Source: Botryosphaeria dothidea (taxonomy: Eukaryota > Ascomycota > Dothideomycetes > Botryosphaeriales > Botryosphaeriaceae). From it: DNA of 64,000 nt. A program made the position numbers and the translations under genes. The stretch is from the NCBI GenBank assembly GCA_011503125.2, contig WWBZ02000016.1:1364001-1428000 (forward strand). Direction: 5' to 3'. The notes below the pieces were generated by a model. It was not told the DNA's origin. It did no database searches and was given only the letters and a program-made list of their open reading frames with translations. Positions 1 to 64,000 of the stretch are shown piece after piece. Position 1 is the first letter of the stretch; each line of letters begins with the position of its first letter.

Positions 1-2111
1 CAACATCCTCCATTTGCTTCTTCTCTTGTTCGCGGCGGACTGATTCCTTCTTCAGTTCCGTAATTTGCTTTGCGATCTGCTCCATGCGATCAAGATCCCT
101 GGAACGGAAGGTCAAGGAGCGGACGAAGTGGGCTGTGGGATCCTCGAACGGCTGGTCATCCTTGCGGCCGACACCTTGACCCGGAGAGAGAAAATTGATA
201 CGGAGTGATGTGTAGTCGCCTTCGGGGCTGTTGCTGGCATTCTTGATGGTGTTGATGTGGAACGGCACCGGGCGACCCATGATCGGCAGGACAACGGTAA
301 GGTTTTTCTCGTCCACGACGACAATCAAATCCTTGACCCTGGGCGGGAATTGATTGTCACGCTTGTATGACTCGAAACGTTTGAATTTCTTCTCCGAGGT
401 ACCATTGATGGTACCGGCTCCCGCGCCGTAGGTATCGAGGCCCTCGCGCTGCTTCCTTGCGTGAAGCTCCTTTTGGTGCTCACGCCGCGCCTCCTCTTTC
501 TCCGCGTTCTGATTGGTTTGGCGCTCGTGGCGCAGGCGAGTCTTGGTGATGTTTGAAGAAGCAACGGCACCAACGCGGGGATCCTTCTTCGCTTTGGGTT
601 TCGATGACTTCTCTTCCTCTTCATCCTTGAAGAAGAAAGAGCACGACTCGAGGTCAGAAGAGGAGTCTTTGGTGAAAATGACGACATCGCTGGCTGTCAC
701 ACGGACAGTATCAGTGATTATCAGAGAGTATTTCTTGCTCTTGCTGTCCTGTGGCTCTGAATTGGCCAAATCACTGAAGCTGGTCGTGACTTGCAGTGTC
801 ATGCCATCCTTCAGAGTGCGGGTATTCTTGGCGTTCAGCAAAAGCGTCGGATCCTTGAGCTCAATGCCAATGCCACTGCCGACATTCTTCGGGAAGTGCT
901 TTTCCAGCTCAGGCTTCTTTGACTTCACGAGACCAAGAGCCTTGCTGTACACTTCCTTCGCCTGGACACCATCCTTGATACTGCTCAGCACCGTCTGGTG
1001 AACTTGTGACAAGAGCTTGTAATTCGATTCCTGTGACTTGTTCGGATCCACCATGTAGGTTCTAGCTATCATCGAGGAGTAGCTTTGGTAGCGAAGACCA
1101 AGAGCAGCCACAATCACGCCGGCATGGAGGTTGTTTTTGTCCGAATCGGCCGAGAACTTGAGATCGTAGTTGCCACCGCTCTGCACAACAGGCTGGAAGC
1201 TCCAATCCAAGTTCATGGGATCGAAGTTGTTTGAGACCTTCAGCTTCTGGAAGAACTTGGAATCATCCAACTTGTTGGAAACCTTATCGGCAAGGACTTG
1301 GTGGGTGATTTTCTTCTCGGCGTCGAGGATTTCGGACATCTCGTCGACGAAGTAGTTGGCGATACCGCTCGAGGCCTTGGAAGCATCGCGAATGGCCCTC
1401 TACCTAGTGTTAACAGCGCAATTGTTTCTATCGGCTTGCGGCACTTACCAGCTCTTTCTCATCCTTCACAGACAAGGCAGCGCTCGAGAGAGAAAGGGCA
1501 ATGTCGACTTCCTCAACATCCTTGAAGATATCGCCATAAGCCTTCTTCCACTCTTCGACGAATGGTCCGGTCGACTGATCCTTGGTGAGCACGCCGACCT
1601 TCTTGCCAGCAGCCTTCATGACTTCGAGACACTGCTGGAACTGCTTGGCATTCTCATCGGCATCCTTGCCACGGATATGGAGCTCGACCGGGACTTTGCC
1701 ACCCTTGAGAGGCTCAAGGTAGGCAGCTACGGCGTGGTCAGCCTCACGTACGCGCTACGAGGCAATCGAGCTCTTACCCTTTTTCTTTGTAGTAACTATG
1801 TGAATGGCGTCCTGGGTAATTACGAAGAGGGTCGTGGGGAACTCGTAGCCTAGCAGCCAGAGCTATAGCACACCGTCAGGTTAGCAGTCGTGAACTGGCA
1901 AGGAGGATACGGGCACGGAATGGTAGCTCACCTGGAAAGCGACATTCTTAGGGTAGGCCTGGGCGTCATTCGCCTTGCCGACCATAATGACGATGGAGCT
2001 GGCACCGTTGAAGACGGCATCGCCGGAGCGCTTGTCTACCTTCCATTGCGAGATGAAAGACGACAGGCGGTCGTGGAAGGCGTTCTTGTCGATGGAAATT
2101 TCCTCGGCCAT
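1..2111 (-). CDS. SPT16: FACT complex subunit Spt16, C-terminus cut by window edge
   Basis: Large subunit of FACT, the histone chaperone that loosens and rebuilds nucleosomes during transcription and replication in the nucleus. Exons read as 2111-1932, 1862-1778, 1726-1449 and 1399 to beyond position 1; the borders keep phase and carry GTGAGC, GTAAGA and GTAAGT donors. About 647 residues of the roughly 1000 usual for the family are present. Visible are the catalytically dead aminopeptidase-like N-terminal domain (start MAEEISIDKNAF, then SGDAVFNGASSIVIMVGK, LWLLGYEFPTT and RTYMVDPNKSQESNYKLL), a charged linker with KKDPRVGA and TRLRHE, and the start of the dimerisation/middle region (LRINFLSPGQG, FVRSLTFRSRD). 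The start ATG opens the conserved N-terminus directly. The gene is divergent from the carrier gene at 2718. Identity is very secure; only the missing end is unknown. Confidence 0.96.
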
Positions 2112-2717
2112 GGTGACGGCAGGCGCGCAAGACGCCTTCGCAAGCGGGTTGCGAGAGGAGTACGGGCGACGGATGTGGAGGGTGGAGTGGAAGAGGAGCG
2201 GTGCTGCGAACGAGGATGTCGAGACAGAGCCGGCGAACGCGCTTCACGAAAGCTCTTGGCGCGACAGGCGGGCGCAGTCGCGCTCGCGGTCCAATGCACA
2301 GCGAGCACGGGCCTTGCGGCTCGGCGGCCGGGGAAACTCAAATGCCGAATGTCGACGTTGAGGTCATTGGCAGCGTTGCGGCCGCCAGTTATTGCCCAGA
2401 GATGATTCGTCCGCGAGCGCACCAAGACAGAGCTCCCGTCCAGCGCAATATGACTAGCTGGATCTTCTTGCCGGCTGGCTCTGTTCCTGATTTCGAGAAA
2501 TCACCACGTGCGGATAGCTCTCCACGCAGCTGAAGGCCCCTCGCGCTAGCCGTCAGGTTCCCGCCGCGCTTTCTTTCCGCGTGCGCGCGCGCCTCCATAT
2601 CTTTCACCGAGTGACCTCCGCACCTGCACTGCCTGCTCTCCGCAGCACTTTCACCCTTCACCTGCGCGCCGCCCTCATGTCGCTGGCTTCTCCAGCTTTC
2701 CGCCGCACCTCCGGACG
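2112..2717. other. Divergent intergenic region, SPT16 / carrier gene
   Basis: About 600 bp separating two divergently transcribed genes, so it must hold both promoters. The sequence is G+C-rich with CpG-rich stretches and no obvious TATA box. ORFs that cross it on both strands look like chance products and show no recognisable protein. Confidence 0.6.
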
Positions 2718-4087
2718 ATGACCACCGTCGCTGATGGCAAGATCCCGGACTCGACCGACCTACAGGATCCGAACGATCACCGCAAGAAGAGACACCCCAA
2801 GAACAATGCGACAACCGGTGCCTCCGCAGCTGGCATCCGCGCCCTGTCGGTGCAGTTCATGACTTTCTATTTCCGTGCTCCCATCAAGGCTTTCTTCCGC
2901 TCCCGCATAGAGTGCGTTCCCTGCTCCCCGTTTGTCCGCGTCTGTTAACACTCCGCAGTTACATGGTATAGCATCTGGTCCCGCCCTGCCGAACACTCCT
3001 GCTTACTCGCGATACCCAGGCCTATGCGAGAGCTATAAATCCCCGTGTTCAGGCAAATCTACCTTGGTCATGGCGTATGACGGCTCCTGCCATACTGGCC
3101 CATGCGGTACGGGAACATGGCTGGAGCTTCATTCCCAACCAGGTTCTACCACCCATGATGGCCAACGTTACGTACGAAGAGTTCCGCACACTTTGTCTTT
3201 GAGGCCACTGACATGTTTTCAGTATCGGCGCTGTTTTGTACACCGGTTACCTGCAAGCTCTCGGACACCTTCACGAGCCGTCTTCGCATTCCGCCAAGAG
3301 AGTGTACCCACCCGCTCCGCCTTCCTGCACATTCGCGGCAGGTTTCACAGCAGGGACTATCCAGTCGGTCATTGCTGCTCCACTCGATGCCCTTCAGGTC
3401 CGTTTCCAGACAAGCGACATGCTCGAGGGTCGATACAAGTCTATGTGGCAGTACGGTGCGCACAAGCTCCATGAGATTGGTCTTCGGGGTGTCTTTGCTG
3501 GCTGGTCTCTATCTCTCCTGAAGGACTCTTTCGGAGCGGGCGTGTTCTTCGCAACATTCGAGTACATCAAGTCTCAGATGTACTACAACTTCGTGACGGA
3601 TTACTACGGCAAACACACTCCCGTTTTCGAGTGGCACCCATGGAGGTCTACCATTCAATATCTCGAGGGTGAACGCCCAACAATCAAACCGCATTTCATG
3701 ATGGAACCCACCTTCCTTCTCATTGCCGGTATCGCGGCATCTGTATTTCAACAGGCCATCGCACATCCCATAACGGAAATCCAAAACGTGCACTACAGTC
3801 GCCTGGAATCTATGGATTTTGCCGCCCAGCAGGAAAAGAGCCACCGCTCGGTTTGGCGCATGTACTATCATGCCTACGAAAAGACATTCCAACAATGTCG
3901 CATGCAAGCGAGGCGCGTGGGAGGCTGGCAGAGGTGGCTGTACAAGGACTTTTTCATGAGCACTATCCGTCAAGTGCCCAGCACAAGCGCCGGTCTGATT
4001 GTTTTTGAGATTGTGCGTAGAAAATATGGTCTCGTGACCAATCCTGCAAAGATAGAGAAGGATGGATACGACATTCTGTTGGATTGA
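2718..4087 (+). CDS. Divergent mitochondrial carrier family (SLC25-like) protein
   Basis: Predicted membrane protein of the mitochondrial carrier family, 405 residues when spliced. Exons: 2718-2911, 2959-2965 (only 7 nt), 3020-3171 and 3223-4087. The 7-nt exon is forced by phase: reading on past it meets an in-frame TAG, while splicing gives RIDYMAYARAINPRVQANLPWSW. Carrier features are tandem hydrophobic segments, AGFTAGTIQSVIAAPLDALQVRFQ, a later LRGVFAGWSLSLLKDSFGAGVFF segment and QQAIAHPITEIQNV near the third repeat. The family's PxDxxKR signature is degenerate (PLDALQ and PITEIQ lack the basic residue), so ordinary substrate exchange is doubtful. Substrate unknown. The real protein starts at 2718; the long downstream ORF alone would miss the first third. 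Confidence 0.85.
2959..2965 (+). other. 7-nt microexon of the carrier gene
   Basis: TTACATG sits between a CCGCAG acceptor and a GTATAG donor, flanked by introns of 47 and 54 nt. It restores phase between the preceding half codon and the next exon. Without it the frame closes. Confidence 0.7.
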
Positions 4088-4632
4088 GATCACGAAGGAG
4101 AAGAGGCTAGAAGATTCGGTAGAGCATCGAGAGGCGTTTCAGATGATCTCGGAATGTTTGGTTCTGCTTTTTTGATGGAGTTTGGAGCTGAGTTTATACT
4201 ACTTCGCTGAAATGGTATATCTAACACTATCTCCACACCGCCACCATGAGACAACCACGCGGATAGTACATAAGCTTAGAAAATATGATCACTCACAAAC
4301 CATCTTCTGATAATTATCCAGGGTGCTCAAACAAAAGCCCGTAATCAATCCTTTCGGTCTCATTGGTAAACAGCTCTGGAGCTCCGACACGCCGGCATGC
4401 CGTTTCAATACCTATAAAAGATACTACCAGGGTCGAGGGCATACCCAGATCAAATTCAATTACCAGAAAATCGAATGAACAAACCAGGCGGACAACTACC
4501 ATTTCCCCGGGCATACTACCCTGAGAACCGAACGGGTTTCAAAGGATGATGGATGTTGGAACCGTGGTCTATCGCAGTACTTTGGAGGATATTCCCGTGC
4601 TGCTGGTGATTTGCATCTGCATTGTTCTGCCT
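4088..4632. other. Convergent intergenic region
   Basis: A+T-richer sequence between two gene 3' ends. It should contain both polyadenylation regions. Short ORFs here show no domain or coding bias I recognise. Confidence 0.5.
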
Positions 4633-5637
4633 CTACTGCGGCCTTGGGCTGCTGTTGCATCTGCCGATAAGCTGACGCCTCCGAGAATAGTTACCAGGCG
4701 CTTCCGCCGCGCTCACGGCGCTGTAGAAGACGCCGCTCAACACAGTAGCTAATCCGAGCAGCCATCCACCCATGAGCACAACGACATTTCTCGCCCAAGT
4801 TTTCCGTATGTCCTGATGCGTGTTGGTGGAGATCCGAGCCGCGCCTGCAAGTGGAAGACTCGTTGCGCATATGCCGGGCAACCAGAAGACAGCGATGAGC
4901 AGGAGGAAGCCCATATGCGGGACCATCTTTGTGGGACTCCCTGCGCTGTGATTACCGCTGCCGTGGCCGTGTGCGGTGCCTCCAGCGACACCGCCAGCGG
5001 CTCCGGCGCCCGCACCGCCTCTGTGCTGCGTCGTATTGCCGAACGGCTCCTTCGAGATTTCCGCGGCAGCTGCACTAGTAGCGCACGAGAACACGAAGAG
5101 GACGGTCCAAGCGATCATGGTAGCCACAAGAACCGGAAAATGCATCTTGCTCATCGAAACAGCAGAATTTGGATACGTGTTGAAAGGATCGCCCTGTGGT
5201 CGGTACTCCTTCTGAGTATCCACCACGGCATCTCTCGTTGGAGCGTTGGGTGATGCCTCTCCGTTTCTCTTCCAAAGGCCGCGCCATTTGGATGATGCGG
5301 GGACCGTGACGCCCTCGGCCGCGTCGTTCTTCAGCGGGCTCTGCGGAATTGCAGGGCTACTTGGATTGCCGACGTGGGGCTTGTGTTCTGAGGTTGCCAT
5401 TGGTGCGGAGACGGGGGTGATGCTGAGTATGGAATCAGGTAATCTCGAGCTTGGCATTGATACCGGCTCGATGGTGGAGATGTGGTTGAAGTTCGTTGTC
5501 GGCGAGCCACGAGTGACGGTGAGGATGCCGTTGCCTCTGCTGAATGTGGAGGTGGTGGAGTCTATTGGGGACGCACTGCCTAAACCTTGGTGCAGCATGA
5601 CGCCGAGGATGATGACAGCGTGAAATGGTAGAATCAT
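4633..5637 (-). CDS. Secretory-pathway membrane protein of unknown function
   Basis: Single-exon ORF of 334 residues that I do not recognise as a named family. A hydrophobic N-terminus (MILPFHAVIILGVML..GLGSA) looks like a signal peptide. A Ser/Thr/Pro-rich segment of about 140 residues follows, probably extracellular and O-glycosylated. Then come three membrane segments at roughly 162-188 (FPVLVATMIAWTVLFVF), 240-262 (MGFLLLIAVFWLPGICA) and 283-308 (NVVVLMGGWLLGLATVLSG), with a Gly/His-rich loop between the first two. The tail is short and basic. It could be a cell-surface or plasma-membrane protein. Coding status rests on ORF length and this ordered architecture. Confidence 0.7.
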   Translation of the reverse strand: MILPFHAVIILGVMLHQGLGSASPIDSTTSTFSRGNGILTVTRGSPTTNFNHISTIEPVSMPSSRLPDSILSITPVSAPMATSEHKPHVGNPSSPAIPQSPLKNDAAEGVTVPASSKWRGLWKRNGEASPNAPTRDAVVDTQKEYRPQGDPFNTYPNSAVSMSKMHFPVLVATMIAWTVLFVFSCATSAAAAEISKEPFGNTTQHRGGAGAGAAGGVAGGTAHGHGSGNHSAGSPTKMVPHMGFLLLIAVFWLPGICATSLPLAGAARISTNTHQDIRKTWARNVVVLMGGWLLGLATVLSGVFYSAVSAAEAPGNYSRRRQLIGRCNSSPRPQ

Positions 5638-6149
5638 GGTGAGTCAGTGAGCGTCCGCCCAGTATGTCTTCGAGAAGGAGGATTAGAGGGAGCTCGGTGG
5701 GATTGCAGTCGGTTGGGCACTACTGAAGAAAAATGAAATGGATGCCGTTTACTTTGAGTATTTATTTGTAAAGTATGAGATCGTGCATGTGCGTATCAAG
5801 GTTAGCACGAAACACATGACATTGGTATGACTGTTCACTTGATAGACAAATCTGGAAAATAATCGTTCAACCAGCCGTGATTACATTCGTCAATAGTAGA
5901 ATATTACAAAGTTGGGTAGTAAAGCAAGGGGCAGACTTTGGCGGCTACCATGTGGTTCAAAAGCTCCAAACAATTGCCACATAACAGGCCACTATAGTAG
6001 CCTCGTGTTCTCCCAGAAAATAGCGTCATCGTCGAGCCGCGTAATCACAAAGGACTCTGGTGCACTGGGTGAAAACTAACGGAGACCGGGCCTATATGAA
6101 GATGAGCTTTTATTGTCACGAGCTATCACACCATTTTTTCGTTCAGTAC
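5638..6149. other. Promoter region of the membrane protein gene
   Basis: About 500 bp of A+T-rich DNA between two minus-strand genes. It holds the 3' end of the secreted-protein gene (from 6150 down) and the upstream region of the gene at 5637. No further gene is visible. Confidence 0.4.
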
Positions 6150-8090
6150 TTACGTAGTGATGTTAAACCACTTCAATGAGACCGGGGGCGTTTGCACTGG
6201 AGCCGCTGATGCCAGGTCTTCTATGATGCTTGAAGAAGGTAGAGGAGCCGATGCTTGGAGTCCTTGAAGAAATGGAGGCAGGGGTGGTAAGAAAGCAGGA
6301 CTCGGCACCAAAACAGGAGTTTCTCCAGGCGTCGGAGTTTCTGTAACAGGCGAGAACTCAGGTGTCCACTGGGTTGTCGAGATTTCCGGGCTCGGGGACG
6401 GAGAGCTGGAAACGACCGGGAAAGCGGGGGTTTCCAGTACGGCCTCTGGAGTTGACAAAATGGCCTCCGGGGTTGACATAATGGCTTCCAGGGTTGGTGT
6501 TAGAACCTCCGATGACAGTACCAGGCTTGGGGTCTCGACCGTTGACTCCGGGGTGCTAAAAGAGTTATCAAAGAGGAAATCCGGTGGCGTAGGTGTCAAG
6601 CCTGCTTCACTTTCTGGGTCCAGGGTCGTTTCTGGAGCTGCTTCTGGAGTTGAAGAGTAGCTCTCAACAAACAGAGCCGCCGGAGATGGTGTTTCGAAGG
6701 CAAGGGGATTGCTCTCGACTGACGTCTGGCTCTCGGAAGGAAAGTCCATGAATGATATGATCTCGGTCAGCGGAGAGTCATCATCATACAAGGTAGATAT
6801 GCCGCTGTAGACGGTTGCCGTGGACTGGGCTGTTAGAATTGTAGTTTCCCTGAATTTGCATCAGAATAACGAATCATCGCACCCACATATCTCTCCAAGA
6901 GGTGATAGCGGCACTCACTCATCCTGAACTCCGAGAGAAGAGGCGATTTCAACGACCCTTGTCCTCGTTGTCGTGCTGGTCGACCTTATCGTTGACAGTG
7001 CCCCGGGAGATCCTCTTAACTGCGTCACTGTTGCAGGCACATCCTCTGGGACGACGCCTGTCACTGATTCCGTAGCAAAGGGTCCTATTCTAGGTCCACG
7101 GCTAATAGTCTCGGCGTCATACGCGTAGTTCAGAATCATTTCCGTCGACAAACTCACGATGGTTGCATTACCCACGAACTGGCCATGGATAGTACCGACC
7201 ACGTACTCTCCAGGGCCTTCGGTAAGTGTTGCAAGCAAATCCACCGAGCTGGTGTAAGTTGATGTCAAGGTGACGGGCAGAACAGCCCACGATTCTTCCA
7301 TACGGATGCAATCCTCAATGGTATCGTTTCCAGGGCGTTGGTGGCATACCTTGACATCGACGTCGGTAGGCAGAATACCTACACTTGCAGCGATGGATTG
7401 CCAGGGAGCTAGGTAGTATGTTGTGCGTAGCTGAAGTGACGGGGCAGCAGTGATTGTTGAGCGGTCTCCATTATCGTCTGTCACAGTAGAGCGCGGAGTT
7501 ACTGTCGTGATGCCAAAGTCGCTGGAGAAGGTCACATCTTGCGTGCATTCAGACACGGTGATTCTGCTAGCCACGCCAGTGAGTGTTGTTGCGCAGATGG
7601 TTGTGGTCTCAGTGTAGTACAACGTGTCGCAGGTTATAGGTCCGTTCCCATAGATAGTTGAAGTGTATTTATGGAAAGGATACCTGGTCTGCCGGTATAT
7701 CTCGAACGCCACTGGGGGACCTTTGCAAGTGGTGATTCGGGGAACATAGGTGGTCTCAACCTGGCTTTGTTGCGTAATTGGTGTTGGGGAGGCTGAGGGC
7801 GAAGGATAGTAAACAGAATAGATTGTGGAGACTGGTGTGCTAGGAATGATAGCCGGGCTGGGGGTGGCTTCTTCGACAGCCAGTGTCAAAATATTTGCCA
7901 GCACGCTGGAGGGGACTGAAGGTACGATAAGCTGGCGCTTTTCAAGCACTTCTTCTCCCATTTGCTGGTCCAGCTGCTTTTGTTGCTGTTCCCTCTGGAC
8001 GCCGAAAGCCTCATGCCTGAATCTGACAGCACCGTAAGCCGAGGTAGGAAAGAGTGAAAGTGCGCATAGCGCGAAGAAGGGAAAAAACAT
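6150..8090 (-). CDS. Secreted Ser/Thr/Pro-rich protein, unknown function
   Basis: Two exons, 8090-6919 and 6849-6150, joined across a 69-nt intron (GTGAGT donor), give 623 residues. I chose the ATG at 8090 because it opens a clean signal peptide (MFFPFFALCALSLFPTSAYG); an upstream in-frame ATG at 8264 would bury it. A KR site follows (LEKRQL), a Kex2-type maturation motif. The middle carries paired cysteines and Thr-rich stretches. The C-terminal third is a degenerate repeat of STPEA/ETPSL-like units rich in Ser, Thr, Pro and Glu, as in wall-anchored or adhesin-like proteins. No GPI signal is seen at the TAA stop, but that stop overlaps a GTAAGT that could be another donor, so a further 3' exon is possible. 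No catalytic domain recognised. Confidence 0.75.
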
Positions 8091-11000
8091 ATCAAGAGAA
8101 TGGAGGTTGACACTGTGGAGACAGAAGCGAGCGACTTGCACAGCCAAGTACGAGGAAGGTGGCTTGCACGCGTGGGAACGAGTATTAAAAGTGGTAGATG
8201 AGGCGGGGGTTTCATCGTGGAATTCTTTTCCTGCCACGCTGCGTTCCGCTGGAAAAAACATCAACAGCGCAAGGGAGGAATGTGCAACACGTCACCCCTT
8301 GACTGGTTCTGGACGACGTATCATCGCTTAATGAGCGATTCTCACTTAAACGTTGAAGACTTGTAATAGGAAAGAAGTGTAGGATTTTGAAATTTTCGTA
8401 GAGTCATGAAATGTGCTTTTTTTGGGGGAAGCTGTAGTGTTGATGGAACAGAGCCATAGGGCATACTGTAAAACTACCATTACATGTCTTGCAACTTACC
8501 ACCTTCAGCCATCAGCTCGAATGAGACCCTAAACACTGACGGCTGACAAAAGTTCCAGATGAGCTCGTGCAAGGGTCTAACATGCTGGAATCACATCATT
8601 GACAGACGCACATGTCGAATTATGTTTGAATATTTTCAGCCGCGCTCTCGATGTATCGGACACAGACTTGTCGGTGAATTACAGCCTGATACTATTATGG
8701 CCTGCATGTTGACCTTAGTCCAACCAGGCCTTAGTTGCCCTATGGGGTGCACGGACAGACAGCGTCGGTTGTTATGGTCAAGGCGTCCTAGGACGATCCG
8801 ACGGTGGCTGAAAATACTCGATGACAGTGCTTCAGGTGACGTGACTCATTCAGGTACTCTCGAAGATCGACGAAGCCGGCAATGATGTTGGCTGCGTTGG
8901 TGGCCTCGTTGCCAAACTCGAACGACAGAGCAACAGTCTAAAAGTGGGACGGACCATTAGCGGCTTTTGTTCAAAGCAATTTCAAGACGAAGCCAACTCG
9001 CAAAAGGCTGAGTAAAAGTGATAGCGTATCGTCGCTCGAAAGGTGCAAGGACGTAGAAGGGTAGAGCTGGTGGTCTTATGCCCGAGCGCATTGAACTACC
9101 GACGCTTCGATCCGCCACGCTATTGAAAATGCTCTTCGGATACAGCACGCCCGGGGCCACTAGTGGACGGAGCTGGGTAAGCACAACACCGAGAAGTAGC
9201 CGAGGCGGACGTAGATAGAAATAGAAACAGGAGAGAAGAGTGTGAAGTAGATAGACTCTATTGTAGAAGTAAATGTATGGCCAGAATGCCAAAGAGAAAG
9301 GAACGTCCCCGACTGGATGCCGTCTTGGAACGGGGCTGGTGAAGGCTAAGGAGATGAAGGATTGTAGCAGCAGGCGCAGGGCGAAGGTCAACAAGGATCA
9401 ACGGCGGCGTTGGGTAAATTGTAAGGTTTGCGGGGAATCTCGGTAGGCGGAGCATATTTTAACCTTCTGCATACCGGGCCGCAACTGCATATCTTTCCCG
9501 AGTCTGCAGCGTTTTAGGTGCGAGAAGGTTCATTCTTTCGGTGAATTAGGCCGGGGGCAGGGCGACTGAGGCATTGCTCGACGCAGAAGTGCCGTTCGCG
9601 ATGAGCGTTCGCGAAGCTAGCGGCGCACCGTGGAGCCTCATAAAGCCAGTACGAGCAGCCGGAAGCTAGAGGCATGCAAAATATTCAGCTGGATGCATGA
9701 GATTGGGATCAGACGACGAAGATCGGGTCGGCGGCAGCAGGAATGCTAGCGACGCGAGAATTTTTGGTGGAGGATTTCGTGTTTGTCATTTGCATCCGGC
9801 AAGGCTAGGAGGGCTGATGGCGGATACGAAGTTGAGATGCGAGCCCTTCGTCGATGACGATGGGCGTGCCCAACCATCAGATACGACGACCGATACGGAA
9901 AAGGTGCGCGTGCCGGGGGCCGTGGAAGCGAAGGCGTCGGATCAGCAGAGCGACAGAGCCAAGGACCCTGAGGGCCGAGTGCTGCTGACAGACAGAAGCG
10001 GCGGGACCCGGAAAGTCATTCTGGATTTCTCATTCCATCAAGCTTCCGCCGCATCCGGCTCCGGATGCGAAGGCAGATCTTGGGACCGCGACGCCATCGC
10101 GCACTACGACGACGCGAGAGCGAGGCGCGTGACAAACGCGACGCGGTAGGTAGGGTCGCGGCGGACTGGGCGGTGATGAAAGAGGCTTGCGGGAGCGACG
10201 GCCGGTCAGCAGCTCGTGCGCCGGGCCCAGCTGAGACCGTGGACCCGGCCGCCTCATGAGAGCTCCGAGGTGGCAGAGAGAAAGGGGACGAAGGTGGATA
10301 GTCGGGAGCGCCTGGTGAAGCGTGAAGCGCGCGCGCGCATGTGCCGAGCAAACGGGGCCGTGGCTATGTTTATCATGAAACTGGCGCTGTGGTGGGGAGG
10401 AGAGGAGGCTGACTAAAAATAAAGGTGTGGGCGGCTACTTGCTGTGCGGTGCGGTTGGGCTGAGCCGGGGCCGCGCGAATCCTGATCCTGCCAGGCACCC
10501 GCGCTCGCTGCCTATCCCGAGAAGAGCGAGCGCGACACGCCCGACACCCGTAAATTTCGTGCGCTCAAGCGTGCTCCGCCACTGGCTCTCAGTCTCCGCG
10601 CCGAACCTCTGAAAACAAGCTCGGCGCGCGCCAGCCCCGGCCCCGTGCGAGGCCTCAGTCATGCCAGTCCCCGCGCTAAGCCCGTGCCTGCGTAGCGCCC
10701 GAGGAGCGGTGTTGTTGCACGTCCGTCATGCCTGCATGCTGCGCTGGCTCCCGCGCCCAGTAGTTAAGAGTCACAAGAGCCCAAAGCCCCAACAATCACA
10801 GCAGACTTTTCCTCCTGCATCCGCAACGTGGATCCCAAGCTGCGTTGTCCTCCGAGCTCCGCCTGAACCGGCTCCACATTTCCTTCCAGAAGCCAAAACC
10901 GCCCTTGCATGAACCCTTGTTTACCGCGACACCCACGGCATTTTTCGGCTCGAGACCGCTCATTCGACCCCGGCGCCGAGTCACCGCCCGGCCCTACCGG

Positions 11001-11150
11001 TCAAACTGCTGCTCACATATACCCCGGGTCGTGCCACCACCAACACCCAGAGCTCCACCAGCGCCTGACAAACTCTGCCGTCGTGGCTTCAAACAAAACC
11101 CGCCCAAGTGCTCGTCCAGCAGGCCCGACACCTGCGCGCCCATAGCCACC
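8091..11150. other. 3-kb intergenic region without a supported gene
   Basis: Upstream regions of the divergent genes at 8090 (minus) and 11151 (plus). From about 9500 to 11100 the sequence is G+C- and CpG-rich, which creates many overlapping shadow ORFs on both strands (for example 8957-9455 minus, 9697-10149 plus). None has a recognisable domain, a consistent splice pattern or a protein-like composition. I see no RNA gene. Confidence 0.5.
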
Positions 11151-12059
11151 ATGCCCGGCACCACCACATTACTCACTACTCTCCTCCTCCTCTCTCTCTC
11201 CGCTGCTGCCCCGGTCCCGGCGATATCCGCCCCGCGCACCTCTCAGCAATGTCGCTGCGCCGTGATGCCTGCTAGCACGCCCTTCTTCCCCTCGCTACGA
11301 TCCTCGCCATCCCCCACTTCTCCACGAGATATTGTCACCGACACCTGCGCAGCTCTTGGCCCCCAGCTGCAAGCATGGCGAGAGGCTCCCGCTGAGCGTG
11401 CCTCCGAAGAGGCTACCCGCCTCGAGGAGTGGATTCAAGATCAGGACGAGAAGGTCGCACGAGCTGCCAGTGATCTGCTTTGGGGCAAGAGACCCATTCC
11501 AACCGCTGCCGCCTTGACGGCTGCCAGAAGAACCCACCATGCCGACGGCAGGACCGAGGGATACAAGGAGAAGCTGGCAGGCAGGATCGTGTGCCGGAGC
11601 GTCGAGGTGGCAGACGAAGCTGAGGGAAGCTTCGAGGATGCCTTCTACGCCGACAGCGCCACTGCCGAGCGCGCAAGAAAGACCGAAGCCGAGAAGTCGC
11701 ACGAGACAGAGGAGAAGGACTATGACGACAAGAAGAAGAATCAAAAGATGTCCTTCATGGATGAGATTTTGGATGCGTGGAATAGGCCCGAGAGGCATAT
11801 GTTCGCACTCAAGCTCCTCGTTTTCGTGCTCGTCATGCTGTGCATGATCGAGCTGGGAGAGGACATTTTCATCTGGTGAGCTTGCCTCTATACCTTGATT
11901 GCTGCATCTCATACTAACGTGGTTTCTCTCAGGATCCGTAGAAGAAGAAACAGCCACAGAGGCACCGTCAGGTGTTCCGGCGACGAGAAGGCCTGGTACA
12001 AGCCGGGCCTAGAGTCTATTTCTGAAGTCGAAGAGGAGGATGATACCCAACTGCCATGA
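11151..12059 (+). CDS. Secreted-type single-pass membrane protein, unknown function
   Basis: Exons 11151-11875 and 11933-12059, joined by a 57-nt intron with GTGAGC donor, ACTAAC branch site and CTCAG acceptor; 283 residues. The ATG at 11151 lies in an ACC-ATG context and opens a signal peptide (TTLLTTLLLLSLSAAAPVPA), although the frame stays open upstream. The lumenal part has four cysteines and a long acidic/basic helical region (EEATRLEEWIQDQDEK..; KTEAEKSHETEEKDYDDKKK). A membrane segment follows near the end (HMFALKLLVFVLVMLCMIELGEDIFIW), then a short basic then acidic cytosolic tail (RRRRNSHR...EVEEEDDTQLP). I do not recognise the family. Confidence 0.75.
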
Positions 12060-13381
12060 GAGCAGGCTATCGCTTAGATTTGTCTTTTTACCGTTTTCCA
12101 TTTTTTGTCATCGTTATTAGCGATCTGTACTGGTTACGTCGAGCAGACGATCTGCATGATTTGGTCGCATTATGGCGCGCGGGAACGGCTTTTTTTTTTT
12201 TTTGCATTTACACATGATACCACTGTCGCTACTACGAGCATAGAGCTCTGGGTCAAAGGAAGAAGTAGGGGGAAAGCATTTTGTTGGGAACAAGAGATGG
12301 ATATCTACATTAGGCATTGATACCCGCTCGGATTTCACAATCCTGGAGCTGGAGACGATTTGGAGTCGGGAAGAAATGAACATACTTTCAAATCTCCAAC
12401 AACTTGCCACATGCTGCAGAGCGCTGCCGATTACCACCGCAACGATCTTGACTGACTTTTGCAGATCTCGAGGACTAGATTGCGTACGGCGCGACGTTGA
12501 AGTGGACCTGTGGAGACGACATCTGATAAGAGTTCCGAACGCTGCACCTTGCTCCGCGTTTTGGTTGGCGCTGAACAATCAAGGGACCCTGGCGAGTCAG
12601 CGTTTAAAGGGTCTGGAAGCTCTATAGTGCCACGCCTGCCCCACGCCACGTCAACCCAGCTCAGCCACTGAAGAGGTCCCCCGCGTTTGCAGAACAGCTC
12701 TAGAAGCTAACGATCAGTTCAGATCGGCCCTTTCACGCCTCATCATGGTTACGTGACGACATGGAAGGCTTCCATCACGTGTCCCGCGAAACAACTGGAG
12801 CTCAGCTGAACGTATCATATCGTTCAACCACGAAAGGAAGTGGTCCACTACAAACGCTCGCGTCGATCATCCGTCTGCAAGGCTTGCTCTACGGGCTTTG
12901 TGCAGGAAGACAAAAGATCGCCTAGAACTTTGAAACTTACTGCTCTGCAATCCACGCGAGTTCCCATCGAGTGATTTAGGAGTTACCGTTCTCGTCCTTT
13001 CTACAAGGAGAATTCCCTCCGTAATCGCAGGTGTCTGTTGCTATGTGCAAAGCTCGAAATTGATTTTATTCCTGCGTGTGATGTGCATCCTGTAACCCCG
13101 TGCGCATATCAAACTCTGGTCCGACTGATAGGTCGGTCATGCGATACTCGAAGAAGTGGTTTCTCCGGAACCAACCCGCCACAATTCCGAGCAATCTCTC
13201 TTTGCATTTTCGTCAAGTTATCGAGCCCCGCCAAGGGGTACTTCCTGAGACCTGCCTCAGCGCCATACTCCGATATGCTGTGGTCCTTCTATGCAATCTG
13301 CCCCTCCCAAAAAAAAAAAGTAATATCCCAGAGTACTGCAGACGCCGCCCGAAAACGCCAAACTCCCGAAGCCTCTTCGCT
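12060..13381. other. Convergent intergenic region
   Basis: About 1.3 kb between two gene 3' ends, with a long T run near 12190-12203 and an A run near 13308-13319. Nothing beyond likely polyadenylation signals is recognisable. Small ORFs such as 13038-13409 overlap the end of the next gene in the wrong frame. Confidence 0.4.
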
Positions 13382-14259
13382 CTATTTCTTCGATGTCCTC
13401 GGCTTGTAATCCTTCGGATCCTTCAGATCCAGCTTCGTCTTCAAGTCTCCCGTACTCTTGACCTGCATCTTCTTCTCCGCCTCCTCCTCCTGCTGCTTCC
13501 GCAGCTCCTCCGGCAAGATCCGTCTCTCCAGGCTGATCGGCAGCACCCGTCTCCCATCCACCATCTTCCCCTTCCCCAGCTTATCATCCCACTTGTCGTA
13601 ATACAGCTGCCACTTCAGCCCGTCCACCTGCTCATCCTCATCCAGCTCCACCGCCACGAACCCCTCCCACCCTTCCAGCGTGACCCCCTGCTCGTCGTCC
13701 GTCCAGTCCCACGGCCCAACCATGTGCGCGATGCTCTGCGTGCGATTCCCGTGCGTGAGATGCAAATCGTCCTTGTCCACGTAGATCCAGTTCAACATGG
13801 GCGGGTCGGTCGGCAGCGTGGTAACAAGGCCCCTCTCGCGCGGATCCCTGTCCTCGTCCGGATACATTATGTAGAAGCCCGTGAACGGGTGCGGCGGTGG
13901 CACCCCCGGCTTGGGGGACACCGGCATCCCCGTTTCCTCGTCCTTGGGGCAGACCCAGACCTACCGCGAAAACATCAGCAAAACGAACAGAAGGGTCGGC
14001 GGGAGGGAGGGAGGGAGGGAGGAAGAAGAAGTTCGCTCACCCTTTCCTTGTGCAAAACAATCACGCCCTTATCGATCTCATCCCTCTTGCCGCTCTTGGC
14101 GCCGCAGAAGACGTCGATGTAGAACTTGACCATGCGCGTCTCGTTGGCGGCCTCCTTGTTCTGCTCCTTCTGGTGGTGCACGCCCTCGGCCACGCCCGTC
14201 ACCACGGGGATGCCCGTGATGACGCCGCCGTAGAAGATGCCCATGCCAAGAAAGGCCAT
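13382..14259 (-). CDS. Conserved fungal protein of unknown function
   Basis: Exons 14259-14041 and 13960-13382, 265 residues. The 80-nt intron has a GTGAGC donor and holds a (GGGA)n tract on the plus strand. The N-terminus (MAFLGMGIFYGGVITGIPVVTGVAEGV) is hydrophobic and could be a membrane anchor or signal. The conserved core reads HPFTGFYIMYPDEDR, WIYVDKDDLHLTHGNRTQS, HMVGPWDWTDDEQGVTLEGWEGFVAVE and a WQLYYDKWDD segment, followed by a charged C-terminal helix (LPEELRKQQEEEAEKK). This arrangement is typical of an uncharacterised family widespread in Pezizomycotina; no reaction is known to me. Confidence 0.8.
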
Positions 14260-15091
14260 TCTTTCCTGCCCCCTTTTTTCGGTGTCGTGTCGTGCAGGAC
14301 GCGCGTGTTCGAGGCTGAGCCAAACTTTCCCAACTCTTATCTGAAAGAACTTTTTTTTCCGCAGCTGGAGTTGAGTGCTGTTTGAGATGAAGAACGTAGA
14401 ACTAAATCAAAAACTCTGAAGAATTCTGGTATCTTGTAAGAGGAATTTCAGTGTCTAAAGTTCAGCTGCGGGGCAAGGGGAGAAGTGCAACAATAGGCAT
14501 CTTGGAAGGCTGACACGGGAGGTGTGGATGCGCCGCTAAAATTGACGTCACTGGCAGGGATGATAGCTATAATGAGCGTATCCGCTCGTCACGCACACTA
14601 ACGCTGCGGAAAATAGTGGAACCTGCCGAAAGGAATCGAAACCACCATTCGTTCTCATCAAAGATGCATACAGCTTTTAAGCTTTTGCGTACGGCCACTA
14701 TGCTCTTCTTCCATCAAACACAATAGAGGGAAGCTTGCAGATTAAAACGAGAACAAAAAATGCATTCTGGTATACAAATGCCGCCCGCCAATTGAAAAAG
14801 TCCTAGGATCGAAAAGCTCAGTCTTTGGGCAGACCAAATACAAACAATTAAACAAAAAACGGTAGCAACTGGCACGCCGATGCGTTTGACCTGCCACAAT
14901 GCACCTGTAAAGCCCTTGCCCCCATCCAGCTCCGGTCTTATGTCCAGGTCCTCCAACATCCCATAATGACAAGATGAAAAGGAAAATCGAGAACCGCCTT
15001 TGGGAAATACAAGCGTGAAAAGGAAACAAGAGCGCCGTCCGGCTTGTGCGATGAAATGTGTGAATTGGTGCTTGCTCTTCGCAAGACATGT
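14260..15091. other. Intergenic region between two minus-strand genes
   Basis: About 830 bp holding the 3' end region of SLA2 and the promoter of the gene starting at 14259. A+T-rich; no other gene seen. Confidence 0.4.
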
Positions 15092-18000
15092 TTACTCCTC
15101 CTGGTACGAAAGCTTGCGCATCTCGCCAAGACGGTGCCTGGCCGACGAAAGCGCGTTCTCGAGCTGCAGAATCTCCACCTGTGTGCCAATCCAATCAGTA
15201 TATATCCCCACGTCAAAGTATTGGGCTTGCGAGGGATTCGACATACCTGTTGCTCCATTTCCCTGACCTTGAACTCGTGACCTGACAGCTTGCTGTAATC
15301 CACAGCCTCGTCGCCGTCCTGGTTACGCTCGTTAATGATCTGCTGGACCTGGCGGACGAGCGCGCGGCACGCTTGCGTGACCGTCTTGCTAGCAGCCTCC
15401 AGGCGATCCTGTGTCTTGGACATGAAACTGGCCTTGACACGAGAAGCCGCCACAAGCTGGGCTGTCGAAGCCGCCACATCGTTCGACGCAACGATCAACT
15501 GCTCAGGGGTGTTGCGGCCAGAGATGACACCATCGGCCGTCTCAATGAGCAGGTTGGTCGAATTAGCTACCGCCTTAGCAGCAGAAATGAGACCCTCAGT
15601 CCAACGGTTGTTTTTCTTATAGAAAGCCGTACGAGAAGAGGTTCCCTTGCCCTCACGTACAATCTCCTGCTGGGATTCCGTCGCCGCCTTGATGAGGCGC
15701 GCAATGGCGTTCGTGACCTCGATCGCCGCGCCGAGAATGGCGTCGTGGATCTTGAGTTCATACGTCGAGTAGGAATCGCGCGACCTGTCCTTGAGCTTGC
15801 TGAGACGCTCGGTGGCGGCAAGAATGGCGTTGGCAGCGTTGGCCATCTCGCGGTCGACAAGGTCTCCGAGATCACCCTGGTTGGCCGAAATCTTGCTCTT
15901 GGGCGCGAAAGCATCGGCCAGCTTGGAGAGCTTCTGCAGGTTCAGCTGAACTTCGCTGTTGCAGTTGAGGACCACGTCAGTCTTCTGCAGGTCTTCCATT
16001 CCTTCCAGTCTGAAAGACTGCAACGAGCGGAAAAAGCCTACTGTCGACTCAGCCGAATGCCTCGCGGCGGCAATGAGCTGGTCGCTCTTCTTCTCATCCG
16101 AAGCAAACCTTGTCAGACCCTTGACGTTGCTAAGGACATCAGCAATAGAGCCAGAGAAGGTGTTGACGGTGCGGATAATCTCCGCATGAGTGGCGTTCGG
16201 GCCATCCGCAATGAAGTTGTTGTAGGCCGTTGAGAACTCCATGGCACACGAAGATGCCTTCTCAATCTGAGACAGGACATACGCGCCAGAAGCGTTCTGG
16301 TTTCCTGCTTGCATCGAAGAGTCGAGCTCGTACAGCGCGTCGTCAACTCGTTGCACACCACTCTGGAGGACGGAGTCTATTATATCGCCAATCTTCCTGA
16401 GGTTGTCCAAGATCACTGTATCGAAGACCTCATCGCTGGCATTGTTCGATGCCTGCTGGTTCATCTTGAGCTCGTTGAGCTCCAAGAGCGTCTGGTCCAT
16501 TCCGGCCTTGAAGATCTCGAGCTCGTCTTCCTTCTCACGCAGCTGGCGCTCAAGCTCAGAATCACCCTCGCGGAACCTCAGCTGCAGATCCTCGAGCTGG
16601 CGGTTCTTGTTCCGCAGCGCCTCCTCGAGATCCGCGATCTCGCGGTTGTGCCTCGAAAGCATGGCAGACAGCTCAGAGCCCTTGTTACGGTCCGCTTGGT
16701 CAGCCCTATCCAGTGCTAGGCGCAGTTCACGCTGCAGCTTCTCAACCTCGTCCTTGTGACCTCCAGTAGTCCGATCCTTCTCGTGCAGAGCACGGTCACG
16801 CTCACGGATCATATCGGCCAGTTCGAGGTTCTTGGTCTTAAGCTCGCGCTGAAGCTTCTCGCGCTGGTCAATAGCCTCCTGTGCCGAAGCGGCCTTGAGC
16901 TGCACCGACTTGAACTTCTGCAGGAGCTCCAGGTGTTCATGTCGCAGCTGAGAATAGAGCTTGGCGAGAGCCTCATACTTGCTGCGCCAGGTGTTCAACT
17001 GCTCCTGCAGCGCACGGATCTGGTCATCCTTGGACTGCGATTGCTGGGCGAAGTTGCCGGAGATGGACTGAAGTTCGCCTTCCAAAGCCTTCACACGAGC
17101 GTCATACTGCTGAAGCAAAAGCTGATCCTGCTGGTACTGGTTGCGGGCAGCCAAATTTTCTCTCTCCAGCTCGGCCATACGTCCCTGGGTCTGCTGAGCA
17201 AATTGCTCGCGGGCAAGTTGCTCTTGCGCCAACCTGGCTTGCTCGGCAGCCATTCTCTGCTGTTCCTCAAAGTCCCGTTGGGCACGCATTTGCTCCTCCT
17301 GTTGACGGCGCTGAGCCTCTTCCCACTGCTGGGCCAACCTCCTCTGTTCAGCCTCATACTCCTCCTGTTGTCTCTTCTGCTCGTTCTTCCAGAACTCGTT
17401 GATGGGCTCGGGGTCGACGGAGGCAGCGCGTTTCGGAGTATCTTCGTCCTTCTTTGGCCTAGCAGGCAAGGCGGGGCGGTCCTCGTCTTCGGACAGGAGG
17501 TTGGGCGGGTCTTGGGGAAGCTTAGGCACAGTAATCAAGCTAGTGAGATATCTAAGGTTGGAGCACTCGTAGTAGAACTTGACGAGGCGATAGTGCTGGG
17601 CGTCGTAACGGCCGCGCAGGGGAGCCAGGGCTTCGTCATCGCCGAGTGTAGTATGCATGGCGCGCAGCATGCTCGTGATAAACTTGTAGATACCATAGCT
17701 CTCCTGTACGAGCGGCACCAGCGCGGAAATGCGGCACTCATTGTTGGTGCCGTTACGGAAGTGTGAGAAGATGAGCTTCTGGAAGGAGTCGATCTGATCC
17801 TGCAGGGTCATTAAATCGGAGATGGTCTCGTAGCCCTCGTTAGGGTCGTTGATGGACTTCAAGCTAATGTATTCCTCGTACTCGAAGGTGCCGTTGAACT
17901 CGGGGTGCTGGCGGTGGAAGGCAAGCTTGGCCATGAGGTAGTAGACGTATTCGGAGATCAGCGGGGCGTATCCTGCAGGGCGGAGGTCAGAACAGGGGGC

Positions 18001-18616
18001 CCGGGCCGCGGGGCAGGGAGCATACCTCTGATGCCTTCGCCGCCGGCAACGCCGCGCTGCAAGCTCTCGAGAAAGCCAATGTGTGCCTGCGCCTGCTTGA
18101 GTACTATGGGGTGGCCCTCCTGAAGCACCTTGTGAATGGTAATAAGGGCCTTGAAGGTCTGGACCTCATCGGCCAGGATGGGTTGCCTGTAATTTACGTC
18201 AAGCCCGCCCTTGTTGTTGCGAAGCTCACTGGGGATAACGCACACTTTCATGCCAGCCCAAAACGAGTCTGAGTTCTTGTGATCCCAGGTGTAGACGATG
18301 GCTGCGCGGACATGCTTGCCTGGTGGACGTGAGTGGCCGGCCACGGTCTGGGTGCGGATGGGAGGGCTTACGCTTCGGGGCGGTCTCATCTGTGCGACAA
18401 CGGGTCAGCCAGCAGGTTTTGGAGGGGATTGGGGACGTGGCGGGGGTAACGCACCTATGCTGGTAGCTTTGCGGATGTTGATGGCAAGCTCCGACTCCTA
18501 TCCGGCTGTCAGTATGTCGCGCAAGCTGGGTCGCCGGGCGCGCGCTTGAAGCTTGCAACGACAGTCGAGGAATGACGCACCTGCTTGCCCATGTCGACAT
18601 TTCGTGAGCCGTACAT
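15092..18616 (-). CDS. SLA2: Sla2/End4 (HIP1R-type) endocytic actin adaptor
   Basis: Links clathrin-coat membranes to actin at endocytic sites and the hyphal tip. Six exons: 18616-18581, 18497-18455, 18389-18372 (18 nt), 18319-18026, 17972-15247 and 15178-15092; 1067 residues. The ANTH domain (residues 1 to about 280) shows ESELAINIRKATSIDETAPK, KHVRAAIVYTWDH and the strongly conserved QPILADEVQTFKALITIHKVLQEGHP. A proline-rich linker and a long Gln/Glu/Lys coiled coil (roughly 400-730) follow. The C-terminus is an I/LWEQ talin-like actin-binding module ending in a latch helix (VEILQLENALSSARHRLGEMRKLSYQEE). In many ascomycetes SLA2 flanks the mating-type locus; no MAT gene or APN2 lies next to it here. 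Identity is secure; the start was set by the short conserved first exon (MYGSRNVDMGKQ). Confidence 0.95.
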
Positions 18617-19444
18617 GGCGGCGGCTGGTGCCTGGCGCTTCCGGGCTCAGGCGCAATCGGGAGACGGTGGGACACGGACTGGTGGTGCGGCCGAGGGGTT
18701 GGCGGCAGCTGCTGGGGAAGAAGGAAAAGAGCTGGAAGGACGTTGGTGGAGCTCCGGAGAAAAGAGCGGTACTCGAGGGGCCGGCTAGGGAGCAGCGGGA
18801 CGTGAAGCTGGAGTAATTGCGATTGCTAGGCTGGCGGAAGCTCCGTTGTCAGTGTTGGACATGGGATGGAGGGCGGCGACGATCAGGCCAAGCCCACTCC
18901 GCCAGCGAATGTGCGTCAGCGCCCTCCGCCGCCCGCCCGCTGCCCAATCTTCACCAAGACCCAAGCCTCCCTGCATGCTTTCGTGGACAATGACGTTGCC
19001 CACCTGTGCCTATTTGTTCCCGGCCGCATCGCGAAAATTTTATCCCTTCGCTGGCACCCCTCAGCACGCTCAGCTGTCGACCTCGATGCCCCTCCCCCGA
19101 TGGAACCCCAGGCAGCCATATTGTTGTATCACCGCCGCAAAGACGTCACTCGCAGGAGGACAAGCATATTTCAGCCAACAGTCTGGGCATCAGCCTGCAA
19201 TTGCGCCAACGCCAGTCCCCGGGCGCCATCGCTGATGACTTTCCATTGCGTCTGTCAATGCGCTCCTTTCTCCGAGTCAGGCAGGTCACTTTTCATTTTG
19301 CGTGTCTTGCATGCTTTGGGTCACAAAATCAAATTTGCAAGCTATATACAAGAAGTCCGAAACTCTCTCGTTCGTACCCAACAGAATTTGCATGCAGGAA
19401 GTCAAAAGATTTTCAGTCATACGTCCATTTCACGTCGCTCTTTT
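18617..19444. other. SLA2 promoter and GH5 3' region
   Basis: About 830 bp upstream of SLA2 and downstream of the GH5 stop codon. Open frames cross it on the plus strand and run into the GH5 gene antisense; they lack recognisable protein features. Confidence 0.4.
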
Positions 19445-21247
19445 TTAAACCGTAAGCGTGTAGTTGACCGAGTTGCCCGGCACGCGGGGGTAGAACTCGA
19501 TCGTGAAGACGGTCGACTTGCCCTTGCTGAGGACGCCCTTGACCGCGGCGCTGGTGAGGATGATGTTGGACGCATCCCAGTTCCACTGGTTGCTGTAGGT
19601 CGCGCGGCCCTTCTCCAGCGGGCCGAGGTACTGCGTCCAGTCGTCGAACACGATCGTGCCGTCGGTCGTCAGCGCCAGGACGGTCGCCGGCTTGCTCAGG
19701 CCCTTGTACGTGATGGGGATGGTGAAGTCGGAGCCGTTGTCCGCGGCCGCGGCCGTGGTGCTGTTGCTGGCGACGGTGGGCGTGTCCCACTGCACAATCT
19801 GGACCTCGATGTCGGCGCCGGCGGAGAACGAGAGGGTCAGGTTGGCCTTGACGCCGGGCGCCGCGTCCGTGGAGACGTGCTGCGACAAGAAGGATTGGGT
19901 GAATGTGATGCTGGAGCCGTTGGTCGAGTAGTCACTGCCCTCGGCGAGCGGGTTGCCGCCAACGCTGATGCTTGAGAGGGTGTTGTCGTTGAAGAGGAAG
20001 GGCAGGCTCTGGGCAACAACAGGCGTGCCAACCTGGTGCCAGATGTACGCCGAGGTGAACTGGCTGGTCGCCTGTCCGTCCTCGGTGCTGTCGGGAAGAG
20101 AGTTCGAGACACCGTCAACCGCGTTAAGGTAGATGTCGATGGCACTCTGGTCGCGCCAAGTGTGGGCGCTGCGGTCAAGGAAGTCGTTACCGTTATCCCA
20201 GAGGACGGTGGAGGTGTTGTACTTGTTAGCCGTGCGGATGATGAAGTCGAAGTACTTCCAGCGGGCTGCCGATTCAGTGGCCACAGGAGAAGCGGCCCAC
20301 TCGCCAATGATAAGAGGAACATCGGTGAAGTTGTTGCGGATATTGGCAAGGTCCGCCTCGAGGGTGGCCTTGTCCTCGTCAGAACCCCACCTAGTCTTAC
20401 CCCAGGCGCTGAAGATGAAGTCGTAAGGAGAGTAGTAGTGGTATTGAATAGCCCACGGGTTGCTGAAGTTGGAGCTCGGGGGCTCAAACCATTGGCTGGT
20501 CTTAATGCTGTCCTCGCCCAGACCAGGGAGGGTGACGACACGCTGTGCGTTAAATCCACCCGCCTCGTTGATTGCCTTCAGCATGATGTTGTTGAGCTTG
20601 TTCAGCTCAGCGCCATGCTCGGCGGTGGTACCCGGGGGCTCGTTGATGGGCTCAAAGGCGACGAGCTCGGACTTGCATGCAAGCTTCTCGCCAATCTGGT
20701 ACCAGAGCTTGTAGAACTTCTCCTCAATGAGGGTGTAGTTGGCTCCGGAAGCAGTTAAATCGGCCCACACCCAGCTGTCGTGGTGAACGTTGACGATGGT
20801 GTAGAAGCCGCGGTCAGTGATCATGTCGACCACATCCTCAACACGCTGCAGCCATGCCGGGTCGACAGTGTAGTCAGGAGCCTCAGAGGTAAAGTGGTAG
20901 GCCCAGGTGACTGAAAAGGTAGATTAGACGTGGATTCTACAAGATTCAATGTCGAAGTACTTACTGGGCAGGCGGATACCCTTGAATCCGGCCTTCTTGA
21001 CATCGTCAAAAGTATCCTCGGTGACAGGAGCGTTGTTCCAGTCGCCCTCATCCTCGACCGCGTCAAGGGTATTTCCCAAGTTCCAGCCCGGGTTCATAGC
21101 ATCGACAAACTGCTGGGCAGTGATCGCATTGAAAGTGCCGTTGCACACGGTAGCAGACACTGAAGAAGAAGCGTAAGCCGAAAGCGGCAGCGCTGAGGCC
21201 AGATGGCCCAGCTGCGAGAGCCCGGCAGCGTAAAGAAATGATCTCAT
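19445..21247 (-). CDS. Secreted GH5 endo-beta-glucanase with CBM_X2 and CBM46-like modules
   Basis: Predicted endoglucanase acting on cellulose or mixed/xyloglucan-type beta-glucans outside the cell. Exons 21247-20965 and 20910-19445, 582 residues. A signal peptide (MRSFLYAAGLSQLGHLASALP) precedes a GH5 catalytic domain. Seen there are NPGWNLGNTLDA, GFKGIRLPITW, VNVHHDSW, the acid/base in FEPINEP (about E185) and the nucleophile in PLIIGEW (about E298). After residue 380 comes an immunoglobulin-like CBM_X2 region (LPFLFNDNTLSSISVGGNPLAEG..), then a CBM46-like tail (PITYKGLSKPATVLAL..FDDWTQYLGP..IEFYPRVPGNSVNYT). This three-module plan is best known from bacterial GH5_4 enzymes. There is no CBM1. 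The upstream ATG at 21334 would bury the signal peptide, so 21247 was preferred. Subfamily and substrate are inference. Confidence 0.9.
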
Positions 21248-23003
21248 GGTGGGAGGATTGGAAACACTCAAACGAACGAAAGAAAGCCTCAGAAACCAGA
21301 TGCTGAAGGCGGAGAATGAGAGCTGCGAAGCCAAGGGAGAGACTTGAGGCCTGGGAAACAGTGGGAAAGTATGAGCTTATATCTCAGGGCCACCGGGTTA
21401 GCCGATAGTCTGCTGGCAGCTGTAAAAGCCGGCGGGCCGCACATCCCAGGATGGCGCTGGTCGACTACGATTACTGCGTAGGGACGGACACGAGGCTCGT
21501 CAAGCACGAAAGCGCTCCTGATCGTCCCCTTCCAATCTAGGCCCTGGCAAGGCCGACGGTGAGCGGGCCAGGGTAGGTTAAGCATAAGAATTGAGTGGAC
21601 TGGAATAGATGAATTTGTTTAACGCGATCGCTCTCTCCACCCTCCACAGCCGGAAGTTTTGCGAAGCGAGGGCCCGTAGCAAGTTGAAACGCCCCGCTTG
21701 AAACACCGCCTCGGCTCCGTGCTGGCAATACGGTGACGGAAGGGTCGGAAGACATGGTTCGTCGACGCAGAGAAAAGGAAAGTGAATGGTGCAAGAACGG
21801 AGCGAATCAGACGATGCGGCAAGTCGAGATGCAGGAACCGACGGTCCGTCGACCGCATTGGCGAGCTCTCGACCCCTGAACCCCCATCCCCTTTTGGCCA
21901 GCTAATAGCTCTGCCATCCACTCTGTACAGCAGCACATAGCAGCCGCCCGCTAACGCCTCCCTCCAACGGCACGGAGGCCTCTGTAAAATAAGCACATTT
22001 TGGCGCCATGGCTGCACGGCAGCTTATACAATCTTCCACCAATCGTGCACCGTGCTGATCGCCCGCCGCCGTTGTCACAGACATACGAGCTTTTGAAACA
22101 GCAGGGCGCATAACAACGACATAGCTACTTCGGAAATACCCGAGCTCTAGAAGCACTGGAAAATGCCCGCAAAACCGCTCTGCCTGTGTATATGTCATGG
22201 GCAAGGGCACTGATGAATCTCAGGAAACCTTAAAGCTTCTTTTCTCTTAAATATCGTGTTTCACAGATTGGTGCCGTTAATCTACGCCACAAGCTGCCAA
22301 CACATCACCAGAAGAGCCACATGACGCCATCTACTGCCACAGACACGGACAATTCATCATGAAGAACCCCAAGCACCAAACACGATCACCAGCCAGTCTC
22401 CAGAGCACATCAGAGCAGTAAAATAACACCACAACGCCATCTCGCCTCGCCAAAGACACATATCCATCGTGCCCATGAAGGAAAAGAAAAACAAGCCCGG
22501 AGAGAAGAAGGATAATTTACCGATGCCCGATTAAACTAGCATACACAGGCTGTGCACAAGCAAGCCCAAAAAGTGAGAATAAGAGAAATCCAGAGAGATG
22601 AAGAGAGATTCGGCTAAATTGCCACGCCGCTGGAAAGAACAACGCAGAGAAGATGAATCGAGAAAAGAATACCCAAGAAAGAAAACACTGGGAGCGAGCA
22701 AAGTCGAAAGTCAAAACAGAATTCGCTGTCCTACCCCGACCTAGACATGTACTGTTTTCCCCCTTAACACCATACGCCATTTTGTTTTTGTTTTCAATCA
22801 CACAAGTCCAGGAAGAAGAAAAAGGAGTTGTAGAGAGGCAGAGTCAACCAAGGCTCGGTTACACTCCAGCGTGCTCAGTCCGTCCCGTAAATGTTAGTAG
22901 AGGGCTGTGGAAAAGACTCTTTGTGGGAATGTTGCACAGGCGCTCGAGGCCGCAACTCGTCGAGGGTCGGGCTGTGCGTCCGACATCGTTCGTCGGGTCG
23001 TAT
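21248..23003. other. GH5 upstream region and 3' region of the RRM gene
   Basis: About 1.75 kb. The proximal part is the GH5 promoter. The distal part (22200-22800) is A-rich with many short purine runs, consistent with the 3' end of the RRM gene that terminates at 23004. No additional gene found. Confidence 0.4.
21377..21381 (-). promoter_or_regulatory. Probable TATA box of the GH5 gene
   Basis: GATATAAG on the minus strand, 130-134 bp upstream of the ATG at 21247. Position and sequence fit a TATA-driven inducible fungal promoter. Confidence 0.45.
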
Positions 23004-24634
23004 TTACTCAGGGCGCGGTCTCTTAGCACCGTGAGGGTTCCAGTTACCATCGCCGCCGCCGCCGCTTTGCTGGTTTCCGAAAAAGGCTGGGTTGAAGTGC
23101 GGTTGTGCGCCGCCACCGAAGCCGCCTGCAAAAAACATAGAAATGTTAACAAAACCACTGTTGTTCCGATTTACATCGCTAGGAACAAAGCCATATCCAG
23201 GCTGCCAGTGCAGGAGCTGGTTCTGTGCTGGAACAAGGGACGGAGTACTTGAAGATGTGAATGGTGAGGAGTGATTTTGCCGAGATCTTTGCTGTTGCGA
23301 TTGCGCTCCGCCTCTCTTTTTGGGCAGTCGCTGCTGCAGCTCCGTATCTCGCTGACGATTATGGCGGTCGTTGGTGTTGTGATGGTGTTGATCTTGCTGG
23401 ACTTTGTGCTGGTTGCCGTGCTGGCCGAAGGTATACTCACCCTGCATGCCGCCCATCCCCATGTTCATGTTTCCACCCATTCCACCCATCATGCCTGGGT
23501 TCATGCCCATGCCTCCCATGGGTCCCATACCGCCCATACCTCCCATCATACCCGCATTCATACCGCCATTCATGCCACCTCTTCCACGGTTCGCCATGCC
23601 GCCGCGCATGCCGCCACCCATCATGCCGCCACGGTTGAAGTTGTTGAAGCCCATGTTGCTCATGCCACCCATGGGTCCACCGCCGAAACCACCCATCGGT
23701 CCGCCGCCAAAACCGCCGCCAGGACCCATGCCGCCGCCGCCCATAGGTCCATTGAAGCCGCCGCGGTTGTTGTAGCCCATGTTGTTCATGCCACCGCGGT
23801 TATTAAAGCCGCCACGACCACCGCGGAACCCACTGGGGTTGCTGTTGAAGTTGTTATTCATACCTGATCCGCCGCCGAAACTTCCAGACGAAGAACGGTT
23901 GTCGTTCCGGCCTCCGTCCTTGCGGTTCGGGACATCCTTGGGCAAAGTGCGGTAGGGGTTGACATTTGGTGCATGGTACGAAGCTGAATGTTTCTTTGCA
24001 TATTGTTGGCCCTGTCCAAATGATTCGATGGTGTGCTTCAATGCAGTGGCCGCCTGTGGTGAGGCCATCTCAACAAAACATTGGCTGGGTGACAATGTTA
24101 GTGTGTGCGTAACTTCCTTGCCGGGTCGTGCTAGCCTTCATCAGTAACCTACCCTTTACTTTTGCCGTTGACCTTGTGCTCGTTGAAAGTCACGTCCACT
24201 AACTCGTCTTCACAACCACTCTGGTTGGCCCATCCTCTGATGTCGTCTTCATTGGTCCACCAGTGGAGATCGCTTATCAGTAGGGCAGTGGTTGCATTAC
24301 CATCCACAGGCCGGTCATCGGTACCCTCTTTGCGCTTGACGCCTTGCTGAACGGGGGCTTGCTTTGGGGGCTGCAACTGATTATGAGAAGAGCCGCCAGT
24401 GCTTGAAATCTGCTGGCGGTCATCGCCATTGGCACTTGCGGAACTTTCCTGCTTGATGGACTCGCCGCGGCTTTCCTTCATGGCACCATTGGCGTGGGCA
24501 TTATCGTCCTGGTGAGAGGCGTCGGGCAGCGACTCCTCGCGCGGCTCATTCTTGACTTCACTATTATTGTTGAAGGAGTCTTGAGGGGCGTCGTCGCCGT
24601 AGATATCGATGTCGAAGTTATCGTCGTCAGCCAT
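23004..24634 (-). CDS. CPSF6-like RNA-binding protein (cleavage factor I type)
   Basis: Nuclear RRM protein resembling the 68-kDa subunit of pre-mRNA cleavage factor Im, which helps choose poly(A) sites. Exons 24634-24153, 24084-23441 and 23125-23004; 415 residues spliced. An acidic N-terminus (MADDDNFDIDIYGDDAP) precedes the RRM at roughly 114-182 (ATTALLISDLHWWTNEDDIRGW; KVNGKSKGQCFVEM). A long Gly/Met/Asn-rich low-complexity region with RGG and GGMG units follows, and the tail HFNPAFF...HGAKRPRPE is typical of the fungal family. The second intron (23440-23126) has a GTGAGT donor and a TTTTTTGCAG acceptor but is 315 nt, divisible by three and free of stops. An unspliced form would encode 520 residues with an added Gln/His/Arg-rich segment. 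Confidence 0.85.
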
Positions 24635-25589
24635 GATGAAATTAGAGTGATCTTGTAGATACTATTCTGCTTCGAACGGAAGAGAGTCTGCAGCCGAGGG
24701 GAGTTGATCAGCAGGGTAGGATACAGAGGCGTCGACATGATGCCCGCCGAGAGCTGCCAAACAAGAACAAAAATCATGAACAAAGCAGAAACGCAGATAG
24801 GAGAGGTTGCGATACATGCAGAGTGAAGTCAGCGGTCATACGTACACTTCCCAAACGGCTCAGCAGAAACAGATCGAAAACGGCGCTCTCAACAGGAGTG
24901 TTTGTGTGACAGACTTGGAGCTCGCTGCACCTCAGCAGGTTTGGGGCACGAGCAGGAAACAGGAAGGTGTGATGTGCAGACAGGCGTGGAGCGTCACTTG
25001 GACCGGTACAGGATGAGAGAGACCTTAATCCCTGGAAAGACAGAACCACGATATCCTCTTCCTCTCAGCGACGACAACAAGGCGACCACACGCGCGAGTC
25101 ACGGCGCGCGTCGCAACCAGCAGAAGCCCTCCTCCAACTGCTTCCCTCTCGTTGGCCGGTCGCGAGTCGTGTGCGAAGATGGACGAGGGCGGGGGTGTCG
25201 ACGCTGCAGGAGATAACTGCAGGAAGGGGGGATTAGCACTGGCAGACGAGGTCAGTAATGGCGCGGCGTTGGGTTGTGGGGCAAAGGGCTGGAAAGGTAC
25301 CTGAAAGCGCGGGTGGTGATGGAGAAGGAGTGATGAAGCACGGGCGCGGATCTGAGGTCGAGGTGAGTTGAGGCTCCTGCTCGCGGAGCGGAGGTCGGTC
25401 GGGTCGCTCGCGGCTTGGCGTGCCAATCGCCGGCCAGGGTGGTGGCGCGCAATCTGGCCTCCCGCTTAACCAGCGGCCCTAGAAAGACACGTCCCAGCTC
25501 GCCCGACTACTCAATCCCACTTCCTCCCATTCTCTCGACCTCAACTTCTGCTCCACCTTCTACACCGCGTGTCGCATCCGCAGAACAAC
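24635..25589. other. Divergent promoter region, RRM gene / SSS1
   Basis: About 950 bp between divergent start codons. G+C-rich towards the SSS1 side, with pyrimidine-rich stretches just before the SSS1 ATG. ORFs on the minus strand (25025-25452) are low-complexity and not credible genes. Confidence 0.5.
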
Positions 25590-26002
25590 ATGTCCGACCA
25601 ACTCAAGGAGCTCGCCGACGTCCCCAAGGACTTCGTCAAGGACGGCACTCAGTTCATCAACAGGTAAATCTAGCTTCCCCTGCGCAGCCTCCATTGATGC
25701 ATGTGCTAACGATGCGCAACACAGGTGCACCAAGCGTACGTCTCCCTTTTGACCGAGCTCCTACTAGCAGCAGCATTTCTGTTTCCCCGCGTTTCTGGTC
25801 AAGACAACCATAATAACAGCTTCGCAGCCGACAAGCGCGAGTTCATCAAGATCTCCCAGGCCGTCGGCGTTGGTTTCGTCGTCATGGGCGCTATTGGCTA
25901 CATCGTCAAGCTAGGTAAGACTTTTGCCCCAAAATTGGTCGACATGCGCCAACCATTGCAGTACACATCCCCGTCAACAACATCCTGGTTGGTGGTTCAT
26001 GA
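25590..26002 (+). CDS. SSS1: Sec61 complex gamma subunit (Sss1)
   Basis: Small tail-anchored subunit of the ER translocon, clamping the Sec61 channel during protein import. Four exons: 25590-25663, 25725-25735 (11 nt), 25828-25914 and 25962-26002; 70 residues. The spliced protein reads MSDQLKELADVPKDFVKDGTQFINR, CTKPDKREFIKISQAVGVGF, one membrane helix (VVMGAIGYIVKL) and VHIPVNNILVGGS, an almost textbook Sss1. The 11-nt exon encodes only the CTK core and is required for the frame. Too short and too fragmented to appear as one ORF, but every splice site is canonical and the family match is unambiguous. Confidence 0.96.
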
Positions 26003-26399
26003 TTGCGATGCGCGTCGCGGGGGTCCGCACGCTACTTGTTTAGCACCAAAGTCAACCAGCGGAAGGACGGCGCATTCTACGGAAGGGTGGACGTGATACC
26101 AAAGCGCCAGGACGGAGCGATTCTGTATAAATTTTTGTAATGCGCCAGGGTGGCACGAGACGGAGTTAGGATACCATCAAAAATCGAACCTTTTGCTCGG
26201 CTTGTCCAAACGAAGGTGTCCTTTATTCGCCATCCAATATTGCCTCGGTATATACCCAACGAACGCCGGCTGTGGCCTATTTCCCTCTCCTCCCAGCCTG
26301 ATCAGATCAAATATCTACAAGAAAATCGACAAGATCGGATCAAATAAGCACATGATGCTCCCCCAGGTCCGAATCCTTGTACATGCATCGCATCTCAGA
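26003..26399. other. Convergent 3' region, SSS1 / WD40 gene
   Basis: About 400 bp between the stop codons of two converging genes. No gene; presumed 3' UTRs. Confidence 0.5.
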
Positions 26400-28647
26400 T
26401 CAGTCGTCGTCCGGATCCACCCTTCTAGTCCTTATCCTGCGCGAGAATATACTTGTCCCTCTTCTGCTGCCTTCAGTGCTTCCGTAAAGCTCTGGGTCGT
26501 GCTCGAGCTGCGCATTGACGCGCTGGCCCATGGCTGGTTCCCCCTCGTCCTCTTCCATACCGTCATTCCAAGTGTGAACGGTGCACGTGCCGAGTGATGT
26601 TCCCCACCCATTCCAAGATGTTGCTATTAACGACATTAGCTGGGAATAAACGTAGCGTTGTCACATGACTAGACTTACCGGCAATAACGGGTGCGTTTGG
26701 ATGCCAGCTAGCATCACGCACGCATGTCTGCCATGTCCCACCGTTGCGACCAATAAAATCGTATGTCTCCGCCAAAAGATCAGCATCACGAGGGCGCGAG
26801 TTCCGAGTGGCCTTGAGAACATCGACCTTTCCGGCAAGTGTTGCATCCAAGTTCCAAACATAAACAGATCCATCGTAGCTTCCTGAGTAGACATATCTGG
26901 AGTCCGTACTTCCGGGAGGAGAGAAGTGGCAGCGAATGAGAGTTTTGAGCACCGAATGTCCGCGGAAAGTGACCAGTGATCGGTCGTGCGGGTGAGGACG
27001 ATAATCGCTTTCGTCGTAGGAGTTGGTGCGATATTCGAAACCCGTCGTGTACTGGTTGATGTCGATCTTGTCGGCCTCACGTGCACTCATCATATTGCGC
27101 AGATCCCACAGCTTTGCCGTCTGATCCTTGCCGTTGCTGAGGACATAACGGCCATCACCCTTGCTGTCGACATACGTCAAACCTTCCGTATGGCCTAGGA
27201 ATACACCTGCTTCGCGCCCATCGCCCATGCTTCGTCGATCCCAAACCTTGAGTGTCGTGTCATCCGAACCTGAGTACAAGATATGAGGCGAGTTTGGATC
27301 TCCATAGCACACAGCGTTGACATCATCATCGTGACCGGGAATACGCAGGATCGATTGACCTCGCTCAATGTCATAGACATAGACTGAACGGTCACCAGTG
27401 CCCGCTACTATTTCGCGACCATCTCCGGAAAATCGAAGAGACCAAATCTGCGTATATCTTTAGCCGCTGACCCGGGCGGGTGGCTAGGAAATCACTTACA
27501 CCAAAATAAGGATATGCATGAAAACCACGTCGTCCTCGGCTCCCCGTGTTTGAAAAATCCAAAAGATGCGGCTCCGAACTGTCTCCAGGGTCTGTTGGCG
27601 CCAGGCACACTATGCTCCGGATAGAACTATACGCAAGAAATTTATTATCAGGGCTCAACGAGGCATCCGTGATGGTCCACTGGCCGTAAGGATACTCCAC
27701 CGTCTTGTAGTACTTCCACTTATATGGATTGGAAGTATCGTACATGCGCACCTTGAAATCCTGGGCGCACGAGAAGAAGAAATTGCCGTCGTTGGAAAAT
27801 TGGCCGGAATAGCATCGCGCGTCATAGTGAATGATGGTGTCGGCCTTGGAAGAGGGAATGAGTCCCTGGGAGATGATGTTGCTGCTGAGCCTCTGCCTCC
27901 CGACATTGCCCAGGCCGAGCTCTCTCCGCATCAGGCGATAGGCCAGCTTCTTTCTGCGCAAGCACGAGTCTTCGGGGCGCTCGTTCGCGCCAAAGGTGCC
28001 CGAGGCCATGAGCTTGCGACCCTCGTCGCTGGGCACCTTCTCGAAGGCCTTGCGACCCCTCCCCCGCCGGCGCCTGGTCCCGACGCCGCCGTAGCCAGTG
28101 TTGTCCGTCTCGCTGTCGTCATCGTCATCCAGGGCGGCACGCCGGCCAGAAGTGTGGTCGGCAAAGATACGGCGGAGGCCAGCATGGCCCAGGAGCTGCA
28201 TTATCTGCTCGCGGGTGACTGCAAAAGGGTCAGCGTGTAAGCTCTGGCGGCAGCTGGTGATGCATGCGGCTCAAGTACTGTAGATGGATCGGGTATGTGG
28301 GCCGGCAGGGCCGTCGTCGCCGTCATCATCATCGTTCGCTGCGGTGCCCAGGAAGTCGAGTGAAACGTTACTCAGGCTCTCCTCGGCGTCTGGGGTTGAT
28401 TCGCGGTCAGCAGAAGGTGGCGACAGGCGGGGCGGGCAGGTGGTATACCGTGGAAGTCGCCCTCGTCGTACTCGTCCTCCATAAGCGACTCCTCCTCCTC
28501 CTCCTCGCCCGACTCGGCGGGCATGTAGTCCATATCGCCATCTTCGTCATCGTCGTCAAGCAGCCATCTGGGGCGCGACTGGTGGTCGTCGGCAGGCGGA
28601 GTGACGCTGCTACGGCTCGCAGTGGGGGCGCGCGGCGTCTCACTCAT
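26400..28647 (-). CDS. DCAF11/LEC14B-type WD40 repeat protein
   Basis: WD40 beta-propeller of the DCAF11 (WDR23) family, whose animal members are substrate receptors for CUL4-DDB1 ubiquitin ligases; a similar role here is inferred. Five exons: 28647-28449, 28389-28279, 28218-27500, 27447-26679 and 26623-26400; 673 residues. The N-terminus is very acidic (DDDDEDGDMDYMPAESGEEEEEES). The propeller includes YSGQFSNDGNFFFSCAQDFKVRMYD, IWSLRFSGDGREIVAGTGDRSVYVYD, LYSGSDDTTLKVWDRR, VLSNGKDQTAKLWDLR and YVYSGSYDGSVYVWNLD. WDxR motifs, as used for DDB1 contact, are visible in two blades. The family-typical ending ATSWNGWGTSLGTCTVHTWND lies in the last exon. The donor of exon 2 (GTACTT) is weak but phase fits. 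Confidence 0.9.
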
Positions 28648-29885
28648 TGTCGGGCGCGAGAGCAGCGAGATGGGCTATCGACAACTACAGCGGTGCGAAT
28701 GGCGCGGGCGTGTCATGGAGACGCACGCAAAAGCAGCACCAGAAACACAGCGAGAGAAGTGACAGTTGCAGGATGGATGGAGGTGATGATGGCTACGAAT
28801 GGCGCCAATCGCCAATCGGCCCCGGCGATACTGTCTTTAAAGCCGATTAAATCAAATCGACTCCTTCCTCGGTCGCCCCCGGCTCCACCTCTCCCGCTCG
28901 CCCTCTGCTCGCCGCATAGCTCGCTGACTTGGATGAATTCATGCACCTGTTTCCCATCTTGGTGGTACAGACGGTTCTCGATGCTCTCACAAGATGCCGC
29001 GTTGCTGCTTCGTCACACGCAAACCTCGCGCTGAGCGGCCTCACCCCCAGATCTGTAATGCCAACACTCCGACTGGCTATGGACGCCCAACCATTTGCCA
29101 TTTTTCTGATGTGCATGACTGTCGTGCTGCAGGAGGTGCTCCACGTCCGGAGTTATCCTATCTCCGGCACCCAAAATACCTTTGTCAGCTTGGCCGATCC
29201 AGCCAGCGCATTCCGTTGAGCTAATTACAGCAATGGTTCTATTGAATGTGGTGTGCGAATGAAATACACCTCAAGAATGCTGCTGATGTGAGGCGCCAAA
29301 TCAGTTTTGGCAGCGAAGAGACACAGCTGCGTCGCAGGAGAACACCATCTGGGAGGGTGAGAAAATTAAGTAGTCGGGTGACTGCCAAGTCTTACCGAAC
29401 TCAAATCATGGATTTGTGGGCGAGTGTATGTGTTATGTACAAGCGGAGGTGAAAGTGCACCATCAACGGCCAAAGTCTTCATCGGGGGAACGGGGGCTGA
29501 GCTGCAAAATGAAGCGGAGATATGCGTGGGGAGTGGAAGCATTCGTCCGGACGCAACTGTGTTCTGAATTGGTTAACAATTACGTCTGGACGAATGCTTT
29601 CACTCCCCACAAGTTGTAACATATCAATGGCGCTCGAATTGGGTTCTCGGGCACAATCAGAGGGAAGTGGCTGATTTCTTGTCATCTACCAAGAATATCC
29701 GGGACAACAAACTCTCATTCAATTTTCATCTCAGATCTAAGTAACCTGGAAAATGGCCCAGTTTTGAAGACGAAGAGCAAGAAGCAAAAGACAAATGGTG
29801 AAAATGTGTACAGTGAAGAGAAAATCCGAGAATGCCCTTTCTTTCAGATTCCTTCTATTCCCATCTATGACTTCCAAGGGTTGAT
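28648..29885. other. Intergenic region holding hairpin repeat copy A
   Basis: Upstream of the WD40 gene and downstream of the GH7 gene. Apart from the hairpin repeat at 29526-29610 I see no gene or RNA. Confidence 0.5.
29526..29610. repeat. Hairpin (MITE-like) repeat, copy A
   Basis: An 85-bp palindromic unit. The left arm begins GTGGGGAGTGGAAGC and the right arm ends GCTTTCACTCCCCAC; over 31 nt the arms match at 28 positions, and the three differences are all transitions. The shared core ATTCGTCCGGACG also occurs in copies B, C, D and E. Central spacer about 23 nt. No coding capacity; no clear target-site duplication seen. Confidence 0.85.
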
Positions 29886-31645
29886 CTAAGCAGTGCCGTA
29901 GGTGGAGTCAAGATCACCATAGCGGATGTTGGAGTAAGTGACGGTAGCATCGGGGTACTGGCTCTCGACCTCGTCGGGGACACCAGTGTCAGTACCGCAA
30001 GGACCACGCTTGATACCGGGCTTGGTTGCGTCGGCGTCAACGGGGTAGCTGGAGTCGAGCCAGAGAGCGTTGGCCGCATGGTCATCCCAGATAGACCTAG
30101 GAGTTGCGTCAGCTTTTATTTTCATGCAAAAGGGGAAGGGGCTACGAACATAACGAGGACTTGTCCACGGGCGAGGGATTCACCCATGCGGGCGATGCCA
30201 CCCTTGGCCTTGAAGTCGTTCTCATCACCGAAGAGAGTCTTCTGGGCATCGCAGAAGTCATCCGAGATAGAGTTGAACTCGGTCAGGGTATCGAAATCGG
30301 CAAAAGAGTTCTCGATAACCTTTCCGCCCTGGACGTACTTGCGGCGGATCTCAACGAGGTCACCATCGGCGGTGTTGTCAGAAGTAATGAACTGCGTGAC
30401 GACGGTGAACTTCTTCGTGGTGTCGATGACGCTGCCGTTGGAGCCATAGAAAGACTCGTTGCCCATGCGGTAAGGGTTGAAATCACAGCCGTCCTTGTCG
30501 CAGACACCACCGTAGCGGTTGTCGCCATCACCGCAGTCGTCGCCCTCGCAACGGACCTGTCCAATAGTATCCGCGGTACAAACGTGAGGAGTGACCGCAG
30601 TGGCTTGGGAATTGGCCTCCCACACGTCTAATTCTACACTTTTGTTCGTTTTCGCGCGTTAGAATAGGTAGAAACATCGTGGTGTTGAGTTGGGGGGTCA
30701 AAAAGAGGGGGGAGGTGCGATTTCAGGGGCTGGAGAAGAGTTGTTGCTGGTCGCTCAACAACCACAACCACAGGACTTTTGGCATTGTGAATTGCCAGAA
30801 ATGACCCGTAGCTCCTTTTGAAACAAATTTGGAAGATGTACGTGTGCTTTTCTGATGCGGAAAGGGGGTGTATTGGAAGTGATGGTCACTCACCAGCAAG
30901 AGCCGTACTTGCCGGAACCGGCGTTGACGTCCGTGTCGGACTTGGTCCAGTTGAGGATGTTGGCCTCGCCGTTGATGAACTTGATGTCGTGCGGGCACTG
31001 AGTGTCGCAGTAACCAGTTCCGTACTTGGCACCGGCCTTGTTGTTCTCATACTTGGACAGACCACCATCGGCATCCATCTGAAGAAGCCCGTCAGCATGT
31101 TCCAGTTCTGCAAATTCTCATGTTCTTCCATTACGAACCTCAGAGAAGTAGAGGGCGCCGTTCAGACCGCAAGGCAGGGCGGAGACGTCGACGTCGAAAG
31201 TGAACTCCTGGTTCTTGAGCTTGAAAAGCTCGTAGGTGTCGTCGCTGTCGGGCGCGAGCAGGTAGACACGGCCACCGACGTTCTTCTGAGAGCCCTGAGT
31301 AACGAAGCTCATCTTCAAAGCGTTTCCATCAGTCGTAATGCCGTAAGTGGCCTCATAGTCGGCACCGTCGAGAGCGCAGCTGGTGGCGCAAGTCGCCGGG
31401 TCGGAGCAAATGGAAGTGTCCCATTCCTGGCCAGTGTAGCAGTTGGTGTAGCCCTCGGTCGTGTGGAGCCAGCGCCAGTTGGCGTCGAGGACAATGGAGG
31501 TGGACTGGTCGGTGCAGCCACCGGCAGTGGTACACTTCTGGGTGGTGAGCTTGGGGTGCGTCTCGGCGGTCTGCGTGCCGACCTGCTGGGCACTGGAGGC
31601 CGCGAGGAACAGAGAAAGGGAGGAAAGAACGGAAGTCTGATACAT
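29886..31645 (-). CDS. Secreted GH7 cellulase (cellobiohydrolase type)
   Basis: Cellulose-degrading glycoside hydrolase family 7 enzyme, probably a chain-end cellobiohydrolase. Exons 31645-31139, 31078-30894, 30638-30150 and 30096-29886; 463 residues. A signal peptide ([19 protein letters not shown]) is followed directly by the mature N-terminus [19 protein letters not shown]. Diagnostic blocks are [59 protein letters not shown] and [19 protein letters not shown]. Splicing across a 255-nt intron rebuilds the catalytic motif as [12 protein letters not shown], with E233, D235 and E238 in the usual E-x-D-x-x-E spacing. No linker or CBM1 follows, so it is a bare catalytic domain. Two donors are the rarer GTTCGT. 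Cellobiohydrolase rather than endoglucanase is judged from conserved loop sequences. Confidence 0.93.
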
Positions 31646-31711
31646 GATGGGCTAGCGAAAGAATGTTGTCCGGCAACTGAAGAGCAAAACTGAGTAGGGT
31701 CTCAGAGCAGT

Positions 31712-31717
31712 CTTATA
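31712..31717 (-). promoter_or_regulatory. Probable TATA box of the GH7 gene
   Basis: CTATAAG on the minus strand, 67-72 bp upstream of the ATG at 31645, the expected place for a strongly inducible secreted enzyme. Confidence 0.5.
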
Positions 31718-32193
31718 GTCTTGAGCCCGCCACCAACAAACCGCTGTATCCGTTGTTTCCACACTTGGTGGACCATTAGATTGAAACAAATTTGTTTCCA
31801 GGAACCCGCCCAGAGGGCTTCATGCATGCACAACACACCCACGAGCAGCTCGTTTGAGACCTTTTTCCTGACTCTTCCGGGCCTGTCCAGGTACTCGCTG
31901 TGTAGATCCCGCACATGGCTGAACTGCCACCAATGGGAGAGGCTTTCCGGAGTAGCGGACCGGAGTCATGAAGACCAGTCCTGTGATTTCCGGGATCTAG
32001 TCCCTGAGGCTCATGCAGGCGGTGGCGCCGGCATGTCAGGTACACCTCTCTTTTGGATCGACTGACGTAGGACGAGCATGGTTGTCGGTGGCTCAACAAC
32101 GCCTGACCGTACTACTCCGTTGGGACTAGCTTGTTTTGTGCTCCGGATCCGGGGCCGCTATTCCATTGGAGTCCGTTTCATGAGCCAAGCGAA

Positions 32194-32208
32194 GTGGGGA
32201 ATCTGGGG
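32194..32208 (+). promoter_or_regulatory. Paired SYGGRG (CreA-type) sites upstream of GH7
   Basis: GTGGGG and CTGGGG lie 3 bp apart about 550 bp upstream of the GH7 ATG. Closely paired SYGGRG hexamers are the known binding pattern of the carbon-catabolite repressor CreA/Cre1. The motif is short, so this is only suggestive. Confidence 0.35.
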
Positions 32209-33534
32209 AACACGCCGCCAGGCTGCCCACAATCAAACCTATAGCTATCAGATGGTACGGTGGCGGCAAGCCACGGATCTACTCCTTGGCACATGGGCGT
32301 TTCCAGGTTGCATAGGGCGGCAAGTCAAACCTGGCATGGAAAAACGGTAAGCGACTCTGTCGGAGCAATCTATTCGAGATCTGCAAATTTGTCCCTGGCG
32401 TTTGTGAGACATCGTCCATGCGGTAGAAGCAGTTTAGACGCCTATTAGCCTGCTCCGCTCCGCAAAGGGAAAGAGAAGAGATCTAAGGTTGAGCGGCAAA
32501 CACGGCGCCTACAAAATCGCCTGTGCTGCTCGTCGCCAAGAGAGATATCGGCCTGCGTGGGTACGCATGCTTGTACATTTTTTTTGGCCCTTTTCCGGAG
32601 CTTGCAGGCGATCTTTGCAAAAAAGAAACAGGAGGACGGCAGCAGTACATTCAGGCTCGCTGTCAAGAGTTTTGCCGCGATCGAGATTGAAGGGACATGG
32701 AGCGCAATGCCACTTGAGTCACGGCAAAATAGCAGCGACCGCGGGACTGCGTGTTTGGGCTGGATACATCCGTCCAGGGGCTTCCCGCGCACTGCGAAAC
32801 AGGGAGACAGGATGTAGAGAGCAGTTTAGAGGGGAATGGCGGACGAGGTCATGTTAGACACGGCCAATCCGGCTAAGCTCGAGTCATCAAACGCCCGGCC
32901 TCGGCGGCAACGCTTCACAAAGCTTGCGGAGAAAAGCAGCGCCCCCTTCATCAGCCGCCCAGGCACCAAGGATCGTGTGAGGGTCACCTGGCGTTCTTTT
33001 ATTCCTTGTGCATCCGGCTTGGCCACTACAAGAAGCGCCCTTCCCCACAGAACGCGACATAGCACATTCTCTTGGCCTTATTCTTTCTGTCCCGCGAATG
33101 CGGCTCGGTCCGTAGCCGATGTCTGTGGATTTGTTCATGTCGACAAGCCAGCCGTTTCTCCGCCACTAACAATGGATGGCGTGAGCACTGCTGATGGCCC
33201 ACTCTTGTTCGGACACTTTTTGAGATTCCGTGTAGGCGACCGGCCCGTCGTAAAACGCACGGAGAGACTCAGATTGCCACCTCTCTCGGATCACAGATTG
33301 CACACATACTGCCCGAGCGCTCCACCGATTTCGCTGTTCTTTTGGCCCGCATCTCTGGGTGTGGTCTGTGAGGTGGTCTTCTACTGTTAAAAGCTGTGTC
33401 TCTCCGGAAGTGCATTTCCTCCCCACGGAAGAAGACGTTTGCTCTCTCAAGTCGGCAAAATAAAATATATGCGCGCAAGGCATTGAGAGCAGCTCAACAC
33501 CACATTTCCGCCCCATGACAGACCATTCAAAAGC

Positions 33535-33540
33535 AAAAAA
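33535..33540 (-). terminator. RNA polymerase III T-run terminator of tRNA-Leu
   Basis: Six T residues on the minus strand begin 12 nt after the tRNA 3' end, as expected for Pol III termination. Confidence 0.7.
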
Positions 33541-33595
33541 GAGTGCAATATTGAGAAGAGTGGGACTCGAACCCACGAAGGTTTCCCAACTAGTA

Positions 33596-33625
33596 AACCC
33601 TGTCTTCGGGACTCTTTTCAGAAGA
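33596..33625 (-). other. Canonical tRNA intron (after position 37)
   Basis: 30-nt insert one base 3' of the anticodon, the place cut by the tRNA splicing endonuclease. It contains a CTG that can pair with the CAG anticodon and an internal GTCTTC/GAAGAC stem that starts at its 5' edge. Confidence 0.75.
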
Positions 33626-33637
33626 CCTGAAACTAGC

Positions 33638-33692
33638 CTGTAATATTGTTAGACGGTGGTTGAGTATAGCTGAGTACTGCAGTCAAACTTAC
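33638..33692 (-). other. Spliceosomal-type intron inside the tRNA gene
   Basis: 55-nt insert between tRNA positions 25 and 26. It starts GTAAGTTTGAC, has CTAAC eleven nt before its last base region and ends ATTACAG, i.e. the donor, branch site and acceptor consensus of the mRNA introns in this same window, and it has their size. Removing it restores a G26 and a perfect five-pair anticodon stem. Confidence 0.7.
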
Positions 33693-33717
33693 GCCATAAC
33701 CGCTCGGCCATCTTCCC

Positions 33718-34498
33718 ATTTTTGAGGCTATTGCTCGCTTGCAAACGCTATGATCAAGAAGTAGAACCAATCCCCTGAATCGCACCTACAAGGCGCGTTC
33801 ATGACCTCTTTGCAAAACAGAAGGTCCAACTGTAATTCTTGACTAGAGAGTTGAATCCTCACAGCGTTTTGTGTGTGTTGCCGTCCCGTTGTTGCTAAAT
33901 GTTTAAGTGACGGTTAATTCTACCTCTTCGGGAATTAAAAGGCAAAATTTGGCCACATTCCTGATAAGACCCAACAAGGACCCACTAGTGCAAGATCTCT
34001 AGTCAAATTCATGGCCGCCGACCCCTGCGCCCCAACAAGTCGTGACGGACTCACCACGGCGTCACCGCTCTGACTGAAGGTGGGCTCCGAATCATGTAGT
34101 CTTTCGAGCATTGCCACTCCAAGACTCACCGATGCTGCAGACCCGCTCGATTCGAAATACAAGCTCAGCAATTGAGTTGACTCGCTGCACACCCCCTGGA
34201 ACAGGACAATGCGGCCATCGCAAAGTCGTCGCGACGTTCTGGAAATCCCGTTGCTTGCTGGTGTTGGCGCGATGCCCTCTATTGTATCGGCCTTCCATTA
34301 CACCGCTCCTGCCAATCGAACTTTCATGGATGCCGTCATGTACGCCGGTGACTCTGCTGCGCCGAGAAAACCCACCATCACTTGAAAGGTGTTGCTGCGA
34401 ATCTCAAGTTCATCGGACAGAGTCATTGTAGGATAACATTAACTATAGAGTTATTTCATACACTTTTTTCTTTCATCACTTGCATTACGTCGTAACCC
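33718..34498. other. tRNA upstream region and GH3 3' region
   Basis: About 780 bp, A+T-rich near both ends. It carries the upstream region of the tRNA and the 3' end of the GH3 gene. No gene seen. Confidence 0.4.
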
Positions 34499-36403
34499 CT
34501 AACACCTCTCCGTATAGTTCAACCCATGCCCATACCTGAACAGAGGATCCTTGGTATCGAACGGCACATTCGTCAACTGCGCCTCGACCGCCTCCATGGA
34601 ACTGGGCAGATCAAACGGCAGCTTGCCCTCCGGCTTCCACCCCTCCGTTCCGAACACGATGTCGAGGAAGGCTTCCACGCTCGCACCGTAGTTGCCCAGC
34701 AGCGCGGCCGAGTCCTCGGCGAGCTCGGGAACGACGGCCGGGCGGTCGAGGTAGATGTCGACGATGGTCGGCACGACGCCGGTGATGGCGGCGTGCTGCG
34801 CCTTGACGGTCTCGTTGAAGTCGAGGCGCCCTTGGTGGTACCCTTGCTCGAAGCCGCCGCCGCGCTTCTCGTAGGGGGTGGAGACGCGCAGGAAGGCATA
34901 CTCCGCTTCTTCGGGGGTGTCGACGACGGTGAGGTTGCGGTCGGTGAGATAGGAGGCGTTGAAGCCGCTGGCGTAGAACTTGGTGGATGTGTCGAGCGGC
35001 AAGGGCAGGAGGTCGTTCTCGTTCTTGAGGAGGGTGTAGGCGCGGCGCTGGGTTTCGTTGCCGATGCGGCGGAAGTAGTCGTTGCCGACGATGCGGTCGG
35101 CGCTGTCCGGGTCGACGAAGGGGTGGTCGAAGAGGCCGAGGAGGAACTTCTCCTTCAGCAGGCGGCGCACCGAGACGTCCAGGCGTTCTTCTGGGATCTT
35201 GCCCTCGTTGACGAGCTGGATGACGAGCTCGGTGCGGATTTCGCCACCGAGCTGGTCGACGCCGGCGTTGAGGATCTTTTCCACCTTCTCGATTTCTGTC
35301 AGGTTCTCGACGCCCCAGGAGATGGCTTCCATTTGCTCGCCGCGGGCGGTGAAGTTGGTGACCAAACCCCAGTCACTAACGACAATGCCTTCAAAGCCAA
35401 GCTCTTCACGGAGAAGCTCCGTCACAATGCCCCTGTTGAAACCCATGGCAACCTCCTCGTACTTGGTTCCAACTGGCCGGGCATAAGCAGGCATCATCTG
35501 CCTTGCACCGACAGCAATGGCAGCCTTGAACGGCTCCAAGTGGTAGTCAAAGTAACCTCCGGGGTAGACGTTGTTCTTGCCAGTCTCAAAATGAGAATCG
35601 TTGCCATTCTGGCCGGGGCCACCACCGGGGAAGTGCTTGGTGACAGTCGTGACGGAATGAGACCCCAGCGTCTCGCCCTGGAAGCCCTTGAGGTAGGAGA
35701 CAACCAGCGCGCTGGTCAGGTTCGCATCTTCTCCGTATGTTTGTCCAGTGCGGGCCCAACGCGGCTCGGTGGAAAGGTCAATCTGAGGGCTGAGGGCGGA
35801 ACGGATGCCGACAGCCATGTATTCCTCACGTGCGATTTCGCCGAACTTCTGAACCAGTTCCGGGCTCCTCAGCGCGGCCAGACCCAAGGTTTCCGGCCAT
35901 TGCGAGAATGAGCCGACTCCGACTGCAGAACCGGCGGTCTCAGCGAAGGAGTGGCGTGGGTCCGTAGCAATGGTAACCGGTATACCCAGACGGGTTTGCA
36001 GAGCAAGCTCCTGAATGCTGTTGTGCCACTTTGCGATATCGCTGGCCTTTCCGCTGGACTGGAGGTTGAAGTGGGTCATGAGTTTCTGGCTGATGAGGTC
36101 ACCGGAAGTGAAGTTATCCGTCTTGGTCGAGGTGTCGACCGTGCCATTTGTTCCCATGGGAATTTGCTTGATGAACAGCTGTCCTGCCTTTTCTTCAAGA
36201 GTCATGCGTTTAATCAAGTCGTCCAGGCGCTCATCGACGCAAAGATTGGAATCACGGTAGGCTGGGAGAGTCTCATTTTGGTCCGTTGCTCGAGGTAGTA
36301 CCCTTGCTGAGACGACAGATGTCGAGGCCAGGGCTGCAACGAAAATGGAAGCCCACGAACCTTTCGATTGAGGAGCTGCGGCCTGGAGGAGAGAAGCCCA
36401 CAT
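34499..36403 (-). CDS. Secreted GH3 beta-glucosidase-like enzyme
   Basis: Single-exon gene of 634 residues. GH3 enzymes of this type release terminal beta-linked glucose (or related sugars) from oligosaccharides such as cellobiose. The N-terminus carries a signal or anchor segment after a short polar stretch (WASIFVAALASTSVVSA). The (beta/alpha)8 domain shows LIKRMTLEEKAGQLF, IPVTIATDPRHSFAE, STEPRWARTGQTYGED, KHFPGGGPGQNGNDSH and the nucleophile in GIVVSDWG (about D344). The second alpha/beta domain follows (YTLLKNENDLLPLPL; GKLPFDLPSSMEAVEAQ; DPLFRYGHGLNY). The C-terminal fibronectin-like domain of classical fungal beta-glucosidases is absent, so this is the shorter, bacterial-like architecture. 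Exact substrate cannot be told from sequence. Confidence 0.88.
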   Translation of the reverse strand: MWASLLQAAAPQSKGSWASIFVAALASTSVVSARVLPRATDQNETLPAYRDSNLCVDERLDDLIKRMTLEEKAGQLFIKQIPMGTNGTVDTSTKTDNFTSGDLISQKLMTHFNLQSSGKASDIAKWHNSIQELALQTRLGIPVTIATDPRHSFAETAGSAVGVGSFSQWPETLGLAALRSPELVQKFGEIAREEYMAVGIRSALSPQIDLSTEPRWARTGQTYGEDANLTSALVVSYLKGFQGETLGSHSVTTVTKHFPGGGPGQNGNDSHFETGKNNVYPGGYFDYHLEPFKAAIAVGARQMMPAYARPVGTKYEEVAMGFNRGIVTELLREELGFEGIVVSDWGLVTNFTARGEQMEAISWGVENLTEIEKVEKILNAGVDQLGGEIRTELVIQLVNEGKIPEERLDVSVRRLLKEKFLLGLFDHPFVDPDSADRIVGNDYFRRIGNETQRRAYTLLKNENDLLPLPLDTSTKFYASGFNASYLTDRNLTVVDTPEEAEYAFLRVSTPYEKRGGGFEQGYHQGRLDFNETVKAQHAAITGVVPTIVDIYLDRPAVVPELAEDSAALLGNYGASVEAFLDIVFGTEGWKPEGKLPFDLPSSMEAVEAQLTNVPFDTKDPLFRYGHGLNYTERC

Positions 36404-37889
36404 GTTGGAGGTGGCTCACAGCGGCGGAAGATGAGAAAGAAGGCTGAACTGCGTCCAGAAGCTCTGCTGCACATCACTGACTCTGCCGCAGCCGCAGTGT
36501 TTATATACATGAACGCGCTCCTGCAGATTACCCGAACTCTCGCCATCGGCATATGGAGTGACTCGAAAATCATCGCGGCAGTGGTCCAATGCGATGCCAC
36601 TGCGGCCATTTTCCCCAGCTAGAACTAGCAAAAGATTGTAAGCCAAGCATGGGCACTGGCAGAAACAAAAGGACAGGGCGCATGAGGATCTTCCCCGCCG
36701 TGGAAACAAGGTTGTCAAGGCTTGGGGTATGCCAAGACGTTCAATCCGCTCACATGATGTAGGCTGGGTTCTACGGCAATTGGTCCGCCAAGACGAAGGC
36801 GACCTGAGCGGAGCGGTCAATGACCTGGTGCGTATGGACTCGGCCGGAAGGCATGGGACGCGGCGAATTGCTCACGAGCTTCGGGGTAACATTCAGGTAA
36901 CGTCAATTGAAGAGAAGCGAGAAAGAGGGCAAACTCCGTCCTTGGCGTATGTAAGTGATTGTTGCTTTTAACCTCTCGTAGAAGCCGGACCGAAGGTACG
37001 GAGGATCCCGAGGTGGTGAGCACAGGAATTCCCGCTTCCCCACAATCCGGTACTTTGGTCATGGGACGGAACGTATTCAAACCGATTCTGCATTGCTCGG
37101 CGCTTCATGCAATATTTCTTTCTTCTTTGCTTTGTTGGCTAGTATGCCGTGTAAAATGTCAGTGGTACGGGAGGAAATTTCCTGTTCACCGACTGTACCG
37201 CATCGACAACCAGCTGCACCCCAGAGCCGCACGCGAGACCCCACAGTATCTCCACGCTTTCTTCGGGCCGTGATGATACCAGGTTTGCGGAAGAACATCG
37301 GGCTTCCCCACGAATCACCACACGTACCGCGACTCACTGCCGGCGGTAGATCCTCGGACACCGGGAAAGGGTGCGCCACCATGCTGGCATCACGCAAGCC
37401 TCTTATAGGAAAACCTTTCCGATTCACTGCGGGATAACCTCGGGATGTGTGAAAAACTGTGTGGTGTGCTTTCCACCGTGCCGCCATGTCGTATCCGGGC
37501 CTGACGCTCCCGAGGGCTGTCACTGGTCTCTCGTTACTTCGCCGTGACCTCGGCGGATAGAGAGCACACCCGAGAGTACCACACTGTGAAGTCCAGACGG
37601 CTTTGTGTTAGTCTATTCAAAGGTGTGTATTAGTCCATCATCCGTACTGGACAATTCTCCATATCCTGCCATACCTTCTTGTCTATTTGAACAAAGGAGA
37701 GAAACGGAAGAAACAGGCGGTGTTCCTGACAGTGGGGTTATGCGGGAATGAGCGGACATCGGCAAACATCCTGGACTGCCGTTTGGCGGAGGCGGGGACG
37801 TACAATTAGTCAGAGCTCCACAAACCTGCCAGGCTGTGCACTAAGACTGAAGAGGAATTACCAGAAATAGTAGCCTTCTCAACCCGCTG
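36404..37889. other. GH3 upstream region and 3' region of the membrane protein gene
   Basis: About 1.5 kb. Proximal GH3 promoter with the TATA box, then sequence without a recognisable gene. ORFs on both strands are overlapping and low in coding character. Confidence 0.4.
36499..36506 (-). promoter_or_regulatory. TATA box of the GH3 gene
   Basis: TATATAAA on the minus strand, 96-103 bp upstream of the ATG at 36403; a near-perfect TATA consensus. Confidence 0.6.
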
Positions 37890-39458
37890 TCAACTCCCAA
37901 GTGGACCCCACACGCGTGTGGATACGCCATATTTTTGCTGATCATTGGGTGCAACCTCCTGGATTGATGTTTCCTCCTTCCGTAGTGGTCTTTCATCCTC
38001 TTCTTTCCGGCGCCTGTAATACCCCTCAAACCCTGCCACAACTGCACGTGCAGCAATCGACTTCTCGGAAGAGGACATGTCCTCCACCCTCACTTGGAAC
38101 TCATGCGTCCTATTCACCATAAGCCTGTTCGGTGCCGATGATGGCGTTCCCCCCTCCTCGTCCTCAAAACTCTCGCCAATTTCTCCGTGTTCATTTTGCT
38201 GTTCCAGACATCCTATGTCCTGTAACTCGACGTCATATTCGTCTGTACCGAGGGGGCGCGCTCTTGCATGCTGTATTGATGCTCCGGTAGAACTGATTCT
38301 TGCTGATGCTGTCGACCTAAAGGCAGCCGGCGGCGATTTATCGACTTTGTCGGACACGGAGTATGCCGCGGTGGAATAGTGAAGGTGTCGATTGCGATTG
38401 TTGACTCTGCGATCTATTGACGCGGATCTAGTGACTCTGGCGATGAGATCCGCCATGCTCATTTCAATGTTAAGCTTGACAATGTATGCGAGAGGATGGA
38501 ACTGCATGTAGCTGCGAGGTGTTAGCGTTTGGTCCAGCTTTGACCGAGAAGATGAGACATGCACGAATGAATTTCCCAGCGACATCATACCTGCTCATGT
38601 TGTTAGTAATATCTCCTACACCACAACTAGCACAGACTTACTTATTATCAGTACATCCATGCTCAGAGAGAAGCCGATGATGTACAGGTTAAATTTTACG
38701 ACGGATTCGTATTTCTTGAAGCCCTGCCTCACCAGCCTGTCTTGCACGACTTTGATGAAGTAGCGATTAAGGAAGGCGTCAACAATCAAATAAATGACTT
38801 TTTCAATCCTATCCCAGATCTCATTAAGGTGGATGTAACCATGGGATATCTGTAGACGGGCGGGGATCTTGAAACCGTCAGTCAATTGTCGTTTCCGAAG
38901 CAAGCTTGGCCTACCCAAATGCAATAGACACTGATATTCACAGCCGTGATGAGTATCGCAACACCAACTTTGATGCGATACGCTTTCTTCCGGTCGACGA
39001 GCAAAACAGAGACGCGGTTGATGATAATCTGAAGAAGAAATTGAACCTTGAAACGTGAGATTCATACGGCAAGATGTAGGACGGGTGGGATACCTGAAGT
39101 GCCCAAGTGGTGACTGTGGATTAGGTCAGTATTGCGAGGTATGTTGACATCAGATACACTTACGGATGCAGAAGTAGAAAGCAAAGCTGGGAGGAATGAC
39201 GCCTCGCAAATACATCCAGCAAATTATGCTAAACGCAAGACAGACAGCAATTTCCAGCCAAATCATCCAAATATATGGATTGTTCAATTTTCGCCAACCA
39301 TGTTTGCTGTAGGCCTGATATGTTTGCTTGATAGCTGTCCAGGTCGTAAGTAAACCAAAGCCGAGGGTGAAGCCCCACGTCAGACTGGCTAGATTCATGT
39401 CCTCTTGAGTGACAGGCTCGAGTTTGAAGTGAGGAGAGAGCAGAGTCGCAAACATCAT
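37890..39458 (-). CDS. Multi-spanning membrane protein of a conserved filamentous-fungal family
   Basis: Six exons: 39458-39164, 39113-39094 (20 nt), 39028-38915, 38867-38642, 38590-38563 (28 nt) and 38511-37890; 434 residues. About seven hydrophobic segments are visible, including LTWGFTLGFGLLTTW, YIWMIWLEIAVCLAFSIICW, ILTTWALQIIINRVSVLLVD, VAILITAVNISVYCIW, KVIYLIVDAFLNRYF, FNLYIIGFSLSMDVLI and FHPLAYIVKLNIEMSMADLI. Then comes a long polar cytosolic tail. Such TTWALQ...NRV, PARLQIS and IEKVIYLIVDA proteins are common in Pezizomycotina and uncharacterised; receptor-like topology is possible but unproven. The last intron (38562-38512) appears to use a GC donor: that junction gives SFVYMQFHPLAY, whereas reading through is in frame and adds 17 residues. 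Confidence 0.8.
38512..38562 (-). other. Putative GC-AG intron, frame-neutral
   Basis: 51 nt beginning GCATGT and ending CTCGCAG, with a CGCTAAC branch site. No GT donor in the right phase gives an intron of normal size. The insert is divisible by three and has no stop codon. Confidence 0.55.
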
Positions 39459-40780
39459 GTGCTGAATTTAGATTCTGGGACAAGCACGACTGTACAGGAT
39501 GGCCAGAAGGGCACAAGACTGGACCGAATGGCAAGATTGTTATTCCTTAGCGTTTTCGTGCCTCATTTGCGGGAAGCACTTTGCCAGCATTGCTATGAGG
39601 TTCGTTTCTTTTCGGTTGAAAATGATGTGAACAAGTCCCGTCGTTCCCTTGGGAACCGGGAAGAGCTGCGTGAAGCAACAGAGAGCGAGAGGCAGTGTTG
39701 TTTTGGTGAGGGGTTCGGCGTCGGGCGCAAACGCGACGAGAAGTGACTAAGGAGCATTTTAGGGGCTCGCAATTCCCTCCGTCAGCTGTTAAGCGCAGTC
39801 ATGACCGGCATGCTCTGGCCTGGGATAAGAAAGGACTAAAGACTAAAGAGGCGGGGGAGGATCCAATTGAAGCGGCAGGTGCAGCAGCATAAAACAAGAG
39901 CCCCCCGGGGTAAGCTACGGACCAAAGAGCTCAAAAGGCCGTCGGGGAAAATTTTGAGAAGCCCATTGGTAGCTTGTGGGAGAATAAGCTCAGAAACGAG
40001 CGAAGTTGAGGCGAGAGCGGAAGACGGGCACAGGTCTGGGCCGACAATGCCTAACGCAGGGGCAATGGTCTCAAACAACCACGCGAAGGCGGGGTTTTGG
40101 TTTTGGATATGGCTGGACCGGCTCATCCAACGGACCAGGCGAGGATAAGGTTGGTGCCAAGTGGTCGGGGCCGATTACTGTGATGAACATGCGGCGATGT
40201 GCATGGGAGAACAGGATTGAAGAAGGCAAAGCCCGAGGGCGGAAACGGCGGACCGAGGTGAACGATTCAGCATCCATGGCGCTTGTAGCACTCGGGTATT
40301 TCCTAAAGGATCAGAACAGGGACAAGGGTCTACAATGGTTGCTTGGTCGGGCCGCGTGTGCAAGTCAACAGCTTTAAGTATGTCCCCGCGATCAAGCTCT
40401 CGGCGATTGAGTAGTTTGAGCCCGAAGCTATTGGACATGCGAGCCGTATTCGGGCCCGTCTCGTGGCCACCTTGGGACAGACTACTATTATTGTCTCTGG
40501 TCGTGTGTCATCTGTAGAATCAAGAATCACCTAAATATTTGTTGTCAGCATGGGTGAAAAAGATGAATTTGTCAATTGTGGGATTCACGAAAAAGCGGTG
40601 CTTAAAGAAGAAAGCCAAGAAGCCGGACGAGTGATATGCAAGTGTTGCAGGCATGAGCAAGTCGAGCCGCTGATTGCTAAGTATGTTGCTGATGATGACA
40701 CGAGGCTGAGCTTGAATCCAGGAGTTTAATCCAGGGGGATTCGATGATTGGTGCTAGTGGGAAGATAAGATTAAAATTAC

Positions 40781-40867
40781 CATGGGCACTCGAAGCACCT
40801 GTCCGGACGCAATTGTTGCATATTTCTGGCGGCAAAGTCATCCTGATGAATGCTTCGACTCCCCACG
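40781..40867. repeat. Hairpin (MITE-like) repeat, copy B
   Basis: About 87 bp, bounded by CATGGGCACTCGAAGC on the left and GCTTCGACTCCCCACG on the right. The arms share CGAAGCA and TCC-GGA cores. The spacer TGTTGCATATTTCTG closely matches that of copy C, so B and C are the nearest relatives. Confidence 0.75.
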
Positions 40868-41012
40868 GCAGTGCCGATACGGTCTTCGCTAATCGTCGGC
40901 CGGTTACAACACTCCTCTGCAGAGGCGCAGCTAAATGCTTAGCTATGCCGTTGGTGAGGATGCAGCGATGAGCGTGAAGCCAGGAATTTGGTGCATGCCA
41001 AAGGGTCGCAGG

Positions 41013-41048
41013 AGGTTGCAGGTTGCAGGTCGCAAGTCGCAAGTCGCA
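41013..41048. repeat. Short tandem repeat, 7-nt unit
   Basis: About five adjacent copies of GGTTGCA / GGTCGCA / AGTCGCA, drifting by transitions, 160-195 bp upstream of the ATG at 41207. Confidence 0.6.
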
Positions 41049-41206
41049 GTGGGCGCAGGTGGGCGATCACGATGACGTAGTGCGTGCTCGCTCAACGTCA
41101 CTCCAAACCCTCATTTATCCGCCAACAACGCTCCGCCCCATCTCGCAACAGCACCCAAAGGACTCGCACAAGTCCCGCCGAAGTCTCTGAGCACTCAACA
41201 GCAATC

Positions 41207-42141
41207 ATGTCAGACAAAGTCAAGGAGACCGCAAGGGAAGAAGTCGAGCGAGTACGCTCGCTTACCACCCAGGCCATCAATTCCGGAACCTACGTCTACC
41301 CGTTCAAGGGATTCTTCTACTTCCTCTCCCACCGCAGCCTCTGGAAGCCGCTCATGTCCAGGCTTGCTCCGGTCATCACCACTGGAGTCGGTGTCACCAC
41401 TTTCATGTTCGTTTTCACCTACCTGCCCCAGGCTGCCATTCTCGCCATCTTCAACGGCCCGCTGGCTGCTTTGTCAACCATCTTGCTCGTGCTCAGCGAG
41501 AGCTCCACTATCTCCAACCTGATCAGCCGCACCTTCTTCATCGAGGATGCCCTCATTGATACGTTTGATGGAGTAAGTTTTCCCTTTAGCGCTAAAGAAG
41601 CTTTTTCTCACGCTGCTGCTAGACTCTTCTGTCACGCGGAATGAACTCCCTCGTCTCTGAGGGTCGTCAGCTCAAGCCCGGCAGTGACCCCATCGGAAAG
41701 CTAGGGAAAATGCTGAAGAAGCCCTTTGCACGCTTCACACCCAAGGCCATCATCCAATACCTCATGTACCTGCCCCTCAACTTCATCCCAGTCGTCGGCA
41801 CCATCATGTTTGTCGTTCTCCGGGGCCGCAAGGCTGGTCCTGCCGCCCATGCCCGATACTTCCAGCTCAAGGGCATGAACTCTCGCCAGAAGGAAGACTT
41901 TGTTGAACAGAGGCAACCAGCATACACAAGGTAAATCACGATCAATACGCCCAGAGTCTGCTTTCAGCTAATCGTTATGCTCAGCTTCGGCGTACCTGCC
42001 GTCCTCCTGGAGTTGGTCCCTGTTGCAGGGCTATTCTTCTCCTTCACTAACACTGTGGGCGCAGCTCTCTGGGCTGCCGATCTGGAGAGGGGCAACACGA
42101 CCGCCCCCAACTTGAGAGAACAAGCAAAGAAGGCAGAGTGA
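41207..42141 (+). CDS. RRT8/EI24-like integral membrane protein
   Basis: Exons 41207-41572, 41623-41930 and 41985-42141; 276 residues. The ATG at 41207 opens MSDKVKETAREEVERV; the frame is open upstream but that stretch looks like leader. Four or more hydrophobic segments are seen: LAPVITTGVGVTTFMFVFTYL, AAILAIFNGPLAALSTILLVL, AIIQYLMYLPLNFIPVVGTIMFVVL and FGVPAVLLELVPVAGLFFSFTNTVGAALWA. The pattern, including LNFIPVVGT and the last amphipathic VGAALWAADLE, matches the EI24/RRT8-LDS group of fungal proteins (spore wall or lipid-droplet proteins in yeast). Cellular role here is inferred only from that resemblance. Confidence 0.75.
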
Positions 42142-43764
42142 AGTTCCGAGCTATTCTCTACCTCTACCCTTGACTCGGGCGGATCCGCAACTGTTGGACG
42201 ATACCCAATATAGCTACTACTGCTTCTCATAGTTTCAATGAAATTAAATTCGGTCCGCGTCCAGAGAATTACTGCTGAAGAATGAGCGTAATACTTTGAA
42301 TTTGGACTTGTGGACTGGATGCTAAGGATTGTTAATACTGAAAACTCTTGTGAACCCTCGGCGTTTATGCTGCTGATCATCCCACCACTTCACTCTTGAA
42401 ACCGTGCCAGACCGAAATGGCCGCGTCTGGTCCATTCCTTTCATTTTCACCTCCCACCGCGGTCGAAGGTGTTCAGCTCTCTCCACCACTTAATCATCAT
42501 TCAAACTTTCCAAAGTTCCTGAAGAAAAGTACACTTCACCGACGCCTACGGACCTTCTGAGGAGTGCCCATCTGTGTCAATCATCTCCGCATCCGTGTCG
42601 GTGCTGGTGTGAGAAGTTGCGTGCTTAGCCAAACGTGTTAACGAACGTGTGACTCGCCCGGATCGTGTAGTCTGACAGGGTAGTGTGGGTCTTTGCGAGC
42701 TACAAGTATTGGCAGTGCTGATGGTAGATGTCGTCCGAGTTTTTCGCTTGGGTTGAGCTGATGTTCAAGTTAGGATACAGGAGAAGCGAGCATGAAATAG
42801 TGGTAGATGTGCCGTCTGATCCTCTCAACTCTGCGCGCATGTCTCGGATAAACGTGTTGAGATTGTCCTGACTCTTCTCGGCCCTCCACATGGCTTCCCA
42901 ATTCTGTCGTTCTCTCTCTGTGACGGGCAAACGCTCATCATTCTTGCGTTTTCCTCTCTCTGGGGTCGACATCTCCATGAGAGATTGTTGGAAGTAATGG
43001 CGTCGTCGTTAGCTGCTATAAGTGGGAGTTTATGATTGAGCGGACGTGACGGAGCGTCTTTGTTTTCAGAGGGCCTTAGGAGCCTGCTGTCTGTTCCAGA
43101 ATCTTCACGGCCGTCCTGAACAGTATGCACCCTTTCTAGTGATAGATTTACTCTTTCAGGTGCTCCATACACCAGCGAGCCTCAACCTTGCCAAAAAGCT
43201 CATCAAATACCGCTCAAGGAGTGGTTGCAAACATGAGGAAAGATTGAGGCATTTGAGGTAGGAATTTGTGACTCAAGGATAAAAAGATGGGAGGACAAGA
43301 GGGGTGCATATGCTCATTGAAAAGCTCTTTGGGGTTCTATGTTCATTCACATGAAGGACTAAGATGAATTGTAGCCTAATCAGAGAGTGAAAGCCATACA
43401 TCAACCCAAGTCACAGCCAATTGTTCAAGCGATGAACACCCCGCGGTACGCTCTCACGTACAGTAATTACGCGAGCCCTTCGCCACTATGCTGTAGTTGA
43501 CCAAAACAAGGGCTCTAGTATTGAGTTTTACTTGATAATGCCATATTTAGAATATCCATTTCTTACATTTTTTCTTTGAAACCATGGACTGCGGTCAGAG
43601 CAACCTTGTGACAGCTGAGAAGGCACGATGCTCCATGGCTATAAGGCGCGGGTATAGAGAAGGGAGATATGTACATGCAGCCAGCGCCGTGACCCAAAGT
43701 ATTGTACAATTTACTCCCCAGAGATGCGCTCCAAATTTGTCCTGATGCAATGCATAGAAGTCGC
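42142..43764. other. Convergent intergenic region with one weak small ORF
   Basis: About 1.6 kb between two 3' ends. One small ORF (42700-42978 minus) is listed separately with low confidence; otherwise nothing is recognised. Confidence 0.4.
42700..42978 (-). CDS. Small hypothetical ORF, doubtful
   Basis: 92 codons. The first half is highly charged and helix-like (MSTPERGKRKNDERLPVTERERQNWEAMWRAEKSQ), which looks protein-like. The second half does not, so if real the gene may be spliced after residue 50. I do not recognise it. Confidence 0.2.
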   Translation of the reverse strand: MEMSTPERGKRKNDERLPVTERERQNWEAMWRAEKSQDNLNTFIRDMRAELRGSDGTSTTISCSLLLYPNLNISSTQAKNSDDIYHQHCQYL

Positions 43765-44318
43765 TCAAGCACGCTTGTCGATGATTTCTTGTTGGACCCG
43801 AGTGTAGCGCGGAAGGATGACAGGCTGCCTGCGGGCACGGGCGAAGGCTTCGGCGACTTGACGTTCGCTGTCGGTGCGGATGGTGGTGCCAATGGACATG
43901 AAGAAGCTGGACAAGATCAGCAGTGAGGCCCCGCATTGGGAAATTCTACATACCCGAAGGTTGCTGCGGAGCCCAGCATGTATTGGCCGAGGGTCCTCAG
44001 CATACCATTGGGACCGGGACCGAAGCGAATGATGTTGGTAGCTCCTGGGCAGGGCGTCAGACGGGACATTTGCAAAGGTATCTTCTCACGCAGGCGGCGC
44101 ACCGAAAATGAAGCCGATGATGAGGCCGACGGCTGCGACAGGATCTGTGAGAGGTAGCTCAACGGAGGGTGGGACGATGATACGTACAGCCGCCCATCAT
44201 GGCGCCCATCTTGACTAGCAGATTGTTAGCAGAGAACTGGCGGAGCGCAAGAGCTGGCGAACGCACGCTTGTCGAAGGTCGACGGACCGGCCATGCCACC
44301 ACCGACGGGAACAGGCAT
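43765..44318 (-). CDS. MGR2: Mgr2, TIM23 translocase lateral gatekeeper (ROMO1 family)
   Basis: Small mitochondrial inner-membrane protein that couples Tim21 to the TIM23 translocase and controls lateral release of preproteins. Five exons: 44318-44267, 44214-44188, 44132-44103, 44044-43954 and 43906-43765; 113 residues. The spliced protein starts MPVPVGGGMAGPSTFDKLKMGAMMGGSVGLIIGFIFGG (first membrane hairpin arm), continues [40 protein letters not shown] (second arm) and ends with a polar tail. KMGAMMGG...GFIFGG, GPGP.G..RTLG.YM.GSA.TFG.FMSIG is the Mgr2/ROMO1 signature. Because it is split into short exons no single ORF reveals it. Divergent from the FHA gene at 45299. Confidence 0.93.
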
Positions 44319-45298
44319 GATGATGATGCGACGGGACGAATCGAGCCGAGTGAACTGGCAAGCACAGAGAGGGAGCGAGGCCGGGGCAGAGAAGCAGCAG
44401 CGTGAATGTGAACGTGCGCGAACAAGCAGTCCTTGGAGCTCTCGACTTGGGTGGAGAAATCGCGAGCGAATGAAGCTCACACCATTTGCCGCCACGCACC
44501 GCCCGCGCTCCAGGTCTGAGCTCGGCTGTTGCCGCCGACGACAGTGTCAGGCCCGTACGAGTCAGGCAGCAAGCACGTGACTTGTGTTGCGCAGGCGGGT
44601 GTGGCGAGCGCGCGGAATGCAGCAAGAGCGCAGCGCAAGGCACGCAGCTTTGGGCAGCAGGCGGTACACGTAGCAAAACACAGCCGGCACTGGCACCGAC
44701 ACTGGCACGCAGGGCGTGGAGTGGAAGCCCGGGCTCACGCGCAGGCGACCTGCGATTTGCTGTGATCTGCGGCGCTGTTGCAGCGCATTGCTTAGCGAGC
44801 GCCAGTGAGCGCCTCGCCGGACAAGGAGCGCCGGTTTGACACTCGACACCTCTCTGCTTCTCTCCAGACAGCTCCTCGTCTTGATCCTCCCGTATCACCA
44901 TTGCGCCCTCGAGCCGACGGCCGCCGCTCCAGCGCCCACCCGCCCCAAAGAGCCCATCCTCCGTCCCCGATCCTCTGTTGCTGCGGCAGCCCTCTCTCGG
45001 AGCAGTGCAGCCCTGAAAACGGCCTGGCGTCGCACGTCCGTCCGGCACACGGGCCAGCACACGACAGACCTCACCTCGCGACTCGACCCCAACCCTCAAA
45101 GAGCCGCCTCTCGCACGCACGTCCTGTTCATGCCCTCTCCTCTCGCCCGCCTCGCCCCAAGCCCGCTCCCGTTGCCGTGAGGGTCCCGCCCATCGCCCAG
45201 GACGCGCCCGAAAGCCAATTGCCCGCGCGCCCCGTAGCGAAAGACAAGCGCTGGAAGGCGACCCTCTTTGAGCACGCTCCATACCCTCCCTGCTCGGG
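44319..45298. other. Divergent promoter region, MGR2 / FHA protein
   Basis: About 980 bp, G+C- and CpG-rich with pyrimidine-rich DNA before the FHA start codon. Large shadow ORFs run through it on both strands (for example minus 44215-45390), which is expected in such composition. Confidence 0.5.
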
Positions 45299-47616
45299 AT
45301 GACGGCTGTCGCTCCTCCCTTGAATTTCCAGCCGAACGCCAGAACGGGATGGAGCGCTCCTAATGCCGCTCCCGCCGGCCTGAATTCCATGAGCGCCGAC
45401 GACGTCTCCAGAATGTTTATGCCTCCTCAACGCAAGAGCGCCCAGCGATCAAACTCCTCGTCCTCCATCTCCTCCACCTCGTCCACCTCGACCATCGCAT
45501 CGTCGTCGGCCCAGACCAACGGTATACAGCAGCCCCCGCCCCAGGACCCGAACGCCTGGGGCTCGCGCAAGAAGCCTGCCCGCGGGCTATGGCCCTCATC
45601 CAAAGCTGAACCCATCGCTGGTCTGTCTACCGCTCGCCCACAGTCGATCGCCTCGTCTTCGTCCGGTCCCTCGGCTGCCTCCGCCATTTCCGCCCTCCAC
45701 ACACCTTCCTCCATGCTGCCTTCTCAGCACGGCCAAGCCGCCCAGACACAGCAGAATGGCGCTGCTCGCGGCCAGAGTCAGAACGAACCACCAGCCATCC
45801 TTCATCTGGTCCCGCTTAATGGTACCTTTGAGCGCAAGACCATTACCGTACCGTACTTTCCCGAGGTCTTGCGCATCGGTCGCCAGACGAACAACAAGAC
45901 GATCCCCACCCCGTTGAACGGATACTTCGACTCCAAGGTTCTCTCAAGGCAGCATGCCGAAATATGGGCCGATCGCTCTGGCAAGATATGGATTCGTGAC
46001 GTCAAGTCGTCCAACGGCACCTTCGTCAATGGAACACGTCTTTCGCCAGAGAATCGCGACTCTGAGGCACATGAACTTCGCGAGCAGGACATGCTCGAGC
46101 TGGGCATCGACATTGTTAGCGAAGATCAGAAGACCATCGTCCACCACAAGGTGGCTGCCAAGGTTGAGCACGCTGGTATTTACCCAAACAATAACGTCCT
46201 GGACCTGAATTTCGGCGATCTTGACCCCTCGGTAAATGGAAATCTACTCACATCACCTCTCGGCCCAGGTGTTGGCCAGGGAAGAGGTCGCACTGGCAGT
46301 CAAGGCTCGATGGCCAGCAATGGACGTCTTGGTTCAGCTCCTCAGAGCGTAGCTGGCAGCAACATGACCGGGATGAGTCAACAGCGCCATACTAATTTCT
46401 GGTTGCAACCGGTCACTATGGAGCAGATTGTGAAGAAGTTGAACGTGAGTTGATTCATTACAGCACCCGCAAGGCTCAACTAACCCGCATACAGTCTGAG
46501 ATGAAGCAAGCTCGACAGCAATCTCAAGAACTCCAGCGAACAGGCCAGTACATCGAGTCTTTGCTGGCAAGCGATCCGAAGAAGGAGCAGAACAAGACGT
46601 CGTCACCGATGACGAAACATTCGCCTATGAAGGGAGGAGACATCAAGGCTCGTTTCTCGGATCCGCCTGCGCCGCCACCGTCTCAACCTCTTCCCGAAAA
46701 GCCGGACGCCGCACAGCCATCGTTGCGCCGCGCTGAAACCGAAAAGCCGAAGCTACCACCCAACCTCAATGCTGCAAAGGGAGACGCCAATCTGCAGATC
46801 ACCACCCTGGTCGAAGCTCTTAGCAACACCAAGAAGGAAGTCGATTTGCAGAGTGTAAGGCTGAAGGAACTGGAAGACCTGCTGGCACAGGAACGTCTTG
46901 CACGGGAAAGCGCTGAAGAGCGTGCTCGAAGACTAGAGTCGGAAAAACAGAAAGATTTGGCGCAAGAGGATTCGGAGACCTGCACAAATGGGGTAAGCGA
47001 CGTCACTTCCGAAGAGCCCTCGGTTCCTACTGGAAGCTCCGTCAGTGAAAACACAATAATCATCGAACCGCCTCAAACCTCTGAAACGGACGCTTCCACC
47101 GCACAACTTCAGCAGCGCATTGAATCAATGGTTGCAGAGATGGAAAGGATGCGACACGAGATGGAAGCGTACAAACAGCGCGCCGAGAAGGCAGAGGCAG
47201 AGAGTGCGAAGGATCGTCAAACGCTCGCAGAGATGATCGAGAGCATCCGCAAACAGGACATGAACCACTCCATTCGAGCAGGTGGAGCTCGCGAGTCCAA
47301 GGATGATCAAACCCATGAAGATGCGGTTGGTGTCGACGGGGCGAATGACGCTCTTTCCAAACACGGGACCGTTGCGGACAGGTCTCCCGGGTCTGGTGCG
47401 GGTGTACCAGAGACGGCTTTCCAGAATGGTCGACCAACCCAGAAGGACCAGGGTGTCTTCTCCAAAGGCAATGGCCCACATGCGCTGGTCACCAAATCCC
47501 CAGGAGGTGAGCAGCTTGCGCATGTTGGCCCGTATGCATCAATGGTGGGCGTCGTTGTTCTTGGCCTTAGCATTATGGCATACATCAACGGATGGCAGAA
47601 GCCGCTAGAGCGATGA
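45299..47616 (+). CDS. Tail-anchored FHA-domain protein, SLMAP/PRO45-like STRIPAK subunit
   Basis: Exons 45299-46444 and 46495-47616 around a 50-nt intron; 755 residues. The N-terminal 165 residues are Ser/Gln/Pro-rich. The FHA domain (about 167-275) has LRIGRQTNNKT, KVLSRQHAEIW and WIRDVKSSNGTFVNGTRL, i.e. the phosphothreonine-binding Arg, Ser-Arg-His and Ser-Asn-Gly residues. NFWLQPVTMEQIVKKLN and a long coiled coil follow (about 380-480 and 560-660). A C-terminal membrane anchor (YASMVGVVVLGLSIMAYING) ends the protein. This order is that of SLMAP, Far10/Vps64 and Sordaria PRO45, STRIPAK members at the nuclear envelope, ER and mitochondria; STRIPAK controls hyphal fusion and sexual development. 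Membership is inferred from architecture. Reading through the intron stays partly open but breaks the FHA-to-coil joint. Confidence 0.88.
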
Positions 47617-48497
47617 GAGCTACCGGATGGCTCAGCAGCCTCCCACCGCACGTCATTCTGTCAGTGCGAAGAGTCGTGGTGCTTTAGCGCTGAAAGCATA
47701 ACTTTTGCTAGTGCTAACTCCCGACTTCCCGCGTTGGATAGACATGGGCTGAAAGAACGCCCTAACCTGCTGTGTACAATTTGAGTGGTCTCGACCATTG
47801 GCGTACGCCAATTGAAGGAGCGTCGAGGAATGTTTTACAGGCGCAAGCGACTCAATATGGATTGGGCTACACAGGAAAAGCACAACATAACGACATTGCT
47901 ACGACCGAACACAAAGGCAACAGAGATTCCTGCCGTAACCTCTAGTAACTATATACCATTCACTCCTTTCTCTTTTTCTGTTTGATTCCCCATTTTCAAT
48001 CTCATTATCCACTCACTGTACGCCTCCTCTCTTATGTTTTATCCATTCTCCAAACCTCCTTCTCTTGCATCGGGCCCAATGCGGCAGGGCTCATGGAGCA
48101 TTGGAACATTAAAGTGGAGTGGGCGTCGGCGTCCAGAAATGAGCGGGTTTTTTTTATTGTGGTTGCCATGTGGATCTTTTTGGGACTGCTTATTTTATTT
48201 GCCAGGGATCTTATTCTTTGCGTGTGATGTTTCTTCCTTGGGTTAGCAGTACCAGTTGGCTTTCAAGGCGTACCGTCCGCCCAACAACTACGTCTGTAGT
48301 TGAAGCTCGTGTAACGGTATTTTCTTGTTTCGGTTCCTTCAGCGTTTCAGAACCGAGACGGAGCATTTTTTTCGTCTCTTCATTCTTAATGATACATATT
48401 CGACACGATCATTCGCAGTGACAGCGACAAATTACTCGTGAACAGTGGCGCAACTTCCGAGGAAGCCAGCAATGGTAATAACGTGCGCCCTTGAAGG
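47617..48497. other. Convergent intergenic region
   Basis: About 880 bp between the FHA gene and the NIF3-like gene stop codons. T-rich pieces near 47960-48170. No gene recognised. Confidence 0.45.
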
Positions 48498-49481
48498 TCA
48501 TACATCATCAATGCCATTACTTACAGATACGCCCTCGTCAACAGGTTTTCTCTTTTTAGTGCCCAGATCCTCTTCTTCTTCTTCAAGGACTTCTTCAACG
48601 GTCAACTCGGGCCATTGCTCCCTTAGCTTCTCAGCCAAGTATCTGACCCCCCATTCTTCACAAGGGCGGTGGCCCACGCATATTGCCGGCATGTTGGCGA
48701 TAGCCGCTCCCTCCAAGCCATAGTCCCTCGCCGCTCCAGTCAAGTACAGCAAGTCAGAAGCACTTTGTCGATCCTTAATCCACCCTCTCTCTTCCGCGGC
48801 ATCTAACACGCGCTCAACTTCCTCGGGATGGAACGCATTCATGATGGCAACGGCCGTGATGCGGGATTCCAGTCGAACGTCTCCTCCCGCAGGAAGGTAC
48901 AACTCGCCTGCGCCGGCGAACTCGCGTCTGACCGACTCCACCAGACGCCCCAGCGAACCGTCAACACCTGTGCGTAACCGCGCGATGAGCCCGATCCTCC
49001 GGTCTGGATCCCCCTTGTACCCTTGGATGCACGTGGCGCTTCTGGTGTGCAGGCCCAGGCGGCTTCCCAGCGCCGTGTTCCACCCGACTGTCAGGTATGT
49101 GTCGAGGGATGCATGGCTGGCGAGCACGAGGGTCCCATGGGGGAGGGCGCGTCTGTTCAGCTTCCACGGGCGGTGGAGGACGCAGAGGGGCGGGTCGGTG
49201 GAATTGGGGTCGCGGAGCGCGGTGTACACGCCCGGCGTGGGCGTCACGCTTAGGACAACGTGGGAGGCGGGAGCGCGTGAGGGGGCGTAGGCACGGTGGC
49301 GCGGGGTGTGGTAGAGGAATTGGACGTCGTTGGTACAGTGCGGGAGGAAGGTCGAGAGGAAGTGAGTTATGTTTGCGTGGGTTGGGGCGCTGTAATTTTG
49401 TGATAGTATCTGGAAGGTTTCTTGCTTCATGTTGGGGGGCTCTTGTGGATGGTTTTTGGTTGTTGAGAGAGCAGCGGGCAT
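48498..49481 (-). CDS. NIF3-like (DUF34) protein
   Basis: Single-exon ORF of 327 residues. Segments CVLHRPWKLNRRALPHGTLVLASHASLDTYLTVGWNTALGSRLGL, GDPDRRIGLIARL and, near the end, CVGHRPCEEWGVRYLAEKLREQWPEL resemble the two halves of the NIF3 fold, whose His/Asp/Glu residues bind a pair of metal ions. The His-rich early strand and the GHRPCEEWG strand would form that site. NIF3 proteins are conserved in all domains with poorly defined, probably metal-dependent hydrolase function. The C-terminus is an acidic tail followed by KKRKP, a possible nuclear signal. A second in-frame ATG lies 17 codons in (MKQETFQ), and either could be the start. Confidence 0.7.
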   Translation of the reverse strand: MPAALSTTKNHPQEPPNMKQETFQILSQNYSAPTHANITHFLSTFLPHCTNDVQFLYHTPRHRAYAPSRAPASHVVLSVTPTPGVYTALRDPNSTDPPLCVLHRPWKLNRRALPHGTLVLASHASLDTYLTVGWNTALGSRLGLHTRSATCIQGYKGDPDRRIGLIARLRTGVDGSLGRLVESVRREFAGAGELYLPAGGDVRLESRITAVAIMNAFHPEEVERVLDAAEERGWIKDRQSASDLLYLTGAARDYGLEGAAIANMPAICVGHRPCEEWGVRYLAEKLREQWPELTVEEVLEEEEEDLGTKKRKPVDEGVSVSNGIDDV

Positions 49482-49939
49482 GTGATTTGATAGGAAATGG
49501 CGCCCTGTCTTTGGTAGACGTCATCGGCCACGGCCAGGCTCGCTTGGCTCGTCGATTGCGACTTTACAGAAAAGCCCGGTTCCGATACACCGGAGAGTAA
49601 ACGCGGGGCATCATCATATGCTGGCGCTGGCTACAGAGCTTTGTTACTGCTTCAATGCTTTTGAAAGTCCCGAACAGGAAGATCGGATTGACATGGTGGA
49701 GATGCACCCGCTTTGGGTCGAGGATCTGCGCCAAGAATCGACGCATCGATGAACGGACCAAATTACATCCCAAAGGATCGGGTAATGGGCTATCGAAATC
49801 TCTATCAGAATAGCTTTTTGTTTTTCCAGGCGATCGATATATGCCGGCTTTCAAGGTGCTCCAAATGCGCATGCTTGCTCTAGCCTATAGAGGGTCTCAC
49901 GGTTGACGCCAAAAAGAAGACCAGGCCCTGCACGACTGA

Positions 49940-50027
49940 CATGGCGAGTTGAAGCGTTCGTCCGGACGCAAGTGTTGCATGTTTCTGTTGACAAAAGTCA
50001 TCCGGATGAATGCTTCGATTCCCTATG
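49940..50027. repeat. Hairpin (MITE-like) repeat, copy C
   Basis: About 88 bp. Left arm CATGGCGAGTTGAAGC, right arm GCTTCGATTCCCTATG; inner arms share TTCGTCCGGACG / TCATCCGGATGA. Spacer resembles copy B (GTTGCATGTTTCTG). Confidence 0.8.
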
Positions 50028-50326
50028 ATAGTTCCTGATCTTCGTACTGACAGCGGGCCCCCTGCAACAAAGCCTATATCCCAGCGGACGATCATCTTCC
50101 CTCGGACTTCAGCTCAATCACCCTCTCCGGCCTTCGCTCCACAATACACAACCATCTGCGGCAACTGGTGTGTATCCCCGAAGTTCTCACGAAAGAGATC
50201 TGCCCTAACGTTGCGTTTTCATAGGGTAGCCGCTCGGTCCCACATGGCGTCCAATTGGCCTGGTCGGTTATTCGATCGCGCGCGACGGCATCTCGCAGCT
50301 CATACGTGGTCGATGTCAAGAGGCTC

Positions 50327-50413
50327 GCAGAGGAGTAGAAGCATTCGTCTGGATGTAAATGTTCAGGAAGATCGCTGATGCTTACGTTAGGATGAATGCT
50401 TTAACTCCTTATG
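50327..50413. repeat. Hairpin (MITE-like) repeat, copy D
   Basis: About 87 bp, the most diverged clear copy. Left arm GCAGAGGAGTAGAAGC, right arm GCTTTAACTCCTTATG, inner cores ATTCGTCTGGATG and TTAGGATGAATG. Differences from copy A are mainly C-to-T and G-to-A. Confidence 0.7.
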
Positions 50414-50851
50414 AGTGAGATGGGGCTGCCTGTGCAGTGGCAAAAGGAATGGACTGGGTTGCGTACGTCGGACGACCAGGAAACAGAGTCCGGTGAGCGT
50501 CGTCATTTTGGATTAAACGTGGAACAGCGATAGCGATGCTGCCTGGCCGCATTCGTTGGTGGCAGGCTCAGAGCTGCGCTGAGTGGCTTGTTGCCTAACC
50601 CAGGCACGTGACTGCGCGCTAGCTCAGGCACCAGAGCGTGTCTTCTGAGCGCGTTGACCACAAAGCTACCTTACTTAAAGCCATTCATTGCCGGCCTGGA
50701 TGAGCTTCACTAACTCAACAGTGCCCGGCGTCTTCTCGGGTCACCTATTCGTTATTAAATCCGCTGCTTCTCACGACATCCGCGCGTTCGCCAATCAACC
50801 ACTCCAATTCGACATAACCCCAATCACTTTCTAACCTTTGCCACGCACACA

Positions 50852-53800
50852 ATGGCTTCCGCTGCAGGACCGGTCACGCCCTCCGCTCTCCCGGAGGTGC
50901 CTGTGAAGCACTATGACTTCATATCTTACGCTGCGGCTCATCCAGCTACTCCAATGGCGGAACTGATTGAGCCCTACAAACAATACGATTCAAAGATCCG
51001 CGAAGTCTTTGCGCAGGAACCCACCCACCCGGCACTCGCCGACCGACACCTCAACATCACCCCTGTGTTCGCCGGCCAGGAATCGAACTTGAAGATTCGC
51101 GCACGCAACCCTGGAGCTGAGAGTGAGGAAGAGACGAAGAAGTACATCATGCCTCTCGAGGCTGAGAAGCGGAAGCCGACTGGCAGTCCGGCGACAGTCC
51201 AGTCTCTGAAGGAGTTCCAGACAAACTTTAACATCTTCTCCGAATCCTCACTTGTTGACATGGACTGGAGTAATGTTGTAGCGGTATGTTAACGCAAACG
51301 CTTTCCGGAGTTTTTATTAATTGTTACAGGCTGGAAGCTCGGTCGTCACGCCTCTTCTGCCAGTACCCGAAAAGTACTCAGGCTCGAAGCGAGCGCTCCG
51401 TCAGTACTACCATGAGATCATCGCCCCGGCATCTGACGTCGATCTCTTCATTTACGGAATGAGCGAGGAAGAGGCTCTGGAAAAGATCAAGCAGATTGAG
51501 AGGAAAGTCAAAGATTCTATCCTTGCCGAGACAACGACGATTCGTACGAAGCATGCCATCACCATTGCCAGCCAATATCCGACGCGCCACGTCCAGATTG
51601 TCCTCCGCATCTACAAGTCTGTTGCAGAGATCCTCACTGGATTCGATGTCGACTGCTCTTGTGCTGCCTACGACGGTAGCCAAGTCTACGCTTCTCCCCG
51701 AGCTCTGGCTGCATACATGACGCAGGTCAACACGATCGACCTGACTCGCCGTTCTCCATCATACGAGAACCGTCTGTCAAAGTATTCGCACAGAGGATTT
51801 GAGGTATACTGGCCTCAACTCGATCGGTCCAGGATCGACCCTACTATCTTCGAACGTAACTTCGGCAGGACCCTTGGACTTGCTCGACTGCTTGTTCTTG
51901 AGAAGTTACCTACCTCAGCCGAGCGTGACAACTATATGGATCAGCGGCGCAGGGAAAGAGGAAGGCCAGGAATCAACCGCTGGGCTCAATCCGGCCGCTT
52001 CTTGAAGGGAAACATCAAAGACAGGTACGAAGATGAAGTTGCTGAATGGGTGGATGAAGACGAAGTGGCAGACTACCACACATTTACCGTCCCCTACGGC
52101 GACAAGTTCCACGCGAGGAAGATTGAGAAGCTGCTCTATACTAAGGATTTGCTTCTTAACGCCGAGTGGAATAAGCCGAAGGAAAGAGAGGTAAACCTGC
52201 ACCGCCATCCCGCTTTCTTTGGTGATGCTGAGGATGTTTTCTACGACTGCTGTGGCTACTGTCCAAAGCCTGCTACCCCGGAGGAAGAAGAGGTGGCAGA
52301 GGAAGAGAGCAAAATCTTCGTTTCTGGAACAATTTCTTTCATCAAGGACGATCCGGGCCGCCAGTCAATCGGCAGCTTCAACCCCTTGACAGATGATGAT
52401 TGGACCGAGATGGCATATGTCGGAAACACTGCCCGCCTGTGCCAGGCAATCGTCGATGGAGATTTGGACCACGTCCAGGACTGGCTCGCGCAAGAGGGTG
52501 CTGACCCGAACTGCCGCGACTACACCGGACGTACTCCTCTTCATCTTGCTTCTCAGTCATCCACACCCGAAATCGTCCAGTGTCTGGTTGATGCTGGTGC
52601 TCGCATGGTTGCTCGCCTTGCCGATGGCCGCACCGCACTTCATCTTGCAGCTGCTCGGGGCAGTGCCGAGATCGTCAGGATTCTCATGAAGAGGAGCGAA
52701 GCCAACGAGGAAGAGGAAGCAAAGAAGGTTGACCTCCGCAGGAAAGCAAGACTTGCTGCGAAGGGTTCTAATGAGGCCGGTGCCGACAAGAGTCAATCCG
52801 ATGTGGACATGGCTTCCGACGATGACGCTGAGATGATCGATGCTGACGAAGATGATGACGTTGACATGAAATCAACCACCACAGGATCATTCATCAAGGT
52901 GAAGAAGGGGGATAAAGATGAAGAGACCGAAAATCTGCCCGAAGACGACGAAGATGAACCTGATGTGTATGACATCAATGTCCTGGCCTGGGACACACCC
53001 AGCTCGGCCCTTCACTTGGCTATCTTCAATGGCCACTGCGAAGTCGTGAAAGAGCTCGTTCAGAACTTCGGCGCAGACGTGCTACTTCCGGTTAAGCTTC
53101 TGAACAGCTATAACAAGAAGCCTTCGGCAGCCATCCTATTGCTGTGTTTAGCGGTCTACCTCCCTCTGGAGAAGGCCCAAGATATGGTTCGCGTGCTTCT
53201 GGAAGTGGGAGCTTCTTCTGCCCAGGCCGACCTCCATGGAGTCACTGCCTTTCACCGTTTTACGGCGAAGCAGACGGAACTGCTCCAGACATTGTTCGAT
53301 AACGACCCTTCAGGGGCAAAGAGGGCGCTGAACCATCTGGCATGTGGTGGTCACTCGTACAACCCCTCCCTTACGAACCCTATCCAAACCGCAGTGGATA
53401 CCAAGAACTCTGTCACCGCTGCCAAGCTTCTGGAGATGGGTGCTCGGCCGGAGATTGGCTTCCAGGAGTTTGTAGACGCCTGGGTGTCAATGCGTGAGTC
53501 TTACGTGCACACTGATACGGAACGAAACCAAAAGACCTACCGTCAGAACGTGCACCAACCAATCATCACTGCAATCAACAACGAGCTTCCAGAAGTAGTC
53601 CGACAACTCCTCAAGCACGGCGCTAATCCGAATACCCTTACGCCAGACGCATGGCGATTGATTCAGGATAACTACTCATACAGCCGAGATGAGGCACGGA
53701 GCTTGCTTGATCTTGTACGAAGCAAAGTGGAACAGCTACGCAAGTACGATGACAAGGTCGAGCACAAACCTCCAAAGCCAGAATTTGAAGGTAATGGACT

Positions 53801-56432
53801 AGAGTACATCAGCGCATACCCGGAAGGCACTTACCAGCAATGGGTCGCTACCAAAGCGGTCCAGCAAGCTCTCCAGAATCACAAGCATTCAATGGAGGCC
53901 CATGTGAAGAGGGTCGAGGATGCCAAAAAGAGACAGGGTCTAAAAGAGAAGAGAGAGGCCGTCCAGCAGCTTTTGAAGGAGTTCGAAGAGGTCGAGAAAG
54001 ACCTTATTGAGAAGGGAGGAAAGACATTTGCAGAGCTCCACCCGGAGTGGATCGAAAAGAAGAAGGACGTTGCCAGGCCAAGACACCGCCGAAACACCAA
54101 GAAGGAAGAGCCCTGGAAGGTTGTGTTCAACTTCAGAGTTCCGGACTTGACCGAAAAGAAGAAGGACGGCTATATCAATTTGTAAGTGTCAACTTCATGG
54201 GGAGTCGAAGCATTCGTGCGGACGCGAATGTATCGCATTCTTAGGGGCAATTTAATCCGGACGAATGCTTCAACTCCTTACGAAATCATGTTTATTGATA
54301 ATAACACTGACCCATTATTCTAGATTCAACTCCGCATGGAACGGAGACCTGCTTGCCATCAAAAGACTTACTCTTACCTTCTGGGGTGAACTACGCGACC
54401 AATTCCCTCTCAAGATCGCTGTCACAGATGCGAACGGCCTTTCTCCCTTCCAGATTGCCATCCTACGTGGCCACATTGACTGCGCAAAGGGCATCTTGGA
54501 GATCGCCCAAGCCCAATTTAAGCCCAAGGACAAGGATGGTAATGAGAGGTACACGATGGAGGAGGATTCTGACTACGAATCCAGCCAGGCCAGCGAGGCG
54601 AGTGAGGATGAAGACAACATCAAGGTTTTCCGAGAAATTGTTGATGATCAGTTCACCATCGAAAACATCGGCGAGGTCGCAACCCAAGTTCGGAGCACGA
54701 CTACACCATTGGCCTTCCTTGACTGGAGTTGTTCGATTCCTCAAGTCAAGACCAATGGGTCTGACCCTACAGTAATTGGCCTGGATTCGCATCCCCTTGC
54801 AGGCGAATGGGAGAACGCCCAGGCTGGAGACTTGTTCCAGTATGCCATTGAAAAGGACGATCTGGACCTTCTCAAGGTTTTGTTGCGGTGGGGCACGGAG
54901 TACACGGCGCAATATGCTCGACAGGATGATGAGCAGTCGTCGACACCGTTTTACACTCGTAATGGAGGCGACTTCACTTTTGCATTGCGCCTCAGTCGTA
55001 TCCGTTGTCTTGATGAGCTTATCAAGCAAACTGGTATTGGCCTTCCGTTGGACAAGCTTCTCAAGAAGAGTGGAGTCGAGATCGTGGAGAAGCCTAAGTA
55101 TTACCAAGGTTTGTCGATTCATGGCAAGAAGAGAGCAGACTGGGCTGCTGCCGGAAGGGGTGTGACTCCCCAGCGCGTCGGCAATGAGCACCCTCCTCTC
55201 CTTCACGCTGCGAAGGAAGGCAGCCTTGAGGGCATCGAGTGGTTTCTCAGCGATGCCCCTGCAAGGTGCTATGCTGAATTCGCTGAGAAGAACAAGGCGG
55301 ACAAGAGATTGCGGCACCTGGAGAAGGCCAATGGCGGTATTCGGAGGGCTATTTCTGATTGGCTCGAGCTGAGGCGTAAGTTATCTATATTGTTTACTTT
55401 CGATCAGGATCTGGTACTGATGGCTTTACAGAGAAACTTGTCCTTCACTGTGCCATTATGGGCCCCTGGGACGTTGACCGTACACCAAAGATTCTTGACT
55501 ATCTCATGCAGACCTTCCCGAAGACACTGGACACCAAGGCCAGCAGCACTGGACAGACGCCTCTCCACCTCGCCTTCTCGCTCGGCAGATACGTCACGGC
55601 GAAGCAGCTGATCGCAGCCGGTGCAGATCAGACCTGTCGCGATAGCGCGTGGAACAACATCATCCACGCCCTACTTGGTTCTGCATCTCACAAAGCGGCC
55701 GAGGTATTCAAGATGTTGGAACTGGTAGACAAACGTCTACTGGGATCCCTGTTCACTGAGAGGAATTCCGAGGCTGCCACGCCACTTTCTCAATGGCTCA
55801 AGAACTCCAATACTTCCTGTGAAATCCTCGAGCATCTACTCTCTTTGTCTCCCGACTTGGCCGAGCTTGACATGGTTGATGGTGCTGGAGACACGCCGCT
55901 GCACATCGTCACCAAGAGAGGTCTATCCTCCCTCATGCGCATAATCCTGAACAAGCGTCCGGAGATGTTGTATCGAGAGAACGCGACCGGGCGCACGCCT
56001 GCAGAAATGGCTGGTGACTCGTGGACTTCGTCGTGCTTCGGGAAGCCGCCTCACATCCCGAGGGATCCGAACAACGGCGGCTACTGGTCTCACAGCAGCG
56101 GCTCATCTACCGCACTGGTGCATCGCAGTCCATTGGATTTCCTCCCAAAGAAGGAGAGCCACGGCGACGGTCCTACCAGCACCTGGAATTTGTGTCGCGA
56201 ACGCATGGAGAAAGATGAGAAGGCTGGCGGTGTCAAGAGGAAGCTCGTGTCCTTGAACGAAGCTAATGAGGTTGCGCGCCGTTTGGGCAAGAAGCAGAAG
56301 AGGGCTGTCGTGACCGGTGAGAGTGGCGATGAGGAGGATGACGACCACGATACTGACGAGGTTGCCTGCTGGAGCGGACCACGCTGGTGTGAGTTCAAGT
56401 ATGACACGGAAGGTAATCTTATTGAGCAGTAG
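50852..56432 (+). CDS. Giant ankyrin-repeat protein with nucleotidyltransferase-like N-terminal region
   Basis: Four exons: 50852-51283, 51330-54181, 54324-55375 and 55432-56432; 1778 residues. The first 145 residues are specific to the family. The second exon opens with AGSSVVTPLLPVPEK and after 30 residues has APASDVDLFIYG, a G-S ... D-x-D arrangement (146-147; D180, D182) like the core of polymerase-beta-type nucleotidyltransferases. EEEALEKIKQIERKVKDSI and a region with CSCAAYDGSQVYASPRAL follow. Ankyrin repeats are spread over the rest (TGRTPLHLASQSSTPEIVQCLVDAGA, DGRTALHLAAARGSAEIVRILM, SALHLAIFNGHCEVVKELV, GQTPLHLAFSLGRYVTAKQLI, GDTPLHIVTKRG). Acidic stretches interrupt them and a basic KRKLVSLNEANEVARRLGKKQKR lies near the end. 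The third junction spans a 142-nt intron carrying hairpin copy E; joining at TT|A restores DGYINLFNSAWNGDLLAIK. Function unknown; transfer activity is speculative. Confidence 0.88.
54196..54282. repeat. Hairpin (MITE-like) repeat, copy E, inside an intron
   Basis: About 87 bp. Left arm CATGGGGAGTCGAAGC, right arm GCTTCAACTCCTTACG, inner cores ATTCGTGCGGACG and CCGGACGAATGC. It fills the middle of the 142-nt intron 54182-54323. Without it the intron would be about 55 nt, the usual size here. Confidence 0.85.
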
Positions 56433-56796
56433 GCAGAACGGAACGATTCTGCTTTGGACAGGGTTAGCTGGTCACGGAGCAGTGGTATGAGTGGTATGCC
56501 AGGTCTTTCTTGTTTTTATTTGCTTCTTTTCCATTCTACAAGGTAACTTAGCTTTCGCTCCACAACGAAGAGTATACATAGCAGAGCAGTCACTATCGAG
56601 TATGGTATGAAGTGGAAAATATACAGTCCTTAATCCGGGGTATCTCAATGTCTTCTGCGTAGCCATCAAGCAACCATGGTAACCCGTCCGAAAGAGCCAA
56701 AATGAGACCAATACTACGCCAATTTCACTTGCTTTTCTTCTCCCATATCTTGCCAAAAAAAATAAAGAAAAAATTTGGGCTGAGCGCGCGCTTGAC
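56433..56796. other. Convergent 3' region
   Basis: About 360 bp between converging stop codons, A-rich near 56755-56775. No gene. Confidence 0.5.
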
Positions 56797-57853
56797 TTAT
56801 CTTCTCATCATGGCCAATCTTGCGGGATGAATACCCGTGTTGTCACCCGCGGAAGCATCATCACCGGCACCATCAGAAATATCTCTTTGGGCAACCGGGA
56901 AAGCATTGGCACCCTTGCCGGGGCCTGGTTTTTGCTTCTTCTCAGCGCGAGTCTTCTCCTTGGCCTCATGCTCGGCGCGGCGCTTGCGCTGCTCGTTCAG
57001 CCTCTCGTTCTTAGATTTGAGCTTCTCCTTGCGGGCGTCAGATTTGGAGCCGCCACCACCGACACTATGGTTTTCTCAGTCAACATTTGCGCGTGAATTG
57101 GAAGGGTCATGTAACGTACGTCAGCTCGACATTGATCTTCCTTGCTGGGCTCTTGCCGTCGTCGAAGCTGGAGTGGTGGTAGAGCTTCAGGCACGACTTC
57201 ATGTAGTCGAAGCGGTCGAACTCGAGGAAGGCGAAGCCCTTGGACTTCTTGTTGTCGTTGGTCATGGGCGCGCGGATCGAGACGGGCGGGACCTTGGCGA
57301 AGTGCTCGGCGACGCTGTCTTTCGTCGCGGTGTAGGGCAGGTTGCCGATGAAGACGATGAAGCGCGTGCCCGCCTTGCTCTCGTTGTTGCCCTCTCCTTC
57401 TTGTTGTTGCGTGTCTGCGGAGGCGTCGGTCGTCGAGACCTTGGACTTCTTGCTCTTCTTCTTCTTCGAGAAGGGCGCTTCTTGTGCGGCGGCGGCGTCG
57501 TCGTCGCCATCGTCGTGCTTTCTCTTCTTCGACTTCTCGGGCGCAGGTTCGGCGACGGGTTCTGCGGGAGCGTCGTCGGCGGAGATGTCTTCGGCTGCTT
57601 CCTTGCTCTCCTTGGTCTTGCTCTTCTTCTCCTTCTTCTCCTTCTTTTCCTTCTTCTCCTTCTTTTCCTTCTTGTCTTTCTTTTCCTTCTTGTCCTTCTT
57701 CTCCTTCTCCTTGGTCTTCGTCGCGTCGTCGTCGACTACCATTGCGGCCGTGTCGGGGACGAGCTCCTCGGCGACGACATCATTTTGAACAGACTTGTCT
57801 TTCTTCGACTTTTTCGAGTCGGAGGACTTGCCCTTCTTCTCTGATTTCGACAT
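56797..57853 (-). CDS. NOP6: NOP6-like nucleolar RRM protein
   Basis: Probable ribosome-biogenesis factor of the nucleolus, resembling yeast Nop6 of the early small-subunit processome. Exons 57853-57120 and 57064-56797 (55-nt intron); 333 residues. The start MSKSEKKGKSSDSKK was preferred to an upstream ATG at 57937. The N-terminal half is Lys/Glu/Asp low complexity, including a repeated KKEKKEKKEKK array encoded by a CTTCTCCTTCTT-type minisatellite (about 57620-57710), plus KKKKSKKSK nuclear/nucleolar signals. One RRM spans about 163-246 (RFIVFIGNLPYTATKDSVAEHF; SKGFAFLEFD; KINVELT). The end VGGGGSKSDARKEKLKSKNERLNEQRKRR matches the C-terminal tail of fungal Nop6 proteins. Divergent from the gene at 58263. 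Confidence 0.85.
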
Positions 57854-58262
57854 TTTTGAGGATTGAGGAGTGTAGTTGCTGGGGAAGAAGGTTGCGACGG
57901 GCCGGGCGCATAAGCGCAGGGAAATTTCCAAATTCAAGCCGACAAAATTTCACACCGCCGGGTCACCGCCTAGCGGCTCGCGCGGCAAGGACTTTTCACA
58001 CACCCATTCCAAGGCTTGCAATGTTCTTCCGTCGGGGTTGGAAGCACTTATCCGGATTTCAATTTCTGACAAAAAAGGCAACCTACACTCACATCTGGAT
58101 GAATGGTGCGACCATCCATGGCGGATCTCACATTACAATTCGGCGTCAGGAAGTTGTTGCCGCCAGCGGGGGCATGCCCAGAGCTTGGCCGAGTCTGGCT
58201 CCGCACCATCGACCACCATCACCACGACCTTTACAGCGCCAATTGGTACCCACGCGCCAGCA
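57854..58262. other. Divergent promoter with a decayed hairpin repeat
   Basis: About 410 bp between the NOP6 start and the next plus-strand gene. It includes the weak repeat copy F. Confidence 0.5.
58031..58120. repeat. Possible decayed hairpin repeat, copy F
   Basis: Left GGGTTGGAAGCACTTATCCGG and right CATCTGGATGAATGGTGC resemble the arms of copies A-E at about three quarters of positions, with the same separation. Only a weak palindrome remains. Confidence 0.4.
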
Positions 58263-60005
58263 ATGCAGACCTCCCGCCTCGCCCTCTGCAGAATACCACC
58301 GCTCCGCCGACCTCTGCGCCCACCAAGCGCCCTCTCTACGCACCCGAAGCCGCGCCCTTTCACCCACAATTCGCAGCTACTCCTCGTCATCTCGCCATCG
58401 GTGGGCCCGCGCCCGCAGCTGCCATTCCTCCACCCCGCCTCGGCCACCAGTGCCTCCCTCCGCCGACATGCACCCGTCGGACAACGCCAGTCAGCCCGCC
58501 TGCTGACGACCGAGAGCAAGAAATACATCAAAGAGCAAGTCTGGATTGCCGGAAAATGGACTCTCTTCCTGTGGACTTCCGTCGGCCTGCTTTTCATCGC
58601 AGCGTTCGGCGTGCAGAACGAGATTCTCGAGCGCCGCACCCCCAGCCCGCATGAATGGTCCGTCGTCAGTCGAATGAACTACCGGAGTGCACGCGCCCAG
58701 GAGGATCCGGACTTCTGGCCATCGGGGTTGACGGACTGGGCAAGTACGGGCAGCATGTACAAGGGAGTTCTGGAACGTCTGGAGGATCCGAACATCGACG
58801 GCGTGGGGCTGTGCGAGCAAGAGGAGGGTGGTCTTCTCGTGCCCGGCGTGGGAAAGGCAGGCTTGGACGTGTCGGCCAAGAGCGAGCCCTGGCGTCGCGG
58901 ATATCACGAAGTGCTGATGGGCTGCGCGAAGGCTGCCGAGCATCTGGATGGCTGGGTCAAAGACACTACCCGCCGCATCTGCTTCCCCCCAGACGTCGTC
59001 ATCGGCCCTTCGAATCCCAACCCGCGCCCGTGCCCGCCTTATGCCCACGAGGCGCCATTGGAGGAGAACTGCGTACCTGCTTTCGAGGGCCCGGAGACGT
59101 ACTACACGAAGGTCCTGACCACCAAGGGCTTCACGACCGGCCAGCGCCTGGACGCCGCCCTGGCCTACGCCGACTGGCTCGACTTCAAAGGCCTGCCCGA
59201 CAGCGCCTCGGAGATGTACACCTGGGCCCTGGACATCGCCGCCGCCGGCATCCCCAACGCCGCCGAAGTCATCGACACCACCACCGCCGTCCTCCGCGAC
59301 GGCCCCGCCCGCGCCTCCCCCAACATCGCCCGCGCCGCCACCGCCGTTGCGACCCACCACGCCCGCCAGCGCGACGTCTCCAAAGCCCTACCCATCTTCC
59401 TCTCCGTCCTGCGCGCCCGCACCACCGCGCCCCCCTCCACCACGCCTTCTCCCCAGCCACCCTCCGCTTCCTCCAACGACGCCGGCGTGCTCTCGGCCGC
59501 CCGCGCCGTCCTCGCGCCGCCGGCGTACCCGCCCGCGCCCCCGACCGGCGACGACGCCCTCGCCCGCACCCCCGCCTCGCTCTGCGACGAGGCCGCGCTG
59601 AAGACGTACGTCGGCGAGATCCTGTTCGCCACCAGCCCGTCGTCGCGCGACACGGGGCTCGGCTGGACGCGCGACGCCGTCGCCGACGCGGAGGCGGGCG
59701 TCAGCGACGCGAGCGGGCTCGCGCCGGGGGACAAGGAGCGGTGCGCGCAGTGCTTGGAGGTCGCGTTGGGGAATCTGGGGAAGATGCTGGGGGTGTTGGC
59801 GGAGGAGGAGAAGGAGAGGAGGGGGAAGGAGAAGGGGGGCTGGTTGTCTTTCTTGGGTAGGGGAGAGAACGGACAGGAGGGGGGGGGGCCGTGGGCGAGG
59901 GAGGAGAGGGAGGTGCAGGAGAGGATTGTGAGGTTGAAAGTGGAGGGGCTGAGGGAGAGGTTTGCGAGGGCCGGGAAGGCGGCGGGGAGCACCTGGATTG
60001 GGTGA
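58263..60005 (+). CDS. Mitochondrial one-TM protein with helical-repeat-like body
   Basis: Intronless, 580 residues. Start chosen at 58263 (MQTSRLALCRIPPLRRPLRPP), giving an Arg-rich, acid-poor mitochondrial presequence; the frame is open far upstream but that part looks non-coding. After LLTTESKKYIKEQVWIAGK comes one membrane helix (WTLFLWTSVGLLFIAAFGVQ), then conserved blocks (PSPHEWSVVSRMNYRSAR, MYKGVLERLEDPNIDG, WRRGYHEVLMGCAKAAEHLDGWVKD, GQRLDAALAYADWLDFKGLPDSASEMYTWALDIA). TPR-like helical pairs and an Ala/Pro/Arg-rich C-terminal half follow. Orthologues in many fungal genomes carry the label 'MFS maltose permease', which cannot be right for a single-helix protein. Inner-membrane location is inferred. 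Confidence 0.8.
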   Translation: MQTSRLALCRIPPLRRPLRPPSALSTHPKPRPFTHNSQLLLVISPSVGPRPQLPFLHPASATSASLRRHAPVGQRQSARLLTTESKKYIKEQVWIAGKWTLFLWTSVGLLFIAAFGVQNEILERRTPSPHEWSVVSRMNYRSARAQEDPDFWPSGLTDWASTGSMYKGVLERLEDPNIDGVGLCEQEEGGLLVPGVGKAGLDVSAKSEPWRRGYHEVLMGCAKAAEHLDGWVKDTTRRICFPPDVVIGPSNPNPRPCPPYAHEAPLEENCVPAFEGPETYYTKVLTTKGFTTGQRLDAALAYADWLDFKGLPDSASEMYTWALDIAAAGIPNAAEVIDTTTAVLRDGPARASPNIARAATAVATHHARQRDVSKALPIFLSVLRARTTAPPSTTPSPQPPSASSNDAGVLSAARAVLAPPAYPPAPPTGDDALARTPASLCDEAALKTYVGEILFATSPSSRDTGLGWTRDAVADAEAGVSDASGLAPGDKERCAQCLEVALGNLGKMLGVLAEEEKERRGKEKGGWLSFLGRGENGQEGGGPWAREEREVQERIVRLKVEGLRERFARAGKAAGSTWIG

Positions 60006-60445
60006 GTTTCTTGTATGTGGAGGAATGGATGTGGGTTTCTCTTGTATATTTATGGGCTTGGCGTGGTGTGTGTGGGCTCTGGGAAAAAGAACTTTTGTCA
60101 TATGGATACCTGGAATGCGAGAATCTTCATTTTCTGGGAAGCGGAGATGATTTCAAGCTATTGTCTTCAAGCTCTGAAGCTGCGCGAGCCAAGAGTAGCT
60201 ATTGAATGTTCACAACGGCGGAGTATATCGGAGAAGAGGTATATTATTACTAGCCTCGAGCTACCTGAAGAAAACGAAGCTAAGGTTTCAAAGGGAAAAA
60301 AGACCAATTTGATCCGTACCCAAACCGTCCGAAAGAAAAAAAGAACAGAAAGGCCGTTACAAATCATCAATCATTAACAAGACACATCCCGAGAAGTACG
60401 CGAGCGGACGAAGCAACGACAACGAAATCACCGGTGCCACCTCCT
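60006..60445. other. Convergent 3' region
   Basis: About 440 bp between converging stop codons, with A-rich runs near 60295-60345. No gene. Confidence 0.5.
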
Positions 60446-63146
60446 TCACGCCTCCGACATGACGCTCTCATCGTAGTCCCCACCCTCGCGCATCTCGCTC
60501 TCGCTCATCTCGCTCCCGCTCTCGTTCTCCTCCTCCGAGTCCTGGCCCCTCGCCACCTGCGTCGCCAACATCACCAGCATCCTGCACCGCCTGCACCGCC
60601 TCCACCCCCTGCCCCCCAGATGCCGCGACATCAGCGGACACGTCGCCCCGCCCTCGGCCTCCTCCTCCTCATCATCATCGCTCGCCTCATCCTCGCTCGT
60701 CTCCGAGCTAAGCGGGGGCGGCGGCGGTCCCTTGACCATGCTCGGGCCGCCGAACTCGGAGAACCCCTCGCCGCCGGGCAGCATGCTCATGTGGACGGAG
60801 ATGGGCGGCGGCGGCGGCGGCGGCGGGGGACGTGGGCTCAGGTGCACCACGCCGCCGTCCGTGATGATCGGACCGGGAGGGGGAGGGGGCGGCGGCGGCG
60901 GCGGCGGCGGCATGCCGGCCATCCGGGGGGGCATCTTGTTGCCGGCGCGGCCCTTGTAGCGCTTGGTGGGCGGGTGGGCGACGTTGAGGAGAGGGGAGGG
61001 CGGGACGCTTGGGGGTGGAGGTGGGGGCATGGGGGAGGAGGTGGTGATTGGGCCGGGAGGGGGCGTGGCGTCGAAGATGATGGGCTGGGTGCCTGGGGGA
61101 GGAGGAGGAGGAGGAGGAGGCGGCGGCGGCGGGGGTGCTGGGCCGGTGGACACGGGCAAGGGGGCGAGAGGGGGCATTGGATGGGAGAGCTGCGGACCCG
61201 GCGGGCTGGGGAACCAGTTGTTACGATCGTGCGGGCCGTGGAGGTTGTTGCGGCGGGAGCGCGCGCTCGAGGCTTTCATGCTGAACTTGGGCGCGCTGTC
61301 CCACGGATGCTTGGGCCCGGCGCGGGCGCCAGGGGGGCCGGGGTGGTGCGGTGGCGGTGGTGCCGAATGCCTCAATGCTGTGGGTTTCTTGCCCTTCGGC
61401 TTTGCTGGCGGAGGGGGGCCTGATTGGATGATATGGACGCCGCAAGGTGATTCCATAGAGTCCTGCGGAGGGGGCGGCGGCGGTGGCGGTGGTGCTGTCG
61501 TCTGCGGTTCTTCAATAGGTTCGTCACACTCTTCTGTCTGCGACGGCTTGCTGAAGTCAAGACTGTACCCCCATATGTTTTGCCCTGGGGAAGAGGACGG
61601 TCCGGCTTGCCCGATATCCATAATAATCGGTGGTGGCGGTGGCGGTGGAGGTGGTACTGGCATTTTCCCTTTGCTGGGAGCTTTCTTCTTTTTCTTGCTC
61701 TTCACTGTGGTGTCATCTGGTTCCTCCTGGTCCGGGACAGAAACAGAGATGGGAAGGGGAGGGGGGAGACCACTGGGAGTGGCAAACTGCCAGTTACCCG
61801 TCCATGGCTGGCCCAACTCGACTACAGGAGCCCAACCGTCGGGTCTAGGCGCAGGTGGAGGCTCGGGAACATTCAGGGGCAGATTCCCCAAGATCTTGCT
61901 AGCACGCTTCCCCTTACTGGGTTGTCGATGTGGCAGATCAATTCCTACCCATGGGTCGCCCAGAGGCGGGATCGGTGGAGGGGGAGGGGGTGGAAGAAAC
62001 GTATTTTCAGTGACTTTGATGACTTCATCAATCATACATGTTCAAATGCAAGATAAGGAGGTGCGTGCTTACCATCAATCATTTGCTCCGGAGCTGGAGA
62101 ATCCGGCTGCTCCTCCGGCGTGGCAGGCTGCACCTCATCGTCCAACGTGGTCAATTTGGACTCTTCCTGCTCATCGTCAGAAGCGGGCTCGCCGTCCGAA
62201 CTAGCGTGCCCGCCGCCTTGACTGTCGCTCTCAGAAAGCGTCCGCGTATTCCCGCTCACGGACTCCAGGTACTCGTCCAAGTCAATCACACTGTCGTCTG
62301 GGCCAGTGACCTCACTTTCCTGGTCACTTACCTCTTCACCGGCGGGAGCCAGCGGCATCTCCCATCCAGCACCAGCCCCTCCTGCCTCGCTTCTTTCGCA
62401 CAGCTTCGCGACGGCGTCGACGAGCGAGCACGCAAACATGCTCTCCAACTCCATGTTCAGGTCGCCCTTCTGCTCGTGCCCGTTCTTGACGAACGCCTCC
62501 AGTGCCCCCTTCAGATACCCATCCAGCCACTCGTCTTGCCCCTCAAGATCCCGGAACGCCCGCTCGACATCGCGGATCACGCACCACGCGGGAATGTCGA
62601 TGTCTTCGGCCTTCTTCTTGGCGAGGTCCCTCAAGCCGTCGAGCTCGTACTCGGTCGCGGCAGAGTAGGCCAGCAGGGCGCGGTGGTGCTCCCGCTCGGC
62701 TTCCTCCTGGTCGAAGGAGTAGGCGAAGGGGGAAGGGCCACGGAGCGTCTGGTAGGTCCCTGTGTAGAGGTAATGAACGAATGTGTGGGCGATGTCGGGG
62801 TCGACATTGTAGAGGGCGCGCACGGGTGCGATGTGGGAGGGAGGGTTGCCGGGAATGGCGCGAGTGCCAAAGGAGGCAGTGGTTAGGATGGAGGGAGGTA
62901 GCAGGGAACGGGGGATGAGGTAGAGAGGGGCAGTGGGGCAGAAGGATAGGTAGATCGCTTCGCTGACGTATGGACTGATTACAATGTCAACATTTGCCAA
63001 TGGAATAAAGATGTAGTACAGGCCTCATCGTTGGCGACGTACGATTCAATGGGTCTGTTATCGCAAGCTGAGTGCTCAAGCGGTGTAGGTGGAGGGAGAG
63101 TTCCGGTAAGGCTTGTAGCACCTCCTGGTTTGGGAACCTTAGGCAT
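60446..63146 (-). CDS. BTB/POZ-like protein with long polyproline C-terminus
   Basis: Exons: tentative 63146-63122, then 63023-62073 and 62022-60446, about 842 residues. The frame is open from 63023, but no ATG exists between an upstream TGA and the conserved start, so a first exon must exist. Joining MPKVPKPG to GLYYIFIPLANVDIVIS by a 98-nt intron (weak GTGCTA donor) is my best guess. A BTB-type fold is suggested by DIVISPYVSEAIYLSFCPTAPLYLIPRSLL, HTFVHYLYTGTYQTL and helical ALLAYSAATEYELDGLRDLAKKKAE. An acidic region follows, and then a C-terminal half packed with runs of 8-14 prolines (PPPPPPPP-type) as in formins or WASP-like profilin/SH3/WW ligands. No FH2 domain is present. Adaptor function is inferred. 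Confidence 0.7.
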
Positions 63147-64000
63147 ATTGGCAAACAGCTCTTTGGATCCAAAGTTCGGGGCTTGGCTTGGGGGTTTTGT
63201 CGTTTACGATACAGAAAGAGAAGGATAGAGGAAGAGGAAGGGAAGGAGACGACTCAGGAAAAGCTCGCTGAGGGGCTTTTTATCTCCTTTGATATTGCTC
63301 CAGCCAACCGTGATGGCGCTGCCCCGCCTTGTTTGCGCAATTGTGCTCTCATATCGTTGATTAGTGCCACGATGGAAGCCTTCGGCTTAGGGATGCAGCC
63401 TGCTCTCAACAGCCACTTGAACGTGCATCACTATCGGGAACACGACCTTGCCGCAGGCAATTGGATTGCGCGCTCACATTTAAGGCTACGTGCATGGACT
63501 TTGCCAGCCTTTTCTTGGCGGCTGCCTTGCAAGTGTAACTAACGGTCGAGACTCATATGACGCTGATGTTGTGGAACGATCAAGTGGTTGCGGGGTCGAT
63601 GTTTGTCAGCTTTCTCACCATCCAATAGCGCTATTGAGGCTCTGCGTTCTTAACGCCATACCTGATCGCCCCCAAATTTTTGCCAGGCAGGCTTACTGAC
63701 ATCATCGGGGCTTATGCGATATTGCAGCCTTGATCGATATAGACGCTCCAATATTTTAAAGAGGCCTCTTGTCGATCCTGGTAGGGTCGGTGTGCCTGCT
63801 ATATCCGGTAGTGTCAAATCTTGGTTGTGAAACAGCTTGCAAGCATGGGCAAAATTCCGCAGTGAGACACCAATCGAACATTAACTTGCAAGCTGGATGA
63901 ATGCGGCGGCTCCGAGCTTATTCGTCTTTGAGGCATTGAAGTGATCTGGTACAGAGGGAATCGACCGGTCGTATAGCTGAGGTCTATTCGGAATTTTCAA
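63147..64000. other. Upstream region at window end
   Basis: Upstream of the BTB gene to the window edge. ORFs on the plus strand (63072-63542) show no recognisable protein. Nothing else seen. Confidence 0.4.

Follow-up and report, generated by a model that had tools for sequence, protein, structure and literature searches.

Apparent mRNA-type introns beside ordinary tRNA introns in nuclear tRNA genes of Botryosphaeria dothidea

How could a tRNA gene that is interrupted twice, once at the ordinary site and once by an insert bearing the signals of an mRNA intron, give rise to a tRNA? The question is raised by a gene in a stretch of 64,000 nucleotides of Botryosphaeria dothidea DNA, here called the window, which lies at C12:1364001-1428000 in a 51.7-Mb assembly of 78 contigs. 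The parts of the gene, in positions of the window, are as follows.

33552-33717, minus strand: tRNA-Leu(CAG) gene with two inserts (Rfam RF00005, sequence, ARAGORN on the insert-free form)
33693-33717, minus strand: 5' exon with the acceptor 5' strand and the D arm, tRNA positions 1-25 (sequence, paralog comparison)
33700-33710, minus strand: A box TGGCCGAGCGG (sequence reading)
33638-33692, minus strand: 55-nt mRNA-type intron, GTAAGT..CTAAC..ACAG, at 25/26 (same site in the paralogs L010 and L011)
33626-33637, minus strand: exon with G26, the anticodon stem 5' strand and the loop up to G37 (sequence, paralogs)
33596-33625, minus strand: 30-nt canonical tRNA intron at 37/38 (identical in L010)
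33552-33595, minus strand: 3' exon with T38, the anticodon stem 3' strand, variable arm, T arm, acceptor 3' strand and A73 (sequence, paralogs)
33563-33573 (C12:1397563-1397573), minus strand: perfect B box GGTTCGAGTCC (B-box pattern listing)
33535-33540, minus strand: T6 run, likely Pol III terminator (sequence)

The extent and the parts that the initial annotation had assigned to this gene proved correct, both by Rfam match and by reading of the strand. The Rfam tRNA model aligns to 33552-33717 (minus strand) with 35.3 bits over model positions 1-71 of 71, leaving a large local gap, and ARAGORN recognizes an 81-nt tRNA-Leu(cag) when both inserts are taken out, which bears out the claim that a tRNA becomes readable once the 30-nt and 55-nt inserts leave. 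By sequence reading, the acceptor stem is GGGAAGA/TCTTCTC, the anticodon stem CTAGT/ACTAG, and the loop TTCAGGT gives the anticodon CAG. The gene displays the cloverleaf, the anticodon CAG, the long variable arm, A73, the A and B boxes and the T run of a nuclear tRNA-Leu(CAG), the cloverleaf being assigned from ARAGORN and the reading of the stems; minimum-energy folds were also computed for the unspliced, half-spliced and mature RNA, and the best fold of the mature form has no normal T arm. Interrupted as it stands, the gene received no call in an ARAGORN scan with the bacterial code, was named Leu(tag) when long introns were allowed, and had nothing listed at its position in a default Rfam scan of the whole window. 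Group I and group II intron families are absent among the Rfam matches up to E 10 in 33400-33850, so self-splicing of the insert is not supported.

Is the insert at 25/26 peculiar to this copy? With the window gene as query only three places are found, namely the gene itself, L010 (C3:777198) and L011 (C8:497668), and both inserts occupy identical positions in all three Leu(CAG) genes. Outside the 25/26 insert the window gene and L010 are equal at 111/111 bases, canonical intron included, whereas within it 39 of 56 aligned columns are equal; the 3-kb flanks of the two genes display no further similarity at E <1. In L011 the exons are altered and the insert measures 59 nt. The initial annotation had named an insert-free tRNA-Leu(CAG) elsewhere in the genome as evidence against its reading. 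We looked for one and found none: the uninterrupted junction occurs at 0 places with up to two mismatches, in a search blind to copies with more than two mismatches or outside the assembly, as against the three interrupted genes. The interrupted junction has exact matches at these three Leu loci and one-mismatch matches at four places, one of which (L048, C5:295156) is an uninterrupted tRNA gene; the remaining three may be chance matches, given that a reversed control pattern occurs at 7 places. Two patterns used to look for these genes in a viral contig collection both matched nothing, and a genome contig collection gave 4 pattern matches, all in bacterial records and at about the chance level for 18 fixed bases.

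The same anatomy recurs in other tRNA families. Eleven of the 57 nuclear tRNA genes read carry an mRNA-type insert (9/55 in a first set that excluded scan hits >260 nt, and two tRNA-Trp genes), a proportion that does not represent a genome-wide rate, the genes having been chosen by Rfam score, B-box patterns and neighbourhood. The pattern GGTTCRANTCC occurs at 262 places, 100 of them among the matches listed, and part of those were read; GGTTCGATTCC occurs at 45 places, of which 22 were read, and five of the twelve read as short stretches (L131, L132, L137, L139, L140) hold no tRNA.

Four genes for initiator tRNA-Met were found among 17 places with GGATCGAAACC. Three of them (C1:751582, C1:6143290 and C47:1330625) have an insert at 24/25, the fourth (L096, C29:539543) has none, and a GT..AG cut in the three interrupted genes produces exactly the junction of the uninterrupted one. 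Both tRNA-Ala(AGC) genes (C1:2077207 and C69:885202) carry an insert at 19/20 together with a canonical intron. No uninterrupted Ala(AGC) junction was found with up to two mismatches, the single two-mismatch match being the 3' exon and insert end of the C69 gene. An alternative donor four bases upstream, GTGGGT, also passes the splice-aware scan described below; GTAGGT is preferred, since with this donor the D loop retains its two Gs. By sequence reading these genes have the G3:U70 pair, which we take to be the mark of tRNA-Ala. Of two tRNA-His(GTG) genes, L135 has an insert at 8/9 and L134 has none.

The tRNA-Trp(CCA) case was predicted, in that the places were picked before the branch site and the acceptor had been seen; CTAAT and ATAG were then found where expected. 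Three of five two-mismatch places were fetched, C12:1117974 and C16:17256 being left out of the reading, and these gave two Trp genes and one place without a tRNA (L146, C36:2097826). The two genes, L145 and L147 on contigs C36 and C78, have an insert at 24/25, and the GT..AG cut yields the junction of the uninterrupted paralog L066. Since they are identical over the stretch fetched and the two contigs share other tRNA genes, they are treated as a single independent case. tRNA or U6 genes with equal scores lie at a near-constant offset on C36 and C78 (C36:2715622/C78:1829880, C36:3028000/C78:2142282), as they do on C3 and C12 (C3:1474133/C12:3173622, C3:1445739/C12:3145221), which suggests that sizeable parts of the assembly are duplicated or allelic.

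An intron at 37/38 is present in the interrupted Leu, Ala, His and Trp genes as well. An insert at the same site in all three Leu genes, together with the same anatomy in four more tRNA families, is more than chance would produce. The interrupted genes apparently form a class, comprising the Leu, initiator Met, Ala, His and Trp families and one U6 gene; in the initiator Met, His and Trp families, which have uninterrupted paralogs, removal of the insert may not be essential.

What is the nature of these inserts? The ten distinct ones in tRNA genes are 54-59 nt long, start with GTAAG or GTAGG and end with AG. All ten have the GTRNG donor of a U2-type intron, and all ten a branch site CTRAY (CTAAC, CTAAT or CTGAC) whose A lies 11-12 nt from the end, compared with 13 in the U6 intron. 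Among 2,000,000 random stretches of 54-59 nt from loci of the same genome, 28 carry all of these signals, a number to be taken as a guide and not as a strict p-value, since the signals were defined from the inserts themselves and some of the stretches may be true introns. The interiors behave differently from the signals. Within families their identity is 0.47-0.59 in six pairs and 0.71 in the Ala pair, against a mean of 0.48 and a 95% point of 0.575 for shuffled interiors. Five of the seven pairs fall below that point; the two above it are the Leu pair of the window gene and L010 (0.59) and the Ala pair (0.71), and the drift of the interiors is incomplete. The 5' splice site, the branch site and the 3' splice site appear to have been kept while the interiors largely drifted, and that copies so diverged still have their splice signals suggests that removal is under selection. 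At each insert boundary in the nine genes tested, two cuts yield the same product, and GT..AG is one of the two.

The sites of insertion (25/26, 24/25, 19/20 and 8/9) all precede the anticodon; none falls in the B box and none is the canonical 37/38. By sequence reading, only the His insert touches the A box, separating T8 from it. These positions would preserve the internal Pol III promoter, which may be the cause of their distribution. A T run of at least four follows within 40 nt 3' of eight of nine interrupted genes, the stretch of L136 covering 13 nt there and the Trp genes standing outside the count. The absence of runs longer than three Ts within the inserts was also considered as a sign of Pol III transcription and set aside as uninformative, since most of the mRNA-intron sample is alike in this: runs of four or more occur in 2/15 strict-motif genomic candidates and in 0/5 introns of the Sla2 gene of the window.

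The introns of protein genes in the window offer a comparison for the inserts. The Sla2 open reading frame matches a protein of Macrophomina phaseolina at 98% identity in an alignment that covers 85% of the query. Five introns of the Sla2 gene, excluding a further one near the C-terminus, were verified by translation against that protein, with one difference in the first 125 residues. They measure 52-83 nt, have the donors GTGCGT (three), GTAAGC and GTATGC, and four of the five contain CTGAC or CTCAC 10-15 nt from the end. The resemblance in size and spacing to neighbouring mRNA introns, on which the initial annotation had remarked, is confirmed (54-59 against 52-83 nt in length, 11-12 against 10-15 nt for the branch site), and the donors of the tRNA inserts are stronger than the looser Sla2 donors (GTGCGT in 3/5). 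The GH3 protein encoded in the window has 85% identity to that of M. phaseolina, 83% to that of Diplodia seriata and 98% to a metagenome protein; the proteins of the window thus indicate the Botryosphaeriaceae (Dothideomycetes). Another comparison is provided by U6: one of three U6 genes, L046 (C18:304005), has an intron with GTAAGC..CTAAC..GCAG, and L044 and L045 are uninterrupted. The U6 intron itself contains a B-box-like GTTCGATCCCGG (L046 around 1501-1599).

Scans with the splice motifs gave a consistent separation from controls. In 357,302 bases, made up of the window and partly overlapping loci, strict motifs yielded 22 candidates on the forward sequence against 7 on the reversed sequence. 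In the splice-aware scan, 43 candidates with the real motifs led to 36 ARAGORN hits, a number that includes overlapping loci and alternative cuts, none of them outside the Leu, initiator Met, Ala and His genes. The 28 decoys led to three hits, with one artefact within the L010 gene. The names given were correct for Met, Ala and His, and L011 was called Leu(cag) for the 59-nt cut; they were wrong for longer cuts, and for the window gene and L010 because the second intron remains in place.

We consider it very likely, from these sequence comparisons, that the inserts are U2-type introns which interrupt Pol III tRNA genes and are taken out by the spliceosome; in the Leu, Ala, His and Trp genes they stand beside introns at 37/38. 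The window gene would be a working nuclear tRNA-Leu(CAG), transcribed by Pol III through its internal A and B boxes. Its 30-nt intron at 37/38 would be an ordinary one, handled by the SEN endonuclease and tRNA ligase, while the 55-nt intron at 25/26 would be recognized by the GTAAGT donor, the CTAAC branch site and the ACAG acceptor and excised by the spliceosome, which acts likewise on the U6 precursor of fission yeast. The D-arm intron presumably leaves before the 37/38 intron, an order inferred from the contact that Sen54 makes with the D arm of its substrates, as the available part of PMC4090602 has it. The initial annotation had read the gene as having an mRNA-type intron in addition to the canonical one, and this reading gains support from the splice signals kept in paralogs, the drifted interiors and the lack of a shared bulge-helix-bulge; one precursor may well need both splicing machineries. 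More broadly, it is probable that the spliceosome serves as a tRNA-maturation enzyme in this fungal lineage. Its introns would occupy four sites near the A box in five or more nuclear tRNA families, among them three of the four initiator genes and all Leu(CAG) and Ala(AGC) genes found. A number of codons, and a large share of the supply of initiator tRNA, would then depend on the spliceosome, and two independent splicing machineries would act on one Pol III transcript.

Could the inserts be removed, or tolerated, in some other manner? They could be ectopic tRNA introns cut by a SEN endonuclease with relaxed site choice, an alternative already considered in the initial annotation. Precedents exist, in that Cyanidioschyzon has ectopic and multiple tRNA introns and a cryptomonad nucleomorph has ectopic ones, many without a defined bulge-helix-bulge, according to the available part of PMC3978253; SEN, moreover, would be expected to work on these Leu, Ala, His and Trp precursors, given their 37/38 introns. 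In the canonical register, however, the nine genes tested, which leave out Trp, form only 1-3 of the 4 central pairs of a bulge-helix-bulge and share no structure, with His (3/4) the weakest exclusion; all four pairs appear in three genes only, when 25 registers are tried. Nor does relaxed site choice agree with the retention of GT, CTRAY and AG at fixed spacing in diverged paralogs, and we regard it as highly unlikely. It is still less probable that the interrupted copies have lost their function, or are losing it, and that decoding falls to other tRNAs. The initiator Met, His and Trp families do have an uninterrupted paralog, and a Leu(UAG) tRNA could read CTG. Some fungal genomes also hold tRNA-derived repeats, as stated in the accessible text of PMC8450103. 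Decay, however, is at odds with exons kept at 111/111 bases in two Leu genes while their inserts drift, with T runs within 40 nt after 8/9 genes, with splice signals kept in diverged copies, and with the failure to find an uninterrupted Leu(CAG) or Ala(AGC) junction at up to two mismatches.

Splicing might also be occasional, or confined to Pol II read-through transcripts, the inserts acting chiefly as regulators of tRNA supply; we consider this the least probable of these alternatives. Nothing specific speaks for regulation, although the mixture of interrupted and uninterrupted initiator Met, His and Trp genes would permit a regulated output. The Leu(CAG) and Ala(AGC) genes found all carry an insert, so removal must be routine if these genes are used, and the gene-internal A and B boxes, together with the T runs, indicate Pol III. 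As to the origin of the inserts, a recently mobile intron (introner) was considered and rejected, as the mean identity of interiors between families is 0.51 against 0.48 when shuffled and the Leu query matched only Leu loci; a multi-copy intron family of recent origin is not seen, and an old spread may have taken place.

How do the putative spliceosomal introns of tRNA genes compare with known systems? Short mRNA-type introns in a Pol III-transcribed small RNA are found in the U6 genes of S. pombe and other fungi (PMC8917221, in the part available), and in this the tRNA inserts resemble them; the host here, however, is a tRNA with a splicing route of its own, several families are involved, and the intron lies towards the 5' end, in the first third of the tRNA. 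Spliceosomal introns also interrupt the U3 snoRNA genes of most Pezizomycotina examined in PMC5832005, another instance of such an intron in a small structured RNA. According to the accessible part of that paper, frequent interruption by introns is known among small structured RNAs for U3 and U6 alone, and tRNAs are absent from its list. With regard to tRNA introns proper, the window gene has a canonical 37/38 SEN intron of 30 nt, from which the 55-nt insert at 25/26 differs in its site, in its GT, CTAAC and AG signals and in that no bulge-helix-bulge was found. The tRNAscan-SE 2.0 paper, in the part available, limits eukaryotic tRNA genes to one intron (PMC8450103). Multiple introns and introns away from 37/38 are shared with Cyanidioschyzon, nucleomorphs and archaea, whose introns, as far as the accessible text of PMC3978253 goes, are of the bulge-helix-bulge or endonuclease type, whereas the features kept here are spliceosomal signals. 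The initial annotation knew of no described case, and likewise our search of open PMC text, with subscription papers, preprints and GtRNAdb outside its reach, turned up no account of tRNA genes with spliceosomal introns. As far as seen, then, both the type of intron and its hosting by Pol III genes are already known, and tRNA genes as hosts are apparently new.

In the textbook view tRNA splicing does not involve the spliceosome, and a 2026 review states this explicitly (PMC13149111, in the part available). If our reading is true, initiator, Leu, Ala, His and Trp tRNAs that depend on the spliceosome would break this rule, and translation capacity would be tied to spliceosome activity. The genes would also constitute a natural test of spliceosome action on Pol III transcripts beyond U6, and would present the puzzle of how introns settle in genes that hardly tolerate a retained copy. 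On a practical level, genes of this kind will escape tRNA finders or be given a wrong name, as happened with ARAGORN and the default Rfam scan at the window gene.

Several further features of tRNA genes and their relatives were observed in the course of the analysis. Four tRNA-Gly(GCC) genes (L067, L072, L073 and L133), 118-137 nt in length, have long 37/38 introns that are dissimilar and exons that are alike. A tRNA-Lys(CTT)-like copy whose T arm is partly missing lies in L075 around 255-325 (C58:2826308). Around 1400-1540 in L012, L013, L031 and L034 there is a repeat with GGTTCGAATCC, preceded at a short distance by a second GGTTCGAG and followed by a T run; it may derive from a tRNA or be a Pol III repeat. 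Organelle-type tRNA genes are clustered on contigs C14 (145,619 bases) and C26 (17,350 bases), of which the former is probably the mitochondrial genome and the latter a piece of that genome.
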